Shown: in pieces, positions 1-64,000 of the stretch
How the letters are laid out: the number at the start of each line of letters is the position of its first letter
Numbering within the stretch: position 1 is the stretch's first letter
From: Leptolyngbya sp. FACHB-261
GTDB lineage: Bacteria > Cyanobacteriota > Cyanobacteriia > FACHB-261
Reading direction: 5' to 3'
Assembly (NCBI RefSeq): GCF_014696065.1
Contig: NZ_JACJPL010000031.1
Location: 124,001 to 188,000, forward strand
Length of the DNA: 64,000 bases
Position numbers and translations under genes: made by a program
Notes under the pieces: generated by a model
Seen by the model: only the letters and a program-made list of their open reading frames with translations
Told to the model about the DNA's origin: nothing
Databases searched by the model: none

Positions 1-438
1 CCGATTGCCTACATGGATACTCAGGACATCGCCCGTTTCGCCATTACTGCCTTGGGAAGTCCCAATGCAGCGCATCAACGCCTGCCCTTAGCGGGGCCAA
101 GGGCTTGGGGACCTTATGAGATTATTCGGCTATGCGAACGGCTTTCGGGCCGTCAAGCGCGCATTAGCCGAATGCCGGTCGGCCTGCTCCGCAGCGTCCG
201 CAAAGTAGCTCGCTTCTTTCAATGGGGTTGGAACTTATCGGACCGGCTAGCATTCACAGAAGTTCTGGCGAGTGGCAAACCTCTGGACGCTGAGATGGCC
301 ACGGTCTATGAGGTTCTAGATATTCCACCCGAGAGTGTTACGACCCTGGAGAGCTACTTGCAGGAATATTTTGCCCGCATCCTCAAAAAGCTCAAGGAGC
401 TGGACTACAAAGAACCTGTCATCAAAACCAGTTTTTAG
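1..438 (+). CDS. NmrA-like/Ycf39-like NAD(P)-binding protein, 3' part
   Basis: C-terminal 145 codons of a gene whose start lies before the window; the frame is open from base 1 (P-I-A-Y-M-D-T-Q-D-I-A). The peptide has the 'Y(I/M)DTQDIARF' step typical of the end of the Rossmann part of NmrA/Ycf39-type atypical SDRs, then the substrate-side region (LPLAGPRAWGPYEIIRLCERLSG) and a tail matching cyanobacterial Ycf39 homologues. Ycf39 relatives are thought to help photosystem II assembly and chlorophyll delivery in thylakoids; without the N-terminal nucleotide-binding motif I cannot tell true Ycf39 from one of its paralogues. It converges with tatC, about 40 bp away. Confidence 0.75.
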   Translation, partial: PIAYMDTQDIARFAITALGSPNAAHQRLPLAGPRAWGPYEIIRLCERLSGRQARISRMPVGLLRSVRKVARFFQWGWNLSDRLAFTEVLASGKPLDAEMATVYEVLDIPPESVTTLESYLQEYFARILKKLKELDYKEPVIKTSF

Positions 439-477
439 AGAGGCGAGGCGCTGGGCTGTACCTTTTCGAGGGTGTTG

Positions 478-1278
478 CTAACGGCCCAGCAACTTCACCA
501 AGCCAATTCCACTGAAGTAAAGACCGGTCACAGCTCCAGCCAGCAGACTTTGGGTCAGTGGATCAGTTGACGGCGTCAAGACGGCTCCAAGAATGGCAGC
601 AGCAAGGATGACATAGCGCCAGCCTTGCAGCATTTGGGCTGAATTAACAATCCCTACCAGCCCTAACAACATCTGGATAACAGGAACCTGAAAAGCCAGC
701 CCAGTGCTAAACATCAGCAACAGCACGAATTCAAAGTAACGGTCAATCGACCATAGCTGCTCAACAACGTCGGCACCGTAGCTGATGAAAAAGGTCAAAG
801 CAGCTGGAATCAGGGCGACGTAGGCGAAGAATAAACCCGCCAGGAACAGTACAGTAGAGCCCAGCACGATCGGCCCCAGAAAACGGCGTTCGCGCACAGT
901 TAGACCGGGCAGCACAAAGCGCACAATCTGATACACCACAAAAGGCGTTGCTGCCAAGATGCCGCTGTAAGCCGCAACCTTCAAAGAAACAAAGAAGTAT
1001 TCGCCAGGGGATTGCTGAATGAGTTTTGCGCCTCGGGCGGGACCTTCAAGAACCCGCACAATATCGTTAACGCGGAAGAAACTGATGACAATCCCTACGC
1101 CCATCGCAGCCAAGGCATAGAAAATCCGCAACCGCAGCTCTTCTAGATGGTCGAACAGAGACATTTCGACATCGTCTGGGGCGATATCTTCGGGATCGTC
1201 AATTTCAGGCTCATCTAGTGGGCCAGAGGACAGCTCCAGTTCAGAGGAGGCTAGCTCCGAGGACGATGATGAAGTCAT
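478..1278 (-). CDS. tatC: Sec-independent protein translocase TatC
   Basis: 266 residues, the normal size for TatC. It is the multi-spanning core receptor of the twin-arginine pathway, which exports folded proteins across plasma and thylakoid membranes. The signature N-terminal segment FDHLEELRLR (about residues 42-51) precedes the first membrane span; six hydrophobic segments follow, with the conserved FxVPV region (FQVPVIQ) near residue 197. The first 40 residues are an unusual Ser/Glu/Asp-rich acidic extension. ATG at 1278 is used. No tatA/B gene is nearby. The upstream gap contains an 11-bp tandem repeat. Confidence 0.95.
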   Translation of the reverse strand: MTSSSSSELASSELELSSGPLDEPEIDDPEDIAPDDVEMSLFDHLEELRLRIFYALAAMGVGIVISFFRVNDIVRVLEGPARGAKLIQQSPGEYFFVSLKVAAYSGILAATPFVVYQIVRFVLPGLTVRERRFLGPIVLGSTVLFLAGLFFAYVALIPAALTFFISYGADVVEQLWSIDRYFEFVLLLMFSTGLAFQVPVIQMLLGLVGIVNSAQMLQGWRYVILAAAILGAVLTPSTDPLTQSLLAGAVTGLYFSGIGLVKLLGR

Positions 1279-1380
1279 AACGTTCGTTCTCTGGCTCTTG
1301 CTGCGAACAATAGATTGCTATGGCTGCATTTTACCGTGTGAGCTTCCAGCCCTGGAAGTGACCAGTCAGTTGGCGGGCTT

Positions 1381-1415
1381 TGCTGACTGACTGCTGACTG
1401 ATTGCTGACTGATTG
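1381..1415. repeat. 11-bp tandem repeat, three copies
   Basis: TGCTGACTGAC followed by two copies of TGCTGACTGAT, head to tail, in the divergent gap between tatC and the CP12 gene. It lies about 100 bp upstream of the tatC start and 230 bp before CP12. Copy number may vary between strains. No known protein-binding motif was recognised. Confidence 0.8.
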
Positions 1416-1643
1416 TGGATCGTGCAGTTTAAGTCAGCCTTTGGGGGGTTGCAACTCGACTTAAAGCTTTTCTGGCTCTTTCGCAAGGTAATCTGAAAAA
1501 TTCCCAAGGCTAGAGGCTGCGGTGTGTGGAGGGTGTTAGCCTGGTTCGGGAAACGCTACAGCCTTGAGCTTGGCAGATTCCGTATACTGGTACATATACC
1601 CATTGTTCCAAAGCCGTAAACGAGCGGTCTTAACTGAGAAACC

Positions 1644-1874
1644 ATGAGCGATATCCAGCAGAAGATTCAAGAAGAGCGTGATGCAGCCCGCACGGTTTGC
1701 GATGTCAATGGTGCGACCTCACCTGAGTGTGCAGTGGCTTGGGACGTAGTAGAAGAGCTTCAAGCTGAAGCTTCCCACCAGAAGCAGAAGCAGGCTCAAA
1801 CGCAGCGTACCTCCCTAGAGCGTTACTGCGATGACAACCCCAGCGCTGATGAGTGCCGAATCTACGAAGACTAG
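1644..1874 (+). CDS. cp12: CP12 Calvin-cycle regulatory protein
   Basis: 76 residues, the standard length for stand-alone cyanobacterial CP12. This intrinsically disordered protein forms the redox-controlled GAPDH-CP12-phosphoribulokinase complex that switches off the Calvin cycle in the dark. The two cysteine pairs are visible: N-terminal VCDVNGATSPEC (residues about 18-29) and C-terminal YCDDNPSADECRIYED (about 61-76), as is the AWDVVEELQAE helix. The C-terminal tail is the part that enters the GAPDH active site. The gene is monocistronic: it has its own leader and is closed by a strong hairpin shared with the convergent ABC operon. Confidence 0.96.
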   Translation: MSDIQQKIQEERDAARTVCDVNGATSPECAVAWDVVEELQAEASHQKQKQAQTQRTSLERYCDDNPSADECRIYED

Positions 1875-1911
1875 ATCGACATTCTGCATCGGCAAGTCAA
1901 ATCCGAAGGTT

Positions 1912-1974
1912 AAAACTAACAACATTCCAGCAGCTGGCAGCCTCTCTGCCTGTTTCTGGGATGTTGTTGGTTTT
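1912..1974. terminator. Bidirectional terminator hairpin between CP12 and the ABC operon
   Basis: A 19-nt arm (1912-1930, AAAACTAACAACATTCCAG) pairs with 1956-1974, differing only at two G-U-compatible positions, with a smaller GGCAG/CTGCC stem in the loop. It has A residues on one side and T residues on the other, so it can work for both convergent transcripts. Confidence 0.8.
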
Positions 1975-2018
1975 AGATTTGATTCTTAAAGGGGGGCTGA
2001 CGGGTGCAGTTCACAAAC

Positions 2019-2756
2019 CTAGTTGGTAACCATGGCTAAGTCAGCAGGAGCCAGATTTGAATGCACCACCTCACCATCACGGAACCAAACGATGCGCTGG
2101 CAGAGCCGAGCAACCTCCGGGGCGTGGGTCACCATGACCACAGTCATGCCAACGTTATTCAACTCCTGAAAGATGTCCATGACTTCCTTGCTGGTGCGCG
2201 TATCCAGGGCACCGGTTGGTTCGTCTGCCAGCAGCAGAACCGGTTGATTGACAATCGCCCGAGCGATCGCGACCCGTTGCTGCTGTCCTCCGGAGAGCTG
2301 ATTAGGACGGTTGTTGAGTCGATTTCCCAGCCCCACGCGGACCAAAGCCTCTTCGGCTCGCTCTTGGCGTTCCAAGCGGGAAACCCCGGCATAAGTCATG
2401 GGTAACATCACATTCTCCAGCGCACTCAGCTGAGGCAACAGGTGAAACTGCTGGAAAACAAAGCCGAGCTTAAGATTGCGGATATGAGCAAGTTCGTCGT
2501 CATCTAACTGAGCGACTTCTTCGCCATCCAAATAGTATTGGCCACTACTGGGCTGATCGAGACAGCCAATGATGCTCATTGCTGTGGACTTACCAGAGCC
2601 TGATGGCCCCATGATTGCGCAGTATTCTCCCTGTTGCACCTGGAGACTGACATCATTGAGGGCTATAACCTCGGTATCGCCAGCTCCGTAGCGCTTGCTA
2701 ATGTGGTCCAAGCGAATGATGTCAGGAGAAGGAGAGGCGTGGAACGTCATACTCAT
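2019..2756 (-). CDS. ABC exporter ATPase, MacB/DevA/LolD-type
   Basis: 245-residue nucleotide-binding subunit. Walker A GPSGSGKS (about residues 50-57), the Q-loop, signature LSGGQQQR (about 154-161) and Walker B VLLLADEPTGALD are all intact. It is the third gene of a membrane-fusion protein, permease, ATPase operon; its ATG directly follows the permease stop codon. This gene order is shared with MacAB and with cyanobacterial DevBCA, which export peptides, lipids or glycolipids, usually with a TolC-type outer-membrane channel encoded elsewhere. The substrate cannot be read from the sequence. Confidence 0.92.
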   Translation of the reverse strand: MSMTFHASPSPDIIRLDHISKRYGAGDTEVIALNDVSLQVQQGEYCAIMGPSGSGKSTAMSIIGCLDQPSSGQYYLDGEEVAQLDDDELAHIRNLKLGFVFQQFHLLPQLSALENVMLPMTYAGVSRLERQERAEEALVRVGLGNRLNNRPNQLSGGQQQRVAIARAIVNQPVLLLADEPTGALDTRTSKEVMDIFQELNNVGMTVVMVTHAPEVARLCQRIVWFRDGEVVHSNLAPADLAMVTN

Positions 2757-3983
2757 TCACTGGCTCCTCAGAGCAACAATGGGATCTAGGCGAGCAGCAC
2801 TACGGGCAGGAAAAACACCAAAGCCTAAACCAATCGCTCCCGAAACACTGACTGCCAGAACAATTGCAGCGGGACTAATAATCGCATCTAGCGGCGTGAA
2901 AGTGCCCACTAGCAGGGTGCCGCCTACACCTAGCACAATGCCAATCATGCCGCCTGCGGTTGCCAAGATTACGGCTTCGACTGTGAACTGCGTGAGCACG
3001 TCAGCGCGAGTTGCGCCAATGGCTTTGCGCAGACCAATTTCTTGGGTTCGCTCTGTAACCGAAACCAGCATGATGTTCATAATGCCGATGCCACCCACCA
3101 GCAGTGAGATGCCTGCAGTCGCAGCTAACACTATTGTGAGGATGCCAGTGACATTATCAGCAGTTTGCAAGAGGTCTTGCTGACTACGCACTGTAAAGTC
3201 GTCCTCACCCCGAATGTTGTGGCGCAGCCGCAGCAAATTCGTAATCTGAAACTGAGCAGCTCTGATGCTCTTGGGGTCGCGGGCCGAGATCGAAATCGAT
3301 TGCAGTGAGGGGCTACGACGTGAGTTCCGTCGTCCCACCAACTGATTAGCCATCGTTGTGACCGGCACGTAGACAATCTCGTCCTGGTTCTGACCAAAGG
3401 CAGAGCCTTTTTCTTCAGTCACACCAATCACGCGGAAGCTGAGGTTACGAATGCGAACCTTTTCGCCAATCGGGTCACGATTGCCGAAAAGCTCGCGAGC
3501 CGTGGCTGGCCCCAGTACAGCGACCCGGTCGTTACGGTCGAGATTAAGGTCGTTGAATGAACGGCCTTGAACTATGGCTGTGTTACGCACCAAAGTGTAT
3601 TCAGGGGTGGTACCGGTGACGTTAACTTGAGTGTCTTTGCTGGCCCAGCTAATGCGAAACCGATCGACCATCTGAGGCGCCACCCCCGCCACGGAGGGTA
3701 CTTGCCGCTTAATCGCTTCAGCATCAGCCAAGGTCAAGCTACTCGCCGGAACCGCGCCCAACCGGCGCCCCTGGTCGGTTCCAGGGACCACAAACAGCAG
3801 GTTGGTGCCTAGCCCTTGAAATTGTTGATTGACAAAACGCTGAGCACCCTGACCCAAGGAAACCATTGCAATCACTGAAGCATTGCCGATGATGATGCCT
3901 AGCATCGTCAAACCACTGCGCAACTTATTAGCGGTCAGGGTGCGAACCGCCATGCCAACGCTTTCAACTAGATCAACGCTCAT
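2757..3983 (-). CDS. ABC exporter permease, MacB/FtsX-like
   Basis: 408 residues. It has an N-terminal span (about residues 20-45: LRSGLTMLGIIIGNASVIAMV), a large periplasmic MacB core domain (about 50-270), and three C-terminal spans with the family motif 'VGGIGIMNIMLVSVTERTQEIGLRKAIGA' region (about 296-325). The start ATG overlaps the fusion-protein stop by 4 bp (3980-3983), implying translational coupling. Unlike classical MacB it carries no fused ATPase domain; the ATPase is the next gene. Confidence 0.92.
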   Translation of the reverse strand: MSVDLVESVGMAVRTLTANKLRSGLTMLGIIIGNASVIAMVSLGQGAQRFVNQQFQGLGTNLLFVVPGTDQGRRLGAVPASSLTLADAEAIKRQVPSVAGVAPQMVDRFRISWASKDTQVNVTGTTPEYTLVRNTAIVQGRSFNDLNLDRNDRVAVLGPATARELFGNRDPIGEKVRIRNLSFRVIGVTEEKGSAFGQNQDEIVYVPVTTMANQLVGRRNSRRSPSLQSISISARDPKSIRAAQFQITNLLRLRHNIRGEDDFTVRSQQDLLQTADNVTGILTIVLAATAGISLLVGGIGIMNIMLVSVTERTQEIGLRKAIGATRADVLTQFTVEAVILATAGGMIGIVLGVGGTLLVGTFTPLDAIISPAAIVLAVSVSGAIGLGFGVFPARSAARLDPIVALRSQ

Positions 3984-5449
3984 TGTTTTCTTTCAGTTCC
4001 GCTCTGTCCTTGGCCTTGGCCCTGCCCCTGGCCGCTCTGCTTCTGGCCCTGGCCTTGGTCAAAGGCATTGGGGTTGCCTTCTGGAAAATCAATAAAGACC
4101 CGTTCGCCTGCCTTCACACCTTGCAGGATTCGAGTCTCATCACCCTGTGTAAAGCCAACTTTAACGGGACGAAATTGCCCCTTGCCCTCGGCATCGGCAA
4201 CCAAAACACCGGTTTTACCTCTCTGGGTGACGATGGCGACAGTTGGCACAACCAGTGCATTAGTGACCGACTCACCAATAAAGGTGACATCTACGTTCAT
4301 GCCAGAGCGCAGTTGGGTCTGGCCGGTCACCAGGCCAACGCGGACCTGAAATGAGGTCACGTTTTGGTCCACTACGGCCTCAGGCGCGATTAAGCGCACT
4401 CGTCCCTCATAGGTCTGGTCAGGATAGGCATCAGCAACAATCTCAACCCGTTGCCCTGTTTTGACTTGAGAAATATCAGTTTCAGGGACGTTAACGCGGA
4501 CTTCCAGCCCTGAGGCCAAGGCCACTACGGAGGTCGAGGTGGCTGAAGCTGTATTCGAGGCTGAAGTTGTGGGCGTTACGATAGCGCCGACCGTGGCGTA
4601 CTTCTGAGTGACAATGCCATCGAAGGGAGCCCGGATCACAGTCTCGTTGAGCTGAGTTTGGGCTTGGGTCACTTGAGCCCGGGCTGCAGCCACCTGAGCT
4701 GCGGCCTGGTCTATATCTTCAGATCGAGAGCCAGTAGCGAGTTGCTGCAACTGCTGCTGAGCTTCTTGCAGATTGGCTATGGCACTACGGTTCTCACTAA
4801 GCACCTCATCCAGCCGATCTTGGGCCACTGCGCCCTCCTGGGCCAAGTTGCTGTAGCGTTTTACTCGCTCAGAACTGAGGTCGGCTTGAGCTTGAGCCGC
4901 AGCGACTTGAGCTCTGGCTCTAGCAACTTCCTCATTGCGGCTACCGGCCCGCATCTCGGCATACTCTGATTGCGCCTGGGCTAATTGGGCTTTGGCGCGG
5001 GCAAGATCGGCTCTGAGGGCAGCTTCATCCATGCGAGCTAGGATTTGCCCAGCCTTGACCCGATCGCCTTGATCTACATAGAGAGCCGCCAAACGACCCG
5101 AGACTTTAGGGCTGACGTTAACGGTAGAAATTGGAATGACCGTACCGCTGGCCTCAATGCGAACTGCTAAGTCCTGGGTTTCAACTGGCACAGTCAACTC
5201 GGCCACACTAGGACCAGAGGGATTACGTCGAGACACCGCATACCACCCGCCAGAGCCCGCCAGAATGACTGCTGCCAGAGCTGGCACCGCCCAACGCCAG
5301 GTTCTACGACGCTGCGGTTTGGCTTTAAGACTCCTTGTTGACGCTGGTTGCGGAGTCAGGGGGGAAGTTGTAGGCGTTTGGGCGAGGGGAGTCCGCCCGT
5401 TACTGTCGCTGCCAGGCTGACTGAGCTTAGAGTTAGAAGTATCGCCCAT
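3980..5449 (-). CDS. HlyD/MacA-type periplasmic adaptor (membrane fusion protein)
   Basis: 489 residues. A Pro/Ser-rich cytoplasmic leader is followed by one span (about 50-70, WAVPALAAVILAGSGGWYAV). Then come the lipoyl half-motif VSGRLAALYVDQGDRVKAGQ, a long Ala/Gln-rich coiled-coil hairpin (about 135-270), the second lipoyl half 'APFDGIVTQKYATVGAIV', and beta-barrel and membrane-proximal domains. The last about 25 residues are a GQ-repeat low-complexity tail that is not part of the family core. First gene of the three-gene exporter operon; it should link the inner-membrane permease to an outer-membrane channel. Confidence 0.92.
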   Translation of the reverse strand: MGDTSNSKLSQPGSDSNGRTPLAQTPTTSPLTPQPASTRSLKAKPQRRRTWRWAVPALAAVILAGSGGWYAVSRRNPSGPSVAELTVPVETQDLAVRIEASGTVIPISTVNVSPKVSGRLAALYVDQGDRVKAGQILARMDEAALRADLARAKAQLAQAQSEYAEMRAGSRNEEVARARAQVAAAQAQADLSSERVKRYSNLAQEGAVAQDRLDEVLSENRSAIANLQEAQQQLQQLATGSRSEDIDQAAAQVAAARAQVTQAQTQLNETVIRAPFDGIVTQKYATVGAIVTPTTSASNTASATSTSVVALASGLEVRVNVPETDISQVKTGQRVEIVADAYPDQTYEGRVRLIAPEAVVDQNVTSFQVRVGLVTGQTQLRSGMNVDVTFIGESVTNALVVPTVAIVTQRGKTGVLVADAEGKGQFRPVKVGFTQGDETRILQGVKAGERVFIDFPEGNPNAFDQGQGQKQSGQGQGQGQGQSGTERKQ

Positions 5450-5641
5450 GAGAATTAAAAGTCCAAATCACTAATAGGGGCAGCTAACTTCTACGACGCT
5501 CCCTGCCTTCAGAGTTTCCAAAAGACAAACTCTAAACAATAAATTCTGGACAGCCGTTGTAGAGACAGGGAAGTCTCAAGCCTGACCCAGCTTTTATCAT
5601 AGAAACTTAACAATCAAACTTCCTATCCCAGGGGGAGGGAA

Positions 5642-6151
5642 TTAACGAACCTCTACCAGTTCGGTTTGTTGTTCGGTCGTTCGGTCCGGGATCAGAATGC
5701 CGTTGAGATGGTCAATTTCATGCTGGATAACCCGTGCTGGAAAGCCATCTAGCTCCAAGTTCAAAATTTCACCGAAGCGGTTCCAGGCTTTGAGCTGAAT
5801 TTGGGTTGGACGCCAGATTTCGCCTCGCTTAAGCGGAACACTCAAACAGCCCTCTTGGTAAGCATCACGTTCTGAGGAAGCCCAAGAAATTTCTGGGTTG
5901 ACCAAAACCGTGAGCGGAATATCTGGCGCGTCCGGATAGCGCGGGTTGTTCACACTCTCCATAACTAGCAGCCGTTTGGAGACAAACACCTGGGGCGCCG
6001 CTAAACCCACTCCCTTGCTGTCCCGCAGCGTGTCGGTCATGTCGTCGATCAGTTGCTGCGTCTCCGATATTTGCAGTTCTTCCTCTAAGAAAGGAGTAGC
6101 AACCTGTCGCAAAATCGATTCGCCAATCTGGGCAATAGTTAGGACAGCCAT
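5642..6151 (-). CDS. def: Peptide deformylase
   Basis: 169 residues. It removes the N-formyl group from nascent proteins in the cytosol. All three metal and active-site motifs are present: GVGLAAPQ (about 48-55), EGCLSVP (about 100-106; Cys ligand) and QHEIDHLNG (about 142-150; two His ligands and catalytic Glu). The start lies one base after the yajQ stop, so the two are co-transcribed, probably with the nitrilase gene upstream of yajQ. Confidence 0.96.
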   Translation of the reverse strand: MAVLTIAQIGESILRQVATPFLEEELQISETQQLIDDMTDTLRDSKGVGLAAPQVFVSKRLLVMESVNNPRYPDAPDIPLTVLVNPEISWASSERDAYQEGCLSVPLKRGEIWRPTQIQLKAWNRFGEILNLELDGFPARVIQHEIDHLNGILIPDRTTEQQTELVEVR

Positions 6152-6152
6152 G

Positions 6153-6644
6153 TTAGCGGTAGTTCATGAACTGCAAAGCGACAGGAAAATCCTCTTGCTT
6201 CAGGCGATTCATCACCTCTTGCAAATCATCTTTTGATTTACTGGAAACCCGGACGACATCACCCTGAATTGAGGGTTGTACCTTCTTGAATTCGTCACGG
6301 ATCAGTTTGGATAGTTGTTTAGCGAGATCGGCAGAAATGCCCTTCTTGAGAGCAATTTCTTGACGCACCCGACTACCCGAAGCTGAATCAATCTTGCCGT
6401 AGTCGAAAATCTTTAGAGACAAGCCCCGCTTGCTGGCTTTGGTCTGCAGCACATCATGAATGGAGGAGAGCGTAAACTCGCTATTCGTCTCGACCGTGAT
6501 CGAGTCGGCATTGAGTGTCACCTTGGTGTCCGTGTCCTTAAGGTCATAACGACTCTTAATCTCCCGTTCCACCTGGTCTACGGTATTGACCAATTCCTGC
6601 CGGTCGAAGTCACTGACCACGTCAAAGGAGAAGCTGGATGCCAT
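6153..6644 (-). CDS. YajQ family nucleotide-binding protein
   Basis: 163 residues, full length for the family. It begins with the diagnostic [21 protein letters not shown] and ends with the usual LQFMNYR. The fold is a pair of ferredoxin-like domains; some proteobacterial members bind cyclic-di-GMP and act as transcription co-regulators, but a role in cyanobacteria is not established. It sits between the nitrilase gene (99 bp away) and def (1 bp away). Confidence 0.94.
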
Positions 6645-6743
6645 AGCTCAACTCATTACCGATACAACTCTTCAGTGTAAGTAAAGTTAGAAGTCCAAGC
6701 ATAACTCCAGCGCTCCCCATTCAACTTATATTCAGCCTTCAGC

Positions 6744-7577
6744 CTAGAGAAAGACTCGGTGTTGGAGGGAAGGCATCTGGCGCCGGACTTGATCCAGGCG
6801 GTTAGGCTCGATTTCAGCAACTGCGACTCCGGGCTGATCCCCAGCATCTGCTAGCACGACTCCCCAAGGGTCGATGACCATAGCATGGCCGTGGGACTGA
6901 CGCCGAGGGTTGTGGCGTCCTGTCTGAGCTGGCGCGATCACATAAGCGGTGTTTTCAATCGCCCGAGCTTGAAGCAGAACCTGCCAGTGGTCCTTACCTG
7001 TGTAGGCAGTAAAGGCCGCCGGTACCAGCAAGACCGTCGCTCCGTGGGCAGCTAGGTGACGATAGAGCTCCGGGAAGCGCACGTCGTAGCAGACAGACAA
7101 GCCCAAGTTGCCCAACTCTTTTGATGGGTGGACTGGGGGTGGCATCTTACCCGCCAGAACAGTACTGGATTCCCGATAGGTATTGCCATCGGGTAGATTG
7201 ACATCAAATAAATGGACTTTCTCGTAGCGGGCCAATTCGCTACCGTCAGGACCGACCAGCAGCGCTGTGTTGAGCACTCGATCTGGGACTGTTTGGTCTG
7301 GATTCAGGCTAGAGACGACTGGAAAACCACCTCCCAATAAGGTGATCTGATAGCGTTGGGCCATCGTCTTGAGAAACTTTTCGCTTTCCTGCGCAATGTG
7401 GGGAGCCTGACGAATTTTTTCGTCCTCATCCCCTAAAAATGAGAAATTCTCGGGTAGACAAACCAACTCAGCGCCCCGACGGGCTGCCAGATCAATCAGC
7501 TCCTCCGCTTGAGCCAAATTTTTGCCTAGGTCAGGCACACTGGTCATCTGAATGGCGGCAGCCAAGTAGGACTTCAT
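6744..7577 (-). CDS. Carbon-nitrogen hydrolase, Nit1/Nit2-like amidase
   Basis: 277 residues. The nitrilase-superfamily Glu-Lys-Cys triad is visible: Glu in LVCLPENFSF (about 43), Lys in RYEKVHLFDV (about 120), Cys in LSVCYDVRFPELYR (about 162). The DVRFPELYR context fits the Nit1/Nit2 branch, which hydrolyses omega-amides or deaminated glutathione, a metabolite-repair role. Probably first gene of a nitrilase-yajQ-def unit. The start ATG at 7577 is followed directly by the conserved KSYLAAAIQMTS strand. Confidence 0.9.
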   Translation of the reverse strand: MKSYLAAAIQMTSVPDLGKNLAQAEELIDLAARRGAELVCLPENFSFLGDEDEKIRQAPHIAQESEKFLKTMAQRYQITLLGGGFPVVSSLNPDQTVPDRVLNTALLVGPDGSELARYEKVHLFDVNLPDGNTYRESSTVLAGKMPPPVHPSKELGNLGLSVCYDVRFPELYRHLAAHGATVLLVPAAFTAYTGKDHWQVLLQARAIENTAYVIAPAQTGRHNPRRQSHGHAMVIDPWGVVLADAGDQPGVAVAEIEPNRLDQVRRQMPSLQHRVFL

Positions 7578-8626
7578 AATCTTTGAAGCAAGCAGGATAT
7601 CTTTGATCCTAGCGCCTCAAAGCTAGTGATCTCACATCGTCTAGGCCTTGACCTAGATACAAAAGGTCGTTGCCAAACTGTCTAGATCAATGCCCTCCCG
7701 CTTTCACAAGTGGCTCGTCCTGTTGCCCAGCACTGACTTTTCTTTTCTTCAGTCTCTTCTTCAGACTGAGTGGAGGGTCAGAAACACGAGCTAGTCTTAG
7801 CCGCTAAAGCCTTAATTTGTGATATCTTCGATTGGCTCCCTTTGGCCTTGCTTGTACCCTTGCTTACAATAGCTTGTGTACGCATTAATGCTACAAGCCC
7901 TGACTCTAATACCTATAAACAATATCTCTATCCATAAGTTACAGGCTAAGAAACTGGATTGAAACCCCCTTGAAGTCTTGCTACTCTGCGCTACACAAGA
8001 ATAACTGAAACTTGGCTCTATTTGTCTTTGCGTGGTTAAGTCGAGGGCAAAATATTTCCACAAGGGTAGGCTTATAGGCCTTGTCTTAGTAGCCTCTGAC
8101 ACAACTTAGGTCTCAAGGGATAGTATATACAGACAATCCAGGCAAAACGCAAGAGCAAGACCATCCGCTTTAAAATCACTAAGGCAGCTTTATTCAAAGC
8201 TCTTTCTGGCTTAAAGATACTAATCAGTCGAGAGATGGATGAATAATCCCAAAGAAACGTATTGTATTTGAGCATGTTCAGTTGCTGCTTCATTCACTAT
8301 CTTCTCAGAAGCGTAAAGCGCTGCGAGGGTGTGCCTCAAAGGGTCAACGAGTTGGAGTTGGCCTTGCCAGAGGTTAAGCAGCAAATGTTCTTGAAAGGTT
8401 AGCCTAAAACACTAAGCCTACTCTCGGTTCAATTTGGGATAGTAGATCAGATTTTCTCAGGTGCCTAGCAGGCACCTACTCTCTGCTGCCAAAAAGAACT
8501 GGCAGTCGAATTACCTAAATTGTGAGGAGGTGTTTTCAGCAAATCTAAGCCTACGGATGGCATTTACAGCACTAAAAATGGAATTGCAAAAGCAACGTAC
8601 CTTTAAGCAGCAGGCAAAGGTTGCAG
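7578..8626. other. Long intergenic region (about 1 kb) without a convincing gene
   Basis: Separates the divergent nitrilase and glycosyltransferase genes. The two minus-strand open frames here (near 7812-8102 and 8072-8293) have no recognisable motif, irregular composition and no ribosome-binding site, so I treat the stretch as non-coding. It contains a perfect 8-bp hairpin (8459-8477) in the glycosyltransferase leader and a weaker stem at 7749-7769. Confidence 0.6.
8459..8477. promoter_or_regulatory. Perfect palindromic hairpin in the glycosyltransferase leader
   Basis: AGGTGCCT, AGC loop, AGGCACCT. Perfect 8-bp arms with a 3-nt loop, about 150 bp upstream of the glycosyltransferase start and not followed by a T-run. 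It could be an operator or an mRNA stem; no regulator is identified. Confidence 0.4.
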
Positions 8627-9979
8627 ATGAATAACCCTAAGACAGGCTATCAAAACAATACCAAGCAAGGCAGGGAAATCCCTTACGACCTCAGTAGAAA
8701 GGATGCCAAAAAAGAAGACATCAACCCTGCTGCAACTCGGGAGGCACGGATTGCCCGGATGCGTACCGCTGGCACAGTGTTACGGAAACGGAGCCAGAGC
8801 CTTGAAAAGCTGGAATCGCTTCCCACAGATGTACCGGATCTAGTTTGTTTGTCACATCTGCGCTGGGATTTTGTATACCAGAGACCGCAACATTTACTGA
8901 GCCGTTGCGCACAAGAGCAACGGGTATTTTTTGTCGAAGAGCCGATCTTCGGTACAGAACCAGGAACCCGCATAGACATTAGTCGCCGTGACAATGGGGT
9001 TTGGGTGGTTGTGCCCCATCTCCATGAGTCTTTACAGGGTGACTCTGCCCATCCAACTCAACAGCAACTCCTCGACCAGCTGTTCGCTGAACGTGAAATT
9101 GAACAGCCAATCCTCTGGTACTACACCCCAATGGCGCTGCCTTTTAGCCGCCACTTGCAGCCATCGCTAGTTGTGTATGACTGCATGGATGAGTTGTCTG
9201 CATTTAAGGGAGCGCCTCCTATCCTGCGAGAACTAGAAGCTGAGTTGTTTGAGCGCGCTAACTTAGTTTTCACAGGCGGACAAACGCTTTACGAAGCCAA
9301 GCGCGAGCAACACGCTAATGTCCATGCCTTTCCCAGTAGTGTTGATGTGCCTCATTTTGCTCAAGCTCGAACGCTAACTGAAGAGCCAGCCGATCAGGCC
9401 TCGATTCCCCATCCGCGTATTGGCTTCTATGGGGTGATCGACGAGCGGATGGACTTGGATCTGTTGCGCGGCGTGGCCGAGGCTCGCCCTGAGTGGCATC
9501 TGGTTATTATTGGCCCCGTCGTTAAGATTGACCAGGCTCAGTTGCCCCGCTTAGACAATATTCATTACCTAGGTGGCAAAGCTTATACAGAATTGCCCCA
9601 GTATCTAGCTGGCTGGGACGTTGCCATGTTGCCCTTTGCCCGCAATGAGTCTACGCGCTTTATCAGCCCCACTAAAACCCCAGAATACTTAGCAGCAGGA
9701 CGACCTGTTGTATCCACCTCAATTCGAGATGTTGTTTGTCCCTATGGCCAGTCTGGCTTGGCGGAAATTGCAGATACAGTTCCGGAGTTTGTAGCAGCAG
9801 TCGAGATGCTACTTTCACGGGATCCTCAAGCCTCTGGCTGGTTGCCTCAAGTTGATCAATTTCTATCGCAGATATCTTGGGACCGCACCTGGAACCAGAT
9901 GGCCGAGTTAATGGGTGCAGCGATGGGCTCAGAGCAACTTGTAGCTAAAGCGAAGACGGCGTTGCGTTCCAGCAAATAG
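8627..9979 (+). CDS. Glycosyltransferase, GT-B fold (GT1/GT4 type)
   Basis: 450 residues from ATG 8627, chosen over the in-frame TTG two codons earlier because AAAGG lies 6-10 bp upstream of it. After a basic, probably disordered 60-residue leader comes DLVCLSHLRWDFVYQRPQH, the start of a GT-B fold common in genes paired with UDP-galactopyranose mutase. The C-terminal donor domain has SPTKTPEYLAAGRPVV, with the conserved Glu of the GT4 EX7E region. Together with the next gene (glf) it probably adds a sugar, possibly galactofuranose, during cell-surface glycan synthesis; acceptor and linkage are unknown. Confidence 0.88.
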   Translation: MNNPKTGYQNNTKQGREIPYDLSRKDAKKEDINPAATREARIARMRTAGTVLRKRSQSLEKLESLPTDVPDLVCLSHLRWDFVYQRPQHLLSRCAQEQRVFFVEEPIFGTEPGTRIDISRRDNGVWVVVPHLHESLQGDSAHPTQQQLLDQLFAEREIEQPILWYYTPMALPFSRHLQPSLVVYDCMDELSAFKGAPPILRELEAELFERANLVFTGGQTLYEAKREQHANVHAFPSSVDVPHFAQARTLTEEPADQASIPHPRIGFYGVIDERMDLDLLRGVAEARPEWHLVIIGPVVKIDQAQLPRLDNIHYLGGKAYTELPQYLAGWDVAMLPFARNESTRFISPTKTPEYLAAGRPVVSTSIRDVVCPYGQSGLAEIADTVPEFVAAVEMLLSRDPQASGWLPQVDQFLSQISWDRTWNQMAELMGAAMGSEQLVAKAKTALRSSK

Positions 9980-10036
9980 CTTACTCAACCCATAAAATAA
10001 GCTGAAAGACTTACTTAAGAGTGTTAGTGAGAGTGC

Positions 10037-10058
10037 CAGGGATCAATCCTGATCCCTG
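10037..10058. promoter_or_regulatory. Perfect 9-bp hairpin between glycosyltransferase and glf
   Basis: CAGGGATCA, ATCC loop, TGATCCCTG. It lies 58 bp after the glycosyltransferase stop, with no T-tract, so it may be an mRNA-processing or stabilising stem rather than a terminator. Confidence 0.45.
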
Positions 10059-10161
10059 CCTGCTGACCTCAAGTTAGACAGCTTAGACCATTTGGACCAT
10101 AACATAGAGCTCAACTTATTAATGGGCTCTTGGACAAGTAATCAAAAAGGCGAAATAACCC

Positions 10162-11313
10162 ATGTTTGACTATCTCATTGTCGGTGCAGGTTTCGCTGGC
10201 AGCGTTTTAGCAGAGCGGCTTGCCAGCCAATCCAACAACAAGGTTTTAATTGTTGACCGTCGTCCACACATTGCAGGTAACGCTTACGATCACTACAACG
10301 ACGAAGGAATTCTGGTCCATAAGTACGGACCTCACATTTTTCACACTAACTCTCGGGATGTATTCGAATATCTCTCGCGTTTTACAGAATGGCGTCCTTA
10401 CGAACATCATGTCTTAGCAAGTGTAGACGGTCAACAGGTGCCGATCCCCATTAACTTAGACACCATTAACAAGCTTTACGGCCTTAGCCTGACTTCTTTT
10501 CAGCTAGAAGATTTTTTTGCATCTGTTGCTGAACCCAAAGAATACATCCGCACATCTGAAGACGTAGTTGTTAATAAGGTTGGTCGCGAACTCTACGAGA
10601 AGTTCTTCCGCAACTACACGCGTAAGCAATGGGGAATTGACCCCTCTGAGCTCGACAAGTCGGTTACAGCACGAGTACCCACCCGTACCAACCGCGACGC
10701 TCGTTATTTCACCGATACTTATCAGGCTATGCCCCTGCACGGCTATACACGGATGTTTGAGAGCATGCTCTCTCATCCCAATATCAAGGTGATGCTCAAC
10801 ACTGATTATCGGGAAATCTTGGATGTCCTGCCGTTCCGCGAGATGATTTATAGCGGTCCAGTTGATGAATTCTTTGATTACCGCTACGGCAAATTGCCCT
10901 ATCGCTCTCTACACTTCAAGCACGAAACGATCAACGCACCTGTCCATCAAGCGGCACCTGTAGTTAATTATCCTAACGAGCATCTTTATACTCGTGTCAC
11001 TGAGTTCAAGTATCTAACTGGACAAGACCACCCCAAAACCAGCATTGTTTACGAATATCCTCGGGCAGAAGGTGATCCTTACTATCCAGTCCCTAAACCG
11101 GAAAATGCAGAGCTGTATAAGCAGTACAAAGCTTTAGCGGATGCAACACCTAACGTGCATTTTGTTGGGCGTCTAGCGACCTACAAATACTACAACATGG
11201 ACCAAGTGGTTGCTCAAGCCTTAACGCTTTATAACCAACTGATTGAGCAGGGCAAAAACTGGAAGCCCCAAGACAGTAATGGTCAGACGTTAGCAGCAGT
11301 TGCAGCTAAGTAG
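10162..11313 (+). CDS. glf: UDP-galactopyranose mutase
   Basis: 383 residues, typical length. This FAD enzyme interconverts UDP-galactopyranose and UDP-galactofuranose. It has the N-terminal FAD motif IVGAGFAGSVLAERLA, 'GNAYDHYNDEGILVHKYGPHIFHT' with the flavin-proximal His and Gly residues, 'YTRKQWG' and the C-terminal 'FVGRLATYKYYNMDQV' region that closes the active site. It follows the glycosyltransferase by 180 bp and ends in a strong terminator. Galactofuranose in a polysaccharide or glycan is implied; UDP-Gal could come from the GalE/GalT encoded about 5-9 kb away. Confidence 0.96.
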   Translation: MFDYLIVGAGFAGSVLAERLASQSNNKVLIVDRRPHIAGNAYDHYNDEGILVHKYGPHIFHTNSRDVFEYLSRFTEWRPYEHHVLASVDGQQVPIPINLDTINKLYGLSLTSFQLEDFFASVAEPKEYIRTSEDVVVNKVGRELYEKFFRNYTRKQWGIDPSELDKSVTARVPTRTNRDARYFTDTYQAMPLHGYTRMFESMLSHPNIKVMLNTDYREILDVLPFREMIYSGPVDEFFDYRYGKLPYRSLHFKHETINAPVHQAAPVVNYPNEHLYTRVTEFKYLTGQDHPKTSIVYEYPRAEGDPYYPVPKPENAELYKQYKALADATPNVHFVGRLATYKYYNMDQVVAQALTLYNQLIEQGKNWKPQDSNGQTLAAVAAK

Positions 11314-11416
11314 CCCAAAAGCGATGAGTTTACAAGGGCTAGCCCCTAGTTGTATGGTTGCCTATTGGTGTGGGCATGAACAAGAAATTATGGCCAACCT
11401 AAGCTGAGAAAATGCC

Positions 11417-11446
11417 GGTCCCCAAGTTTTTGCCTGGGGACCTTTT
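11417..11446 (+). terminator. Rho-independent terminator after glf
   Basis: GGTCCCCA (11417-11424) pairs perfectly with TGGGGACC (11435-11442) across a 10-nt loop, followed by TTTT. It lies 100 bp past the glf stop. Confidence 0.85.
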
Positions 11447-11631
11447 AGGTATTCATCGTCACAAAACCGAGCGTTGAGGCTCTCTCCCTTATGAGGGAGG
11501 CTTAACAAAAATGTGGCACGTAACTTGCAAAACAGTGACAGCAAATCGGAGTGCAGCTCGCAGTTATCCCAGCCAGTAATTGCGACCAGTGATAGCAGCA
11601 CATAGCACTTGGAAGTTTCAGGAGAATGGTC

Positions 11632-13875
11632 ATGGCAGAGTCGCACCCGATTCAGCCCCTTGAGTTGTGGGCAGGTGTGGAGTGTACAGTTAACCGGGTA
11701 AGAGAACAATACTTTAATCAGCTTGAGCGCAATGGGCACCTTACCCGCCTGGATGATTTAGATCGCTTTGCGGAATTAGGCATTCGCGCCCTGCGCTATC
11801 CGATCCTGTGGGAACAGATCGCGCCCAATGGTTTAGATCAGGCTGACTGGACCTGGGCCGACGAGCGGCTAGGCCGTCTGCAGGAATTAGGCATCCGCCC
11901 AATCGTGGGTTTGGTTCACCACGGCAGTGGTCCTAGCCACACCAGCCTGGTCGATCCAGCTTTTCCAGAGCAACTGGCTCAGTTTGCCAAAGCTGTAGCA
12001 GAGCGTTATCCCTGGGTCGATGCTTATACACCAGTCAATGAGCCTCTCACCACAGCCCGCTTCAGCGGTATGTATGGACATTGGTATCCCCACGGTCGTG
12101 ATGATCAGACGTTCATTCGCGCTTTGCTGACTCAATGCCGTGCAGTAGTGCTCTCGATGCAGGCGATTCGCCAAATTAATCCCCAAGCCCAATTGGTACA
12201 GACCGAGGATTTGGGCAAAACCTTCAGCACGCCAACTCTGGCTTACCAGGCAAATCTCGAAAATGAGCGTCGGTGGTTGAGTTTCGATTTGCTCTGCGGC
12301 CGCATCGACAAACACCACCCCCTAAGGCGCTACCTATTGCCATCGGGTATCTCTGAGGCTGAGCTCGACTGGTTTGGGCAACACCCCTGCCCTCCAGACA
12401 TCCTAGGCATCAACCATTACTTAACCAGCGAACGCTTTTTAGACGAACGCTTGGAAAACTACCCGGCTCACACGCACGGTACTAACGGACAACATAGCTA
12501 TGCCGATGTAGAGGCGGTACGAGTCTCTGCTGAGGGGACAGTTGGACCTCAGGTTTTACTGCGAGAGGCATGGGATCGCTATCACCTACCCCTAGCTATT
12601 ACCGAAGTGCACCTTAATTGCACCCGTGAGGAGCAATTGCGCTGGCTCAAAGAAGTTTGGGACGCAGCCCAAAGTTTGCACCAAGAAGGCGTGGCGATGC
12701 GGGCTGTCACTGTTTGGGCTTTGCTGGGCAGTTACGACTGGATTAGCCTGGTTACCCGCTCAGATGGCCACTACGAACCGGGGGTTTTTGACCTGCGCTC
12801 CAATCAGCCCCGCGCCACTGCCCTAGCGCGAATGATGCGTGAACTAGCCGCAAAAGGCGATTACGACCATCCTGTCCTCGCTCAACCTGGTTGGTGGCGT
12901 CGTCCTGAACGGCTGCTCTACCCGCCTGTGAGCTACCCTCGAACCGCAGTGCCGCCGCTGAGACAAGCACAAAAACAGGGGCAGGATCAAAGGGTGCAGC
13001 CTCTGCTGATCACTGGTGCGACTGGGACTTTGGGTAAGGCCTTTGCCCGGATGTGCGAGGTGCGCGGCATCTCTTATCAGTTGCTCAGCCGCCACCAAAT
13101 GGATATTGCGGATCCTGACTCTGTAAAGGCAGTTCTGTCAGAGCTTAACCCTTGGGCCATCGTCAATACAGCCGGGTATGTGCGGGTAGATGATGCTGAA
13201 CGCGAACCCGAACGCTGTCTGCGCGAGAACACTGAGGGACCCGCGGTGCTAGCAGCAGCTTGCGCTCAACAGGGAGTTGAGTTACTCACTTTCTCTTCGG
13301 ACCTAGTCTTCGATGGCAATCAGCCTGTTCCCTATATTCCCTATGTTGAGAGCCATGCTGTATCACCTTTGGGAGTCTATGGACGTAGCAAGGCCGAGGC
13401 AGAAGCCCGCGTTCTCAAAGCGCTGCCCAGTGCTCTAGTCGTGAGGACTAGCGCTTTCTTTGGCCCTTGGGATGAACACAACTTTGTCACGGTTGCCCTA
13501 CGCACCTTAGCTGCTGGCCAGCCCTTTGTTGCAGCCCAAGATGTGCTGATTTCACCCACCTATGTTCCCGATCTGGTGCAGACTAGCCTAGATCTCCTGT
13601 TAGACGGCGAGTATGGCCTCTGGCACCTCAGCAATACGGGAGCAGTGAGCTGGGCTGACCTGGCCCGAGAGGTCGCAAACTATGCGGGCTTTGATGCTAG
13701 TTACATTCGAGCCTGTGCTAGCGATGAGCTGTCCTTGATTGCCCCTCGGCCTCGCTATAGCGTCTTGAGCAGTGAGCGTGGGCTCTTGCTTCCATCTTTA
13801 GACAATGCCTTGAGTCGCTATTTCAACGAGTGTCAGGTTTCAGGGGCGGCCCCCAAAAAAGTTCTTGTAAGTTAA
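11632..13875 (+). CDS. GH1-like glycosidase fused to RmlD-type sugar-nucleotide reductase
   Basis: 747 residues from ATG 11632; GGAG at 11621 is 7 bp upstream, whereas the ATG at 11626 is too close. Residues about 1-410 are a (beta/alpha)8 GH1-like domain: acid/base Glu in TPVNEPLTTARFSG and nucleophile candidate Glu in AITEVHLNC. Residues about 455-735 are an RmlD/dTDP-4-dehydrorhamnose reductase-like extended SDR, with LLITGATGTLGKAF for nucleotide binding and YGRSKAEAE holding Tyr and Lys. The two-domain protein suggests coupled glycoside cleavage and sugar-nucleotide or free-sugar reduction, but the substrate is unknown. It converges with galK. Confidence 0.9.
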   Translation: MAESHPIQPLELWAGVECTVNRVREQYFNQLERNGHLTRLDDLDRFAELGIRALRYPILWEQIAPNGLDQADWTWADERLGRLQELGIRPIVGLVHHGSGPSHTSLVDPAFPEQLAQFAKAVAERYPWVDAYTPVNEPLTTARFSGMYGHWYPHGRDDQTFIRALLTQCRAVVLSMQAIRQINPQAQLVQTEDLGKTFSTPTLAYQANLENERRWLSFDLLCGRIDKHHPLRRYLLPSGISEAELDWFGQHPCPPDILGINHYLTSERFLDERLENYPAHTHGTNGQHSYADVEAVRVSAEGTVGPQVLLREAWDRYHLPLAITEVHLNCTREEQLRWLKEVWDAAQSLHQEGVAMRAVTVWALLGSYDWISLVTRSDGHYEPGVFDLRSNQPRATALARMMRELAAKGDYDHPVLAQPGWWRRPERLLYPPVSYPRTAVPPLRQAQKQGQDQRVQPLLITGATGTLGKAFARMCEVRGISYQLLSRHQMDIADPDSVKAVLSELNPWAIVNTAGYVRVDDAEREPERCLRENTEGPAVLAAACAQQGVELLTFSSDLVFDGNQPVPYIPYVESHAVSPLGVYGRSKAEAEARVLKALPSALVVRTSAFFGPWDEHNFVTVALRTLAAGQPFVAAQDVLISPTYVPDLVQTSLDLLLDGEYGLWHLSNTGAVSWADLAREVANYAGFDASYIRACASDELSLIAPRPRYSVLSSERGLLLPSLDNALSRYFNECQVSGAAPKKVLVS

Positions 13876-13906
13876 TTTGCAAGCCAACTGAGACGACTTG
13901 AGACAA

Positions 13907-14971
13907 CTAATGTGCCTCTGGCACTAATAGACGTCCGGCATAGCCCTGGCGGTTATAGCGTTCCAAGACCGCTTGACCCACTGCCAGGGCTTGCCCCGCT
14001 CTAACTAAAGCAACACAGGCACCGCCAAAGCCAGCCCCAGTCAAACGAGCGCCAAACACATCAGAAGTTGTCTGAAGCATCTCGACTAATGTGTCTAAAG
14101 CAGACACCGAGACCTCATAGTCATCACGCAGGCTGGCATGAGAGGCATTCATCAGCTCGCCAAATCGTTGTGCAGAGACCCCTCGCACAGCTTCAAGCAC
14201 TCGGTTGTCTTCAGTAATCACATGTCGAGCGCGACGGCGTAACGGCTCTGGTAAACTCTCCGCTGCTTGAGGATCGCTGACATCACGCAACGCCGAAACT
14301 CCCAATTGGCGTGCCGCTGCTTCGCACTCAGCCCGTCGCTGGTTGTAGCCACTAGCTGCTAACTTACGGGGTACACCGCTATCAATTACTAAAATTTCAG
14401 TTTCAGGCGGCAGGGGCAACACCTGTCGCTCTAAGGTGCGCGTATCCAGAAATAGCAGTTGCCCCAAATCAGCTAGGCTCGACGCCATCTGGTCCATAAT
14501 GCCGCACTCGACGCCCGCGTATTGAATCTCCGCCTGCTGAGCAAGTTGCGCAATCTGGACATCATCGAGTTTGAGCTCTAGCAGGGCCCTTAGTCCTCTA
14601 AACGTTGCCACTTCCAGAGCCGCGCTACTAGACAAACCCGACCCTATAGGCACAGAAGAAGTGACATACACATTTAGAGGCGGTACAGGCTGCTCTGCCG
14701 ACACCATCTGAATGCAGCCAAAAACATAACTGGCAAACCCTTGAGGCGTGGGACCAGTCCTAGCAAGGCTCACCTTCTCATCCAGTTCTTGAGAGTAAAA
14801 ATGATGCTGGTCATCTGAACTAAAGCCGAGCTGAACAGTGGTTGATTGAGGAATTGCCGTTGGTAAGACAAAGCCTTCGTTGTAATCTGTGTGCTCGCCT
14901 AGCAGATTCACCCGTCCCGGTGCTGTCGCCTGGGTCGTTGGTTCAGCACCAAATATTTGCTGAAAGTCCAT
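13907..14971 (-). CDS. galK: Galactokinase
   Basis: 354 residues from ATG 14971; an upstream in-frame TTG is less likely. It phosphorylates galactose to galactose-1-phosphate. GHMP-kinase motifs: PGRVNLLGEHTDYNEGFVLP (sugar binding), GSGLSSSAALEVA (phosphate loop) and TGAGFGGACVAL (motif 3). It forms a minus-strand Leloir group with the M24 gene, galT, a GH2 glycosidase and galE; a 10-bp hairpin precedes it. Confidence 0.96.
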   Translation of the reverse strand: MDFQQIFGAEPTTQATAPGRVNLLGEHTDYNEGFVLPTAIPQSTTVQLGFSSDDQHHFYSQELDEKVSLARTGPTPQGFASYVFGCIQMVSAEQPVPPLNVYVTSSVPIGSGLSSSAALEVATFRGLRALLELKLDDVQIAQLAQQAEIQYAGVECGIMDQMASSLADLGQLLFLDTRTLERQVLPLPPETEILVIDSGVPRKLAASGYNQRRAECEAAARQLGVSALRDVSDPQAAESLPEPLRRRARHVITEDNRVLEAVRGVSAQRFGELMNASHASLRDDYEVSVSALDTLVEMLQTTSDVFGARLTGAGFGGACVALVRAGQALAVGQAVLERYNRQGYAGRLLVPEAH

Positions 14972-15002
14972 ATTATTTAGCAAGCCATTAAGAACTTAGA
15001 TA

Positions 15003-15030
15003 AGAACTTGGACTGTACGCTCCAAGTTCT
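15003..15030 (-). terminator. Hairpin between the M24-family gene and galK
   Basis: AGAACTTGGA and TCCAAGTTCT, perfect 10-bp arms with an 8-nt loop, in the 83-bp gap. The trailing T content on the minus strand is modest, so partial termination or mRNA processing within the gal operon is as likely as full termination. Confidence 0.55.
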
Positions 15031-15054
15031 CAGACCAACTCAGCTCAACTCAGA

Positions 15055-16188
15055 TCAGCGCTCTAAAGGCACTGGACGTAGACGCCCCTCAACCTCGACG
15101 CTAGGCCATTGCAGATCTAGCGTCAGGTTTTCGAGTTTGCCATCAAGGAGCACAAACGTATCTTCGATTTTGGCTCCCGACAAACTGGGATTCCAAGCCA
15201 TAGCTGTGCCCTCCACCAGCGTTTGGCTAGTCTTGGCATGGGCAACAATTTCTCGTGCCAAATAGCCGGTCGTTCCACCTTGGTGGTGTTCACGAATTGC
15301 CTGGGGATAACCCTGCTGCTGATAGGTCTGGCCTAGCACCTCGTAAATTGCGCTGAGTTCTGTACCAGGCTGGCAATGCTGTAGGGCTGCAGCTTCGACC
15401 TCACGGACTTGGCGATGCAAATCAGCGGATTGGGAACTGAGAGGACCAAAGGAGACGAAGCGTGTCAAGTTTGCGTAGAGGCCGTAGCCCCGCGCACAGA
15501 ACACCAACATCGCCATTTTTCCTAGGGCTTCAGGGCCAGCCGTAGCGTGACGATAGACCGGGAGACGCCGCTCCCCGGCAACCAGGGTAAGAGCGGGATG
15601 CAGCCCACGTCGCCACAGAGCAGCAGCCCCGGCCCCCGCCAATTGATACTCGGTCCAGCCAGCCTGAGCAGCTGATAGCACTTCAGTCATGGCTTCGCTC
15701 GCCAGCCGTCCAACTTGGCGGTAGCGCTCAAGCTCAGGTGCCGTCAGAACCCGTTTTTGCTGCTGCAGCGAAGTAGGTAACAGCCCTTCAGAACCAGTGG
15801 GACGATCGCTCAGTACTGTCCCGCCTACAGCCTCTTGCACAAAGGTTTCTCGCTGCGCTGCCTCGGCCCAAGGACTAACCGAGAGCTTAAAGTTACCGGG
15901 TAGTTCCTCGTCCTTTAGGCGCTGTGCTTCGATTTCGTCGGTTAGGATCCAGGCCTCTTGAGCCGTCACCAAAACCTCAGCAACACCAGTCTCAGCGGTC
16001 AGCAGTACTGTATTGGACCCGCCAGCTGTGGCCCAGGCAAACCAATCGGTGCCTCGCAAGCGCAGACCTTGGGCTCCTGCTTCGCTCAGAGCTTGCCGGA
16101 CCAGGCTGAGCTTGCCTTCTACTTCGTCACTCTGAGTCTGTCCTTTATTGGGATAGGACAAACTTAATTGATGCAACTGCTGATTCAT
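15055..16188 (-). CDS. M24 (pita-bread) family protein, metal site degenerate
   Basis: 377 residues with the layout of Xaa-Pro peptidases: an N-terminal domain (about 25-140), then a pita-bread domain (about 150-350). The five metal ligands expected in the family look mostly lost: first Asp is Phe230 (MLVFCARG), second Asp is Asn240 (YANLTR), the His of HxGHG is Gly (HHQGGTTG, about 302-308), the Glu of EPG is Asn333 (WNPSL); only Glu342 (KIEDTF) remains. It is probably not a peptidase. Its start overlaps the galT stop by 4 bp, so it is translated with galT inside the galactose operon. A sugar-binding or partner role is speculation. Confidence 0.8.
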   Translation of the reverse strand: MNQQLHQLSLSYPNKGQTQSDEVEGKLSLVRQALSEAGAQGLRLRGTDWFAWATAGGSNTVLLTAETGVAEVLVTAQEAWILTDEIEAQRLKDEELPGNFKLSVSPWAEAAQRETFVQEAVGGTVLSDRPTGSEGLLPTSLQQQKRVLTAPELERYRQVGRLASEAMTEVLSAAQAGWTEYQLAGAGAAALWRRGLHPALTLVAGERRLPVYRHATAGPEALGKMAMLVFCARGYGLYANLTRFVSFGPLSSQSADLHRQVREVEAAALQHCQPGTELSAIYEVLGQTYQQQGYPQAIREHHQGGTTGYLAREIVAHAKTSQTLVEGTAMAWNPSLSGAKIEDTFVLLDGKLENLTLDLQWPSVEVEGRLRPVPLER

Positions 16189-17285
16189 TGGAGCACCGTC
16201 TCCTCCAGACTGACCGTCACCGCTTGCAGCTCCTTAGCCTTCTCTTCAGGCAGAGCATCATTGGCAAACATGCCTGCCGCTAGCTCTGTTCCCGCCAGGT
16301 ACTTCAGCCGGTCTCTTGTGCGGTAAGGCGGATAGAACTCCGCATGCAGGTGAGACTCTGGGTGCGATTGACCATCGGTTGCTGCTTGGTACCAGGCCAT
16401 TAAGTAAGGAAACGGGCGCTGCCATAAACCGTCATACTTGAGCGCAACCGTTTTCAGGGCTCTAGCTAATCCCTGGCGCTGTTCAGCACTCAAGTCCATA
16501 AAGGTTGCAGCCGGATCAATCGGTGCCAACCAAACTTCGTAAGGATAGCGGGCACAGACCGGCACAAACGCAACAGCATATTGATCTTGATAAATCAGGC
16601 GCTGACCATCACGAATTTCCTGCTGGATTAAGTCTTGCAGCAGACCTCGCTGATGATTCTGGTAGTAGGTTTGCTCTCGCTCAGCCATGCGCGCCGGTAC
16701 TGGTGGCACGAACGGATAAGCGTAAATCTGGCCGTGGGGATGGTGCAGAGTCACGCCCACTTCTACGCCTCGGTTCTCGAAGGGCAGCACGTACTCGATC
16801 TGAGCTTGACTGCCGATCACCTTGGTTCGATCAGCCCAGGTCTGAAACAGCAGCTCCAGGTGGTCCAAGCTCAGAGAGCCCAAAGAGGCATTGGGATCCT
16901 GGGTAAACACCACAACCTCACAGGCTCCATTTGCCGGCAGGGTCGGCACAATAGCATCCGGTGGATCGTGAGCATCCAACGCCAGCGAGGGAAAGCGATT
17001 GTCAAAGACTGCAATGTCATAGCGCCCCGCGGGCAATTCCGTGGGAAATTGCAGATCGCGGGTCGGCGCTAGTGGATTGTATTCGGGGGGCGGCATAAAC
17101 GTCCGCCCCTGTCGATGGCTGGCATAGGCTACCCATTCGCCGCGCAGGGGGTGCCAACGCAGGTGTGGGTTAGCCTCAACGGGTTCACTAGCAGGACTAG
17201 GTGCTGTGATTTCCGCCGCAATAGGGAACCGGCTGTATAGAGTCAACCGACGACCATCCGGCTTCAGCAGCTTCTGAACGTGCAT
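16185..17285 (-). CDS. galT: Galactose-1-phosphate uridylyltransferase
   Basis: 366 residues. It exchanges UMP between UDP-glucose and galactose-1-phosphate. The HHPHGQ active-site motif ([13 protein letters not shown], about 180) with the uridylylated His is intact; zinc-site and [13 protein letters not shown]-terminal motifs are also present. ATG 17285 gives about 40 extra residues before the usual family start ([13 protein letters not shown]) and makes the gene overlap the GH2 gene by 89 bp. No later ATG gives a good N-terminus, so either the overlap is real or a non-ATG start is used. Confidence 0.94.
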
Positions 17286-19116
17286 CCTGCCCTTGCAACC
17301 ACTCGGTTCTTACAACTGGTGGGAGCATAGCCCTGGCCGTTTCGTCTTCACCCCTACCTAGGGTCGCAGATGCGATGATATCCAGCGGAATCTTAGGCGT
17401 CCGGTCAGCGTACAGTAATCCGTTGGCTTCCTGAAAGGTATCGGTTAGCTGGGTGTAGCAGAAGCCACTAAACATTTCCACTCGATTGACTGCGTCCAGA
17501 AGCGCTGCATAACGCATCTGTAAATCCGCAGCATTCGCCGAGCGAACATAGCCCCAGATCCTGTCTGTTGCCGGGTCTTCCCGTTTAGCGTAAGCAATAC
17601 CACCAAACTCCGTTAGCATAATCGGTTGCCCCCGATGAGGATAGCCATCGAGCGTGAGCATACGACCACCAGGACGTTGCCGCTCGAAGAGGTCGGAGAG
17701 TTTGACCTCTGGGCCATACCGTTTGACCAAGCGGTTCGGCTGGTTGTCATAGTCATGGATGGCAATGATGTCGGTCGCTGTGCTCTCCCAACCATCGTTA
17801 CCAATGACCGGACGAGTTGGGTCCAGCGTACGGGTCAAGTGATAGAGAGCCTGGACGCAGTTTTGGTGAGCGGCGGTCGCTGTTAGGTCAGGTACACCCC
17901 AAGATTCGTTGAAGGGCACCCATACAACTACGCAAGGGTGACTAGCATCGCGCTCAATCACCTCAGTCCACTCACGCGTCAACCGCTCTACCGCTTTGGG
18001 GCTAAAGCGATAGGCACTAGGCATCTCTTCCCAAACCAGTAATCCTAAGACGTCTGCCCAATAGAGGAAGCGAGGGTCTTCTACTTTCTGGTGCTTGCGC
18101 ACGCCATTGAAGCCCATACGCTTGGTCAATTCCACATCCTGACGCAGGGCATCATCGGAAGGAGCTGTCATCAGCGTCTCAGGCCAGTAACCCTGGTCGA
18201 GTACCAAGCGCAAATAGTAAGGCCGCCCATTGAGCATGAAGCGATCACGCTGGATGCTCACCGTCCGCATAGCGGTGTAAGACTTCACCTCATCCAGGAG
18301 TTTGCCTTGGTGCCAAAGCTGGATCTCGGCGTCAATCAGAGTTGGCTTCTCAGGACTCCACAGCAATTCGTTACGGTAGTCATCGATGCCAGGGTCCGAG
18401 AGGGCGATGCGTCGGTGCACCTCCCCGTTTAGCACTTCATAAGTGTCATTAACCAGCAATTGCTCACCAACACTGAGTCGGACCTTCAATTGCAGGCCGT
18501 TCTGCCGCTGCCCGGCAACAAAACCTTCAAAGCCAATCTCCCAACGCTCAAAATGAGGCGTCCAGCGCAAACGGTCAATATAAGTCTTAGGAACTCGTTC
18601 AGCCCAAACCGTCTGCCAAATACCACTGGTACGGGGATACCAAATGCTATGGGGCTCTAGTTGCCAATCCTGCTTACCCCGGGGCTTAGCTAAATCTTGA
18701 GGGTCATCTTCTGCCCATACGGTTACCCGTTGAGGGCCGTTAGCATTCAAGACCGAAGTGATGTCGAGGCTAAATGGAGTGTGACCGCCTTCGTGCTCGC
18801 CAACAAACTGGCCATTGACCCACACGCGAGCATAATAATCAACTGCACCAAAGTGGAGCAGTACGCCGCCTTCCTCTGCTGGCAGGTCAAACTCACGCTC
18901 GTACCAGCAATTCTTGTGAAAACCTGTATCAGCAATGCCACTGCGTACAGATTCAGGAGCAAACGGAACCTCAATGGTGTGAGTCCACTGGTCAATGTCG
19001 CTAGGCCGGATAAATTGCCCTGCATCGTCATAAGTAAATTTCCAGGGACCGTTGAGACAGATCCAGCTGGAACGTTGCAGCTGTGGACGTGGATAGGCAG
19101 CAGATTGGGACAGCAC
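17197..19116 (-). CDS. Glycoside hydrolase family 2 (beta-galactosidase/glucuronidase type)
   Basis: 639 residues from GTG 19116, which has AAGGAG 8 bp upstream. It has an N-terminal jelly roll ([19 protein letters not shown]), a Greek-key domain, then the catalytic barrel with acid/base Glu in [10 protein letters not shown] (about 400) and nucleophile Glu in [10 protein letters not shown] (about 515). No signal peptide is visible, so it is probably cytosolic. Placed directly before galT in the operon, it most simply supplies galactose to the Leloir pathway; glucuronidase or other specificity is possible. The last about 30 codons overlap galT and may be non-conserved. Confidence 0.9.
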
Positions 19117-19247
19117 GGGCTCGACTCCTTAAGAATGCCAAAAAAGAGCCCCGTCACCAACGGATTCAGGGCGTTTTTTATCAAGCTGGCCTGAATATCT
19201 ATCTAAAGAGTGTTTTATCTTCAGACATTTATTCTAGCTTTTCAAAG

Positions 19248-19268
19248 CGTACCCTCAACCTGGGTACG
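19248..19268 (-). terminator. Hairpin between galE and the GH2 gene
   Basis: CGTACCC and GGGTACG, perfect 7-bp arms with a 7-nt loop, about 20 bp past the galE stop on the minus strand. It lacks a good T-run on that strand, so it may attenuate rather than stop transcription. Confidence 0.45.
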
Positions 19269-19288
19269 TTTAACTTCCGTTAAAAACT

Positions 19289-20293
19289 TCAATGCTCATT
19301 TACACTGTGGCGCTGGAGATGCCATTGCCAGGCATGCTGCAAGATTACTGCCAACTCAGGGTATTGGGGTTGCCAGCCCAAAGTTCGTCTAGCTTTCTCG
19401 CTACTGCCCACCAGCATGGCTGGATCACCGGGCCGCCGCTCGGCCTCTACCACTTTGATCTCTCGGCCTGTCACGGCCTGCGCTGCATCAATCACTTCGC
19501 GCACACTGTACCCTTGCCCATTGCCTAGGTTGAAGACTTCGGTCTTGCCTCCCCTTAACAAATACTCCAATCCCTGCACATGCGCCTGCGCCAAATCAGT
19601 GACATGAATGTAATCTCGAATGCAAGTTCCATCCGGCGTTTCGTAGTCAGTGCCGAACACAGAGATGCTATCTCGATGCCCCAAAGCTGTTTGCAATACT
19701 AGTGGGATGAGATGCGTTTCCGGCTGGTGGTCCTCACCGAGGCGTCCTTGTGGCTCTGCCCCTGCCGCATTGAAGTAGCGGAAGCGCACTGAGCGCAAGC
19801 CGTAGGCATGATCAAAGTCATTGAGCATCTGCTCGACCATTAGCTTGCTCATGCCATAGGGATTAATCGGCGACTGGGGATGCTCTTCGGGGATAGGAAC
19901 CTGCTGAGGTACCCCGTAGGTGGCACAGGTCGATGAGAAAACAAAGGACTGAATGCCTGCAGCGACCATTGCCTCTAGCAAAGTTAGCGTACCTACAACA
20001 TTGTTGCGATAGTACTTAGCTGGGTCAGAGACAGATTCACCGACATAAGCGTAAGCAGCAAAATGCATTACCGCATCAAAGCTGCGGGAGGTAAACAGAG
20101 AATCTAACAAAGCGCGGTCATTGGTATCGCCTTGTACCAATTCGACTTTGAGTGCAGATTTAACCAGATCAGCATGGCCGTAGACGAGGTTATCCAGGAT
20201 AACGACCTCAAAGCCCACCTGTTGAAGAGCTAGGACGGCATGAGAGCCGATGTAGCCTGCTCCTCCGGTTACCAAAACAGTACCTCTGGTCAT
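19289..20293 (-). CDS. galE: UDP-glucose 4-epimerase
   Basis: 334 residues. It interconverts UDP-glucose and UDP-galactose. GGAGYIGSHAVLAL binds NAD; the YGMSKLMVEQ motif carries catalytic Tyr and Lys (about 150-154); 'RYFNAAGAEPQGRLGEDH' is typical of GalE. Upstream of the GH2-galT-M24-galK group, it completes the Leloir pathway and supplies UDP-Gal for glf. Confidence 0.96.
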   Translation of the reverse strand: MTRGTVLVTGGAGYIGSHAVLALQQVGFEVVILDNLVYGHADLVKSALKVELVQGDTNDRALLDSLFTSRSFDAVMHFAAYAYVGESVSDPAKYYRNNVVGTLTLLEAMVAAGIQSFVFSSTCATYGVPQQVPIPEEHPQSPINPYGMSKLMVEQMLNDFDHAYGLRSVRFRYFNAAGAEPQGRLGEDHQPETHLIPLVLQTALGHRDSISVFGTDYETPDGTCIRDYIHVTDLAQAHVQGLEYLLRGGKTEVFNLGNGQGYSVREVIDAAQAVTGREIKVVEAERRPGDPAMLVGSSEKARRTLGWQPQYPELAVILQHAWQWHLQRHSVNEH

Positions 20294-20339
20294 AGCCGGG
20301 GTCCTTGGGTTACTTCCGAAAAGGTTTAGAAGATCGCTG

Positions 20340-20370
20340 AAAAAAAGGGTAGATCAGGTTAGATCTACCC
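20340..20370 (-). terminator. Rho-independent terminator after UDP-glucose dehydrogenase
   Basis: On the minus strand GGGTAGATC, a 6-nt loop, GATCTACCC, then TTTTTT. Perfect 9-bp stem, 29 bp after the stop codon. It separates the nucleotide-sugar pair (UGD/UXS) from galE. Confidence 0.88.
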
Positions 20371-20398
20371 CGCCTGTGCATCGCTACGGAAGCATGGT

Positions 20399-21796
20399 TT
20401 AGTGGCCAATACCCGTATAACGGAAGCCCACACCCTCTAAGGTTTCGCGGTCTAGGAAGTTCCGACCGTCGATAATCACGGGCTGAGACATGAGCTTAGC
20501 CATACGGCTAAAGTCTAGAGACTTGAACTCAGCCCAGTCAGTCACCACAACCAGGGCGTCGCAACCATCCGCGAGACGCTCAGGATCAGTTTCTACCTGT
20601 ACCCCTGTTAGGCCTTGACCCAAACCAGTCTGGGAGACAATCGGATCGTAAGCTTTGACCTTAGCGCCTAGGCGGACAAGCTGCTCGACTAGGGTCAGGG
20701 CAGGCGCATCGCGCATGTCGTCTGTGTCAGGCTTGAAAGTGAGCCCAAGCAGACCAATGGTCTTGCCCTTAAGGATTTTGAGCGCCTGTTGCAATTTCTC
20801 AACGGCAATGACCCGCTGATGCTGGTTGACCTCAACTGCAGCCTTCATCAGTTTGGCTTCGTAGCCATAGTCACTAGCGGTATGGATCAGTGCTGACACA
20901 TCTTTGGGGAAGCAAGAGCCACCCCAGCCGATGCCTGCCTGTAGAAATTTGCCGCCAATCCGTGAATCTAAGCCAATACCGCGAGCTACTTCAACAACAT
21001 CAGCACCAACCCGATCACAGATGTTGGCAACTTCGTTGATGAAGGAAATCTTAGTCGCGAGGAAAGCATTGGATGCATACTTGACCATCTCTGCTGATTG
21101 CAGATCGGTGGTTACCACAGGCACTGGCGGCAAAGATTGGTTTTCAGCAGTGGAGCGGTTGGTGATCGGCTCGTAAAGCTTTCTCATCAGTTCCAGGGCT
21201 TGAGGATTGCTGCCACCTAAAACGATACGATCGGGGTTGAAGGTGTCGTAAACAGCAGAGCCTTCGCGCAGGAATTCAGGATTGCTCACCACATCGAACT
21301 GCGGTGCATCAAAGCTCTCAGGAATGACAGGCATGCCGCCAGGAGCCACGGCAACAGGCATTTCCTTCTGACGAGCAGCTACGCCATCCAGGACCAGCAT
21401 GCGCACCCAGTCACCAGAGCCGATCGGCACAGTCGACTTATTAACGATGACTTTGTAGCCACTGCTCAAGTTAGAACCAATGCCACGGGCCACCGCCTCT
21501 ACGTAGCGCGTGTCGCTCTCACCGTTTGGCAGGGCTGGGGTACCTACTGCAATAAACAGGATCTCACCGTGCTCAACACCGGCCTTGAGGTCTGTGGTGA
21601 ACTGAATATTGCCAGAGGCAATAGCCTGCTGCATAATCTCCGACAGTCCCGGTTCGTGAATCGGGGACTGGCCGGACTGCATCAGCTTGACCTTGGCCTC
21701 GTTATTGTCGACGCAGATGACCTCATGCCCTACATGAGCCAAGCAGGCCCCTGTAACCAGACCAACGTACCCAGTGCCGATAACACAGACGCGCAT
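20399..21796 (-). CDS. UDP-glucose 6-dehydrogenase
   Basis: 465 residues. It oxidises UDP-glucose twice to UDP-glucuronate. N-terminal NAD motif VIGTGYVGLVTGACLAHVGH, 'STVPIGSG' region, and the catalytic Cys in GWGGSCFPKDVSAL (about 270) are intact; the C-terminal domain carries 'GLTFKPDTDDMRDAPAL'. It lies 81 bp downstream of the UDP-glucuronate decarboxylase gene, so the two are probably one operon making UDP-xylose. Confidence 0.95.
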   Translation of the reverse strand: MRVCVIGTGYVGLVTGACLAHVGHEVICVDNNEAKVKLMQSGQSPIHEPGLSEIMQQAIASGNIQFTTDLKAGVEHGEILFIAVGTPALPNGESDTRYVEAVARGIGSNLSSGYKVIVNKSTVPIGSGDWVRMLVLDGVAARQKEMPVAVAPGGMPVIPESFDAPQFDVVSNPEFLREGSAVYDTFNPDRIVLGGSNPQALELMRKLYEPITNRSTAENQSLPPVPVVTTDLQSAEMVKYASNAFLATKISFINEVANICDRVGADVVEVARGIGLDSRIGGKFLQAGIGWGGSCFPKDVSALIHTASDYGYEAKLMKAAVEVNQHQRVIAVEKLQQALKILKGKTIGLLGLTFKPDTDDMRDAPALTLVEQLVRLGAKVKAYDPIVSQTGLGQGLTGVQVETDPERLADGCDALVVVTDWAEFKSLDFSRMAKLMSQPVIIDGRNFLDRETLEGVGFRYTGIGH

Positions 21797-21877
21797 ATTG
21801 TGCTGATCCTCTTTGAATGGATAAACGATAGCGAGATGTCAGATATTCAGCTGGAGACGGACCACCAGCTATACAAG

Positions 21878-22846
21878 TCAACTAACAGGGGAAACACTGT
21901 TCAGACTCCGGGTAGCCTCAGGCTCTAAACGGGCGCGGAAGTCTTCAATGGTCTTTGCCAGCCCCTCTCTCAGAGGAACAGTTGGTTGCCAACCCAACCA
22001 GCTACGGGCGCGGGTAATGTCAGGCTGACGGCGCCGTGGGTCGTCTTGAGGCAAGGGCTCAAAACGGATTTCAGCTCCCGGATTTACCATGTCCTGCACG
22101 GTCTTTGCCAATTGCAGGATGGTGTATTCATCCGGATTGCCCAGATTTACCGGACCAATATGGTCACCGTTCATCAATCGAATTAGACCGTCCACTAGAT
22201 CAGAGACGTAGCAAAAGCTCCGAGTCTGCGAACCGTCTCCGTAAACGGTGATAGTCTCGCCACGCAACGCTTGAAAGACAAAGTTGCTGACGACGCGCCC
22301 GTCATTCTCCAACATTCGGGGGCCGTAAGTATTGAAAATCCGGGCTACTCGAATCTCGACATCATTCTGACGGTGATAGTCGAAAGCGAGGGTTTCAGCA
22401 ACCCGTTTGCCCTCGTCGTAGCAGGAGCGAATCCCAATTGGATTAACATTGCCCCGATAGTCCTCCGTTTGGGGATGGACTTCTGGATCGCCGTAAACTT
22501 CAGAAGTCGAAGCTAATAAAAAACGGGCTTTGATCCGCTTTGCTAGGCCCAGCATATTCATCGTTCCCATCACATTAGTCTTGATGGTTTTGACTGGGTT
22601 GTACTGATAGTGAACGGGCGACGCTGGGCAGGCCAAATGGTAAATCTGGTCAACCTCTAGCCGAAGTGGCTCCGTAATATCGTGACGGATCAATTCGAAA
22701 TAGGGGTGGTCCAACCACTTGAGGATGTTGCGCTTGTGACCGGTGTAGAAGTTATCCAGACAGATGACTTCATGGCCCTCTGTCATCAATCGGTCAATCA
22801 AATGAGATCCGATGAAACCAGCGCCACCAGTTACTAAAATTCGCAT
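21878..22846 (-). CDS. UDP-glucuronate decarboxylase (UDP-xylose synthase)
   Basis: 322 residues from the internal ATG at about 22846, where the protein begins [15 protein letters not shown]; an upstream in-frame ATG at 22888 adds 14 residues without family support. Extended SDR: nucleotide motif at the start, then [13 protein letters not shown] with catalytic Tyr and Lys, '[11 protein letters not shown]' and '[10 protein letters not shown]' typical of UXS. It converts the UDP-GlcA made by the neighbouring dehydrogenase into UDP-Xyl, a precursor for exopolysaccharide. Confidence 0.92.
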
Positions 22847-23032
22847 AGGTTTGCGTATGAGCTTGAGAGATCTAGATAGGCGAGACATCGGTCAGGTAGA
22901 GTTGGAGGCCACCCAGTCACGGTCTTCAGCAAGTTAACAGACCTGCTGCATGGTTTGAAACAGACTGCATGGACACTTTATGAAATCTTCAACCCCTACC
23001 TGACAATCGTGGAAATACAGAAAAGTTTGTGG

Positions 23033-23061
23033 GTCTAAGGGCTCGATCTGAAGCCTTAGAC
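23033..23061 (-). terminator. Hairpin downstream of the polysaccharide export gene
   Basis: GTCTAAGG (23033-23040) and CCTTAGAC (23054-23061), perfect 8-bp arms with a 13-nt loop. It lies just after the export gene on the minus strand and is followed a few bases later by a TTTT on that strand. Confidence 0.5.
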
Positions 23062-23084
23062 TTAGATCGAGTGATCGACTCAGA

Positions 23085-24266
23085 TTACTTACCTAGATCG
23101 GTGATGCGATCAAATAGGAAGATCGGGTTTACAACCCCACTCAATGCATTGCCAAAGGTAGAGATTCCGCGCAAAATCGAGGAGCCAAACGATGGCCGAA
23201 CTACAATTACATCACGGCTACGCAGAGGTGGGTTGCTCTGCTCATTGAGTGGCTGATTGAGGTCAGCCCGTAGGGTGCGACGACTGATCCTGCCGTCTGG
23301 TTCAAGGCGATATAACTCTACACGTCGCCAATCGCCGTCGTTAGTGATACTGCCTGCCGCTACAACTGCTTCCGTAAACGGTGCATTGGGGCGAATGGTA
23401 ACGTTGCCTGGCTTCACCACTTCACCGACTACCTGGACGTTAATAGTTGCTGGTGAGAAGCTGGCCCCTGCAATCTCAGTAGACTCCTGAGCCGTCAGGG
23501 TGGTAGCTCGTGGGATGTTGATTGAGTCACCATCAAATAGCCGAACGTCTTGGCTGATGTCTCCCTTCATCAGGTCCCAAAGATTGATTTCAAAGGTTCG
23601 CCGCCCGCCTGAGGCGACCACACGAGAAACCTGGATCTGACGCACATTCGCTAAGGCAGTGATGCCACCTGCTGTTTGCAGAGCGCCAGTCAGAGTTGTC
23701 GCATTAGCTCCACCTTGCACCCCTCCAATGCCGCCAATGGCACCATTGGTCCCACTACTGCCTCGACTATCCTGATTGAAATTGAGGGTGTAGGAGCCAG
23801 GCCGATTGACTTCTCCCACAATCGCCACGGTTAGCGGGCGAGGAGATACCAGTGACACATTAACAATGTTGCGCACTAGATAGGGGGACAGCAGTTGTGC
23901 TAGTCGTCCCGCTGCAGCCTCTAGGGACATGCCCTCAACGTTTACTGAGCCAATCAGCGGCAGGGTAACTGTCCCGTCAGGTAACACCTGCTGTTCGCCA
24001 CTGAGTTCCTCGACATCAAAGACGTTGACTTTGATGCGGTCTCCAGCCCCCAGCAAGTAGCGACCAATATCCTGGCGCAGGTTGGCATCCAAGGACGGTA
24101 TGCCGGAGCCGGAGCTAGGCGGATTTTGAGTCGATAAGGGTTGAGCTGGAGCAGGTTGAGCCGGAGCTGTTTGGGCTAGCACTGGTGATACCAGCTCAGG
24201 AGCTAGACCTCCCAACCCACTGAGGAGTAGCACCGATAAGGGCAGGTGGTAGAACGGTTGAGTCAT
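23085..24266 (-). CDS. Polysaccharide export protein, Wza-like (SLBB domains)
   Basis: 393 residues. The N-terminal signal peptide has a hydrophobic core (LPLSVLLLSGLGGLA) ending near PVLAQ. Then come a Pro/Gln-rich linker, a Poly_export domain (about 65-155, LGAGDRIKVNVFDVEELSGEQ) and two SLBB domains: 'VAIVGEVNRPGSYTL' (about 150) and 'VQVVGEVVKPGNVTI' (about 280). Members form the outer-membrane/periplasmic exit channel for capsule or exopolysaccharide. It probably exports a product of the sugar-nucleotide genes just downstream; no polymerase or tyrosine kinase is in the window. Confidence 0.92.
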   Translation of the reverse strand: MTQPFYHLPLSVLLLSGLGGLAPELVSPVLAQTAPAQPAPAQPLSTQNPPSSGSGIPSLDANLRQDIGRYLLGAGDRIKVNVFDVEELSGEQQVLPDGTVTLPLIGSVNVEGMSLEAAAGRLAQLLSPYLVRNIVNVSLVSPRPLTVAIVGEVNRPGSYTLNFNQDSRGSSGTNGAIGGIGGVQGGANATTLTGALQTAGGITALANVRQIQVSRVVASGGRRTFEINLWDLMKGDISQDVRLFDGDSINIPRATTLTAQESTEIAGASFSPATINVQVVGEVVKPGNVTIRPNAPFTEAVVAAGSITNDGDWRRVELYRLEPDGRISRRTLRADLNQPLNEQSNPPLRSRDVIVVRPSFGSSILRGISTFGNALSGVVNPIFLFDRITDLGK

Positions 24267-24335
24267 GGCTGCGCAGTTGTAGCAGTTGTAGGGTAGGAAA
24301 GGTGGAGTAAGGTGTGTAGAACTTAACCGGGATTA

Positions 24336-24369
24336 TAGGCGCCCGTTCTCGTTCATGCACGAGCGCCTA
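24336..24369 (-). terminator. Hairpin after the geranylgeranyl-reductase-family gene
   Basis: TAGGCG/CGCCTA outer arms with an inner CTCG/CGAG stem and an 8-nt loop, starting 27 bp past the stop codon. It is GC-rich, with little T afterwards. Confidence 0.45.
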
Positions 24370-24395
24370 CTCTGAAACCGGAGCCTTGCCCTGTT

Positions 24396-25526
24396 TCAAC
24401 CCATTCCGGGCAGAAAACCGCCACCAAGGCGTTTGATAGCTCTGCCTGCAACATCACCGTAGCGAATCTTACCGCAGAGAATTTGGCCCATAATCTTGGT
24501 GGCTGAGGGGCGTTTGACTCCCACTCGATAGCCAATGCCTGGTACTCGGTAGAACACGTTGGAGATACGCTGTGCCCACTGCATATCAGCTCCCCACTCG
24601 GTATTGACCCGATTGCTGTAGCCTTCTAAGGCATTGATATCACCTGTCAAGGCTTTGTCGATGGCTTCAGCCGCCAACATACCGGTGAATAGAGCTGGAC
24701 GAATGCCCTCAGCGGTAAAGGGGTCGACCACACAGGCTGCCTCTCCAGCCAGCAGAGCATTCTGGGTGTGCAGCACTTGCTGACCGTCCCACAAACACAA
24801 GGGGTGCCCGTACTGCTTGATGCTCTTGAAATCGACGCCGAAGGATTTGGCGTACTCGGTCACAATATCGCGCACATCTTGGCGCTCGCCACCGATGAAG
24901 GTACCAATCCCAATGGAATACCCTTCAGCTTTGGGAAAGTTCCAGATGTAGCCATTCTTGACCATGCCGAACTCGAAATGGGCTGTGTCCTGGTGCTGAA
25001 CATCCGCAGGCGCTTCTGCCTCTAGCGCTCCTGCCAAACGCCGTTTGCGATCTTTGAAGCCTAGCCACTTTGCCATTGGCCCTTTCGCGCCATCGCACGC
25101 GATCAGATACTTAGCTTCAACTGGACCACTGGCGGTGTTCACCTGCCAGTGGCCGCCCTTGAACTCAATGCTCGTGACAGCGGTACTGTCGCGTAGCTCG
25201 GTCCCCAATTTCTGGGCTTGCTGAACTAGATAGTGGTCGAACACATCCCGGCGCACCATCCAGACTGGTTCTAGGTCTTGCAAATTGGCGACAACCGGAT
25301 CCTCAGTCTTCCAGGTGTAGCGGATCTTGTCGACCCGCAGGGAAATAGCAGGCGAAAAATCAAAGTCAAACCATTGCGCGACTGCCGGAGACACTCCACC
25401 ACCGCAAGGCTTGTAGCGAGGTAAAGATTCGGCCTCCAGTAATAACACTGAGCGCCCTCGCTTGCTCAGGTGATAGGCAGCTGAGCCGCCGGATGGACCC
25501 GCACCGACGATGATGCAGTCAAACAT
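24396..25526 (-). CDS. Geranylgeranyl reductase family FAD-dependent oxidoreductase
   Basis: 376 residues from ATG 25526; a GTG five codons earlier is possible. N-terminal FAD motif IVGAGPSGGSAAYHLSKRG, then LPRYKPCGGGVSP, the family's conserved CGGG segment, and the second FAD motif LLAGEAACVVDPFTAEGI (about 265-285). The family reduces prenyl chains (for example in chlorophyll or archaeal lipids). The N-terminus differs from canonical cyanobacterial ChlP, so I do not call it chlP; the substrate may be another isoprenoid. Confidence 0.87.
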   Translation of the reverse strand: MFDCIIVGAGPSGGSAAYHLSKRGRSVLLLEAESLPRYKPCGGGVSPAVAQWFDFDFSPAISLRVDKIRYTWKTEDPVVANLQDLEPVWMVRRDVFDHYLVQQAQKLGTELRDSTAVTSIEFKGGHWQVNTASGPVEAKYLIACDGAKGPMAKWLGFKDRKRRLAGALEAEAPADVQHQDTAHFEFGMVKNGYIWNFPKAEGYSIGIGTFIGGERQDVRDIVTEYAKSFGVDFKSIKQYGHPLCLWDGQQVLHTQNALLAGEAACVVDPFTAEGIRPALFTGMLAAEAIDKALTGDINALEGYSNRVNTEWGADMQWAQRISNVFYRVPGIGYRVGVKRPSATKIMGQILCGKIRYGDVAGRAIKRLGGGFLPGMG

Positions 25527-26057
25527 GGTTTTTGAGCTCACTCCAGGCTAACAACACAAATAGTAGAGACGCTTGGGCGATGTGTTCAACACCCGATCCA
25601 GCAATTTCCGCTGTTCTTCTCTTCCCGACTTTAACGCTCAATCTGGGCAACTCGGTAAATACACCTTGGGCCAGCGATTCTAAGCTGAGAATTTCCAAAA
25701 CCAAAGGACCAAAACCACGGAATTGTAGCTCAAGAGACAAGCGCTAAAATCGCTTTTTCTAGACACTCAGGTGAGCAGCAGCGCTGTGTTTCTACTGAAA
25801 CCTGACGTCTGACTAGAACGACAGTCTTTACTTAGATACCCGGATTACAAAGGCTTCAATTTACCCTTAAGGTCTATGAAGGTTTGATAAAGCAATACAG
25901 AAGCCGATCAAAGTCCAACTCGGTTGACGTTGGAGATTTTGACTTGCTCTGTGTGACTCGACTCACCTAAATCTCACGCACTGTGGCTCTTGCGAAACGA
26001 TTTTACAGACAGGCATTGGTGAGACGGTCGATCAGTTGAATTAGTAAGGAAATTGCA
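25527..26057. other. Intergenic region, no feature recognised
   Basis: About 530 bp between the divergent flavoprotein gene and the small protein gene. Short open frames on both strands near 25520-25745 lack motifs and ribosome-binding sites. It probably holds two promoters; no clear boxes could be chosen. Confidence 0.5.
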
Positions 26058-26216
26058 ATGGCTTGGCAACTGTGTATTCGCTACCCGAGTGGCCAAAATC
26101 GAGTGTTGCGTTTGTTCCGCGACCGAGAAGCCGCCTTGCGCTGCGTGGACACGATCTATGCCCGGCTCGGTTACCCGGTCCACGTCTCCTACGTAGTGGA
26201 GCCCTTCAAGGCGTAG
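26058..26216 (+). CDS. Small conserved-looking protein (52 aa), unknown function
   Basis: ATG at 26058 has AAGGA 6-7 bp upstream. The product is 52 residues, basic and compact: MAWQLCIRYPSGQ, then RLFRDREAALRCVDTIY, ending HVSYVVEPFKA. The pattern (a strand, a charged helix with RDREAAL, then two strands) looks like a real small beta-alpha-beta domain rather than chance coding. I believe similar short 'WQLxxRYPxG' proteins exist in cyanobacteria, but I could not check. It is about 100 bp upstream of the ABC permease, so it may share its transcript. Confidence 0.6.
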   Translation: MAWQLCIRYPSGQNRVLRLFRDREAALRCVDTIYARLGYPVHVSYVVEPFKA

Positions 26217-26313
26217 TTCATCAGGGAGCAGTCTATGGGTTTAGCTCCTGAACTCGCGTGCGCCTAGTAGACTCTAAAGACAAAGGCAAACAGCCAAAGC
26301 AATTGGAGGTGGC

Positions 26314-27402
26314 ATGAACTGGTGGCAGCGTCTGAAGAGAAATCCATTGGCGCGCTTCGGTCTGTGGGTACTGGTCGTCCTATATTTGCTTGCAATATTG
26401 GCAGGATTTGCGGCACCTTACGGCCCAAATGATGCTCAACGCAATGGCGCACTGCTACCTCCTACCCAGATTTTTTGGCGCAACCAGAATACAGGGGAGT
26501 TCTTGGGGCCTCATGTCTACCCAACCACTCAAGGACCTGTCGACTTCGAAACGGGTGAACGAAAGTTGGTCGTTGACCGCAGCCAGCCTAGCCGGATTGT
26601 GCCGTTTGCCAAAGGCACTGCCTACAAGCTTCTGGGGCTAATTCCGATGGATCGGCACCTGTTCGGCACCCAGGGTGAAGGACGCTTCAATCTGTTGGGT
26701 ACAGACGAGCAGGGACGGGATGAGTTGAGCCGCTTACTCTACGGCTCCCAGGTCAGTCTCTTTATTGGGATTGTTGGTATTGCTATCACTTTCCCTCTAG
26801 GAATGCTACTTGGGGGCATCTCGGGCTATTGGGGTGGTTTAGCAGACACCCTGATTATGCGTTTGACTGAGGTGTTGATGTCTATACCCACAATCTACCT
26901 GCTAGTTGCTCTGGCTGCGGTGTTAGAAAATAACCCTTTGACTGGCGTTCCTTTCACCAACGCAGAACGCTTCTTTGTAATTACTATTATCATTTCGTTT
27001 GTGAGTTGGTCAGGTCTCACCAGAGTGGTACGAGGACAGGTCTTAGCAATTAAGTCCGAAGAGTACGTTGAGGCGGCACAGGCAATGGGAGCAGGGCCTT
27101 TATACATTATCCTGCGTCACATTCTGCCCCAGACCGCGACCTACATCATTATCTCAGCAACCCTCTCTATTCCTGGCTTCATCTTGGCCGAGTCTGTACT
27201 CAGTCTCATTGGCTTAGGCATTCAGCAGCCTGACGCCTCCTGGGGAAATATGCTTAGTCTCGCAACTAATGCCTCGATCATTGTGTTGCAACCCTGGTTA
27301 ATTTGGCCACCAGCAATCTTGATCATTCTGACGGTTTTGGCTTTCAATTTGTTGGGGGATGGTTTGCGCGATGCACTTGATCCACGCAATTTGCAACAGT
27401 GA
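26314..27402 (+). CDS. ABC transporter permease, DppC/OppC type
   Basis: 362 residues; GGAGG lies 4 bp before the ATG. Five or six membrane spans, with the permease coupling motif 'EEYVEAAQAMGAGPLYIILRHILPQ' (about 247-271) and the family-specific 'GTDEQGRDELSRLLYGSQVSL' segment (about 128). A roughly 100-residue soluble insertion after the first span (about 40-130) is longer than in classical DppC but is common in cyanobacterial homologues. No binding protein, partner permease or ATPase is adjacent, so the rest of the peptide/nickel-type importer must be encoded elsewhere. Confidence 0.9.
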   Translation: MNWWQRLKRNPLARFGLWVLVVLYLLAILAGFAAPYGPNDAQRNGALLPPTQIFWRNQNTGEFLGPHVYPTTQGPVDFETGERKLVVDRSQPSRIVPFAKGTAYKLLGLIPMDRHLFGTQGEGRFNLLGTDEQGRDELSRLLYGSQVSLFIGIVGIAITFPLGMLLGGISGYWGGLADTLIMRLTEVLMSIPTIYLLVALAAVLENNPLTGVPFTNAERFFVITIIISFVSWSGLTRVVRGQVLAIKSEEYVEAAQAMGAGPLYIILRHILPQTATYIIISATLSIPGFILAESVLSLIGLGIQQPDASWGNMLSLATNASIIVLQPWLIWPPAILIILTVLAFNLLGDGLRDALDPRNLQQ

Positions 27403-27494
27403 GAGAACAGTGAAATTCTCAGCCGATTCAATTGCCTTTTACAGGAACTAAGGCAAAGTAGGTCACTAAACTAACTGTCTAATTTGCAAGTAAA

Positions 27495-29084
27495 TTAGAG
27501 TCCAATAACGGAACCTAAAAACTTAGGCATCGGCAGAATCAGTAGCAGCAATAGGGAAAGAGCTAGTAAACCCAGCAAGTCCCGAGTTCCGTCTAGCTCT
27601 GTCACATTGTTTAGCGCTGGTTGATCAGCACTAGGCATAAAGAGCAACAGCAGCCCCCAAAATAGCAGCCAGGGCTGAACACCTAGCATCGCAAGCCCTA
27701 GTACCAGTAGACGCGAAACTCGCCCGATATTGGTACCCATGCGTTGTCCAAACATGGCATGCACAATATGCCCACCATCTAATTGCCCGACTGGCACTAG
27801 ATTCAACGCAGTAACCACAAGCCCCAGCAGCGCTGCGACCGCGACCGGGTGGAGTCGCAAAACCATATCCCCACTGAAGGCACTACCCAGAGCCAATTTA
27901 CTGACCACTGCAGTCACAATCGACAGGCGTGGGTCAAAAGCTTCGATGCTGACTGCTCCTGGATTGGTCGGATTGGCTACCGTGGCTAGGACAACAGGAG
28001 TTGAATGAACAAAGCCCCAAAAAAGCAGTGGTAGAGCTGGTAGGAAACCGCCAATAGCCCCAGAAAATCCCAGATCAAACAGCGCTTTACGATTAGGAAT
28101 GGCTGAACGAATCTGAGCAAAAGCTCCCAGCGTGCCTGGACCTGGTAGTGAAGGGAGAGGAGGCAGAGGAATAAAGTAAGGCAGGCTTGCTCGTAGTTGA
28201 TAGCGCTGAGCACTGAGATAGCGGCCCAGCTCCCTCAGGCCTAGAATCGCTAGGATCGCCAATCCATAAGGGATACCCGCGCTGAATAGAGCCTGCTCGA
28301 AGGCTACGCTACCCGCACTGCCATTAGCGTTGGCTCCACTCAGCTCCACGCCTGCCAGCACGGTGGTGAGCAGGGTCGTTGCGAGTAAAACCAAGGCCAA
28401 GCCTGGACGACTCGCTTCAGGAGCATTTGATCGTGGGGTTGGGCGCGACGTTTTAGTCCCAAGGCTGCTAGCGCTCAGATAGGGGTTAGGGACGAGGGCA
28501 AAGAAAGGTTTACCGGCCTGCCCATCCTGGAACATCACCAGAAAACGCTCGCCAAACTGCGCCTCGATATTAGTGCGAATGGTGGTGTAGGCTGTCTCCG
28601 GCTCTGCCCGCAGCTGGCCGCGACAGATCACTGCTTGAGGTCGATATTCTAAGTTCTGAAGGTAGTAAATGGACCAGGGAAAGCACTGTTGCAGACGAGC
28701 TTCCTCGTCGCGATCTAGGGGTCGAGGCGGTGCTTTAGCCCGTACAGGCTCTACAGGAGTTGCCACCGTACTCTCAACGGTTGGTTGTTCACTCGCCTCC
28801 GCTGCCTTAGTTTCAGAGGGAGAAGGCGGGGGTATGCGTCCTGCCTGAAGCAAAGTGTAATACAAGGAAAAAGAGATCAGAACCAGAAGCACCATGAAAG
28901 TCAGAGGTGGATCCTGGCCGCTGACAATCACCCAACCGCCAGCGCTGAGAGGAGGAGTCATCAGGACTAGCCATAGCCACCACCAAGGGGTACGCGTCAG
29001 ATGAGCAACATGGCGCTGCACAATGATGTAGGTTAGTCCACCCGTCATCAGAAGCAGGCACAGTAAGGTCAACCCGTTGATCAT
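27495..29084 (-). CDS. Site-2 protease (M50/EGY-like) family membrane protein lacking HEXXH
   Basis: 529 residues. Two N-terminal spans, a soluble domain (about 85-225, with a DEEARLQQCFPWSIYYLQ motif typical of EGY-type proteins), then six or so spans. The second conserved motif is present: NLVPVGQLDGGH. At the expected zinc site, however, the sequence is LRELGRYLSA: Arg284-Glu-Leu-Gly-Arg288 replaces HEXXH, so both zinc-binding His are lost. I read it as an EGY3-like pseudoprotease. EGY proteins act in chloroplast and thylakoid membranes. It is divergent from the MBL-fold gene (62-bp gap). Confidence 0.88.
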   Translation of the reverse strand: MINGLTLLCLLLMTGGLTYIIVQRHVAHLTRTPWWWLWLVLMTPPLSAGGWVIVSGQDPPLTFMVLLVLISFSLYYTLLQAGRIPPPSPSETKAAEASEQPTVESTVATPVEPVRAKAPPRPLDRDEEARLQQCFPWSIYYLQNLEYRPQAVICRGQLRAEPETAYTTIRTNIEAQFGERFLVMFQDGQAGKPFFALVPNPYLSASSLGTKTSRPTPRSNAPEASRPGLALVLLATTLLTTVLAGVELSGANANGSAGSVAFEQALFSAGIPYGLAILAILGLRELGRYLSAQRYQLRASLPYFIPLPPLPSLPGPGTLGAFAQIRSAIPNRKALFDLGFSGAIGGFLPALPLLFWGFVHSTPVVLATVANPTNPGAVSIEAFDPRLSIVTAVVSKLALGSAFSGDMVLRLHPVAVAALLGLVVTALNLVPVGQLDGGHIVHAMFGQRMGTNIGRVSRLLVLGLAMLGVQPWLLFWGLLLLFMPSADQPALNNVTELDGTRDLLGLLALSLLLLLILPMPKFLGSVIGL

Positions 29085-29146
29085 GCTATCTGTCCTAATC
29101 TGCTGCGCCGTTCTATCCTACGGTTCCTACCCAATCTGGCAAGCTT

Positions 29147-29860
29147 GTGACTGCTCCATCCGATCTCATTTCCAATGACCCATTCCAGTCAAATTTACCT
29201 TCGAATTTGCCATTGAACACACCGACCGGCGTAGCCCGACCGGTTCTACCAGGAGTTTGGGCGTTTGCACCTAACCGAGCCACTCTTGGTGGCACTGCTT
29301 ATTTCATTGTAGAAAACACGCAGCGGGTCCTGGTCGATTGTCCAGCAGCCTTGCCACCTCAATTGGATTTTTTACGCGCTCAAGGTGGTGTTGATACCTT
29401 AGTCATCAGTCATCGTGGCGGGATTGGTGAAGCTAAAAAGTTACAGGCTGAGTTTAGCTGTCAGATTTTGGTACAAGAACAGGAAGCATACCAGCTCTCT
29501 GGTATGCAGTGCACGACATTCCAGGCAGCATTCCAATTAAGCGAGGGCCTGCGCATGATTTGGACACCTGGGCATAGCCCCGGCGCCAGCTGCCTCTACT
29601 GGTCAGCTCAAGGTGGCATTCTATTTACCGGTCGCCATCTCCTGCCAGACTCACAGGGGCGTCCCGTTCCTTTGAAGACCTCAAAAACTTTTCACTGGCC
29701 TCGCCAGCTCAACAGCGTTCGCCATCTTCTACAGGAGTTTAGTCCTGCTACCCTTCGCTATATTTGCCCTGGAGCAAACACAGGGCTGCTCCGGGGTAAA
29801 CGGGTCATTGAAGAGGCGTATGCTCAGCTTGCAGCTCTCAATCTAGACCAGCAAATTTAA
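29147..29860 (+). CDS. MBL-fold protein with incomplete metal motif
   Basis: 237 residues from GTG 29147, the only upstream start candidate. The fold pattern is metallo-beta-lactamase-like: strand VLVDCPAAL, then TLVISHRGGIGEA where HxHxDH would be, then WTPGHSPGASCLYW and ILFTGRHLLP. His89 and His143 are kept, but the second and third His and the Asp of HxHxDH are Gly91, Gly94 and Ile93, and the bridging Asp of 'GD' is Arg163. Metal binding is therefore doubtful. It lies about 120 bp before der on the same strand. Confidence 0.78.
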   Translation: MTAPSDLISNDPFQSNLPSNLPLNTPTGVARPVLPGVWAFAPNRATLGGTAYFIVENTQRVLVDCPAALPPQLDFLRAQGGVDTLVISHRGGIGEAKKLQAEFSCQILVQEQEAYQLSGMQCTTFQAAFQLSEGLRMIWTPGHSPGASCLYWSAQGGILFTGRHLLPDSQGRPVPLKTSKTFHWPRQLNSVRHLLQEFSPATLRYICPGANTGLLRGKRVIEEAYAQLAALNLDQQI

Positions 29861-29978
29861 ATCAGCTAGAGAGGCAGCGGTCCGAAGCGGCAGAATCAGT
29901 ACAATAGAATACTACTGATAGAAGCAGGCTCCGGCTGAATTCCGTAGGCACTGCTTTAGCACTTGAGATTTTTGAATT

Positions 29979-31349
29979 ATGGCTTTGCCCATTGTTGCCG
30001 TGATTGGCCGCCCCAACGTGGGTAAATCGACGCTCGTGAACCGTCTGTCTGGAGTTCACGATGCGATTGTCTTTGACCAACCTGGCGTTACCCGTGATCG
30101 AACCTACCGACCTGCTTTTTGGGGCGACCGCGAGTTTCAGATCGTAGATACGGGGGGTCTAATCTTTGATGATGAGACGGAGTTTCTGCCCCTGATCCGC
30201 CAGCAGGTAGTAACTGCGCTAACAGAAGCAACGGCTGCCATTCTTGTGGTCGATGGCCAGGTAGGGCCAACGGATGCTGATCGTGAGATTGCTCACTGGC
30301 TGCGACAGCAGACTGTTCCCTGCTTGGTTGCTGTAAATAAGTGTGAGTCCCCAGATCTGGGATTATCGCAAGCAGCTGAATTTTGGGAATTAGGTTTAGG
30401 CGAGCCCTTTCCCCTGTCGAGTATCCACGGCAACGGCACTGGGGAGCTACTCGATCAGCTCATTACCTACCTGCCGCCAGCTACGGAGCTGAGTGAAGAT
30501 CCTGAGGAAACCCGAGTTGCGATTATCGGTCGCCCCAACGTTGGCAAGTCTAGTTTGCTGAATGCCTTCCTGGGTGAGGAACGCTCCATTGTGAGCCCAA
30601 TCTCAGGCACAACCCGCGACACCATCGACACGCTGTTTAGCCACGGTGACAAACACTATCGTTTGGTCGATACAGCGGGGATTCGTAAAAAGAAAAACGT
30701 TGAGTATGGCCCAGAGTTTTTTGGCATCAACCGCGCCTTTAAGGCGATCCGCCGTTGCGATGTAGCCCTGCTCGTGATCGATGCGCTCGATGGTGTGACC
30801 GACCAAGATCAGAAATTAGCGGGTCGCATCGCTGAGGAGGGACGTGCCTGTGTAATCGTCGTCAACAAGTGGGATGCCGTTGAGAAAGACGCCTACACCA
30901 TTTATGACTACGAGAAGCAGCTCTTAGAACGACTAATGTTCTTAGATTGGGCGCCAAGAATCTTTGTCAGTGCGAAAACGGGTCAACGGGTGACCAAGAT
31001 TCTGGAGCTTGTAGATACAGCCGCCGAGCAGCACAATCGCCGCATCTCTACCTCAGTCCTCAACGAAGTTTTGGAAGAAGCAACCACTTGGCATGGCCCC
31101 GGCGCCACCCGTGGAGGACGGCAGGGCCGGCTCTACTATGGCACTCAGGTCGCCAGCCAACCGCCCAGTTTTGTGATGTTTGTCAACGACCCCAAGCTGC
31201 TTAACGACAACTACCGCCGATACATTGAGGGGCAGTTGCGCAAGGGTCTCGGTTTCACTGGCACACCGATCCGATTGATGTGGCGGGGCAAAAAGGCACG
31301 TGAAGTTGAACGTGGGGGTCCCAATCGGGCCGTGCGTATCAAAACTTAG
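29979..31349 (+). CDS. der: Ribosome biogenesis GTPase Der (EngA)
   Basis: 456 residues with tandem GTPase domains, needed for 50S ribosome maturation. G1 motifs GRPNVGKST (about 9-17) and GRPNVGKSS (about 183-191), G3 DTGG and DTAG, G4 NKCE and NKWD, followed by the C-terminal KH-like domain. The stop region overlaps the convergent hypothetical gene by 11 bp. Confidence 0.97.
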
Positions 31350-31788
31350 AGAGCTTTTGAACCGTGTCTGAGATGTGCTCTGGTAAAAAATCCAGACCAA
31401 TAGCTGACTTAAGTAGGTAAGCAAATAGCAGAATGCAAGCGCTGATTACCAGATTGGCGCTAACCAAGAGGACAAATGCCGCAATTAGGTTTCCCACCCT
31501 AGGCAGTCCTCCCGATTCATGTTGACGCTGGTTCTTGCGACGGTCCTTACCCACGAACAGGACAACGTAAAAACGAGAGAAAACCAAATCAACCCCAAAG
31601 CGCAGGTCCACCAGCTTGGGAGACGGTTTTGGTATCGCTTCAGCCAAGGCAGCGCTCACAGCGGCAAGTTGCTCGGAGCTAAAGCTGTCTATGACCCCCG
31701 GGCCCATTCTCTGCAAATAGTAGCTAGGGGTTCGGGCAGGGTAATCAGATCTGCTAACCTGCTCTTTGCGAAAAGATGCTCGTTTCAA
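31339..31788 (-). CDS. Hypothetical protein with one or two C-terminal membrane spans
   Basis: Up to 149 residues. The frame opens at TTG 31788; ATG 31707 would give 122 residues and may be the true start. It has a soluble part with [30 protein letters not shown] (a charged, probably membrane-proximal segment), then a long hydrophobic stretch (about 98-130). It looks like a conserved cyanobacterial membrane protein found near der; function not recognised. It convergently overlaps der by 11 bp and is followed by another small membrane-protein gene on the same strand. Confidence 0.6.
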
Positions 31789-31798
31789 TGCTTAATCC

Positions 31799-32293
31799 TC
31801 AATAGACACGCCAAAAGCCCTGTGCAGCGACCCAGCCCAGAACTAAGCCCGCAGCAGTTAAGCAGGTCAGTACCCAAAATCGTTGCATCCTGCTCAAACC
31901 TGCGCTTCGCAAGGGTCGAGCAGTCAATCCCAGGATCAGCGCCAGTATCAGAGCCAGGGCCCAAGCTGCAGCTAGGGCAATTGCCCAAACAGTAATGCCA
32001 GCCCAAGGCAAACTGTAGGGCCAGGCAATCGCAAAGGCCCCTGCCCAACCCATACCTACTACCCACGCGATCGCTAGAGCTAGAGCATCACTGCCTGCCC
32101 AAGCTAGGTGTAAAGTCACAAGCTGAGTCCCTAGCCAGGCTAGCCAGGGAGCCCGACAAGTTGTTAGAAGCCAACCGGCAAAGCTGTAGCCTAGCAGCAG
32201 GATAGTGAGGCTAGGCCAAGGCAATCGCTTCAAGCGCACCATGAGCGAGATTTGTGCAGGGGCACCTTCAAAAGTGCCCCCAACCCTGACCAT
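31799..32293 (-). CDS. Hypothetical membrane protein
   Basis: 164 residues, or 147 if the internal ATG at 32242 is used (MVRLKRLPWPS, a typical positively charged start). Trp/Ala/Leu-rich with four to five predicted spans (LTILLLGYSFAGWLL; WAGSDALALAIAWVVG; WAGITVWAIALAAAWALALILALILG; FWVLTCLTAAGLVLGWVAA). No motif recognised. It ends 10 bp before the start of the preceding hypothetical gene, suggesting a two-gene unit. Confidence 0.6.
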   Translation of the reverse strand: MVRVGGTFEGAPAQISLMVRLKRLPWPSLTILLLGYSFAGWLLTTCRAPWLAWLGTQLVTLHLAWAGSDALALAIAWVVGMGWAGAFAIAWPYSLPWAGITVWAIALAAAWALALILALILGLTARPLRSAGLSRMQRFWVLTCLTAAGLVLGWVAAQGFWRVY

Positions 32294-32376
32294 AAAGGCT
32301 CAGTAATACTGCTAGTTCATGGCTACTATTGCGACAAGCGCTTGCGTGGAACAACCGACCTCCGCAAACCAGTTGC

Positions 32377-34281
32377 TTAGGTTCGCTGGCGCATCAATTC
32401 TTCGTAAGCACGTTGGAAGTCAGTCTGAGTAATGCAGATGCTATCGGCGGTCAATTCCTGGTTTTCACGAGCTGCTGCACGGTGAAGGCGAATTGCTGAG
32501 ATGGCTGCTTGGTTACTCAACAGGGCTAGATCGGCGCCGTTCCAGCCTTCAGTGAGCTCGGCCCAATGGTCAAGGTCCACGTCGGCTGCGAGAGGTCGCT
32601 CCTGATTGTGGACGCTTAGGATGTCGCGACGAGAGGATTGGGATGGCAGATCAACCGAGACATGCAATTCCAATCGTCCTGCTCGTAGCAGTGCTGCATC
32701 AATGCTGTCTTTACGATTGGTTGCAGCGACTAACAGAACGCCCTGTGAGGGCCGCACCCCATCTAGTTCCGTGAGGAGTTGACCAATAACCCGGTCACTA
32801 ACGCCGCTATCCCCCGTGTTGCGACCCCGGGCGGGAGCCAGGGTGTCAAGCTCATCGATAAAGATTACACAGGGGGCAGCCTGCCGCGCTCGTGCGAACA
32901 GCTCCCGGATCGCTTGCTCAGATGCTCCAACCCACTTGGTCATCAACTCTGGGCCAGATAGAGCGATGAAATTGGCTTGAGCTTGGGAGGCAACGGCTTT
33001 GGCGAGCAGGGTTTTGCCAGTCCCGGGGGGACCGGAGAGGATGATGCCGTGGGGTGCCCGCGCCCGCGTTTTCGCATAGAGTTCCGGGCTGGTGAGTGTG
33101 CCCTCGACTGCCTCGCGCAGAGTTTGCTTCGCTTCCTCTAGACCGCCAATTTGCTCCCAACTCACATCTGGAGACTCGATCTGCACCGAGCGCAGGACCG
33201 ATGGCTGAATTTGCTTAAGACCAGTTTCGAAATCAGCTTGGGCGATCTTCAAATCTTGAGGAATGCTAGCGAGGTTGGGAACTTGGCGGCGTAGAGCTGC
33301 AAAGGCAGCGGCCTGACACAGTCCCTTAATATCGGCACCCACGTAGCCTACTGAGAGATCGGCAAGGTTGTCCAAATTGACATCCTCGGCTAGGGGCATG
33401 CCACGAGTGTGGATCCCTAGAATTTCGCGTCGACCATCTCGGCTCGGCACCTTGAAGTACACCTCCCGATCGAAACGCCCTGGCCGTCGGAGAGCCGGAT
33501 CAATCGCCTCGGCTCGGTTGGTTGCCGCCAGAACGATAACCCCTTTGCTAGCAGCAAAGCCATCCATCAGGCCGAGCATTTGAGCCACTAAACGCTTCTC
33601 GACCTCGCCCTCTACTTGGGAGCGATTAGGGACGAGGGCATCAATCTCATCAATGAAAATTAAACAGGGTGCGGACTTGGTTGCCTTTTGAAAGACTTGG
33701 CGCAGACGTCCTTCGGCTTCGCCATAGTATTTGCCAATAATTTCAGGGCCAACAATAGCGATGTAGTTGACACCTAAGGCTTCTGCAAGCGCGCGCGCAG
33801 TCAACGTCTTACCAGTGCCAGGAGGCCCTACCATCAGCACGCCTCTGGGTGGTTCTAGCCCTAGGCGGTCTAGAATATCTGGGCGCTTGAGTGGGATTTC
33901 TACCATCTCGCGCAACTGCGCCAGCACATCTTGCAAGCCACCCACTTCGGTGAGACTAAGAGGCTTGGGTTCAGCAGCCTCTCCCTCATCAGGCGAGGAA
34001 TTGGACTCAGGCTTGGTAGTTTCGCGATTGCGGACGACCGGCTCCTCACTACCAACATCATCACTGCTGGTCCCCCCAGTAGCAGGACCTCGCCGGGGTG
34101 GGATATTGCCAGTGCGCGGGATGTTGCCGCCAGGTGGTCGAGAGCGAAACTGCACGTCTACCTTAATCTGATCAGATTCAGGGTTATCGGGATCTGAGTC
34201 TCGCGCCTTCTCTTCCAGCTGTCTTGCTAGATCAATGAGCTGCTCAATGCCCTTGAAGTAGTCGCTGAGATTGTTACCCAT
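32377..34281 (-). CDS. CDC48/VCP-like tandem AAA ATPase
   Basis: 634 residues. A Pro/Glu-rich N-terminal region (1-105) replaces the folded CDC48 N domain. Then two AAA modules: D1 Walker A GPPGTGKT (152-159), Walker B LIFIDEIDAL, second region of homology AATNRAEAIDPALRRPGRFD; D2 Walker A GPPGTGKT (about 415), Walker B VIFIDELDTLAP, AATNRKDSIDAALLRAGR. In the second, the usual 'RRPGR' is 'LRAGR', but the sensor residues are kept. It is likely a hexameric unfoldase or segregase; bacterial targets are unknown. Confidence 0.9.
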   Translation of the reverse strand: MGNNLSDYFKGIEQLIDLARQLEEKARDSDPDNPESDQIKVDVQFRSRPPGGNIPRTGNIPPRRGPATGGTSSDDVGSEEPVVRNRETTKPESNSSPDEGEAAEPKPLSLTEVGGLQDVLAQLREMVEIPLKRPDILDRLGLEPPRGVLMVGPPGTGKTLTARALAEALGVNYIAIVGPEIIGKYYGEAEGRLRQVFQKATKSAPCLIFIDEIDALVPNRSQVEGEVEKRLVAQMLGLMDGFAASKGVIVLAATNRAEAIDPALRRPGRFDREVYFKVPSRDGRREILGIHTRGMPLAEDVNLDNLADLSVGYVGADIKGLCQAAAFAALRRQVPNLASIPQDLKIAQADFETGLKQIQPSVLRSVQIESPDVSWEQIGGLEEAKQTLREAVEGTLTSPELYAKTRARAPHGIILSGPPGTGKTLLAKAVASQAQANFIALSGPELMTKWVGASEQAIRELFARARQAAPCVIFIDELDTLAPARGRNTGDSGVSDRVIGQLLTELDGVRPSQGVLLVAATNRKDSIDAALLRAGRLELHVSVDLPSQSSRRDILSVHNQERPLAADVDLDHWAELTEGWNGADLALLSNQAAISAIRLHRAAARENQELTADSICITQTDFQRAYEELMRQRT

Positions 34282-34451
34282 TGAGGGAACCCCTAGTGTG
34301 CTTCAGAATACAGTAAAAGTCGCAGGTGAAAACTGCCCTGACGATGTCAAGGCGATATAAGGTGACTGCCTAAGGTCTACTGACGCTTAATGCCAGCGCA
34401 ACCCGTAGAACTACGTAGAAATATCAAGGACAGCTGGCGTTGACAGACAAC

Positions 34452-34844
34452 TCAGTATTCCAAGGTAAAACTGTCAAATCCGCTATTTCTGGCTTGTTGA
34501 TGAGCAGTTTGAGCGTTAGTGGTTTGCACAGGACGGGTGAGAATCTCCTGGCCAATCAGACGGGTACTGGGGGTAGGGTCGCCTAGAGTAGGTGACAAGC
34601 TTGGCCGTTGCTCGCGATAAGCCTCAGCTGTGGACTCTAAGCCGTTGAGCTGGGTATCAATTTCTTCTAGACGACTGATGACCTGGGTGTAGCGCTGCCG
34701 CAGATGATCTAGTTCGTTCAGTAGGCGTTGCTTCTCAATAGTGACCTTGTGCATTTCCAGATAGGTGGACGCCTCGGTCTTCTGACGGGGCATACACCGC
34801 AGTTTGGGCTGAATGCGACTGCGAGGCATCCGGGGAAGAGACAT
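34452..34844 (-). CDS. Small coiled-coil protein, GvpV-like (tentative)
   Basis: 130 residues from ATG 34844; the frame opens further upstream at a GTG (34871). A basic start with PRSRIQPKLR, then MPRQKTEASTYLEMHKV and a long helix (EKQRLLNELDHLRQRYTQVISRLEEIDTQLNGLE) followed by a Pro/Thr/Gln-rich tail. The RxKxEAxxYLxxxKLxxEKxRLxxEL pattern resembles small gas-vesicle accessory proteins of the GvpV type. No gas-vesicle genes are in the window, so this may be a paralogue with another role. Confidence 0.55.
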   Translation of the reverse strand: MSLPRMPRSRIQPKLRCMPRQKTEASTYLEMHKVTIEKQRLLNELDHLRQRYTQVISRLEEIDTQLNGLESTAEAYREQRPSLSPTLGDPTPSTRLIGQEILTRPVQTTNAQTAHQQARNSGFDSFTLEY

Positions 34845-34939
34845 GGGGTTTTTACTGAAACTGCTAGTCACCTAGAGTTCCCCACCTAAGGTGCAAACTC
34901 CCACAGTATGCTCAGGAGGGAACCCTTTTTTGTCCTGCG

Positions 34940-36046
34940 ATGTCCTCTACTGTTGTCTCTGTCGAGTTACCCCGTAACCCGTACTCAGTCGTTATTGAGC
35001 CTGGGGGACTAGGCAACTTAGCGCAGCATTTGCAAACATGCGGGCAGAAGGCAGGCAGTCGCGTGCTTCTAGTTTCCAATCCTGCTATTTTTAAGCGCTA
35101 CGGCCAGCAGGTTGTGGAGGGACTGGCACAGGCGGGGTATGACACCGCAACTTGCCTGCTGCCACCGGGAGAGCGCTACAAAACTCTGGCTTCTGTGCAG
35201 AAGATCTACGATGCAGCTCTGTCTCACCACCTTGAGCGCTCTTCTTTGATCGTGGCACTGGGAGGGGGCGTAATTGGGGATATGGCTGGCTTCGCTGCCG
35301 CAACCTGGCTGCGTGGCATTGCTGTAGTGCAGGTGCCAACATCCCTGCTGGCCATGGTGGATGCCTCGATTGGTGGCAAGACTGGTGTTAATCATCCGCA
35401 AGGCAAAAACTTAATCGGCGCCTTTCATCAGCCGCGACTGGTCTTGATCGATCCCGATGTTCTCTCGACTTTGCCGCCCCGCGAGTTTCGGGCTGGTATG
35501 GCTGAGGTGATTAAGTACGGCATCATTTGGGATATCGATCTCTTTGCGCAACTTGAAGCATCCCCTCGGCTCGATAGCGTGCGAGCTTTAACGCCCGAGT
35601 TGCTGTACACAATTCTGGAGCACTCAGCTCGGGCCAAGGCCGAAGTGGTTGCTAAGGACGAGAAAGAATCTAATTTGCGTGCCATTCTCAACTACGGTCA
35701 TACGGTCGGTCATGCGATTGAAAGCCTGACCCACTACCGCCACTACAACCATGGTGAGGCGGTTGGTTTAGGCATGATGGCAGCCGGTTCAATTGCCGCT
35801 CATTTGGGATTGTGGGACCGCTCGGATGCAGACCGCCAAAATGCTTTGATTGCTCGCTCCGGACTACCAACCACGCTCCTTGATAGCGTTGAGGCACAGG
35901 CAGTGCTCAGCAGTCTTCAGAGCGACAAAAAGGTCCAAGACGGACGGGTCCGCTTTGTTTTGCCTCGAACCATCGGTACGGTTATTGTCACCGATCAGGT
36001 GCCTGGGCAATCTGTGCTGGAAGCGGTTCAACAACTTCAAGCTTAA
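34940..36046 (+). CDS. aroB: 3-dehydroquinate synthase
   Basis: 368 residues. Second step of the shikimate pathway: NAD- and metal-dependent conversion of DAHP to 3-dehydroquinate. [19 protein letters not shown] and [21 protein letters not shown] are the NAD and active-site signatures; metal ligands lie in 'AEVIKYG', '[12 protein letters not shown]' and '[11 protein letters not shown]'. It is monocistronic, with a large inverted repeat between it and convergent dapB. Confidence 0.97.
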
Positions 36047-36319
36047 AGTTCAAACGTAAAATCACGGGCTTTTTGCTAGATGATTTTAAAAATTGGTTTG
36101 ACAATTGCGTAGTTATCTCGAAGCCAGCATTTTGCTTAAAGTGCAAAGATAGGCACACTGCTGTAAAGCGCGGTGGAGAGCTGGCCTCAGCTAGGGGGGC
36201 AACTGAGTTGAGAAGCGGTTTTCCTGGTACGCAAAGCGCGTCCTTACAGATAGTTTGCCTGGCTCTGGGGGCTCTTGGGCCAGGTAATTTTTTAGACAAT
36301 TGAATAGCAAGAACGAAGC

Positions 36320-36366
36320 CTTAGGGATGTGTCAATGGCAGAGAACCCACCTGACACCTCCCTAAG
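36320..36366. terminator. Long inverted repeat between aroB and dapB
   Basis: CTTAGGGATGTGTCA (36320-36334) pairs with TGACACCTCCCTAAG (36352-36366) with one mismatch, a 15-bp stem with a 17-nt loop, followed by CTTTT on the plus strand. It lies 18 bp after the dapB stop, so it may end both convergent transcripts. The about 270 bp between aroB and this stem hold no recognisable gene. Confidence 0.55.
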
Positions 36367-36384
36367 CTTTTAGCTTTCAAAGCC

Positions 36385-37227
36385 CTACAAAATCTTCTCT
36401 AGCCCATAGACCAAACTCTTGAGCTTAAGAACCTTGCGAATCGCTAGGAGAACACCCGGCATATAGCAAGCTCGATCCGTAGTGTCGTGACGCAAGGTAT
36501 AAACCTGACCAGGTGCTCCGAAAATAACTTCCTGGTGCGCAATTAAACCGGGTAAGCGCAAACTATGAATGCGGATATTATCGCCAACTACACCACCTCG
36601 CACGCCAGCAATGTTCTCGTGTTCACTAACTGCTGCTGGGTTGTAGTCTTTTCCCAGATTAGAGAGCAGAGCGGCAGTAGCGATGGCAGTCCCACTGGGA
36701 GCGTCGGCTTTCTGGTTGTGGTGTAGCTCGATGATTTCAACGTGGTCAAAGTAATGGGATGCCTGGATGGCGGCCTGTTGGAGCAGCACCATGCCAATCG
36801 CGAAGTTGGGAATAATCAAGCAACCCATACTGGCTTTGTCAGCAAAATTGGCTAAGTCTAAGATTTGGGCCTCACTTAAGCCAGTTGTGCCCACCACTGG
36901 ACGAACCCCATAGGCAATAGCAGCACGAATGTTTTCATAGACCAGACTGGGGTGGGTGAAATCCACCATGACCCCCAGTTGTCTTTCCTGCGCTGTCATC
37001 AGGAGCAGCGATTGTAAATCATCGGTGACTGGAACTTCGATCGGGCCGATCCCAACGACTTCGCCTACATCTTCACCAATGTGGGTTCGGCCAACGACAC
37101 CGAGTAGGTTGAGGTCTGGAGCCTGACTGACGGCTTTAACAACCTCACGGCCCATTTTGCCCGTTGCACCGTTGATGACTACAGGAATAGGCTGTCCCGA
37201 GCTACGCTCAGCAGAGTCAGCAGGCAT
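36385..37227 (-). CDS. dapB: 4-hydroxy-tetrahydrodipicolinate reductase
   Basis: 280 residues from ATG 37227, which has GGAG 9 bp upstream; an in-frame TTG at 37245 is less likely. NAD(P)H-dependent step of lysine/diaminopimelate synthesis. N-terminal [15 protein letters not shown], 'VDFTHPS', 'GTTGLSE', and the family signature [15 protein letters not shown] (catalytic His and Lys). It is followed by no co-oriented gene; upstream are an unknown membrane-anchored protein gene and glmU on the same strand. Confidence 0.96.
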
Positions 37228-37256
37228 GGGTGTAGGCTCCGACAAACATTTCTTTC

Positions 37257-37976
37257 TTATGGTACGGATTCTGGTCCGTTTCTTAGAACTTGAGTTCTCC
37301 GGGCCTGAAAGCTGTTGATTTGAAGGCTACGCAGAATAGCTAAGCCATCCTGGCTACCCAGCAATTTGGCAGGCATTGATACTCGATAGCGGTTCCAGAG
37401 TTCGAAGTGGATTTGCTGCAGCTCCCGGCGCAGAGTTGACGGCACCAACGCTGACAATTCCTTAGCTAGAGCCAGCGTGATCAGCCGCAGGTCATCGCTG
37501 GAGGGAGTTTGACCGTAGCGCCCTGGCTTGCTCGCTTTAAGTGTGAGATCGGCAGCCTTCCGACTTATTTGATAAGGAGCAAACTCGCTGGGCGAGTAGG
37601 CATCGTAGGTGATTCGGGCTAATTGGGTGGCAATCTGCGTCAGCAACTGCTGCTGTTGTCGAGCTCGCTCTGCGGCCTCCCGTTGTCGTTGCTGGCGGGC
37701 TAGGGCTTGCTTTTGCTGAGCCAAAATCTGTTGCCACTGCTGAAGTTGCTGCTGTGCAGGACCATAGGGCTCACTGCCCACTGGGATCTGAGTAGCTGTA
37801 GCAATTGCCTCACGGTAGTTACCGGTCTGGGCCAATGCTTCTGCCCTCTGCAACAGAGCTTCTTCCGAGGTCGGACGCTGCAACCAAAACGTGGCTCCTA
37901 CGGCTCCAGTCAAAGCTAGAGCCAAGCCCAGAACTATCATCACTAGCCTGCGCGGTTTCACTACAGTCTCAGCCAA
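37257..37976 (-). CDS. Membrane-anchored hypothetical protein
   Basis: 239 residues from TTG 37976, only 8 bp after the glmU stop; an ATG at 37940 would remove the cytoplasmic start. One N-terminal span ([22 protein letters not shown]), then a TPR-like helical pair ([28 protein letters not shown]), a Gln/Arg-rich coiled coil (about 75-120) and a C-terminal part with [21 protein letters not shown]. Function not recognised. Co-directional with glmU and dapB. Confidence 0.7.
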
Positions 37977-37984
37977 CGCTGTTG

Positions 37985-39370
37985 CTAAGGAGTTTCTGGC
38001 GGTGGGCTGGACTTAGGACGCCAACCGGGTTTAACCACCTGGCGTGAGCGGGCAACAACCAGAGCATCGTCAGCTACATCTTCAGTGACCACTGAGCCAG
38101 CGGCGACGGTGACGCTTTCGCCCAGGGTAAGGGGGGCAACCAGAACAGTGTTAGAACCAAGCTTGCTGCCGTCACCCACGACAGTGGGGTGCTTGCGGAC
38201 GCCATCATAGTTGGCAGTAATCGTGCCAGCCCCTACGTTTACCCGTGAGCCCAGAGTTGCGTCGCCCAAATAGGACAGGTGAGCTGCATTGGTGTGGTCG
38301 CCCAGAGTAGTGTTTTTAAGTTCAACAAAATTGCCCAGACGACAGTGGGAACCAGTGACAACATTGCCGCGCAGGTGGGCAAAGGGACCGACCTGACTAT
38401 CTGCCCCAAGCTGAGCCTGACGCACAACCGAATAAAGTACAGCTGTGTTGGCCCCGATTTGAGCATCCTCCACCAGACTGCCCGGACCAATTCGACAATT
38501 AGCGCCGATGCAGGTTTTGCCGCGCAGATGAGTTTGGGGTTCAATCACCACGTCGGGAGCGAGTTCGACCGTATCGTCGATGGTGGAGCTGTCCGGATCG
38601 ATGAAGGTGACTCCGGCTTGCATCCAATGTCGCTTCACACGGTCCTGGAGAATCTGGTAAGCCATTGCCAGTTGCTCCCGGTCATTGATGCCCAAGATTT
38701 CCTGAGGATCGGCAATGTCGACTGCCACCACAGGCTCCAGGTAGTTCATCACCTCGGTGAGGTAATACTCTTGCTGGTCATTATTAGTGCTGAGCGATGG
38801 CAGCACTCTGGCTAAATCTGGCCAGCTAAAGCAGTAGACTCCAGCATTGACGCGGCGGTTCTGCTTCTGAGCAGCAGTGCAGTCCCGGTCTTCAACAATC
38901 TCGCGAACTGAGTTTTGGCCATCACAAAAAACGCGGCCATAGCCCTCAGCATTAGGCAGGTGAGCGGTCAGGAGCGTTGCTGTAGCACTACTAGCTCGGT
39001 GAGTTTCGAGCAGGGTACGCAAGCTTTCAGGCCGTAGCAGCGGTACGTCGCCATTCAGAACCAGAAGATCACCGCTGAAGCCTTCGAGGTGGGGCAGTAA
39101 CTGCTGAATCGCGTGCCCTGTCCCCTTCTGCTCAGTCTGCTCAACAAACTCTAATCCGGGCTCAGCAACCAGTGCTTGCCGCACTTGTTCAGCACCGTAA
39201 CCAACTATCAACAGCCGTCTGGCTACGGATAGCCCCTGCAACCCATCCAAGACTCGCTCGACCAGAGATCGACCAGCCAGTTTATGGAGCACCTTAGGCA
39301 GTGTGGAACGCATGCGGGTTCCCTTACCTGCCGCCAACACTGCTACTACGATCTCCCCGTTTGTCGCCAT
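37985..39370 (-). CDS. glmU: Bifunctional GlcNAc-1-P uridyltransferase / GlcN-1-P acetyltransferase
   Basis: 461 residues. It makes UDP-GlcNAc for peptidoglycan and surface polysaccharides. N-terminal nucleotidyltransferase: [23 protein letters not shown] and LNGDVPLL. The C-terminal left-handed beta helix of hexapeptide repeats (about 255-445) holds the acetyl-CoA site. The catalytic His-type segment '[14 protein letters not shown]' is present. Confidence 0.96.
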
Positions 39371-39447
39371 ATGCCTAGTTGAAGGCCCTACGCCCCAATG
39401 ATCAACCGGAGTATAGCGCTTTCTATAGGGGCAAACGGGATTTAGCC

Positions 39448-39813
39448 TCAGGCAACCTTTTGTTTCTCAGCACTGCGGTGGTGCTCAACTAAGCTATCGC
39501 GCCCAGTTGCTGAGAAGGAGGCTCCCATAGCACTGCTCGCAACCCCACCGAAGCTGTTACTGGCTTGAATCTTGAGCTGGTCACAGGGGATCGAATCACT
39601 GTGGATAGCAGTGGCAAGGGCCGCCGTATGGATTTCTAGAACTGCCTCAGCTGGAGCTTGGAAAACCAATCGCTGTCCCGGCAAGACGGTACGCTCAAAA
39701 TAGGCAGAAGCAGGTTCGCTGATGCGAACGATTTCGAACGTACGGCTAGTGTTGATGTAGCAGCAATCAATGAGTGTGGATGCACGAGCAGCAGAACCGG
39801 TGGGGATCAGCAT
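39448..39813 (-). CDS. DUF1830 domain protein
   Basis: 121 residues. Residues about 15-85 match the cyanobacterial DUF1830 pattern: [16 protein letters not shown], ..[32 protein letters not shown] and [11 protein letters not shown]. Function unknown; the family is small, soluble and essentially cyanobacterial. The C-terminal about 35 residues are Ser/Ala-rich and not part of the domain. About 285 bp of AT-richer sequence without a gene separates it from the next gene at its 5' side. Confidence 0.85.
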
Positions 39814-40098
39814 GGCGATAAGGGAGAAAGCGTGACTTTAGATTAGTGATTTATCTTTGGGATCATCAGTCACACAAATCACAAAATCGTCAATTCATGC
39901 TAGAGAAATCCAAATTAGAATACAGACCCCATACTTCTGCTTAAATTACTCCTGGGTTCGTCACTCTAAAGTTAGAAAAACAATTAAAAATTTGTAATCT
40001 TCCAAGCGGTGCTCTGATACAACTCTGAAACTGGCACGTTCAAGCTTCATTGCACGTTCAGGACTGCACCTTTAGTCTCCGGAACTAAGGCTTACAGG

Positions 40099-40950
40099 CT
40101 AATTGATGGTGGCTGAACTGAGTGGCAGGCTGAGTTGCAGCGATTTAACCCCTATCAGTGCTTGGGTTGGCAGGGCAGTAGGGGGATCTTGCCACGCTGG
40201 ACAGTAGGACCGATAGGCACAAGTACGGCAGTGGGGGCCTGATTTACAGGCCCAGTCTTTGGCCTCGAGCAATTGTTCAACCAGTTCCAGAGCGTGAGCC
40301 CGAGAAGCAGACTCTTGAGCCGGCGCAACTGCGTAGCTCAGCACCTCATCAGCAGCTAAATAAACATGGCTAACTTTCGCTAACGAAGCCTGGTAGCGGT
40401 GACGAATCGCAATCTGATAGAGCCCTAATTGCAAATCTAATTTGAGCGTGTCAGGAGACCGGTGAAGCTGCCCGGTTTTGTACTCAATCAAGTGGAGGCG
40501 AGCCGTTTGACCGGTAGCAGATGACTCAGGCTCTAAATACTCCAGGCGGTCACAGCGTCCTATGATTGTCAGCTCTACGATGCCCCGCTCCCCTTCAACC
40601 GCCAAAGGCGCTTTCAAACGCCCCTCGACGGCAAGCGGCTGTCGCCAACCTTGTAGAGGAGAGACATGACGCTGAAAATAGCGTTCCAAAATTTCTGCCC
40701 CACGCTGTTGCTCTGGTGCCTCCAGACGAGCACTAGCCCCAGCCCAACAGGTCTGTAGAAAAGCACGACTAGGCCCTTCTGCTGCAGCCCCTGGCCAGCG
40801 ATAAAACTGCTGAAGGGCCCGGTGCAGGGCAAGGCCGAGTTGGGGCGTGCGCAAGGGTCGGCCGGGCAGCTTTAACTCGTAGCGAAACTGGTAAGCCCGA
40901 GGACAGGTCGTGAAGGTGAGTAGTCGAGTCGCAGACAGCAAATAGCTCAT
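40099..40950 (-). CDS. PD-(D/E)XK nuclease, RecB/Cas4-like with Fe-S cysteines
   Basis: 283 residues. N-terminal SATRLLTFTTCPRAYQFRYELKLPG is the RecB-family entry motif with the first Cys. The nuclease core has LHLIEYKTGQL (the D/E-x-K part, about 150) and a QLGLYQIA helix. The C-terminal Cys cluster CKSGPHCRTCAYRSYC, with the N-terminal Cys, can bind a 4Fe-4S cluster as in Cas4 and AddB. No CRISPR or Cas gene is near, so a general DNA-repair or end-processing role is more likely. Confidence 0.85.
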   Translation of the reverse strand: MSYLLSATRLLTFTTCPRAYQFRYELKLPGRPLRTPQLGLALHRALQQFYRWPGAAAEGPSRAFLQTCWAGASARLEAPEQQRGAEILERYFQRHVSPLQGWRQPLAVEGRLKAPLAVEGERGIVELTIIGRCDRLEYLEPESSATGQTARLHLIEYKTGQLHRSPDTLKLDLQLGLYQIAIRHRYQASLAKVSHVYLAADEVLSYAVAPAQESASRAHALELVEQLLEAKDWACKSGPHCRTCAYRSYCPAWQDPPTALPTQALIGVKSLQLSLPLSSATIN

Positions 40951-40974
40951 AGGGGTCAGCGTTAGACGCTGGGC

Positions 40975-42891
40975 TCAGCTTCGAGGTAGGCTCCTAGGCT
41001 CAGAGTAGCGAGTGCGAGGTTCGATCGGTCGGCGCAACCGTTCCCGTGCGAACAAGGTGGCAACGCCCAGAGTGACTAGAACCAGGCCAGCCGCTTGAGC
41101 TTGGGGCAAAGTCTCTCGCAGGATACCCCAGGCTAGCAGCACAGTGAAAGCCGGACCCAGAGAGGCCACTAATGAAGCTGGAGCTGCCCCCACCATCCGA
41201 ATGCCAACGTAGTAGGCTAGGTAGCTGCCTAAAGTCATCAATGCCAGTGCTAAGCACAAGGGCAATAGCGCCCAATTACTCCAATCCATCAATGGCAGAC
41301 CGATACAGCTCAAGAGCAGCACAATACTGAAATTGAGCACCATCAGAGATACTGGATGGATTTTCGGGAAGCAGGTATCACTCAAAATCAGAGAGATTGC
41401 AAAGGTTACTCCAGAGACAATGGCAGCAGTTGAGCCAAGCGGATCAACCAGCTGGCCGCCTGCATAACCTAAGGTCAGGAAAACACCCACGTAAACGACA
41501 GGGATCGCCAGCAGTCGTAGCCAATTGATCCGGTCGCGAAACACGAGCCAGGCTAGCAAAGCTGTCACCGTTGGGTAGATAAAGAAAACTGTGGTTGCTG
41601 GTCCAGCCTGTAGAGTGCCAATCGCTAGATAGAGGCACAGCTGAGACACAAACAGGAAAACACCACTGCCAACAACTCGCCAACCCAGGCCACGATTAAC
41701 CGGTGCAAACAACTGACCGACTTCAGGCCATCTGGGACGAAGACGCCCTGCAATCAGCCACAGGAGCGGCACTACAAATAACACTCTCAGGAACAGAATT
41801 TGCAGTGAGTTGCTGAAGGTCTGCTCAAGAGCGCCACTGCCCTGTGCTGTCAGACCAAACTGCACAAGCACGTTTTGTAGAGCTAACAGCAGCGACGAAA
41901 ACAACACCAACACTAAGCCAGCTAGGCCGTTGCTAGAGCGTTTGCGCTCACGGGGGGGAGCTGGCGGCTTGGGCATATGCACCATCGCCGGATTAGATTC
42001 ATGCACAGCGACCGGCACAGTAGGCTCCTGCGGACGCTGCATGGTTTCTTCCGGCGCGCTGTTACGGCTAACAGCTCTGGCTTCTGACACTGGTTCACTG
42101 CGCGATGGCAGGGTCTCGGTTGAGTTGATTGAATTGACTGAGCTGGGCCCCTCATTGGCTGCTTCTGGCCTGACCTCTTCAGGGGCAGAGCTGGGACCCG
42201 GACGTCGGGCTGTGCTGCTTTCCTGACGAAACTGCTCCCGCAGGCGACTGACCAGAGCGGCCAGAATGACCTCTGCCTGTTGCTCCTGCACATGCATGCG
42301 AGATAGTTGCTGAGAGAGCGAACTCTCGTAGCTATTGAGATCCTGCTGAAGCGTCGCGAAGGTCGCCTTCAAACTGGCATCCATGGACAGCAGCAGTTCA
42401 TCGGTGCGGCGACTGTACTGGGCATGGAGACCCTCTGTGTTCACAGCCAGCCCTGCTCGTTCGGAGGAGGGGGTCAGAGTACCCGCCATCTGCGTGAGCT
42501 GCTGCTTGAGGGATTCATGCAGGCGGGCAGCGAGCAGTTGGGCTAATTGACGGGCCCATTGCTGCTGTTGAGCGGTCTGAGCCTGAGAAAGCAACTGAGC
42601 ACTGCGGCCTTGAAGCGTAGCCTGCTCAGCCTTGAGCCGTTCGATAGTCGTGAGCAATTGCGTTTTCTCAGTCTGGAGCCGCTCTACATCGGCGAGCAGA
42701 GGAGTAACCAGACTTTGCTTGAGAGCTTGCAAGTCTGAGGCTAGCGAGCCTAGAGCCTTTTCAGTAGAGCCGTTAAGCTGACCCTCCCGGTGAGCAGAAC
42801 CTGCTCGGGGGGGAGAAGCGCCGGCTGAATCGACCCGTTGACTTTGTGTACCCTGTTCATCAGTGGGACGCTGGTTTTCCAGTTCCGCCAT
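40975..42891 (-). CDS. EamA/DMT transporter with long coiled-coil N-terminal extension
   Basis: 638 residues from ATG 42891, which has GGAGGA just upstream. Residues about 45-230 are a Gln-rich coiled coil (repeated LQxEKxQLLxTIERLKAEQ-type heptads); about 230-325 is a disordered Ser/Pro linker. Residues about 330-625 form ten membrane spans arranged as two EamA repeats, as in drug/metabolite exporters. A soluble coiled-coil domain of this size is not normal for the family. It ends 25 bp before the start of the nuclease gene. Confidence 0.85.
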   Translation of the reverse strand: MAELENQRPTDEQGTQSQRVDSAGASPPRAGSAHREGQLNGSTEKALGSLASDLQALKQSLVTPLLADVERLQTEKTQLLTTIERLKAEQATLQGRSAQLLSQAQTAQQQQWARQLAQLLAARLHESLKQQLTQMAGTLTPSSERAGLAVNTEGLHAQYSRRTDELLLSMDASLKATFATLQQDLNSYESSLSQQLSRMHVQEQQAEVILAALVSRLREQFRQESSTARRPGPSSAPEEVRPEAANEGPSSVNSINSTETLPSRSEPVSEARAVSRNSAPEETMQRPQEPTVPVAVHESNPAMVHMPKPPAPPRERKRSSNGLAGLVLVLFSSLLLALQNVLVQFGLTAQGSGALEQTFSNSLQILFLRVLFVVPLLWLIAGRLRPRWPEVGQLFAPVNRGLGWRVVGSGVFLFVSQLCLYLAIGTLQAGPATTVFFIYPTVTALLAWLVFRDRINWLRLLAIPVVYVGVFLTLGYAGGQLVDPLGSTAAIVSGVTFAISLILSDTCFPKIHPVSLMVLNFSIVLLLSCIGLPLMDWSNWALLPLCLALALMTLGSYLAYYVGIRMVGAAPASLVASLGPAFTVLLAWGILRETLPQAQAAGLVLVTLGVATLFARERLRRPIEPRTRYSEPRSLPRS

Positions 42892-43162
42892 TGTTCCTCC
42901 CAAAACTCACCGTATTTGCTGCTGCCCAGAGGTTGAAATCCCAGGCTGGCGTGTGGTTGATCCTCGTCAGCCTCACGGCATTCAGATGGTTTGTGTTTCA
43001 GCGCGACTTCAAAAGTCGAATCGACACTGATGTCTTGCCATATTACAGAAGTCGTGTAACTTGAGTGAATTTTGCAGGCAAATGAGCATTAAAATTGAGC
43101 GCTTCTCCGTTTTGCACTTGCAAGCTAGGTAACGGAGTGTGCTTCAGGTTGATGCCCAAACC

Positions 43163-44110
43163 TCACGTTTGTGGAGCAGTTGCGGCTGAATCAGAAGCAG
43201 GCGCTGTAGTTTTTCTGAACTCTGTGATCGCTTGCCGTAGCTGGCCTCCTTCAGCTGCTAGCAAGGCTTCAGCCTCTCTTGGGTCGAGGCCAGTCCAATG
43301 CATGAGTAGGGCCAATTTGACTTTGCGTCCTGCTCGCTCTAGCAACTGCTCTGCCTGATCGCGCTCCAGCTCAGTGAGTTCTGTAAGAATGCGCAGGGCC
43401 CGGTCGTGAAGCTTGCTGTTAGTCACAGCCACATCGACCATCCGATTGCCGTAGACCTTGCCCAGTCGAACCATGACTCCAGTCGAGAGCAAGTTCAAGG
43501 CCAGCTTGGTAACGGTTCCCGCTTTGAGTCGGGTTGAACCGGCTAGGATTTCTGGCCCCACCAACAGACGGACTTCTAAGTCTGCCTCGCTGGCTACCTG
43601 CTCTACAGGCACACAGGCAACGAAAATTGTCTTAGCGCCACGTTGGCGAGCAGCCCGGATGGCACCTTGAACATAGGCAGTAGTGCCCCCCGCCGTGATC
43701 CCCACCACGACATCATGCTGAGAGATTTGACGTTGTGTGATCGCTTGAGCCCCATCTTCAGCGCTATCTTCGAGCGCTTCTGAACTACGCACCAAGGCAG
43801 CAGATCCACCCGCAATGATCGCCTGAACCAGGTCGGGATCGGTGCAAAAAGTGGGTGGGCATTCAGCGGCATCCAACACGCCCAAGCGGCCACTAGTGCC
43901 TGCTCCCACATAAAATAGCCGTCCCCCTTTGGCTAAGGCTGCGGCTGTCAGGTCAATCGCTGTAGCCAACGACTCACGGGCTGTGGCGATCGCGCTCAAG
44001 ACTTTGGCGTCTTCTTGATTGAACAGATCAACCAGTTCTAAGTTGGAGAGTTGATCGAGGTTCAGAGAGTTGGGGTTGACCTGTTCAGTGAGAAGATGGC
44101 CGCGCTGCAT
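43163..44110 (-). CDS. murQ: N-acetylmuramic acid 6-phosphate etherase
   Basis: 315 residues. It cleaves the lactyl ether of MurNAc-6-P in cell-wall recycling. SIS-type motifs: RLFYVGAGTSGRLGVLDAAECPPTF (sugar-phosphate binding, about 62-86) and 'GITAGGTTAYVQGAIRAARQRGAKTIF'. The C-terminal helices include ERAGRKVKLALLM. Preceded by a gap with no partner kinase such as AnmK. Confidence 0.95.
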   Translation of the reverse strand: MQRGHLLTEQVNPNSLNLDQLSNLELVDLFNQEDAKVLSAIATARESLATAIDLTAAALAKGGRLFYVGAGTSGRLGVLDAAECPPTFCTDPDLVQAIIAGGSAALVRSSEALEDSAEDGAQAITQRQISQHDVVVGITAGGTTAYVQGAIRAARQRGAKTIFVACVPVEQVASEADLEVRLLVGPEILAGSTRLKAGTVTKLALNLLSTGVMVRLGKVYGNRMVDVAVTNSKLHDRALRILTELTELERDQAEQLLERAGRKVKLALLMHWTGLDPREAEALLAAEGGQLRQAITEFRKTTAPASDSAATAPQT

Positions 44111-44237
44111 AACGAAGTCCTAAGTGATTTTTAGCTATCTGTATTTTCAAAAGCAGGCGGACGATTTTCTAGATTCCTCGACAGTTTTTAGAGAATTTGA
44201 ATTCTAGAGGATTTGACGGACTGGAGCAGCTAGAACC

Positions 44238-44993
44238 TTAAGCGGAGGTTGGTATGGCCCTTAAAACCTGGCCGCTGAGAGCTTGCCCCTTGTGCTGTTG
44301 CGCGGCCTCAACCAACCCTTGAAACAGACGCCGCTGTAGGGGATCATCCGCCGATAGCTCTGGATGCCATTGCACTGCCGTTGCCCAGGGGTGGCTGATG
44401 TGCTCAAGCGCTTCGATTACCCCATCAGCAGCATGGGCAACGGCTCGCCAGCCTGAGGGCACCGTGTGGATGGCTTGGTGGTGCCAGGAAACAACGCTCA
44501 CCTCGGTTTGCCCCATCAACTCAGCCAGGCGGCTGTCCGACACCAGCTGTACCGAATGGGCGATGGGTCGCCGGGGGTTCTCCTTACGATGCAGCACCGC
44601 CGTGCCAAACACATCTGGAACGTGAGGGAGCAATTTACTCCCAGCCGCAACACTCAGAATTTGCAAACCTCGGCAAATGCCTAGCACCGGCAGGTTGGCT
44701 ACCAAGGCCGAGCGCGCCAGCGTAAGCTCAGAGGCATCGCGCTCCGGATCCATGCCGTAAAGCGTGGGGTGATACTGTCCGCCGTACGCCTCTGGCTCGA
44801 TGTCGCCCCCACCCGCCAGCACCAGGCCATTGAGCAGAGGCAACCATTGGGCTGGCTCAGTTTCCCCTGGCGGTAGTAGCACCGCTACACCTCCCGCTGC
44901 CCGAATGGCATCGACATAGGCTCCCGGCAGATAAAAATCTCCGACGTCGTTGCGGCAGTAAGTTGTTAGACCAATGATCGGTGCTGGAGTCAT
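44238..44993 (-). CDS. Class I glutamine amidotransferase-like gamma-glutamyl hydrolase (PuuD/C26 type)
   Basis: 251 residues from ATG 44993, where the protein begins MTPAPIIGLTTYCR. The frame extends 61 codons upstream, but that part overlaps the radical-SAM gene and has no family similarity. Nucleophile Cys in LGICRGLQILSVAAG, with His and Glu in AVQWHPELS. PuuD-like enzymes cleave gamma-glutamyl-GABA in polyamine breakdown; the exact substrate here is unproven. The start lies about 50 bp downstream of the radical SAM gene's stop, so the two may be co-transcribed. Confidence 0.88.
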   Translation of the reverse strand: MTPAPIIGLTTYCRNDVGDFYLPGAYVDAIRAAGGVAVLLPPGETEPAQWLPLLNGLVLAGGGDIEPEAYGGQYHPTLYGMDPERDASELTLARSALVANLPVLGICRGLQILSVAAGSKLLPHVPDVFGTAVLHRKENPRRPIAHSVQLVSDSRLAELMGQTEVSVVSWHHQAIHTVPSGWRAVAHAADGVIEALEHISHPWATAVQWHPELSADDPLQRRLFQGLVEAAQQHKGQALSGQVLRAIPTSA

Positions 44994-45045
44994 AACCTCA
45001 AATTTGCAGCAAATTGTCACCCTGCTCAGGCAGGCTAACGTAAAC

Positions 45046-46701
45046 TCAGCGCTTCCCAGCGCCAACTTGGGACGGCTCAGTTTGGCGAAGTTTTTGCGAA
45101 TAGAACGAAGCCGACTCAGCGCCGTTTGCGCATTCATGAGCAAACTGAATGAGATGATGGCCGACCAAACCAACATGGATTAGGCTCTCGATATTGCCTG
45201 TTTTGAATGCTGGTTTGGCTATCTTCCAAAAGGTTTCGCGGTACTTACCAAATAGGCCGACGCGCAGCAGGATATTTGACAGAATGGTCAAGCCTCGACG
45301 GATATTAGCCCAAGAGGTGCGCGCAGGGCTATTAGGAACTTCAATTCGATTGGGGTAAGTATGCTCCATATTGTAGGCAAAGCGCTCGTACAAAAACTCC
45401 GGCTCGTAGGCCGTTGTAATGCAGCGCTGCCACATACCAATCACCTGTTCATAAGGCAGCAAGAACTCAACATTCGATTCCCGGCCCTCATCTGAAACCA
45501 GGCGCCCCTCCAACTCCAACCTGCGCCACAAAGGCGTGCGAGGTAGAGCCTGAAGCACATTGATCGTCAGCATGGGAATTTGGGACAGCCGGATAAATTC
45601 CAGAATGTGATCAGCGGTTTCTGGTGTATCCGTGTCTAGCCCTACAATGATGCCTGAGACCACTTCCATGCCGTAGCGATTCAGCGTTTTAATCGCTTCT
45701 AGGATTGGCATGCTCAAGTTGTGATCTTTAGAAATCGAGCGCAACGCGTCTGGCTCTGGTGTCTCAATGCCGCAGAATACAGTGCAGAAGTAAGCCTCCC
45801 GCATCATCTCCAACAACTTGGGACTCTGAGCCAGATTTAATGTCGCTTCACAAGCGAATTGAATGGGGTAACCATTGCGCTTTTGCCAGTCAATCAAGTG
45901 AGGCAACAGCTTCATCACAGCTCGACGATCACCAACAAAGTTATCGTCGACGAAGTACACAGCTCCTGGGTTACCAGAGGCGAGCATTGCATCCAGCTCA
46001 GCACAGACTTGCTCTGGCGTTTTTAGTCGCGGATTGCGACCGTAAAGCTCAGGAATATCGCAGAACTCACAGCGGTAGGGACAGCCGCTGGAGAACTGCA
46101 CGTTAGCCAAGAAATACTGACTGAGATTGAGCAGATGATAGGCCGGAACGGGGAACTCACTCAATGGCAATCGCTCTTTAGTTTCAAAGCGAATTTGCGC
46201 TTTGGGTCGCTCGTTGTTCAAGTCCAGATATTCAATCATCCGGTCGGTCGCATCGCCCAATTCGCCTAAGTGCACTAAATCGAAATCAGGATAATATTCC
46301 GGGCAACCGGATACTGAAGGCCCACCGACGGCTGTAATTTTGCCGTGACGATGAGCCAACTCATTAATCTGGTTAATTTGAGGTCGCTGGATGTGCATGC
46401 CACTGACAATGACCGCATCTGCCCAGCGATAATCAGCCTGAGTAGCAGGACGCACATTTTCATCTACAAAGCGAACTTCCCATTCCTGAGGCAGATAAGC
46501 CGCCACAATCAAAATACCTTGCGGTGGCATAAAAGCCCGAACGCTTCCCATCAGGGGATAGGCGTGGTGAAAGGTGCCAAAGGAGCGACTGTATTTGGGA
46601 AAAATACAGAGAATTCGCCGCTGGTTGCGTGGGACATAACGGATGCGACCAGAGGTGCTCTCAGGAACTGGCTGTTCAAACGCCTTTAGGTCAGCAGTCA
46701 T
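45046..46701 (-). CDS. B12-binding radical SAM protein, HpnP-like (candidate hopanoid C-2 methylase)
   Basis: 551 residues. The N-terminal cobalamin-binding domain (about 25-165) starts RILCIFPKYSRSFGTF and has VRAFMPPQGILIVAAYLP and AVIVSGMHIQR. The radical-SAM core has CPYRCEFCDIP (CxxxCxxC, about 215) with ELYGRNPRLKTPEQV, and a DUF4070-type C-terminus (FLYERFAYNMEHTYPNR) follows. From memory these segments closely resemble HpnP, the methylase that makes 2-methylhopanoids, and less closely the generic B12/radical-SAM family. No hopanoid cyclase gene is in the window, so the assignment is tentative. Confidence 0.85.
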   Translation of the reverse strand: MTADLKAFEQPVPESTSGRIRYVPRNQRRILCIFPKYSRSFGTFHHAYPLMGSVRAFMPPQGILIVAAYLPQEWEVRFVDENVRPATQADYRWADAVIVSGMHIQRPQINQINELAHRHGKITAVGGPSVSGCPEYYPDFDLVHLGELGDATDRMIEYLDLNNERPKAQIRFETKERLPLSEFPVPAYHLLNLSQYFLANVQFSSGCPYRCEFCDIPELYGRNPRLKTPEQVCAELDAMLASGNPGAVYFVDDNFVGDRRAVMKLLPHLIDWQKRNGYPIQFACEATLNLAQSPKLLEMMREAYFCTVFCGIETPEPDALRSISKDHNLSMPILEAIKTLNRYGMEVVSGIIVGLDTDTPETADHILEFIRLSQIPMLTINVLQALPRTPLWRRLELEGRLVSDEGRESNVEFLLPYEQVIGMWQRCITTAYEPEFLYERFAYNMEHTYPNRIEVPNSPARTSWANIRRGLTILSNILLRVGLFGKYRETFWKIAKPAFKTGNIESLIHVGLVGHHLIQFAHECANGAESASFYSQKLRQTEPSQVGAGKR

Positions 46702-46787
46702 TCAGGCTATACCCCTATACAACGCGGATTTTGCTGATTTTGATGACACTTTAGGGTGTTCAAATTCTGAGCGCAAGGTTCCAATCC

Positions 46788-48710
46788 TTAAATACGCCCA
46801 CTGCACTCGGCTGTAGCCTGCCCACGGGAAGCACAAGATTGTTCCCAGTGTTCTTGTGCGGCTGCATTACCGTAGAGCTGCCGGGGGCCAACAACCTGTA
46901 GTGGCTCCTTGGCCGAAATCGGTAGATTCAAGTCAAGTGGGTCTTGGGGATCGTTGGGCTGGCGCAGAAAATCAGTCACAAACACCACCGGGCGAGTGCT
47001 GTCCCAGAATTCTTGCAACTGGCGACGATTGGTTGCATAAGCAGGCGCGGGTCCAGGAAACACTGGAGGCAGACGATTAACGCCCCCATCCGTCAGTACC
47101 ATCACAGTGCGATAGGCTGTCTCCGCCCTGCCTCTGGCCCAGCCAGGCGGTAAGGGAGCTGTCCTCGTGGCACCGGGCACTTCTGCAAGAGGGTGACCGC
47201 CTCGGCGATCCAGGTAGTAACTCATGGCTCCCGCCGCTCCCAGTTCTCGCGATCCTTCAAATACCCAGAGAGTTTCGAGACCTAGGCGGGGATCGGCTGC
47301 GGCAATTAGCTGACGCGACGAGCGTACAGCCTCAGTTGTGGCAAATCCATTTGCGACGGTTGCCCAAACCAGCGATAGCCCAAGGCATAGGCCCACTAAG
47401 GCACGATAGGGCCATCTCGCGAGTAGCAGCACTCCTGCAACTAACCAGCTCGCCCCTAAGGCCAGCAACAGAAAAGCGGCAGTAAAGTGCAAACCCGCAA
47501 TGTTTGCCAGCTCAGGCAAGTTCACTACTAACCGGGGCAACCAAAAGGCACCTGTACCTACCACTAACCCCAGCAACGCGAAAACCCAACCCAGACTGCG
47601 CTGGCCTTGTCGCTGCCCTGGTTCTCGACAACGCGACCACCAGCCTGCACATAAGAGGATGACCGGAGGGAGAGCCGGTAGGCTGTAGTACACCAATCGC
47701 GAGGACATTGGCAGGAACAAGAGCAGTGGCGCTGCAGCCGCAATCGTTAATAGCAACATCCCCTCACTGCGGCGGCGCTGTGACCAGGTAGCCTCGGGAC
47801 TGCGTCCCTGCTGCCAGTCCTGCCAAGCTGAACTCAAGGCCTGGGGGAGGAGCAGCGTCCAAGGAATTCCCCAAATGCCAGCAACGGCTAAGTAACCCAA
47901 GGCGCTAACCTTTGACACGGCATAGTCCGGAGGCCAGCGGACATCTGCGATGCGGCTCAGGTTCTCATTCAGCAAAAAATACTTTAGAAAGCCGGGATTA
48001 GCTCGCTCAACGGCGACCACCCAGGGCAGAATCACAGCCAGGATGACGCCAGCGCCTAGGACCAGCCGCGCCTTTTGAAAACTTGCGAAGCTGCGTCGGT
48101 TCAGGGCTAGACCCACCCAGCTCAGCACTGGGAAAAATAAGCCGACAGGACCTTTGGTGAGGATGCACAATCCCAAGAGGCCATACAGAGCTAAGCAGTA
48201 GCGCCAACGGCGAGGTTCCCAGAGAAATCGCCACAGGCAGTAGTAGCTCGCTAGCAGCAAGCTCGCCAACAGAACGTCGATCAGAATTTGGTGAGTGAAT
48301 AGGAACCAGCCTGCAGCCATACACAACATGGCTGCAGCCATGCGTCCGGCGGTGGGGTTCCATAACTCCCGTGCCCATTTCCAGGCCACCACAGCACCCA
48401 GCCAGCCAGCCAGAGCGACAGGTAAGCGAGCTGCGAACTCATTGAATCCGAATAGTTTGGTACTGGTCGCGATTAGCCAATACAAAAGTGGTGGTTTGTT
48501 TAGATAGGGAGCACCGTTGAGGGTGGGCGTTACCCAATCATTACGCAGGAGCATCTCGCGGGCTACGCCAGCAAAGTGGCCTTCGTGCGGCTCGTAAAAA
48601 CCATAGCCGCCTAAACCACAAGTCAATACAAGCAATCCTAAGACTAGTACAGCAATATCAGCCCAGCCCACGCCAAGGCGCACTGGAGCAGTCTTCCATC
48701 TCTCACTCAT
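46788..48710 (-). CDS. GT39-family (ArnT/PMT-like) membrane glycosyltransferase
   Basis: 640 residues from ATG 48710; the adjacent GTG one codon earlier is less likely. About ten spans. The catalytic motif FYEPHEGHFAGVAREML (about 38-54) with Asp/Glu-type acidic residue is in the first periplasmic loop. Then APYLNKPPLLYWL, typical of lipid-linked-sugar transferases. A soluble C-terminal part follows (about 485-640). It would transfer a sugar from a polyprenyl-phosphate donor to lipid A, protein or a glycan; the acceptor is unknown. Confidence 0.9.
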   Translation of the reverse strand: MSERWKTAPVRLGVGWADIAVLVLGLLVLTCGLGGYGFYEPHEGHFAGVAREMLLRNDWVTPTLNGAPYLNKPPLLYWLIATSTKLFGFNEFAARLPVALAGWLGAVVAWKWARELWNPTAGRMAAAMLCMAAGWFLFTHQILIDVLLASLLLASYYCLWRFLWEPRRWRYCLALYGLLGLCILTKGPVGLFFPVLSWVGLALNRRSFASFQKARLVLGAGVILAVILPWVVAVERANPGFLKYFLLNENLSRIADVRWPPDYAVSKVSALGYLAVAGIWGIPWTLLLPQALSSAWQDWQQGRSPEATWSQRRRSEGMLLLTIAAAAPLLLFLPMSSRLVYYSLPALPPVILLCAGWWSRCREPGQRQGQRSLGWVFALLGLVVGTGAFWLPRLVVNLPELANIAGLHFTAAFLLLALGASWLVAGVLLLARWPYRALVGLCLGLSLVWATVANGFATTEAVRSSRQLIAAADPRLGLETLWVFEGSRELGAAGAMSYYLDRRGGHPLAEVPGATRTAPLPPGWARGRAETAYRTVMVLTDGGVNRLPPVFPGPAPAYATNRRQLQEFWDSTRPVVFVTDFLRQPNDPQDPLDLNLPISAKEPLQVVGPRQLYGNAAAQEHWEQSCASRGQATAECSGRI

Positions 48711-48964
48711 CACAACACACCAGGGGTCTGTTCCCGTAACTCTATCCAGACAGCCGTTTTTCCACTGTATCGGCTGCTGTTGATCAATGCTCCCTCCCTG
48801 GTGTAAGACAGCGACATGTGTGCATCATCACTAAATGCACGAGAGTGTGAGCTGCTGTTGACAGGACCCTGCCCTGTTACTTGCCCTTACTCACCACCTT
48901 GCTCACCATTAAACGGAACCTGACACACAGGTTAACTATCCGGCTCAGACGTTGAGCTGGCTAA

Positions 48965-49144
48965 CTAGAAATACAAAGCGGCATGCTCAAAGTCAATTTT
49001 GCGGGTGATAGCTGTTAAACCGGCTACATCTTGTTCAAGAAATCCTTTAACAACATTGCTACCTGTACCTCCAGCCACACCGATTAGCAGAACCTTGCTG
49101 ACGTTTGTCTTGGTGTTCTGGGGTGTTTCTGGGAAATACTGCAC
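48965..49144 (-). pseudogene. Remnant of an NmrA-like NAD(P)-binding oxidoreductase (N-terminus only)
   Basis: Minus-strand reading from about GTG 49144 gives a peptide with KVLLIGVAGGTGSNVVKG, a Rossmann GxxGxxG start, then FLEQDVAGLTAITRKID, and stops at TAG 48965 after about 59 codons. This is the beginning of an atypical-SDR/NmrA protein cut off after the second strand; nothing downstream in any frame resumes it. It is read as a truncated gene. Full-length relatives have about 280-330 residues. Confidence 0.6.
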
Positions 49145-49259
49145 GCTGGATGCTCCTAAACTGACTGAACAGAGACAATCCTTCGAATTCAGCTAACAAC
49201 CCTCAGCTTCATTTCTACATCGGTTAGATTCACATACATTCGTCTGCTCAATCTTTTAT

Positions 49260-49979
49260 CTAGTCCATTAATTCAACATCTTCTAGCAAAACTTTGGCGA
49301 CTTCTGGAAAGTGCTGTCGCATGCAATCATTGCAAACGCCATGAGTAAAATCCACGTCCGAATGCTGCTTTATAAACTTCTCAACCGTTGACCAGCATCC
49401 TTGGTCATTGCGGATTCCTTTGCAGTATGAACATATAGGGACCAGCCCTTCTATCAGTTTTATCTTTTCGAGGGCTTCAGCGAGACTTGAAGAGACCCGT
49501 CGAAACTCCAATTGGGTGACAACCTGGCGCGCAATGGCCTCCAATGCTGTCCGCTGAGCCTCAGACAGATCTCTTGGTTTTCGATCGATGACACAGAGGG
49601 AACCTATGACATATCCTTCGGGCGTGATCAGGGGTGCCCCCGCATAAAAGCGAATCCCCGGAGCGGATTTGACGAGAGGATTGTCTAAAAACCGTTCGTC
49701 GCACAAAGCATCGTTGACCACCATTGTTTGATCGCTGAGGATGGTGTGCCCACAAAACGAAATATTTCGAGAGGTTTCATTAACTTCTAAGCCTAGTTGC
49801 GACTTAAACCACTGGCGTTCTGCGTCAACAAGGCTGATGAGGGCTATGGGAACCTCACAGATGAAAGAGGCTAGCGCGGTGAAGTCATCATAGGCCTGCT
49901 CTGAGGGCGTATCTAGTATCCTGTACTGTCTAAGTGCTTCAAGTCTAGCGGCTTCTTGTTCGGGCTTTCTTGCTTCCAT
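49260..49979 (-). CDS. GAF domain protein with C-terminal CxxC zinc-ribbon-like motif
   Basis: 239 residues from ATG 49979 (MEARKPEQEAARLEALRQYRILDTP, the usual lead-in of this GAF class); the frame continues 30 codons upstream to ATG 50069 but that part is unconserved-looking. The GAF domain spans about 25-170 (FICEVPIALISLVDAERQWFKS; SFCGHTIL; YAGAPLITPEGYVIGSLCVID). The tail has ICSYCKGIRNDQGCW and GVCNDCMRQHFPE, a four-Cys module common at the end of bacterial signalling proteins. It has no output domain, so it probably acts as a partner sensor. Confidence 0.85.
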   Translation of the reverse strand: MEARKPEQEAARLEALRQYRILDTPSEQAYDDFTALASFICEVPIALISLVDAERQWFKSQLGLEVNETSRNISFCGHTILSDQTMVVNDALCDERFLDNPLVKSAPGIRFYAGAPLITPEGYVIGSLCVIDRKPRDLSEAQRTALEAIARQVVTQLEFRRVSSSLAEALEKIKLIEGLVPICSYCKGIRNDQGCWSTVEKFIKQHSDVDFTHGVCNDCMRQHFPEVAKVLLEDVELMD

Positions 49980-50748
49980 ATCACGTGTCTCTTTTTGCTC
50001 AGCGCAAAGGTCGGCAGTCGCAAGCCACTTTTCACGACAATAACCTGCTGAGGCTGGAAACGAAGCCAAAGTTTGACAGTGCTTAATATGAGTAGCCAGG
50101 CAATTTCACACTCTCCACCGGCCTTGAGTTAACCTTCAACTCAATCGAAAGCTGACAATGTCTTGCCCAAAAATTAGTGTTGCAACTTCAGGTTCAGGTC
50201 CCACTGAACTCGGTCTGTCACACATGAGGTGTGACCAGTAGCAGACGTTGCGAAACTATCTAGCAGAGCGCAGGCAAAGCGCAGCGTCTAGCAGATCGGC
50301 ACCCGAGGAAGCCAATGCTTTAGACACTTCAACCGAAACCGCAATCCAGCGCGTCTCTCCTCGTACTAGACCTTAGGAGTAGGTCCTAAGACATGCTTGG
50401 AGTATAAGATTTTTCTCTACTTCCAGTTTTAGCCTGCTGGCAGTTTTGAGTTGTCATCGTTGTCTTTCAGCGTTAACGCTTGGTTAAATGCTGTTCGCTC
50501 AATACTATCCCTACGAGGGTGGTTAACCGGTGATTTTTTAGCTAATTAGAACCTTATCCCTGGTTTTATTCTTCGTCTTTTCCAGTTGGGAATCCTCTCT
50601 ACATCTACTGCTTACAACCACCAGCTTAATCTCTCTCTTTTAGCGGATTATGCACTTTGAAGCAATCGTTACGGTTGTGATATCAGCAACAGCTCAGATG
50701 GTTGCGACGCTTTGTAACGAATAATTTAACAAACCAGAGGGAAAAAGT
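49980..50748. other. Intergenic region, no gene recognised
   Basis: About 770 bp between divergent GAF and glycine-zipper/TPR genes (680 bp if the longer GAF start is used). No open frame with recognisable motifs. The last 15 bases before 50749 contain GAGGGAAAAAGT, a good ribosome-binding site. The large size suggests regulated promoters. Confidence 0.5.
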
Positions 50749-51957
50749 ATGACGGACAATACGATGGATCTTAGTAAGCAGGATCTCAGTCAACAGCATC
50801 AAGATTTATCTTCCTCAGAGCAGAGCCAAGGGCGCGACCCGGTCCAAACTGTTGCAACAGGGCTTGGGGTTGTAAGCGGAGGCTTGGCAGGAGCACTCAT
50901 CGGTCGGCTAGTAGGCGGACGCTGGGGCGCTGCTGTGGGTGCAGTCGTTGGTGGTGTAGCGGGTGCTAACACTGGACGTGAAGCGGCTGAAGGAGTTGAC
51001 CGGAAGCTTGAAAGTGTAGTCGATACTGTGAAGCAGACAGTTGAGGACATCAAGCCCTCTGTTATTGGCACAGTCGATGCTGTGAAGCACAATATCGAAG
51101 CGGCTCAACCCTCTGTGACTGGGGTGATTGATTCGGTCAAACAGACAATTGATGAAACTCGGCCCTCGGTAACCCACGCACTTGACGCCGTAACGCCCTC
51201 TGTTACCCATGCGATCGATGCAGTAGCAGAGACGATTGATGAAGCCCGTCCCTCAGTGGTAGGAACGGCAGATGCGGTAAGAGCAACGGTTGAAGATGCT
51301 CGGCCTGCTGTGAACGAAGCAGTTCACAAGACCTCCGAAAGCATTCAATCCTCGGCATCTAGCATTGCAGGTTCAGTGCAAGGTGCAGCTCAGTCTGTTC
51401 AGAGTGCAGCGCAAGATGCTCAACCCAAAATGACGCAAGCTCTGGAAAGTGTGTCTAACAATGTTCAGTCGTCGGTGTCAAAGGTAGCAGATTCCGTGCA
51501 AGGTGCTGCACAGAATGCGCTCTCATCTGCGACCAGTGGTACTTCAACTAGTGGTACTGGAACAACGATAGACGCTAGCCCGATGACCTTCTCCGATCAG
51601 GCAGATACTTCGCTGCAACCGGCTGCTCAAACGAGTTCAACCAATGTAGTGACGATTAGCCCAGTCACTGACCAGGCTAATATTCAATTAGTTCAAAACG
51701 AATTCAATCGCGGCTTGCTGCTCAGCAGTGAAGGGGATCTCCCTGGAGCTGAATCTGCATTCGAGCAAGTTGTCAGCATGGCACCGGATTCTCCCGAAGC
51801 GCACTTCAACTTGGGTGTTGTACTGTTGCAGCAAGGAAGAGAGATGGAAGGCATTGCCTACATCCGACAAGCGCGGGATCTTTCTTTTCTGCAAGGTGAT
51901 GTTGAGGCATCAGCAAATCTCGACCTCATCCTACAGCAGATCGGCGCTATCGGTTAA
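50749..51957 (+). CDS. Glycine-zipper protein with amphipathic repeats and C-terminal TPR
   Basis: 402 residues, three parts. (1) Residues 35-80: Gly/Ala-rich glycine zipper (GGLAGALIGRLVGGRWGAAVGAVVGGVAGANTG), likely membrane-inserting. (2) About 80-265: imperfect repeats of about 17-24 residues of the type 'V-D-x-V-K-x-T-I-E-x-x-x-P-S-V', later 'SIAGSVQGAAQSVQSAA', resembling apolipoprotein or LEA amphipathic helices. (3) About 310-395: TPR-like helices (EFNRGLLLSSEGDLPGAESAFEQVV; SPEAHFNLGVVLLQQG). A stress-related envelope protein is a reasonable guess. Terminators follow. Confidence 0.82.
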   Translation: MTDNTMDLSKQDLSQQHQDLSSSEQSQGRDPVQTVATGLGVVSGGLAGALIGRLVGGRWGAAVGAVVGGVAGANTGREAAEGVDRKLESVVDTVKQTVEDIKPSVIGTVDAVKHNIEAAQPSVTGVIDSVKQTIDETRPSVTHALDAVTPSVTHAIDAVAETIDEARPSVVGTADAVRATVEDARPAVNEAVHKTSESIQSSASSIAGSVQGAAQSVQSAAQDAQPKMTQALESVSNNVQSSVSKVADSVQGAAQNALSSATSGTSTSGTGTTIDASPMTFSDQADTSLQPAAQTSSTNVVTISPVTDQANIQLVQNEFNRGLLLSSEGDLPGAESAFEQVVSMAPDSPEAHFNLGVVLLQQGREMEGIAYIRQARDLSFLQGDVEASANLDLILQQIGAIG

Positions 51958-51963
51958 CAGCTT

Positions 51964-51978
51964 GGGGGCTAAGCCCCC
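51964..51978 (+). terminator. Short GC-rich hairpin after the glycine-zipper gene
   Basis: GGGGGC, TAA loop, GCCCCC, followed by ACACTTTT. It starts 6 bp after the stop codon and is the first of two tandem stems. Confidence 0.6.
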
Positions 51979-52039
51979 ACACTTTTGCTGTTACGCTTGT
52001 CTCCGGTTATCAGAGTTACAACGTGTCTGTTAGATAGAG

Positions 52040-52077
52040 TTTGGCGCATCTTGTAGGATGCGCCAAATTTTGTTTTT
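52040..52077 (+). terminator. Strong Rho-independent terminator
   Basis: TTTGGCGCATC (52040-52050) and GATGCGCCAAA (52057-52067), perfect 11-bp arms with a 6-nt loop, followed by TTTTGTTTTT. It ends the glycine-zipper/TPR transcript. The remaining about 360 bp before the antiporter contain no gene. Confidence 0.92.
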
Positions 52078-52439
52078 AAATACTTGCTATCTGCAATCTG
52101 TTGCAGCTTCTTGCTGTTACTATTCATCCGCCACTGACTGAAAATGGGGCATGAGCTTATGTTGACCTCAGCGGCTTTCGTCTTTTCACTAAAGTTATGG
52201 AGTTTAAAGCTGTAAACTATGGAGCAGCTAGCCTGAAAAATTTAAACTACAAGATTAGGACAAATTTGGGAGCCAGCCTGAGCCTTTAGTGTCAATCTAG
52301 AGAAAACCTAATAGTTCCTAAAGATATTCTGAGCAAGTGCTACCTATCCTCTAGTAGGAAAAAGCCTTATTATTTACCTCGATTGAGAAACTATTAGTGC
52401 CTTAGATTGTCCTGCGATCCAAAACAAGCTGGTTGACTA

Positions 52440-54500
52440 ATGCAAGGTCCAATTTTCACGTTCACTCTGCTGCTGCTGGTCATTCTGGTGGTACCACCAC
52501 TATTTGAGCGGTTGCGTCTGCCTGGACTTGTCGGCTTATTGATTGCTGGAATTGTGTTGGGGCAAAGCGGGTTGCAATGGTTGGATGCCAAATCCGAGAC
52601 CATGCAATTGCTATCAGGCATCGGCAAGGTCTACCTGATGTTTGTGGCAGGTTTGGAAATCGACCTCAAACAGTTCCACAAAACCCGCAATCGCTCCTTG
52701 GGTTTTGGTTTTCTCACGTTTATTGTCCCAATGATCATGGGCACTACGGTCGGGCGACTGTTTGACTTTGGCTGGAATGCCTCTGTGCTGATTGGGTCTT
52801 TGCTCGCTTCCCACACCCTGCTGGCTTACCCGATCGTGAGCCGTCTGGGAGTCGTTTCTAATGAAGCTGTGATGGTGACGATCGGTGCCACCATTATTAC
52901 CGACACGGCAGCACTACTGGTGTTGGCCGTGTGTGTTGGAATTCATTTAGGCTCCTTTACTGCCCTGAGCTTTGCGACGCTAATAGTTGGCCTAGCGCTC
53001 TATTCAGTGTTGGTGTTAGTAGGTTTTGACTGGGCAGGTAAGGAGTTTTTTCGGCGTTCTGGTGATGCTGAAGGCAATCAGTTTCTGTTCATCCTACTGG
53101 CGCTGTTTCTGGCATCAGTTGGAGCGCAGGTCATCGGAGTAGAGCAAATTGTTGGGGCTTTCCTGGCAGGGTTAGCAGTTAATGATGTCCTAGGTAATAG
53201 TCCTGTAAAAGAAAAGGTAGAGTTTGTTGGCAGCGTGCTGTTTATCCCCTGCTTCTTTATAGATATGGGGCTGCTGATCAACCTACCTGCCTTCCTTGAA
53301 ACCTTAGGTGCTATCTGGCTCACTGCGGCGATTGTCGGTGGACTGATCAGTAGCAAGTTCATCGCGGCCCTTCTGTCTAAGTGGCTCTATCACTACAAAT
53401 TTCCAGAGTTAATGACGATGTGGTCTTTGTCCCTACCGCAAGTAGCTGCAACCCTGACCGCTACGCTGGTAGGATATCAGACCCTCAATGCGGCAGGAGA
53501 ACGGCTGATTGGAGAAGGGGTGCTCAATAGCGTCATTGTGCTGATGGTGGTGACCTCCGTTCTCGGCCCCTTGATCACAGCTCGATTTGCTCCCCAGCTG
53601 ACGATTCCAACAACTGCTCTTGAGTCCTTGTCAGCGCCCTGGTTCACGCATACCCCGCTTTCAGACAGCAAGGAAACCAATAGGCCCTTCACGATTGTGG
53701 TTCCTACTTACAATCCCAAAACCCAGCAGTATCTCATTGAAATGGCAGCGTTGTTAGCGCGTCACGAGTCAGGGCGGATTATTCCTGTGGCGATTGTCAA
53801 AGCGCCTGTTTACATGGATCATCCTCAGCTAGAATCCCTTCTGGAACGTAACCATAAACGACTGCAAGCTACGATCGCAATTGGGCAGGAGTTTAACGTA
53901 GAAACCCAGGCAGCCATTCGGATTGATGATGATGTGGCAACTGGAATTAGCCGAGTTAGTCGAGAACACAATGCCAATTTAATTGTGATGGGCTGGTCTC
54001 GCACGACAGGATTTCGAGCCCGCCTGTTTGGCAATGTCATTGATAGTGTCATTTGTGCTGCTCATTGTCCGGTTGCCGTAACCCGTTTATTAATCAGCCC
54101 CACAGCAATTCAAAGCATTCTGGTTCTCGTCAATGATTTCACTTCAGAAACCTTACGCACCATTCGCTTTGCCCAAATTTTGGCAGATGCAAACCAGGCA
54201 ACTGTAGTCCTATTTCATGTGAGCAATCCTCAGATGTCTACAGCCCAATCATCTGAGTTCTCAGCTCGGTTATCTGCAATTGCTGCGAACCGTGAGCTGA
54301 AGATCAGGACAACTATTGAAACCGTTCACAGCAGCGACATCGCAGGAGCAGTTCTGCAGGCGGCAGAAGATGTTGACTTGGTGATGTTGCATACTGTTCG
54401 CTATCGGACTGCAGGAGGACTAGCGGTGAGTGAGGTGACCACCCACATTGTTCAATCTCTAAATTGTTCTCTGATCCTGTTAGGAGAACCCCAAGCTTGA
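52440..54500 (+). CDS. CPA2 cation:proton antiporter with C-terminal universal stress domain
   Basis: 686 residues. Residues 1-395 form 11-13 spans of a Na+/H+ exchanger of the KefB/GerN/NapA family: 'PGLVGLLIAGIVLGQSGL', 'ATIITDTAALLVLAV' (ion-site TD region, about 155), 'FLAGLAVND'. Residues about 415-686 hold one or two USP-like domains, with 'VMGWSRTTGFRARLFGNVIDSV' (the GxxG-nucleotide loop region) ending in CPVAVTR. It probably exports Na+ or K+ in exchange for protons, with nucleotide control through the USP part. Confidence 0.92.
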   Translation: MQGPIFTFTLLLLVILVVPPLFERLRLPGLVGLLIAGIVLGQSGLQWLDAKSETMQLLSGIGKVYLMFVAGLEIDLKQFHKTRNRSLGFGFLTFIVPMIMGTTVGRLFDFGWNASVLIGSLLASHTLLAYPIVSRLGVVSNEAVMVTIGATIITDTAALLVLAVCVGIHLGSFTALSFATLIVGLALYSVLVLVGFDWAGKEFFRRSGDAEGNQFLFILLALFLASVGAQVIGVEQIVGAFLAGLAVNDVLGNSPVKEKVEFVGSVLFIPCFFIDMGLLINLPAFLETLGAIWLTAAIVGGLISSKFIAALLSKWLYHYKFPELMTMWSLSLPQVAATLTATLVGYQTLNAAGERLIGEGVLNSVIVLMVVTSVLGPLITARFAPQLTIPTTALESLSAPWFTHTPLSDSKETNRPFTIVVPTYNPKTQQYLIEMAALLARHESGRIIPVAIVKAPVYMDHPQLESLLERNHKRLQATIAIGQEFNVETQAAIRIDDDVATGISRVSREHNANLIVMGWSRTTGFRARLFGNVIDSVICAAHCPVAVTRLLISPTAIQSILVLVNDFTSETLRTIRFAQILADANQATVVLFHVSNPQMSTAQSSEFSARLSAIAANRELKIRTTIETVHSSDIAGAVLQAAEDVDLVMLHTVRYRTAGGLAVSEVTTHIVQSLNCSLILLGEPQA

Positions 54501-54556
54501 AGGGGACTCTAACTACGACGTCTATGAGCCTTACAGGAAACGCTCAGGAAGTCGTT

Positions 54557-54697
54557 ATGGAAAACGCGTCAGTCGTGGAGTTTCTGACAGACGAACAGCG
54601 TTGGCAAGCGCTTGTGCAACGAGATCCATAGGCAGATGGTGCCTTTGTGTATGCAGTTAAGACCGCTGGCATCTATTGTAGTCTAGGCATTAGCTGA
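54557..54697 (+). pseudogene. Ada-type zinc-domain remnant (methylphosphotriester-DNA repair regulator)
   Basis: Reading from ATG 54557 gives FLTDEQRWQALVQRDP, an in-frame TAG (54629), then ADGAFVYAVKTAGIYCSLGIS and a TGA. This is the N-terminus of Ada: RWxAvxxRDxxADGxFVYAVKTTGIYC, where the Cys is the first zinc ligand. The expected C-P-S-R motif after it and the rest (about 150-300 residues) are absent. Premature stop plus truncation: a dead fragment. Reading could begin at ATG 54524. Confidence 0.75.
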
Positions 54698-54893
54698 AAA
54701 CTCATCCCTTTAAGCTCTCCCAACCATTGACGAACTGCGCTAAGAACTAACTCAGGTTGGTCTAGCGGGATAGGTATTGAAAAATGCTTGCACTGCCAGA
54801 TATTTTTAAATCTCTTGCTCGATTTCCTCAAGGACGGGCGACAACTTGAGTTTTCTGATGAAGCGCAGCGTACACATTTAAGTTGAGCGGTTT

Positions 54894-54900
54894 GTTAGGG
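54894..54900 (-). repeat. attC-like half site at the 3' end of the VOC gene
   Basis: On the minus strand the VOC stop codon lies inside CCCTAACAAACCGCTCAA. 'CTAACAA' followed by 'CGCTCAA' is the look of an integron attC R''/L'' arm, and this is where a cassette's site begins, at the gene end. The matching R' arm below 54890 is not clear; only a CAACTT/AAGTTG stem is visible. Confidence 0.4.
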
Positions 54901-55380
54901 GTTGTGATGCTCATTCTTGAGCAATGCCTGTAGAGGATTCAGAAATTCCTCCAGTTCATCCCACTGCGACTCTAAAGCTTGGCGGGCAGATGTTTCGGCA
55001 ACAATTTCCAGTCTTATGCCGTCTGGATCCTCGAAAAATATAGCGTAGTATTCAGGATGGTATTCGGGATACCGTTTGGGTGGGCTTACCTCGATTCCCA
55101 CTGCTCTGAGCTTCTCAAAGCATGAGTCTATTTCGGTCATTGTCTCTACCTGAAAGCAGAGGTGATGCAAGCCGGGAGTATAGGGATCGTGTTTTTGTCC
55201 TGTCTTTGCGGGCCGAATTGTCAACTGAAACTGTGGACCTAAGTAATGGGCGTGCGGTTCACCAGCAATAGCTTTATCACCCTTGTGTTGCTCGAGTTCC
55301 TGCATAACCAGGTCGTAGAATGTCTCAGAGCGGGAAAAATCGGAAACCGAGAGGTAAATGTGGTCGATTCTTTTTAGCAT
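54895..55380 (-). CDS. VOC family (glyoxalase/bleomycin-resistance-like) protein
   Basis: 161 residues. Opens with LKRIDHIYLSVSDFSRSETFYDLVM, the vicinal-oxygen-chelate first strand-helix with the His ligand. Further candidate ligands: HHLCFQV (about 92) and the closing EDPDGIRLEIV (Glu). Probably a metal-dependent lyase, dioxygenase or resistance protein; substrate unknown. It is the outermost of a run of small minus-strand genes with cassette-like spacing. Confidence 0.88.
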   Translation of the reverse strand: MLKRIDHIYLSVSDFSRSETFYDLVMQELEQHKGDKAIAGEPHAHYLGPQFQLTIRPAKTGQKHDPYTPGLHHLCFQVETMTEIDSCFEKLRAVGIEVSPPKRYPEYHPEYYAIFFEDPDGIRLEIVAETSARQALESQWDELEEFLNPLQALLKNEHHNP

Positions 55381-55555
55381 CTCGTAGTGTAATCACTCAA
55401 CAATGGCCAAGTTCAGGTGCAGGCAGTAAAGCTAAATAAAGCTAACTGTCAATTGCCGCGCCTTGTTGAGCCGATTCGGTGCAGCTTTGGCACAGGTATA
55501 TCCCTTGAGGCATCCTCACCTTACCCAGAGGCAATTGCCCCCAACTCGTAAGCCC

Positions 55556-56221
55556 TCATAAGTCATAGACACCACCGCGCTCTAGGGCACGGCGGTAGGC
55601 CGGACGTTGATGAATGCGATCCAGGAATGCCATAAGCTTAGGCCGACTCGCGTTTAGTCCTGCCCTTCCCGTAGCCGCCTCTAGCGGGAAGCTCATCTGG
55701 ATATCGGCGGCAGTAAATTCATGGCCTGCAAACCATTCGCTTTTGCCAATCTCCGCCTCTAGGTAATCTAGGTGCAGCGCAATTTGAGGTCCAGTAAATG
55801 AGCTTTTCGTGCGAGTTACAATCGCTCGGGCAATCGGACGCGCAAAAAAGGGCATTGGCTGTTGCTCGATTCGGTCGAAGACAAGCTTGAGCAGCAGCGG
55901 CGGCATCACTGAGCCTTCTGCATAATGTAGCCAGTAGGTGTAACGCAACCGCTCCGGTGTGCCCGGAGTCGGAACCAAGCGTCCGTTACCGTAGCGTTCG
56001 ACCAGATACTCAACAATAGCTCCGGATTCCGCCAGGGTTAATCCAGCATCGGTAATCACCGGCGACTTACCGAGTGGATGCACCTCGCGCAGTGATGTCG
56101 GTGCCAGCATGGTTTGTGGGTCGCGCTCGTAGTGCTTGATTTCGTATTCCAACCCGAGTTCTTCTAGCAACCAGAGCACCCGTTGGGAGCGGGAGTTATT
56201 CAAGTGGTGGACGGTGATCAT
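55556..56221 (-). CDS. Glutathione S-transferase
   Basis: 221 residues. Thioredoxin-like N-terminal domain (MITVHHLNNSRSQRVLWLLEELGLEYEIKHYERDP) with the active-site Ser region NSRSQR and the glutathione-binding LAESGAIVEYL. The all-helical C-terminal domain has EWFAGHEFTAADIQMSFPLEA, with the N-capping box Asp. Full length. It conjugates or reduces electrophiles and peroxides with glutathione. The gap to the VOC gene (55381-55555) contains no clear attC-like pair. Confidence 0.92.
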   Translation of the reverse strand: MITVHHLNNSRSQRVLWLLEELGLEYEIKHYERDPQTMLAPTSLREVHPLGKSPVITDAGLTLAESGAIVEYLVERYGNGRLVPTPGTPERLRYTYWLHYAEGSVMPPLLLKLVFDRIEQQPMPFFARPIARAIVTRTKSSFTGPQIALHLDYLEAEIGKSEWFAGHEFTAADIQMSFPLEAATGRAGLNASRPKLMAFLDRIHQRPAYRRALERGGVYDL

Positions 56222-56263
56222 CGGATTATTCTCTTAGCTAAGAGTTCAATGTAGTTACAAGGG

Positions 56264-56392
56264 CAACACTACTGTATCTTGGCAGTCGTCTGGGAATAAT
56301 TCTCACGATCCTTTGCAAAAGCCACCGGCAATTGGCCGCATGAAGAGGTGTCTTTGCTATCGTGATTAGCCTGTAAAACCAAGTTGTTAGGC
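56264..56392 (-). repeat. attC-like element (weak) downstream of the GNAT gene
   Basis: On the minus strand it begins GCCTAACAACTTGG (56392 downward), 12 nt after the GNAT stop, and ends CCAAGATACAGTAGTGTTGCCC. The first half matches an integron R''-L'' arm (RYYYAAC then AACTTGG); the second half is only a loose complement. Length about 129 bp, within the attC range. Confidence 0.4.
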
Positions 56393-56404
56393 AAAAGCAA
56401 AAAC

Positions 56405-56860
56405 TCAAAGCTCTCTTGTCATAAAGACGCTATACGGATCTTCAACATAATCTGCAAAAGGTTGGCAATAGGTAAAGCCAAAATTAGCGTAGAGTTTACG
56501 AGCAGGCTCGAAAGCTTCCATTGATCCCGTTTCTAAACTTAACCGTCTGTAACCGCGCCGCCTAGCTTCTTCAAGTATGTACTTAAGAAGATTGGTCGCA
56601 ACGCCTTTTCTAAGGTGCAGCGAAGATGTCCGCATAGATTTGATTTCGCCATGTTGAGCATCCAGTTCTTTGATTGCTCCACAGCCGAGTAGCTCCCCAT
56701 TTTCCCACACAGTCCAGAATGTAATTTCCGGTTTGCGTAATGCTTCAATATCCAAGGCATGCACACTCTCAGGCGGCGAGTGTAGAGCCGCACTCTGAAG
56801 ATGTTCTTGCAACAGTTCGTATATCTCGGGACCGCTTAAATCGTCTATTTTAATATTCAT
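56405..56860 (-). CDS. GNAT family N-acetyltransferase
   Basis: 151 residues. GNAT motif A is visible as MRTSSLHLRKGVATNLLKYILEEARRRGYRRLSLETG (R/K-x-x-G-V/I-A acetyl-CoA loop at about 83-89), followed by motif B with FEPARKLYANFGFTYCQPFADY. Similar to ElaA/PhnO-like small acetyltransferases; substrate unknown. It lies exactly between two GCCTAAC/GTTAGGC core-like sites (56386 and 56903), a 517-bp unit typical in size for an integron cassette. Confidence 0.9.
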   Translation of the reverse strand: MNIKIDDLSGPEIYELLQEHLQSAALHSPPESVHALDIEALRKPEITFWTVWENGELLGCGAIKELDAQHGEIKSMRTSSLHLRKGVATNLLKYILEEARRRGYRRLSLETGSMEAFEPARKLYANFGFTYCQPFADYVEDPYSVFMTREL

Positions 56861-56897
56861 AAGAAGCTCCGTTTACCAGGTGGCGATTTTTCCTTGC

Positions 56898-56993
56898 ACA
56901 ACGCCTAACAACCCAGTTGAGCAACGGCAAGTAACCTAGAATACAGGGGAGAAACCTCAAAGCACCATTCCAAAGACTTGTTAGCAGCGTTGT
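56898..56993 (-). repeat. attC-like imperfect inverted repeat upstream of the GNAT gene
   Basis: On the plus strand ACAACGCCTAACAA (56898-56911) and TTGTTAGCAGCGTTGT (56978-56993) are near-complementary arms enclosing about 66 bp. The inner arms read GCCTAAC (56903-56909) and GTTAGCA (56980-56986), and CAGTTGAGC lies just inside. On the minus strand this is R''-like TGCTAACAAG ... GTTGCTCAACTGGG, R' GTTAGGC, then the GNAT leader. It is the best attC candidate in the window. Confidence 0.6.
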
Positions 56994-57136
56994 CTAGCAA
57001 TCACCCCCGAGACCTCTCGGCGCCCTGCGCTCCTACAGAACCACAATTTTACCTAAGCTCTTCCTCACGGTTGTACGAACATGTGTACAAACATGAGTAA
57101 AAACTATTACAATCACGTTGCTAAACAACCCGTTAA

Positions 57137-57625
57137 TTAGAAATCTGGCGCTGGGATTGTCATACCTGCCAAGATATTTTTCAGTTTCTCTGAGTGCAAA
57201 AAGGCAAGATATTGAGTTGTGAACGGTGGAGGCATCAGCTCCAATAAGGTCTGATTTTCAACCCAAAACTCCATTACTTCAAAAAAACCTCCTGCGCTAA
57301 CCCGTACAGTGCGCCAGCCCTCACGCGCAGCCACCGCTCGAATTTTGGCTTCGCTAACAGCAACTGAAAGATTAAAATGAGTGACGCTATAGCCAGAGGA
57401 ACGAGAATGGTTCACCGAATAGCAAAAGGACTCATCTCCTGAACCCGGCTGCAACTCCAAACCCTGTGGGGAAATCTCAATCAAAGTTCCGTATACATCC
57501 TCGGTAAAAACAACGTAGCTGCCTGGATTTTTTGAAAAAGGAGCCACAGTCCCCTGCAACAATTCAGCTAGAACCTGAGCGACATGAAGCGGATTATTTG
57601 CCGCCATTGAAAAGTGATGAATCAT
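57137..57625 (-). CDS. VOC-like hypothetical protein
   Basis: 162 residues. Starts MIHHFSMAANNPLHVAQVLAELLQG, a glyoxalase-like first unit, with later VTHFNLSVAVSEAKIRAVAAREGW and EFWVENQTLLELMPP (strand with Glu). The paired beta-alpha-beta pattern fits the VOC superfamily, but the metal residues are not certain and no substrate can be named. One cassette-like unit between candidate sites at 56986 and 58118. Confidence 0.7.
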   Translation of the reverse strand: MIHHFSMAANNPLHVAQVLAELLQGTVAPFSKNPGSYVVFTEDVYGTLIEISPQGLELQPGSGDESFCYSVNHSRSSGYSVTHFNLSVAVSEAKIRAVAAREGWRTVRVSAGGFFEVMEFWVENQTLLELMPPPFTTQYLAFLHSEKLKNILAGMTIPAPDF

Positions 57626-58251
57626 GATGAAAACAAACTCCCAAATAAAAGAAACAGAGATTTTATGGGCATCACAAAGCAGAACAAACAGTTCTGCTCA
57701 AAGACCAATAATCCGTTACTGATAAGTCTTATGATGTGCAACCTTGAGGGCTTATGCATTCAAAGTTTTTCAGAAAGCACATCAATTGCCTGAAAGCCTT
57801 CCAAAACAAGCGTTTCAGAGTTTTTGCCAGTCAACATAAACTGAGCTGCTAACGATGCGATTGAGCGGCTGTAAATAACCTTTACCTACACAGGAAATAT
57901 TAGTCAATCCACGCCAGCCAAATTACTAGAGCGATCATTGCGTTTAAGACTAAGCTTTAATATGCAAAGCTTGTCTTAGCTTGGCTATTACCCTTGAGGG
58001 TACTTTTCTGAAATTTGCGGTTGCCTCACGACCTTTAAAGCGTTGCCTCATCTATAAGCTCACGCCAACCCAACCTCGAACACCAGCAGAGGAACTTCGG
58101 CTACGTCTCCTCCAAACGCTCAACGGCACAACGATTAGGCTCAGGCACGTGGGACCGGTGCACTGAACCTGATCGACTGAAAGCATGCCCAGCCCCATGT
58201 TGTCGCCTGTAGCGCCCTGGTTAGGGCGATAGCGGCATAAAAGGCCACAAC
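57626..58251. other. Long gap between the VOC-like and lipoprotein genes
   Basis: About 625 bp. A plus-strand frame at 57981-58166 has no motif. The right part contains the attC-like site at 58118-58226. The rest (57626-58100) shows nothing I recognise. Confidence 0.5.
58118..58226 (-). repeat. attC-like element downstream of the lipoprotein gene
   Basis: Plus strand: GCTCAAC (58118-58124, RYYYAAC) ... GTTAGGG (58220-58226). On the minus strand CCCTAACCAGGGCG folds as a small perfect hairpin (CGCCCT/AGGGCG, 58213-58228), and the end reads CGTTGAGCG. A further GCCTGTAG/CTACAGGC pair (58205-58212, 58252-58259) includes the lipoprotein stop codon. Confidence 0.4.
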
Positions 58252-58824
58252 CTACAGGCACCCTTCCACATACTGAATGCTAGGGCCTCCCGCACGGACG
58301 TGGGTTGCGCGGGCATCTGAACCCACCTCATAGACAATTCCGCGAGCATTGGGCTCGGTCGGAGCCGTGCTCCAGATGGTGATGTATTCAGCAGGAGGCG
58401 GGACATACTTGTGCGGAGTGACTACAGCCTTGCCTGCATAGGCAGCCTTGATTGCTGAGGCCGAGTCAGCGACGCCGAAGCCTGCCTCAGTCTTTATGGG
58501 TGAGCCGTTGATTAGGGAGATCCGGGTAAGCCGTCCCTGCTCGATCATCACAAGCATGCCTACCGGCGCACGGCTCGGGCGAAACTCGTCGCACTGCTCC
58601 GGATCCGGTCCCCCGACTGCATCGGGGTTGGCATCTTCACCCAATGCCGCAACTACCTCCTCACGCGTCATGCCAACGCGAAGTGGCCCCCAACCATCTG
58701 CGGTCAGGGGTGTCGAAGCACTCGATTCGGAAGGCTGAGCGGCATCCGGTGACGCAGTCGTGCTTTGGCAGGAGCAGAGACAAAGCGCAGCCGTGATGCA
58801 GAATAATAACCGGCTTAATACCAT
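58252..58824 (-). CDS. Predicted lipoprotein, unknown function
   Basis: 190 residues. N-terminal lipoprotein signal SRLLFCITAALCLCSC with lipobox Cys at about 19, then a Ser/Ala/Pro linker and a folded domain with WGPLRVGMTREEVVAALGED, a pattern of small SmpA/OmlA- or PepSY-unlike envelope proteins; four later Cys or aromatic residues may be structural. Its GC-rich, Ala-rich style resembles proteobacterial proteins more than neighbours do. It begins 20 bp after a GTTAGGC core (58850-58844), as a first integron cassette would. Confidence 0.75.
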   Translation of the reverse strand: MVLSRLLFCITAALCLCSCQSTTASPDAAQPSESSASTPLTADGWGPLRVGMTREEVVAALGEDANPDAVGGPDPEQCDEFRPSRAPVGMLVMIEQGRLTRISLINGSPIKTEAGFGVADSASAIKAAYAGKAVVTPHKYVPPPAEYITIWSTAPTEPNARGIVYEVGSDARATHVRAGGPSIQYVEGCL

Positions 58825-58843
58825 GGCAGATCGAATGAGAGAG

Positions 58844-59071
58844 GCCTAACGATGTAATGGGCAGACAGCTCTGCCTAAGATCCTGTAGCAAGTAGATAAG
58901 CAGAATAATTCAGTTTGGCATAAGGCTTTAAATTCAGTGCTTAAGTCGATCGTTCCGCTTAGTACGCTGCCTGAAGTGGATGGGCCGGATGTTTTCGCAT
59001 ATCTTCAGACTCCTATGTGGATGATTAGATGTACTACTGAACACACCGTACATCGTTTTCGTTCAACTTTC
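58844..59071. promoter_or_regulatory. Putative attI/integrase promoter region with 40-bp-spaced repeats
   Basis: Runs from the GCCTAAC core (58844-58850) to the integrase-fragment ATG. GTTCCGCTTA (58952) and TTTTCGCATA (58992) are 40 bp apart, and an inverted relative, TATGTGGATGA, lies at 59014-59024. The same motif family recurs at 62839-62930. In an integron this is where attI, recombinase-binding repeats and the cassette promoter lie. No -35/-10 pair could be picked with confidence. Confidence 0.45.
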
Positions 59072-59176
59072 ATGCAGTAGCGTCTGAAGAAACTGCTAGA
59101 GCAAGTGCAAGACGCGGTTCGACTGAAGCCCTACGCCTACCACACGGAGGAAAGCTACATTACTTAAATTCGACGT
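59072..59176 (+). pseudogene. Integron integrase (IntI-like) N-terminal fragment
   Basis: From ATG 59072 the frame reads M-Q-stop(59078)-RLKKLLEQVQDAVRLKPYAYHT, then EESYIT-stop(59165)-IRR. This matches the start of IntI/IntI-like tyrosine recombinases, pattern LLxQVRxxIRLKHYSxRTExxYxxWIRR, with H to P, S to A, R to H and W to TAG/TAA-type stop changes. Two in-frame stops and the complete loss of the core-binding and catalytic domains make it a dead remnant. It points right, divergent from the cassette-like genes to its left, which is the normal intI arrangement. Confidence 0.75.
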
Positions 59177-59223
59177 GGATCCGTTCGACAGCGAACAATT
59201 ATTGTTCAGCTGTGTGGTGTGGC

Positions 59224-59676
59224 TCACTGTTCGCGAAACAATTGCCACCATTCGGCCTGAAACTGCTCTTGGGCTTCAACGCTTACAGGTTCTACATCAT
59301 CACCTGTTTTGAAAATGTCTACGGTTGGACGCAGTAGCTGACCATCTTCGCTCACCCGATAAGCCTTACGGCCCAAAGCCATATCAGCTGCCATTCCCGT
59401 TAATATGATCCTCCGGCTGGCTCTGTAGCACATGGGTAGAAGACCGTGCAAAGCAAGTTTCTCTTGAACCCTTTTGAAAGACTCGAAGAAATGACAAGCT
59501 GTTTCTTCAATGACACCACCGGCCCACTGCAACTTGATACGACATTTAGTGCGACGACCAGTCACTTCGGTCCAATCACGACAACCCAATTCAACTGCTG
59601 CTGGAAGCAAATGACCCTCTGCATCCCTCAGCGAGATTTGGTATTGGCCAACAGCTTTTTCTGGAACTTCAGACAT
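59224..59676 (-). CDS. Hypothetical protein
   Basis: 150 residues, no recognised domain. Begins with ATG 59676 and MSEVPEKAVGQYQISLRDAEGH. It contains a possible CHFFESFKRVQEKLALHGLLPMCYRASRRIILTGMAADM region with two Cys, and an acidic Trp-rich end (EQFQAEWWQLFREQ). Alternating strand/helix pattern suggests a small folded domain. It occupies a cassette-like unit whose 5' side has an attC-like site at 59733-59790; its 3' side abuts the integrase fragment. Confidence 0.65.
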   Translation of the reverse strand: MSEVPEKAVGQYQISLRDAEGHLLPAAVELGCRDWTEVTGRRTKCRIKLQWAGGVIEETACHFFESFKRVQEKLALHGLLPMCYRASRRIILTGMAADMALGRKAYRVSEDGQLLRPTVDIFKTGDDVEPVSVEAQEQFQAEWWQLFREQ

Positions 59677-59732
59677 TTAACGCTCTAAGTAAAGCATCAT
59701 TACACTTGCAGCTTCTGAACTATTAACATCAG

Positions 59733-59790
59733 CGCTAACAGGTAGGCTGCATGAACTGTACCAATCACTTAAGCAGACGAACGGTTAGCA
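59733..59790 (-). repeat. attC-like element (58 bp)
   Basis: Plus strand: CGCTAAC (59733-59739) ... GTTAGCA (59784-59790), with an inner CTGC/GCAG pair and a 22-nt centre. Minus strand: TGCTAAC ... GTTAGCG. Length is at the lower end of known attC sites. It sits between the 59224 gene and the NTF2-like gene. Confidence 0.45.
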
Positions 59791-59960
59791 CACCAGCAGC
59801 AGGCAATCTTGAAACACAGCTAACAGATACCAGTCCGTCCGGTGCAGGCAATGGTTCTTATCTGAACTCATCATTCCTGCCGTTGGCTATAGCTGATTCT
59901 AAGTTTAGAACTTGGCAAATAATCTGGCTGTATTATTGCAACATGGTTGCTGGGCTGCGC

Positions 59961-60359
59961 CTATGCAAACAACGGTGTAGTATCTGTGTAGAATCTAACC
60001 GAGGTCACCAACCCCTCCTCATTGCGATCAGTAAAAGCAACGGCTCGAATGGCAACCGTCTTTTCATCATTGCGTTTGTAATGATTCAGTGCCTCAAGCA
60101 CGAAGCATGAGTCGCTACCGTAGATATTTAACAAGTCGTGTTCCAGACTGGCGAAGGTCGTCCAATACCCAGCAAGTCCCTGCATCACAACCTCTTTGCC
60201 TTTCATTGCAGGGTCGTTGTTTGATTGTACGGAGCAATCCGGCGCTAAAAATCTGCCATATGCTTCAATATCTAAAGTGTCTAACGCCTTTAAATACTGC
60301 AGATACCACTCATATGCTTTGGAAGAAAGTTGATTGATCCTTAGGTTTTCGGTTTTCAC
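59961..60359 (-). CDS. NTF2-like/SnoaL-type protein
   Basis: 132 residues from GTG 60359, which has AGGAG 6 bp upstream. The cone-shaped NTF2-like fold pattern is visible: YLQYLKALDTLDIEAYGRFLAPDCSVQSNND (helix, then first strand with the conserved Asp region), GYWTTFASLEHDLLNIYGSDSCFVLEALNHY and a final AVAFTDRNEEGLVTSVRFYTD sheet. Such proteins are steroid-isomerase- or hydroxylase-like, but also common unknown cassette cargo. Confidence 0.8.
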   Translation of the reverse strand: MKTENLRINQLSSKAYEWYLQYLKALDTLDIEAYGRFLAPDCSVQSNNDPAMKGKEVVMQGLAGYWTTFASLEHDLLNIYGSDSCFVLEALNHYKRNDEKTVAIRAVAFTDRNEEGLVTSVRFYTDTTPLFA

Positions 60360-60693
60360 CTGTCACTCCTCTCTACGGCTCAAAGATGTGCTCAGGTTAT
60401 CTCACTTCTCAAGGACGTGCCCGCAACTTCAACTTAATTTCTCTATTTCTGCTGCCTGATCGATAACTTCCAAAACATTACCTGGGCAATGTCTTCCAAA
60501 CAACCTAATCCTGAGCACTAGCAAATCAGTTTCAAACCATTGCGTCTGAGCATAAACAGTTGATGGGTTAGCAGTACACTTCATACAATTAATGTCGCTA
60601 CAAACTGCAACCCAAAGAAGGTACTACACTTCTCACAATGCAAACTAACTCACGACCAGCATTGATGTACTGCCCTTATCAAAGAAAGAAGCC

Positions 60694-60781
60694 GCCCAAC
60701 GTTTGAGCTAGCCGAACGGAGATAACTTTTGCAACTCAACCAATAGTCTAGGCTCTGTTCCAATACAATGCCTTGTTATGA
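60694..60781 (-). repeat. attC-like element (88 bp)
   Basis: Plus strand: GCCCAAC (60694-60700) followed by GTTTGAGC, and ending CTTGTTATGA (60772-60781). Minus strand: ...AGCTCAAACGTTGGGC, a classic L'-R' end with GTTGGGC (GTTRRRY), opposite TCATAACAAGG. Inner arms GAACGGAG and CTCTGTTC are complementary with one mismatch. Between the NTF2-like and YdeI-like genes. Confidence 0.55.
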
Positions 60782-60801
60782 TTGCACAGGGACCAAGATT
60801 G

Positions 60802-61386
60802 TCATTGGGTCAATGGATTTCTATTCTGCGCTACTGAGCTTATGGTCTTTTCAATCCTCTTCAACCTGGTCTCTGGACGCTTTGCACTATCAATCCAAAA
60901 GAGAATATTCTTCTTTGCTGAATTACTGAACGACTCAAAATTCTGGTTAGCTATTTCGTTTGCTTCTAAGGCTTGCTTTAAGTCCACTGGCACGCTTAAT
61001 GCTTCGATCTCATCTAGCAGAGCCCACGAGCCATCTTGCTTCGCAGCATTAATCTTTTTGAGACCCGCCTCAGTCATCAATCCTTGTGCGATCAGTTCTT
61101 CAATGTACTGCTTATTGAGTTTTGACCATACACTTTTGGGTTTTCGGGGTGTGAAGATTTGCATATAGCGTTCTTCATCTAAAGATTTAACTTTACTGTC
61201 AATCCAACCGAAACATAAGGCTTCTTTGACTGCTTCGCTGTATTGAACGCTGGGCTTACCGCTTTTGACCTTGTAATAAATCAACCATATGCCGATCGAG
61301 GTGCAATAGTTCTTTTCTAACCATTGCCGCCACGCCTTGCGATCGCTGGCATAAATAGTTTCGATTCGGTCATCAAATTTCAGCAT
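60802..61386 (-). CDS. YdeI/OmpD-associated family protein
   Basis: 194 residues from ATG 61386; a TTG five codons earlier is possible. Diagnostic RKAWRQWLEKNYCTSIGIWLIYYKV start, then ALCFGWIDSKVKSLDEERYMQIFTPRKPKSVWSKLNK, and a C-terminal helical domain with AALEANEIANQNFESFSNSAKKNILFWIDSAKRPETRLKRI. This matches the YdeI (BOF/OmdA) family, linked to stress tolerance in some bacteria. It lacks any gene partner here; one cassette-like unit. Confidence 0.9.
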   Translation of the reverse strand: MLKFDDRIETIYASDRKAWRQWLEKNYCTSIGIWLIYYKVKSGKPSVQYSEAVKEALCFGWIDSKVKSLDEERYMQIFTPRKPKSVWSKLNKQYIEELIAQGLMTEAGLKKINAAKQDGSWALLDEIEALSVPVDLKQALEANEIANQNFESFSNSAKKNILFWIDSAKRPETRLKRIEKTISSVAQNRNPLTQ

Positions 61387-61501
61387 TAAAGAAGACAGCA
61401 AACAATTCTAGGGCTAAGAGCCAACATAAGCTCAGCAGGCTAACGTTCACACTCACCGTAAGAAGAACATCATCTACGCGTCCCAGCCATCGCCCGAAAG
61501 A

Positions 61502-61591
61502 GGCTAACCGTGAGTTCTAGTCAGCAGTTGCCAATACCGCTGCAACACCGCAAGCAGCTTTGGCAAATCCGCTGCGCCAGTATTGTTAGCC
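61502..61591 (-). repeat. attC-like element (90 bp)
   Basis: Plus strand: GGCTAAC (61502-61508) ... GTTAGCC (61585-61591), exact 7-bp complements. Inner CAATAC/GTATTG arms and a central GCTGC/GCAGC stem make a foldable site. It lies between the YdeI-like and cupin genes. A second GGCTAAC occurs about 60 bp to the left (around 61439-61446). Confidence 0.55.
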
Positions 61592-61615
61592 CTCATATGG
61601 CGGGTAGCGTGTATG

Positions 61616-62098
61616 TCACACATATGGAGAGCCGTCTTTGTGAACGAAACTCCACATCCCCTCAACGAGCAAGGCTTTAAGGTCGTCATCGGGATAGTAT
61701 CCCTCGTCTCCGGGTGTCCGATCGCCAACTTCGAGGTACACGACCTCCTCTGTGGTTTCGTTGATCAAGCGGTGTCCGTTGCCTGTGCCTGCCTTAAACC
61801 CGGCGCACATTCCGGCACAGAGTTGAGTTCGCCCCTCGTTTGTATGAAGGGTAGGTCGGCCTTGGAGAATATAGACAAACTCGTCTTGCTTCGTATGCGC
61901 GTGACGAAGGGCAGACACTGCATTGGGAGCCAAGCGCGTGAGGTTTACACCAAAGTTTGTGAGGCCAAAGAGATCGCCGAGGGGGCGCTTCTCCCTTCCA
62001 GCCATGCGCGACGCAAAAGGCTCTGGATAGACGGAAGGTTTAGTTCGCACTGGCATCTCAGACGCGACGACAGCAATCGGCTTTGACTCATGCAACAT
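61616..62098 (-). CDS. Cupin domain protein
   Basis: 160 residues. The cupin motif 1 is visible as LRHAHTKQDEFVYILQGRPTLHTNEG (H-x-H...E, metal ligands), with motif 2 GNGHRLINETTEEVVYLEVGDR (His). A small beta-barrel, metal-dependent enzyme or sugar-binding protein; substrate unknown. It is bracketed by a perfect 12-bp inverted repeat (61585-61596 and 62118-62129). Confidence 0.9.
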   Translation of the reverse strand: MLHESKPIAVVASEMPVRTKPSVYPEPFASRMAGREKRPLGDLFGLTNFGVNLTRLAPNAVSALRHAHTKQDEFVYILQGRPTLHTNEGRTQLCAGMCAGFKAGTGNGHRLINETTEEVVYLEVGDRTPGDEGYYPDDDLKALLVEGMWSFVHKDGSPYV

Positions 62099-62117
62099 GC
62101 GAACCTCGCGAAGGATG

Positions 62118-62129
62118 ATGAGGGCTAAC
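62118..62129 (-). repeat. 12-bp inverted repeat arm / cassette core upstream of the cupin gene
   Basis: ATGAGGGCTAAC here is the exact reverse complement of GTTAGCCCTCAT at 61585-61596 on the other side of the cupin gene. The GGTTGAGCTG just to the right resembles an attC L' arm. Its expected partner arm would lie near 62250, overlapping the NTF2-like stop (GTTACTG). Confidence 0.5.
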
Positions 62130-62251
62130 GGTTGAGCTGATTGGATGCAGACAACCTCTGCAACTTAACAGACAAGCGAAACGATAGAGCACCTCGTCTA
62201 TGCAGGAATCGCTGCTACCCCGATTACGCGTCCGAGCCCGGAGAGGGCACG

Positions 62252-62648
62252 TTACTGAAGCGCCTGTTGGACCAGCAACGTGTCCGTGTACTGGACGTAG
62301 CGGATAGCTCTCCCGTCGCGAACCTTCCAAACATGGGCAAACGGCGCCCGGAAGCTTTTACCGGTTGCCTTGTAGGTGCCGCTATAGTGGCCGAGGACGA
62401 CGATTGTCTCACCGCCATCGACGGAACTCGTCTGGGGTCGTCTGAAAACCTTCCCAATCCGTGGCAAGCCTCATTAGCACCCCCTTGAGAGCCGCCTCCG
62501 GTCCATGGTACGTGCCAGAGAGGGGGAATCCCTCTGCTTCCGTCCATTCGATTTGAGGATCAAGTAGGGGTCGGACTGTGGTGACGTCGCCCTTGGTTAA
62601 GGCCTCGTAAAGCGACTTGATGATTTGGAGAGATGTTGTGGCAGCCAT
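62252..62648 (-). pseudogene. NTF2-like/SnoaL gene broken by a frameshift
   Basis: The start (62648) reads TTSLQIIKSLYEALTKGDV with LLDPQIEWTEAEGFPLSGTY and FQTTPDEF; the reading then fails into RRWR-stop. The other frame carries the rest: VDGGETIVVLGHYSGTYKATG, APFAHVWKVRDGRAIRYVQYTD. The frames join at about 62423 with one extra base (or two missing). Together they make a complete SnoaL-type protein of about 130 residues. Either a real inactivating mutation or a sequencing error. Confidence 0.8.
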
Positions 62649-62808
62649 GTTTTCTCCTCGGAGAAGATCCCCTTCCCCTCCTCGCAGCCGACGTCCAGAG
62701 CGGCCCTAGCGTGCAGCGTGACAGCACGGGCGACGAGGTTGAGTATTAATTGCCTCTCATACTTTTATCATTACATACCGAAACACGTGGAGCAACAGCA
62801 CAACTATT

Positions 62809-62815
62809 GTTAGGC
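62809..62815 (+). repeat. GTTAGGC core-like site
   Basis: Plus-strand ACTATTGTTAGGC; minus-strand GCCTAACAATAGTTGTGC, the usual start of an attC R''-L'' arm. It lies 160 bp upstream of the broken NTF2-like gene with no clear partner arm; it may be the outer edge of the cassette region. Confidence 0.4.
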
Positions 62816-62838
62816 TTGCTGGGCTATTGGGCCGCAAG

Positions 62839-62930
62839 TTTCCACATAACATACCCATAGTGGTGATTAGGCGGATGATTTCCACATAGCACCTCAAATC
62901 AGGTAGATAAGCAGAATCTTTCCGCATATT
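62839..62930 (+). repeat. Three iterons at exact 40-bp spacing
   Basis: TTTCCACATAAC (62839), TTTCCACATAGC (62879) and TTTCCGCATATT (62919) start exactly 40 bp apart. Each is preceded by a GCGGA/GCAGA/GCCGC-type segment, giving imperfect palindromes of the form GCGGA..TTTCCRC. They are related to the repeats at 58952 and 58992 beside the integrase fragment. A recombinase-binding array is the likely meaning. Confidence 0.6.
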
Positions 62931-63070
62931 TTCAGCTCGGCACACCTGAATTAACAAGCATTTTAATTACTCAGGGCCTTTTAGATGGAGTTCCTCTGGC
63001 TCAGCTGGTTTCCCAGCTAGCCACGGCAACACAGTCCATTGCTAAGAATAATCTAGTACTAAGTAGATAA
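62873..63070 (+). other. Start-less open frame, possible gene remnant
   Basis: An uninterrupted frame of 65 codons reads TSNQVDKQNLSAYFQLGTP, then ELTSILITQGLLDGVPLAQL and VSQLATATQSIAKNNLVLSR before a stop. Composition looks protein-like, but there is no start codon and it overlaps the iterons. Not recognised; the remaining about 220 bp to the SDR gene hold no feature. Confidence 0.3.
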
Positions 63071-63292
63071 GTCTATAAGAAGTAGGAACAGAGATAGGGA
63101 ATTGACCTGCGATTCGTGGAAGCCAGGTTTGCTCATTTCTGATTAGTGTAGCTGCTGTTTTTCAGGGTAGGAGTCTTGCAGAAAGATAGCCGCCTAGCCG
63201 AAACATTACCTTGCAGCAATAGTTCTTCCGGGTGATTCAGAAACTATAAATTTAGTCCAATCTATTCTAGTAAAGTGAACCTGTATGTTTGT

Positions 63293-64000
63293 ATGACAAC
63301 AGCCTTGATTACCGGAGCCTCTGCCGGCATTGGTGCAGCATTTGCACAGCAATTAGCAGCGCGGCAAACTGATCTTGTGCTGGTTGCTCGTTCCCAGGAC
63401 AAGTTACACGAACTTGCCAATTCGCTCCATCATCAATATCACATCCAAGTAGATATCATCGTCCAGGATTTGACAGCAGCAGACGCTACAGAAACAATCT
63501 TTCAAACTGTGCAGCACCTTGGACGATCGATCGACTTATTGGTGAACAATGCTGGAATTGGAGATTACGGTGATTTTGCCGAAAGCGACCGAGATCTTCA
63601 GCTTAAGATGGTGCAGCTTAATATTGCGACGATTGTAGATTTGACCCATCGCTTCTTGCCTGGGATGCGGCAGCGTCGGACTGGAGGGGTAATCAATCTG
63701 TCTTCGGTGGCAGCGTTTCAGTCTATGCCCTATTTCTCGATCTACGCGGCAACAAAAGCATTTATTCTCAGCTTTAGCGAAGCTTTGTGGGCAGAGAATC
63801 GCAGCTATGGAGTGCATGTACTAGCCGTTTGTCCAGGACCAGCTGGCATTAAATTTTTCAAAGAAGCGGGATTTCCGCCGTTCCTAGTTAATGTAGCTGA
63901 AAAGTTTGATACGCCAGCTGAGACTGTTGTACGAGATGCCATAAAAGCATTTGAAAAACGAGAATCGATCGTTATTCCCGGCAGCCTGATTAATCCCATT
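63293..64000 (+). CDS. SDR family oxidoreductase, 5' part
   Basis: 236 codons from ATG 63293, continuing past the window. Classical short-chain dehydrogenase: ALITGASAGIGAAFAQQLA (NAD(P) binding), DLLVNNAGIGDYG, INLSSVAAFQSMPYFSIYAATKAF (Ser, Tyr, Lys of the catalytic set; YxxxK at about 151-155), and VCPGPAG. Resembles DltE/YdfG-type SDRs acting on ketones or fatty acyl groups; the substrate is not fixed. No strong ribosome-binding site is seen. Confidence 0.92.
   Translation, partial: MTTALITGASAGIGAAFAQQLAARQTDLVLVARSQDKLHELANSLHHQYHIQVDIIVQDLTAADATETIFQTVQHLGRSIDLLVNNAGIGDYGDFAESDRDLQLKMVQLNIATIVDLTHRFLPGMRQRRTGGVINLSSVAAFQSMPYFSIYAATKAFILSFSEALWAENRSYGVHVLAVCPGPAGIKFFKEAGFPPFLVNVAEKFDTPAETVVRDAIKAFEKRESIVIPGSLINPI

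Follow-up and report, generated by a model that had tools for sequence, protein, structure and literature searches.

Integrons, attC clusters and integrase pseudogenes

In sedentary chromosomal integrons the integrase gene intI faces away from the cassettes and is accompanied by an attI leader, while the cassette genes all point in one direction, each with its own attC hairpin. Clusters of attC sites without integron integrases are referred to as CALINs (Cury et al., as cited in PMC8618304), and the origins proposed for them in the literature include the loss of intI and off-target insertion by a distant IntI. Roughly every third intI is a pseudogene (Nemergut et al. 2008, PMC2426708), and an attC model specific to Cyanobacteria exists (PMC8352920). 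Cyanobacterial integrons and their attC models, intI pseudogenes and CALINs have therefore all been published; in the open-access literature searched, no tandem or multi-copy cyanobacterial integron platforms, orphan attI platforms or cassette-bounded platforms are described. How integrase-less attC clusters originate and continue to change is the open question touched here.

The window, a stretch of 64,000 nucleotides from Leptolyngbya sp. FACHB-261, resembles each of these systems in part. It shares the layout of sedentary integrons but differs by its dead intI, by two tandem attI leaders in one array and by at least 22 platform relics in the genome. Like CALINs, it has attC arrays without a working integrase nearby; here, however, orphan attI leaders persist beside the arrays and dead platforms have been copied. 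The integron integrase is stop-broken as in the known intI pseudogenes, whereas the truncated copies of this genome are numerous, have one common fusion point and lie inside arrays. Leader type and IntI family are those of the Leptolyngbya-type integrons of Lyngbya sp. HA4199-MV5, which is also tandem, and of Kovacikia minuta plasmid pB, both of which differ in that their intI is intact. Our preferred reading, to which we give a probability of roughly 65%, is that the sequences record a decayed multi-copy integron whose platforms (attI plus intI) would have been moved by IntI in the manner of cassettes and whose orphan attI sites would have been served in trans.

A broken integrase gene and its attI leader

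The features of the relic platform are the following.

59072..59176, plus strand: intI relic, first ~33 codons, interrupted by stops at codons 3 (TAG) and 32 (TAA); the homology breaks off abruptly at 59176
58844..59071, plus strand: attI/leader region of the relic platform, homologous to the leaders of intact integrons, with remnants of ~40-bp iterons
58844..58850, no strand assigned: attI core GCCTAAC (minus-strand reading GTTAGGC), at the junction with the first left-hand cassette
59028..59054, plus strand: interrupted palindrome GATGTACT-N11-CGTACATC, a possible operator upstream of intI

The original prediction was that a plus-strand frame broken by two stop codons encodes the N-terminal SAM-like domain of IntI. 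Both stops are present in the translation of 59072-59176, which reads MQ*RLKKLLEQVQDAVRLKPYAYHTEESYIT*IRR, and profile and tblastn searches agree on the assignment. The top family matches are PF13495 (Phage_int_SAM_4, the IntI-type SAM-like domain; E=1.9e-4, under the Pfam gathering score) and, weakly, the integron integrase model TIGR02249 of NCBIfam (E=0.034), while the DNA upstream corresponds to integron leaders. In tblastn, 18 of 19 intact cyanobacterial IntI queries match the relic at E<1e-3, the best of them with 57.8 bits (E=1e-11). That a short and interrupted reading frame should resemble IntI by chance is conceivable in principle, yet ten shuffled windows gave a top tblastn score of 28.1 bits, and the DNA match reaches E ~1e-24, which makes this explanation negligible. 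An origin from a XerC/D or phage integrase unrelated to integrons is hardly more credible: the SAM-like domain is common to many tyrosine recombinases and the stub comprises only ~33 codons, but the IntI-type models match best, integron-leader DNA lies upstream and attC sites are found on the flanks.

All 18 alignments of intact IntI end at position 59176, so the intI gene was cut at this point. By descent the relic is an intI, since both its protein and its DNA are homologous to those of intact IntI platforms; with some 33 N-terminal codons left and two stops among them, it is not a functional intI with the IntI-specific additional domain. That these 105 bp are what remains of the 5' end of a true integron integrase gene, equipped with an attI leader of its own, is nearly certain.

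The distance of 222 bp to a GTTAGGC junction, predicted to contain attI, also proved real: GCCTAAC lies 221-222 bp to the left of the ATG, and the gap is an attI-type leader homologous to those of intact integrons and bounded by the core and the start codon of intI. DNA alignment of the leader and the start of intI (58840-59176) gives 63-64% identity over 309-339 bp to the intact integrons L037, L034 and L028, which belong to other cyanobacterial families. In relatives the leader contains ~40-bp iterons of the type TTTCCGCATAACACCC, which are degraded but recognisable in the window, and intact relatives keep the palindrome upstream of intI in the form GATGTACT-N11-AGTACATC, of which the window has a degraded version. 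A predicted attI, with its core at 58844 and a conserved leader, thus adjoins the relic. The leader was identified as attI because it is tied to attC: among 36 named leader loci from a pattern search, all cyanobacterial and compared by eye, 65 of 65 attC matches share the leader's orientation, and only two are not on its cassette side.

Every iteron contains a GCATAAC-like sequence, and GCATAAC is also a frequent attC core in this clade, so that the iterons may represent additional IntI sites. In a metagenome-assembled genome of Kastovskya adunca (L099 3580-3733), the leader is joined after its second iteron to an attC that has no outer core of its own, as if the iteron core GCATAAC had been used for recombination.

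The attC family and the cassette array

A strict attC stem finder returned almost no sites, and a relaxed version mostly chance matches, yet the latter revealed a real family. Inverted repeats with cores were collected without a prior model, and 26 sites, none of them from the window, were aligned; they share one hairpin, with double-sided compensatory changes in 11 of 18 pairs. A covariance model (R1) was built from them, whose E-values are rough; Rfam gave no match. Like the sites behind the published Cyanobacteria-specific model (PMC8352920), these are taxon-typical attC hairpins on cyanobacterial chromosomes. R1 finds no attC in the small-genome family f2, which argues that the model is specific. 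At E<=1e-4 it detects attC in 69 of 96 class relatives, against 31 of 96 with an integrase above the TIGR02249 family cut-off; if our reading is true, searches for intact intI alone would miss most of cyanobacterial integron history.

Around the relic, the cassettes and attC sites are arranged as follows.

54895..55380, minus strand: cassette gene, glyoxalase/bleomycin resistance superfamily (PF00903)
55398..55471, plus strand: attC remnant, 18.2 bits, 3' of the GST gene
55556..56221, minus strand: cassette gene, glutathione S-transferase, GST (PF02798)
56405..56860, minus strand: cassette gene, GNAT acetyltransferase (PF00583)
56903..56986, plus strand: attC site, 30.2 bits, 3' of the gene 57137-57625
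57137..57625, minus strand: cassette gene, no Pfam family
57847..57931, plus strand: degenerate attC site, 23.9 bits (covariance model R1)
58126..58226, plus strand: doubtful attC remnant, 11.9 bits, 3' of the gene 58252-58824
58252..58824, minus strand: first cassette gene left of the relic attI, no Pfam family; start codon 20 bp from the core
59224..59676, minus strand: gene directly adjoining the broken intI, without an intact attC of its own
59776..59860, plus strand: attC site, 32.0 bits, 3' of the SnoaL-like gene
59961..60359, minus strand: cassette gene, SnoaL-like (PF12680)
60694..60781, plus strand: attC site, 20.4 bits, 3' of the OmdA-domain gene
60802..61401, minus strand: cassette gene, YdeI/OmpD-associated, OmdA (PF13376)
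61502..61591, plus strand: attC site, 31.5 bits, 3' of the cupin gene
61616..62098, minus strand: cassette gene, cupin (PF07883)
62409..62648, minus strand: broken SnoaL-like gene, closest to the right-hand leader (weak PF12680, under cut-off)

With filters off, R1 gives seven degenerate attC candidates of 12-32 bits in the 54-64 kb region, all on the plus strand at 55-62 kb and on the 3' side of minus-strand genes, and none at E<=1 in the remaining 54 kb of the window. Since they lie 3' of cassette genes in a single orientation, the genes form a true cassette array and, as had been proposed, an integron rather than a chance cluster of small genes; having no functional integrase, the array is a CALIN. 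The relic, on the plus strand, does face away from the minus-strand cassettes to its left. The canonical intI-attI-cassette layout claimed for the locus accordingly describes its left half, but the fragment does not head the array: minus-strand cassettes also occur to its right (59224-62648), followed by a second leader, and the relic therefore occupies an internal, not a terminal, position in the array. Well-preserved attC sites elsewhere in the genome score 60-86 bits against the 12-32 bits of the window, which makes the window array an old one. It is probably inactive, to judge from the present decay of both the local intI and its attC sites.

Many dead platforms in one genome

To the right of the cassettes lies one further feature.

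62809..62945, plus strand: second attI leader with 40-bp iterons and no recognisable intI after it

Over 105 bp this leader shares 78% identity with that of the intI fossil at C26:213833, and it is 74-85% identical to ~15 further copies in the genome. Altogether the genome has 19 leader copies, each of at least 74 bits, plus three additional intI fossils whose leaders are divergent (C26:190989, C26:205088 and C5:14704), so that the platform relics number at least 22. No intact intI was found in it, and no protein scores above the TIGR02249 cut-off. The assembly is a draft of 36 contigs with 97.7% completeness, and a contig of 3.3 kb has a leader close to its end; an intact copy may thus be hidden in an assembly gap. 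With ~20 orphan attI leaders, ~98 attC sites (98 by R1 at E<=0.01) and no intact intI, the landing site appears here separated from its integrase.

In seven copies (C31:196689, 198542, 201440 and 205270; C1:347569; C26:320433; C26:213590) a truncated intI is fused to one and the same non-intI tail, and in six of the seven most of the N-terminal part is also missing from the same place. Sharing one truncated intI and one tail, they trace back to a platform that already lacked a working integrase: the dead platforms themselves multiplied after the truncation of intI. These leader copies face different first genes, several of them with a well-preserved attC (69.2, 68.5 and 66.4 bits), and the first cassettes at orphan leaders in general often have well-preserved attC sites of 66-77 bits. 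Varied first genes and well-preserved attC sites beside dead platforms suggest that cassettes were inserted in trans, by an integrase from elsewhere, although the cassettes could also be older. Because the cassettes of the C31 cluster differ, its origin by duplication of complete segments, each a leader with its cassettes, is not supported.

Some first cassettes at fossil platforms have recognisable functions. At C5:13853-14374 (L020:8853-9374, minus strand), next to an intI fossil, the first cassette encodes a protein of the aminoglycoside-2''-adenylyltransferase family (PF10706, E=7.6e-37) with a well-preserved attC of 68.5 bits behind it, a resistance-type cassette in a cyanobacterial chromosome. 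Another, at C26:204391-204750 (L018:9391-9750, minus strand), encodes a toxin resembling PemK/MazF (PF02452, E=2.2e-19); large sedentary integrons typically contain toxin-antitoxin cassettes. Long GGAAATAACATC-like repeat runs occur within the tails of platform relics at C31:201687-202106 and C26:214180-214470. The loci C20:750-1172 and C27:605266-605688 are 83% identical to each other over ~1.4 kb on the downstream side of the leader, a stretch with two small ORFs, which means that a longer stretch beside the platform was duplicated there.

Boundaries and proposed movement of the platform units

After the intI remnants or tails, 12 copies carry a conserved right end of ~105 bp. In the alignment of these copies, all from one draft genome, mean pairwise identity is 0.69-0.85 up to a core and 0.32-0.48 past it; the core (e.g. 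GCCTAAC or GCCCAAC) is intact in 11 of the 12 and opens an R1-scored attC in nine, the attC sites past the cores being unrelated to one another. The left edge of the units is the attI core. With an attI core on the left and an attC-type core on the right, a unit sits between two IntI cores, as a cassette does. This bounding is seen at sister copies elsewhere in the genome; the right side of the window platform is deleted, and its cassette-like nature consequently rests on these sisters. A right-end match beside the L072 leader (70% over 56 bp) was too weak for use.

We infer from these boundaries that the platforms moved like cassettes, which suggests that the platform itself can be cargo. The relic platform would have captured the cassettes on its left side; recombination between attC and attI, the latter serving as the units' own site, could then have excised platform units, to be reinserted at another attI or attC, while orphan attI sites would have kept receiving cassettes from an IntI encoded elsewhere. 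Excision and reinsertion at cores would also account for a constant orientation, and clustered relics indeed point one way (C31, six of six; C26, three of three and two of two; C20, C5 and C1, two of two each), the attC sites of their arrays having the same orientation. Against such movement it must be held that the right-end pattern is known from a single draft genome, that neither a circular form nor an empty site was seen there and that the platforms of another genome, described below, have no attC at their right edge and differ in their flanks.

Related platforms in other cyanobacteria

The locus of Lyngbya sp. HA4199-MV5 (L067) comprises, in order, cassettes, a leader, an intact intI (9740-10702), two ORFs, attC sites at 13339 and 14023, and a second leader at 14790 without intI. 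It is the tandem layout of the window with an intact integrase inside.

Genome G079 has two platform copies in the same orientation, 7.7 kb apart and 99.7% identical over 615 bp, the second with its intI cut at ~codon 84. Such copies fit a recent duplication, and the window could likewise be an ordinary sedentary integron decayed into a CALIN, with leader copies made by segmental duplication and gene conversion and no platform mobility at all. The frequency of intI pseudogenes (Nemergut et al. 2008, PMC2426708) is in line with this account. In the Leptolyngbya genome, however, the cassettes between clustered copies are not duplicated, and the units finish on the right at attC cores with unrelated attC sites past them; we consider it unlikely.

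Genome G006 contains three intact platforms of ~1.45 kb that are ~95% identical to one another; their flanks differ, and their right edges are not attC. These copies rule out that platforms are attC-bounded across all cyanobacteria, and they imply a second way of spreading. Together with the intact platform on the Kovacikia minuta plasmid, they favour the view that platforms were spread by another mobile element (plasmid integration, a transposon or homologous recombination between repeats) and gained their cassettes later. Random insertion, though, predicts neither one orientation per cluster nor right ends at attC cores, and for the relics studied here this view seems slightly less probable still than decay in place.

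Cassette-like movement with service in trans, the reading we prefer, calls for a source of integrase. The IntI of Kovacikia minuta plasmid pB is 94% identical to that of HA4199-MV5 and 50% identical to IntI1, and its presence on a cyanobacterial plasmid makes a source in trans possible. A more far-reaching proposal, which we put forward tentatively and at somewhat less than even odds, is a distributed integron in which platforms would travel as cassettes and many orphan attI sites would be served in trans by a single, possibly plasmid-borne integrase.

The HA4199-MV5 locus also contains a 135-bp tandem unit (L067 2139-2301, 7310-7590 and 9255-9528), one copy of which lies right at the attI junction. 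It matches the attC model weakly, with 25-29 bits, and these units are possibly cassettes without a gene.
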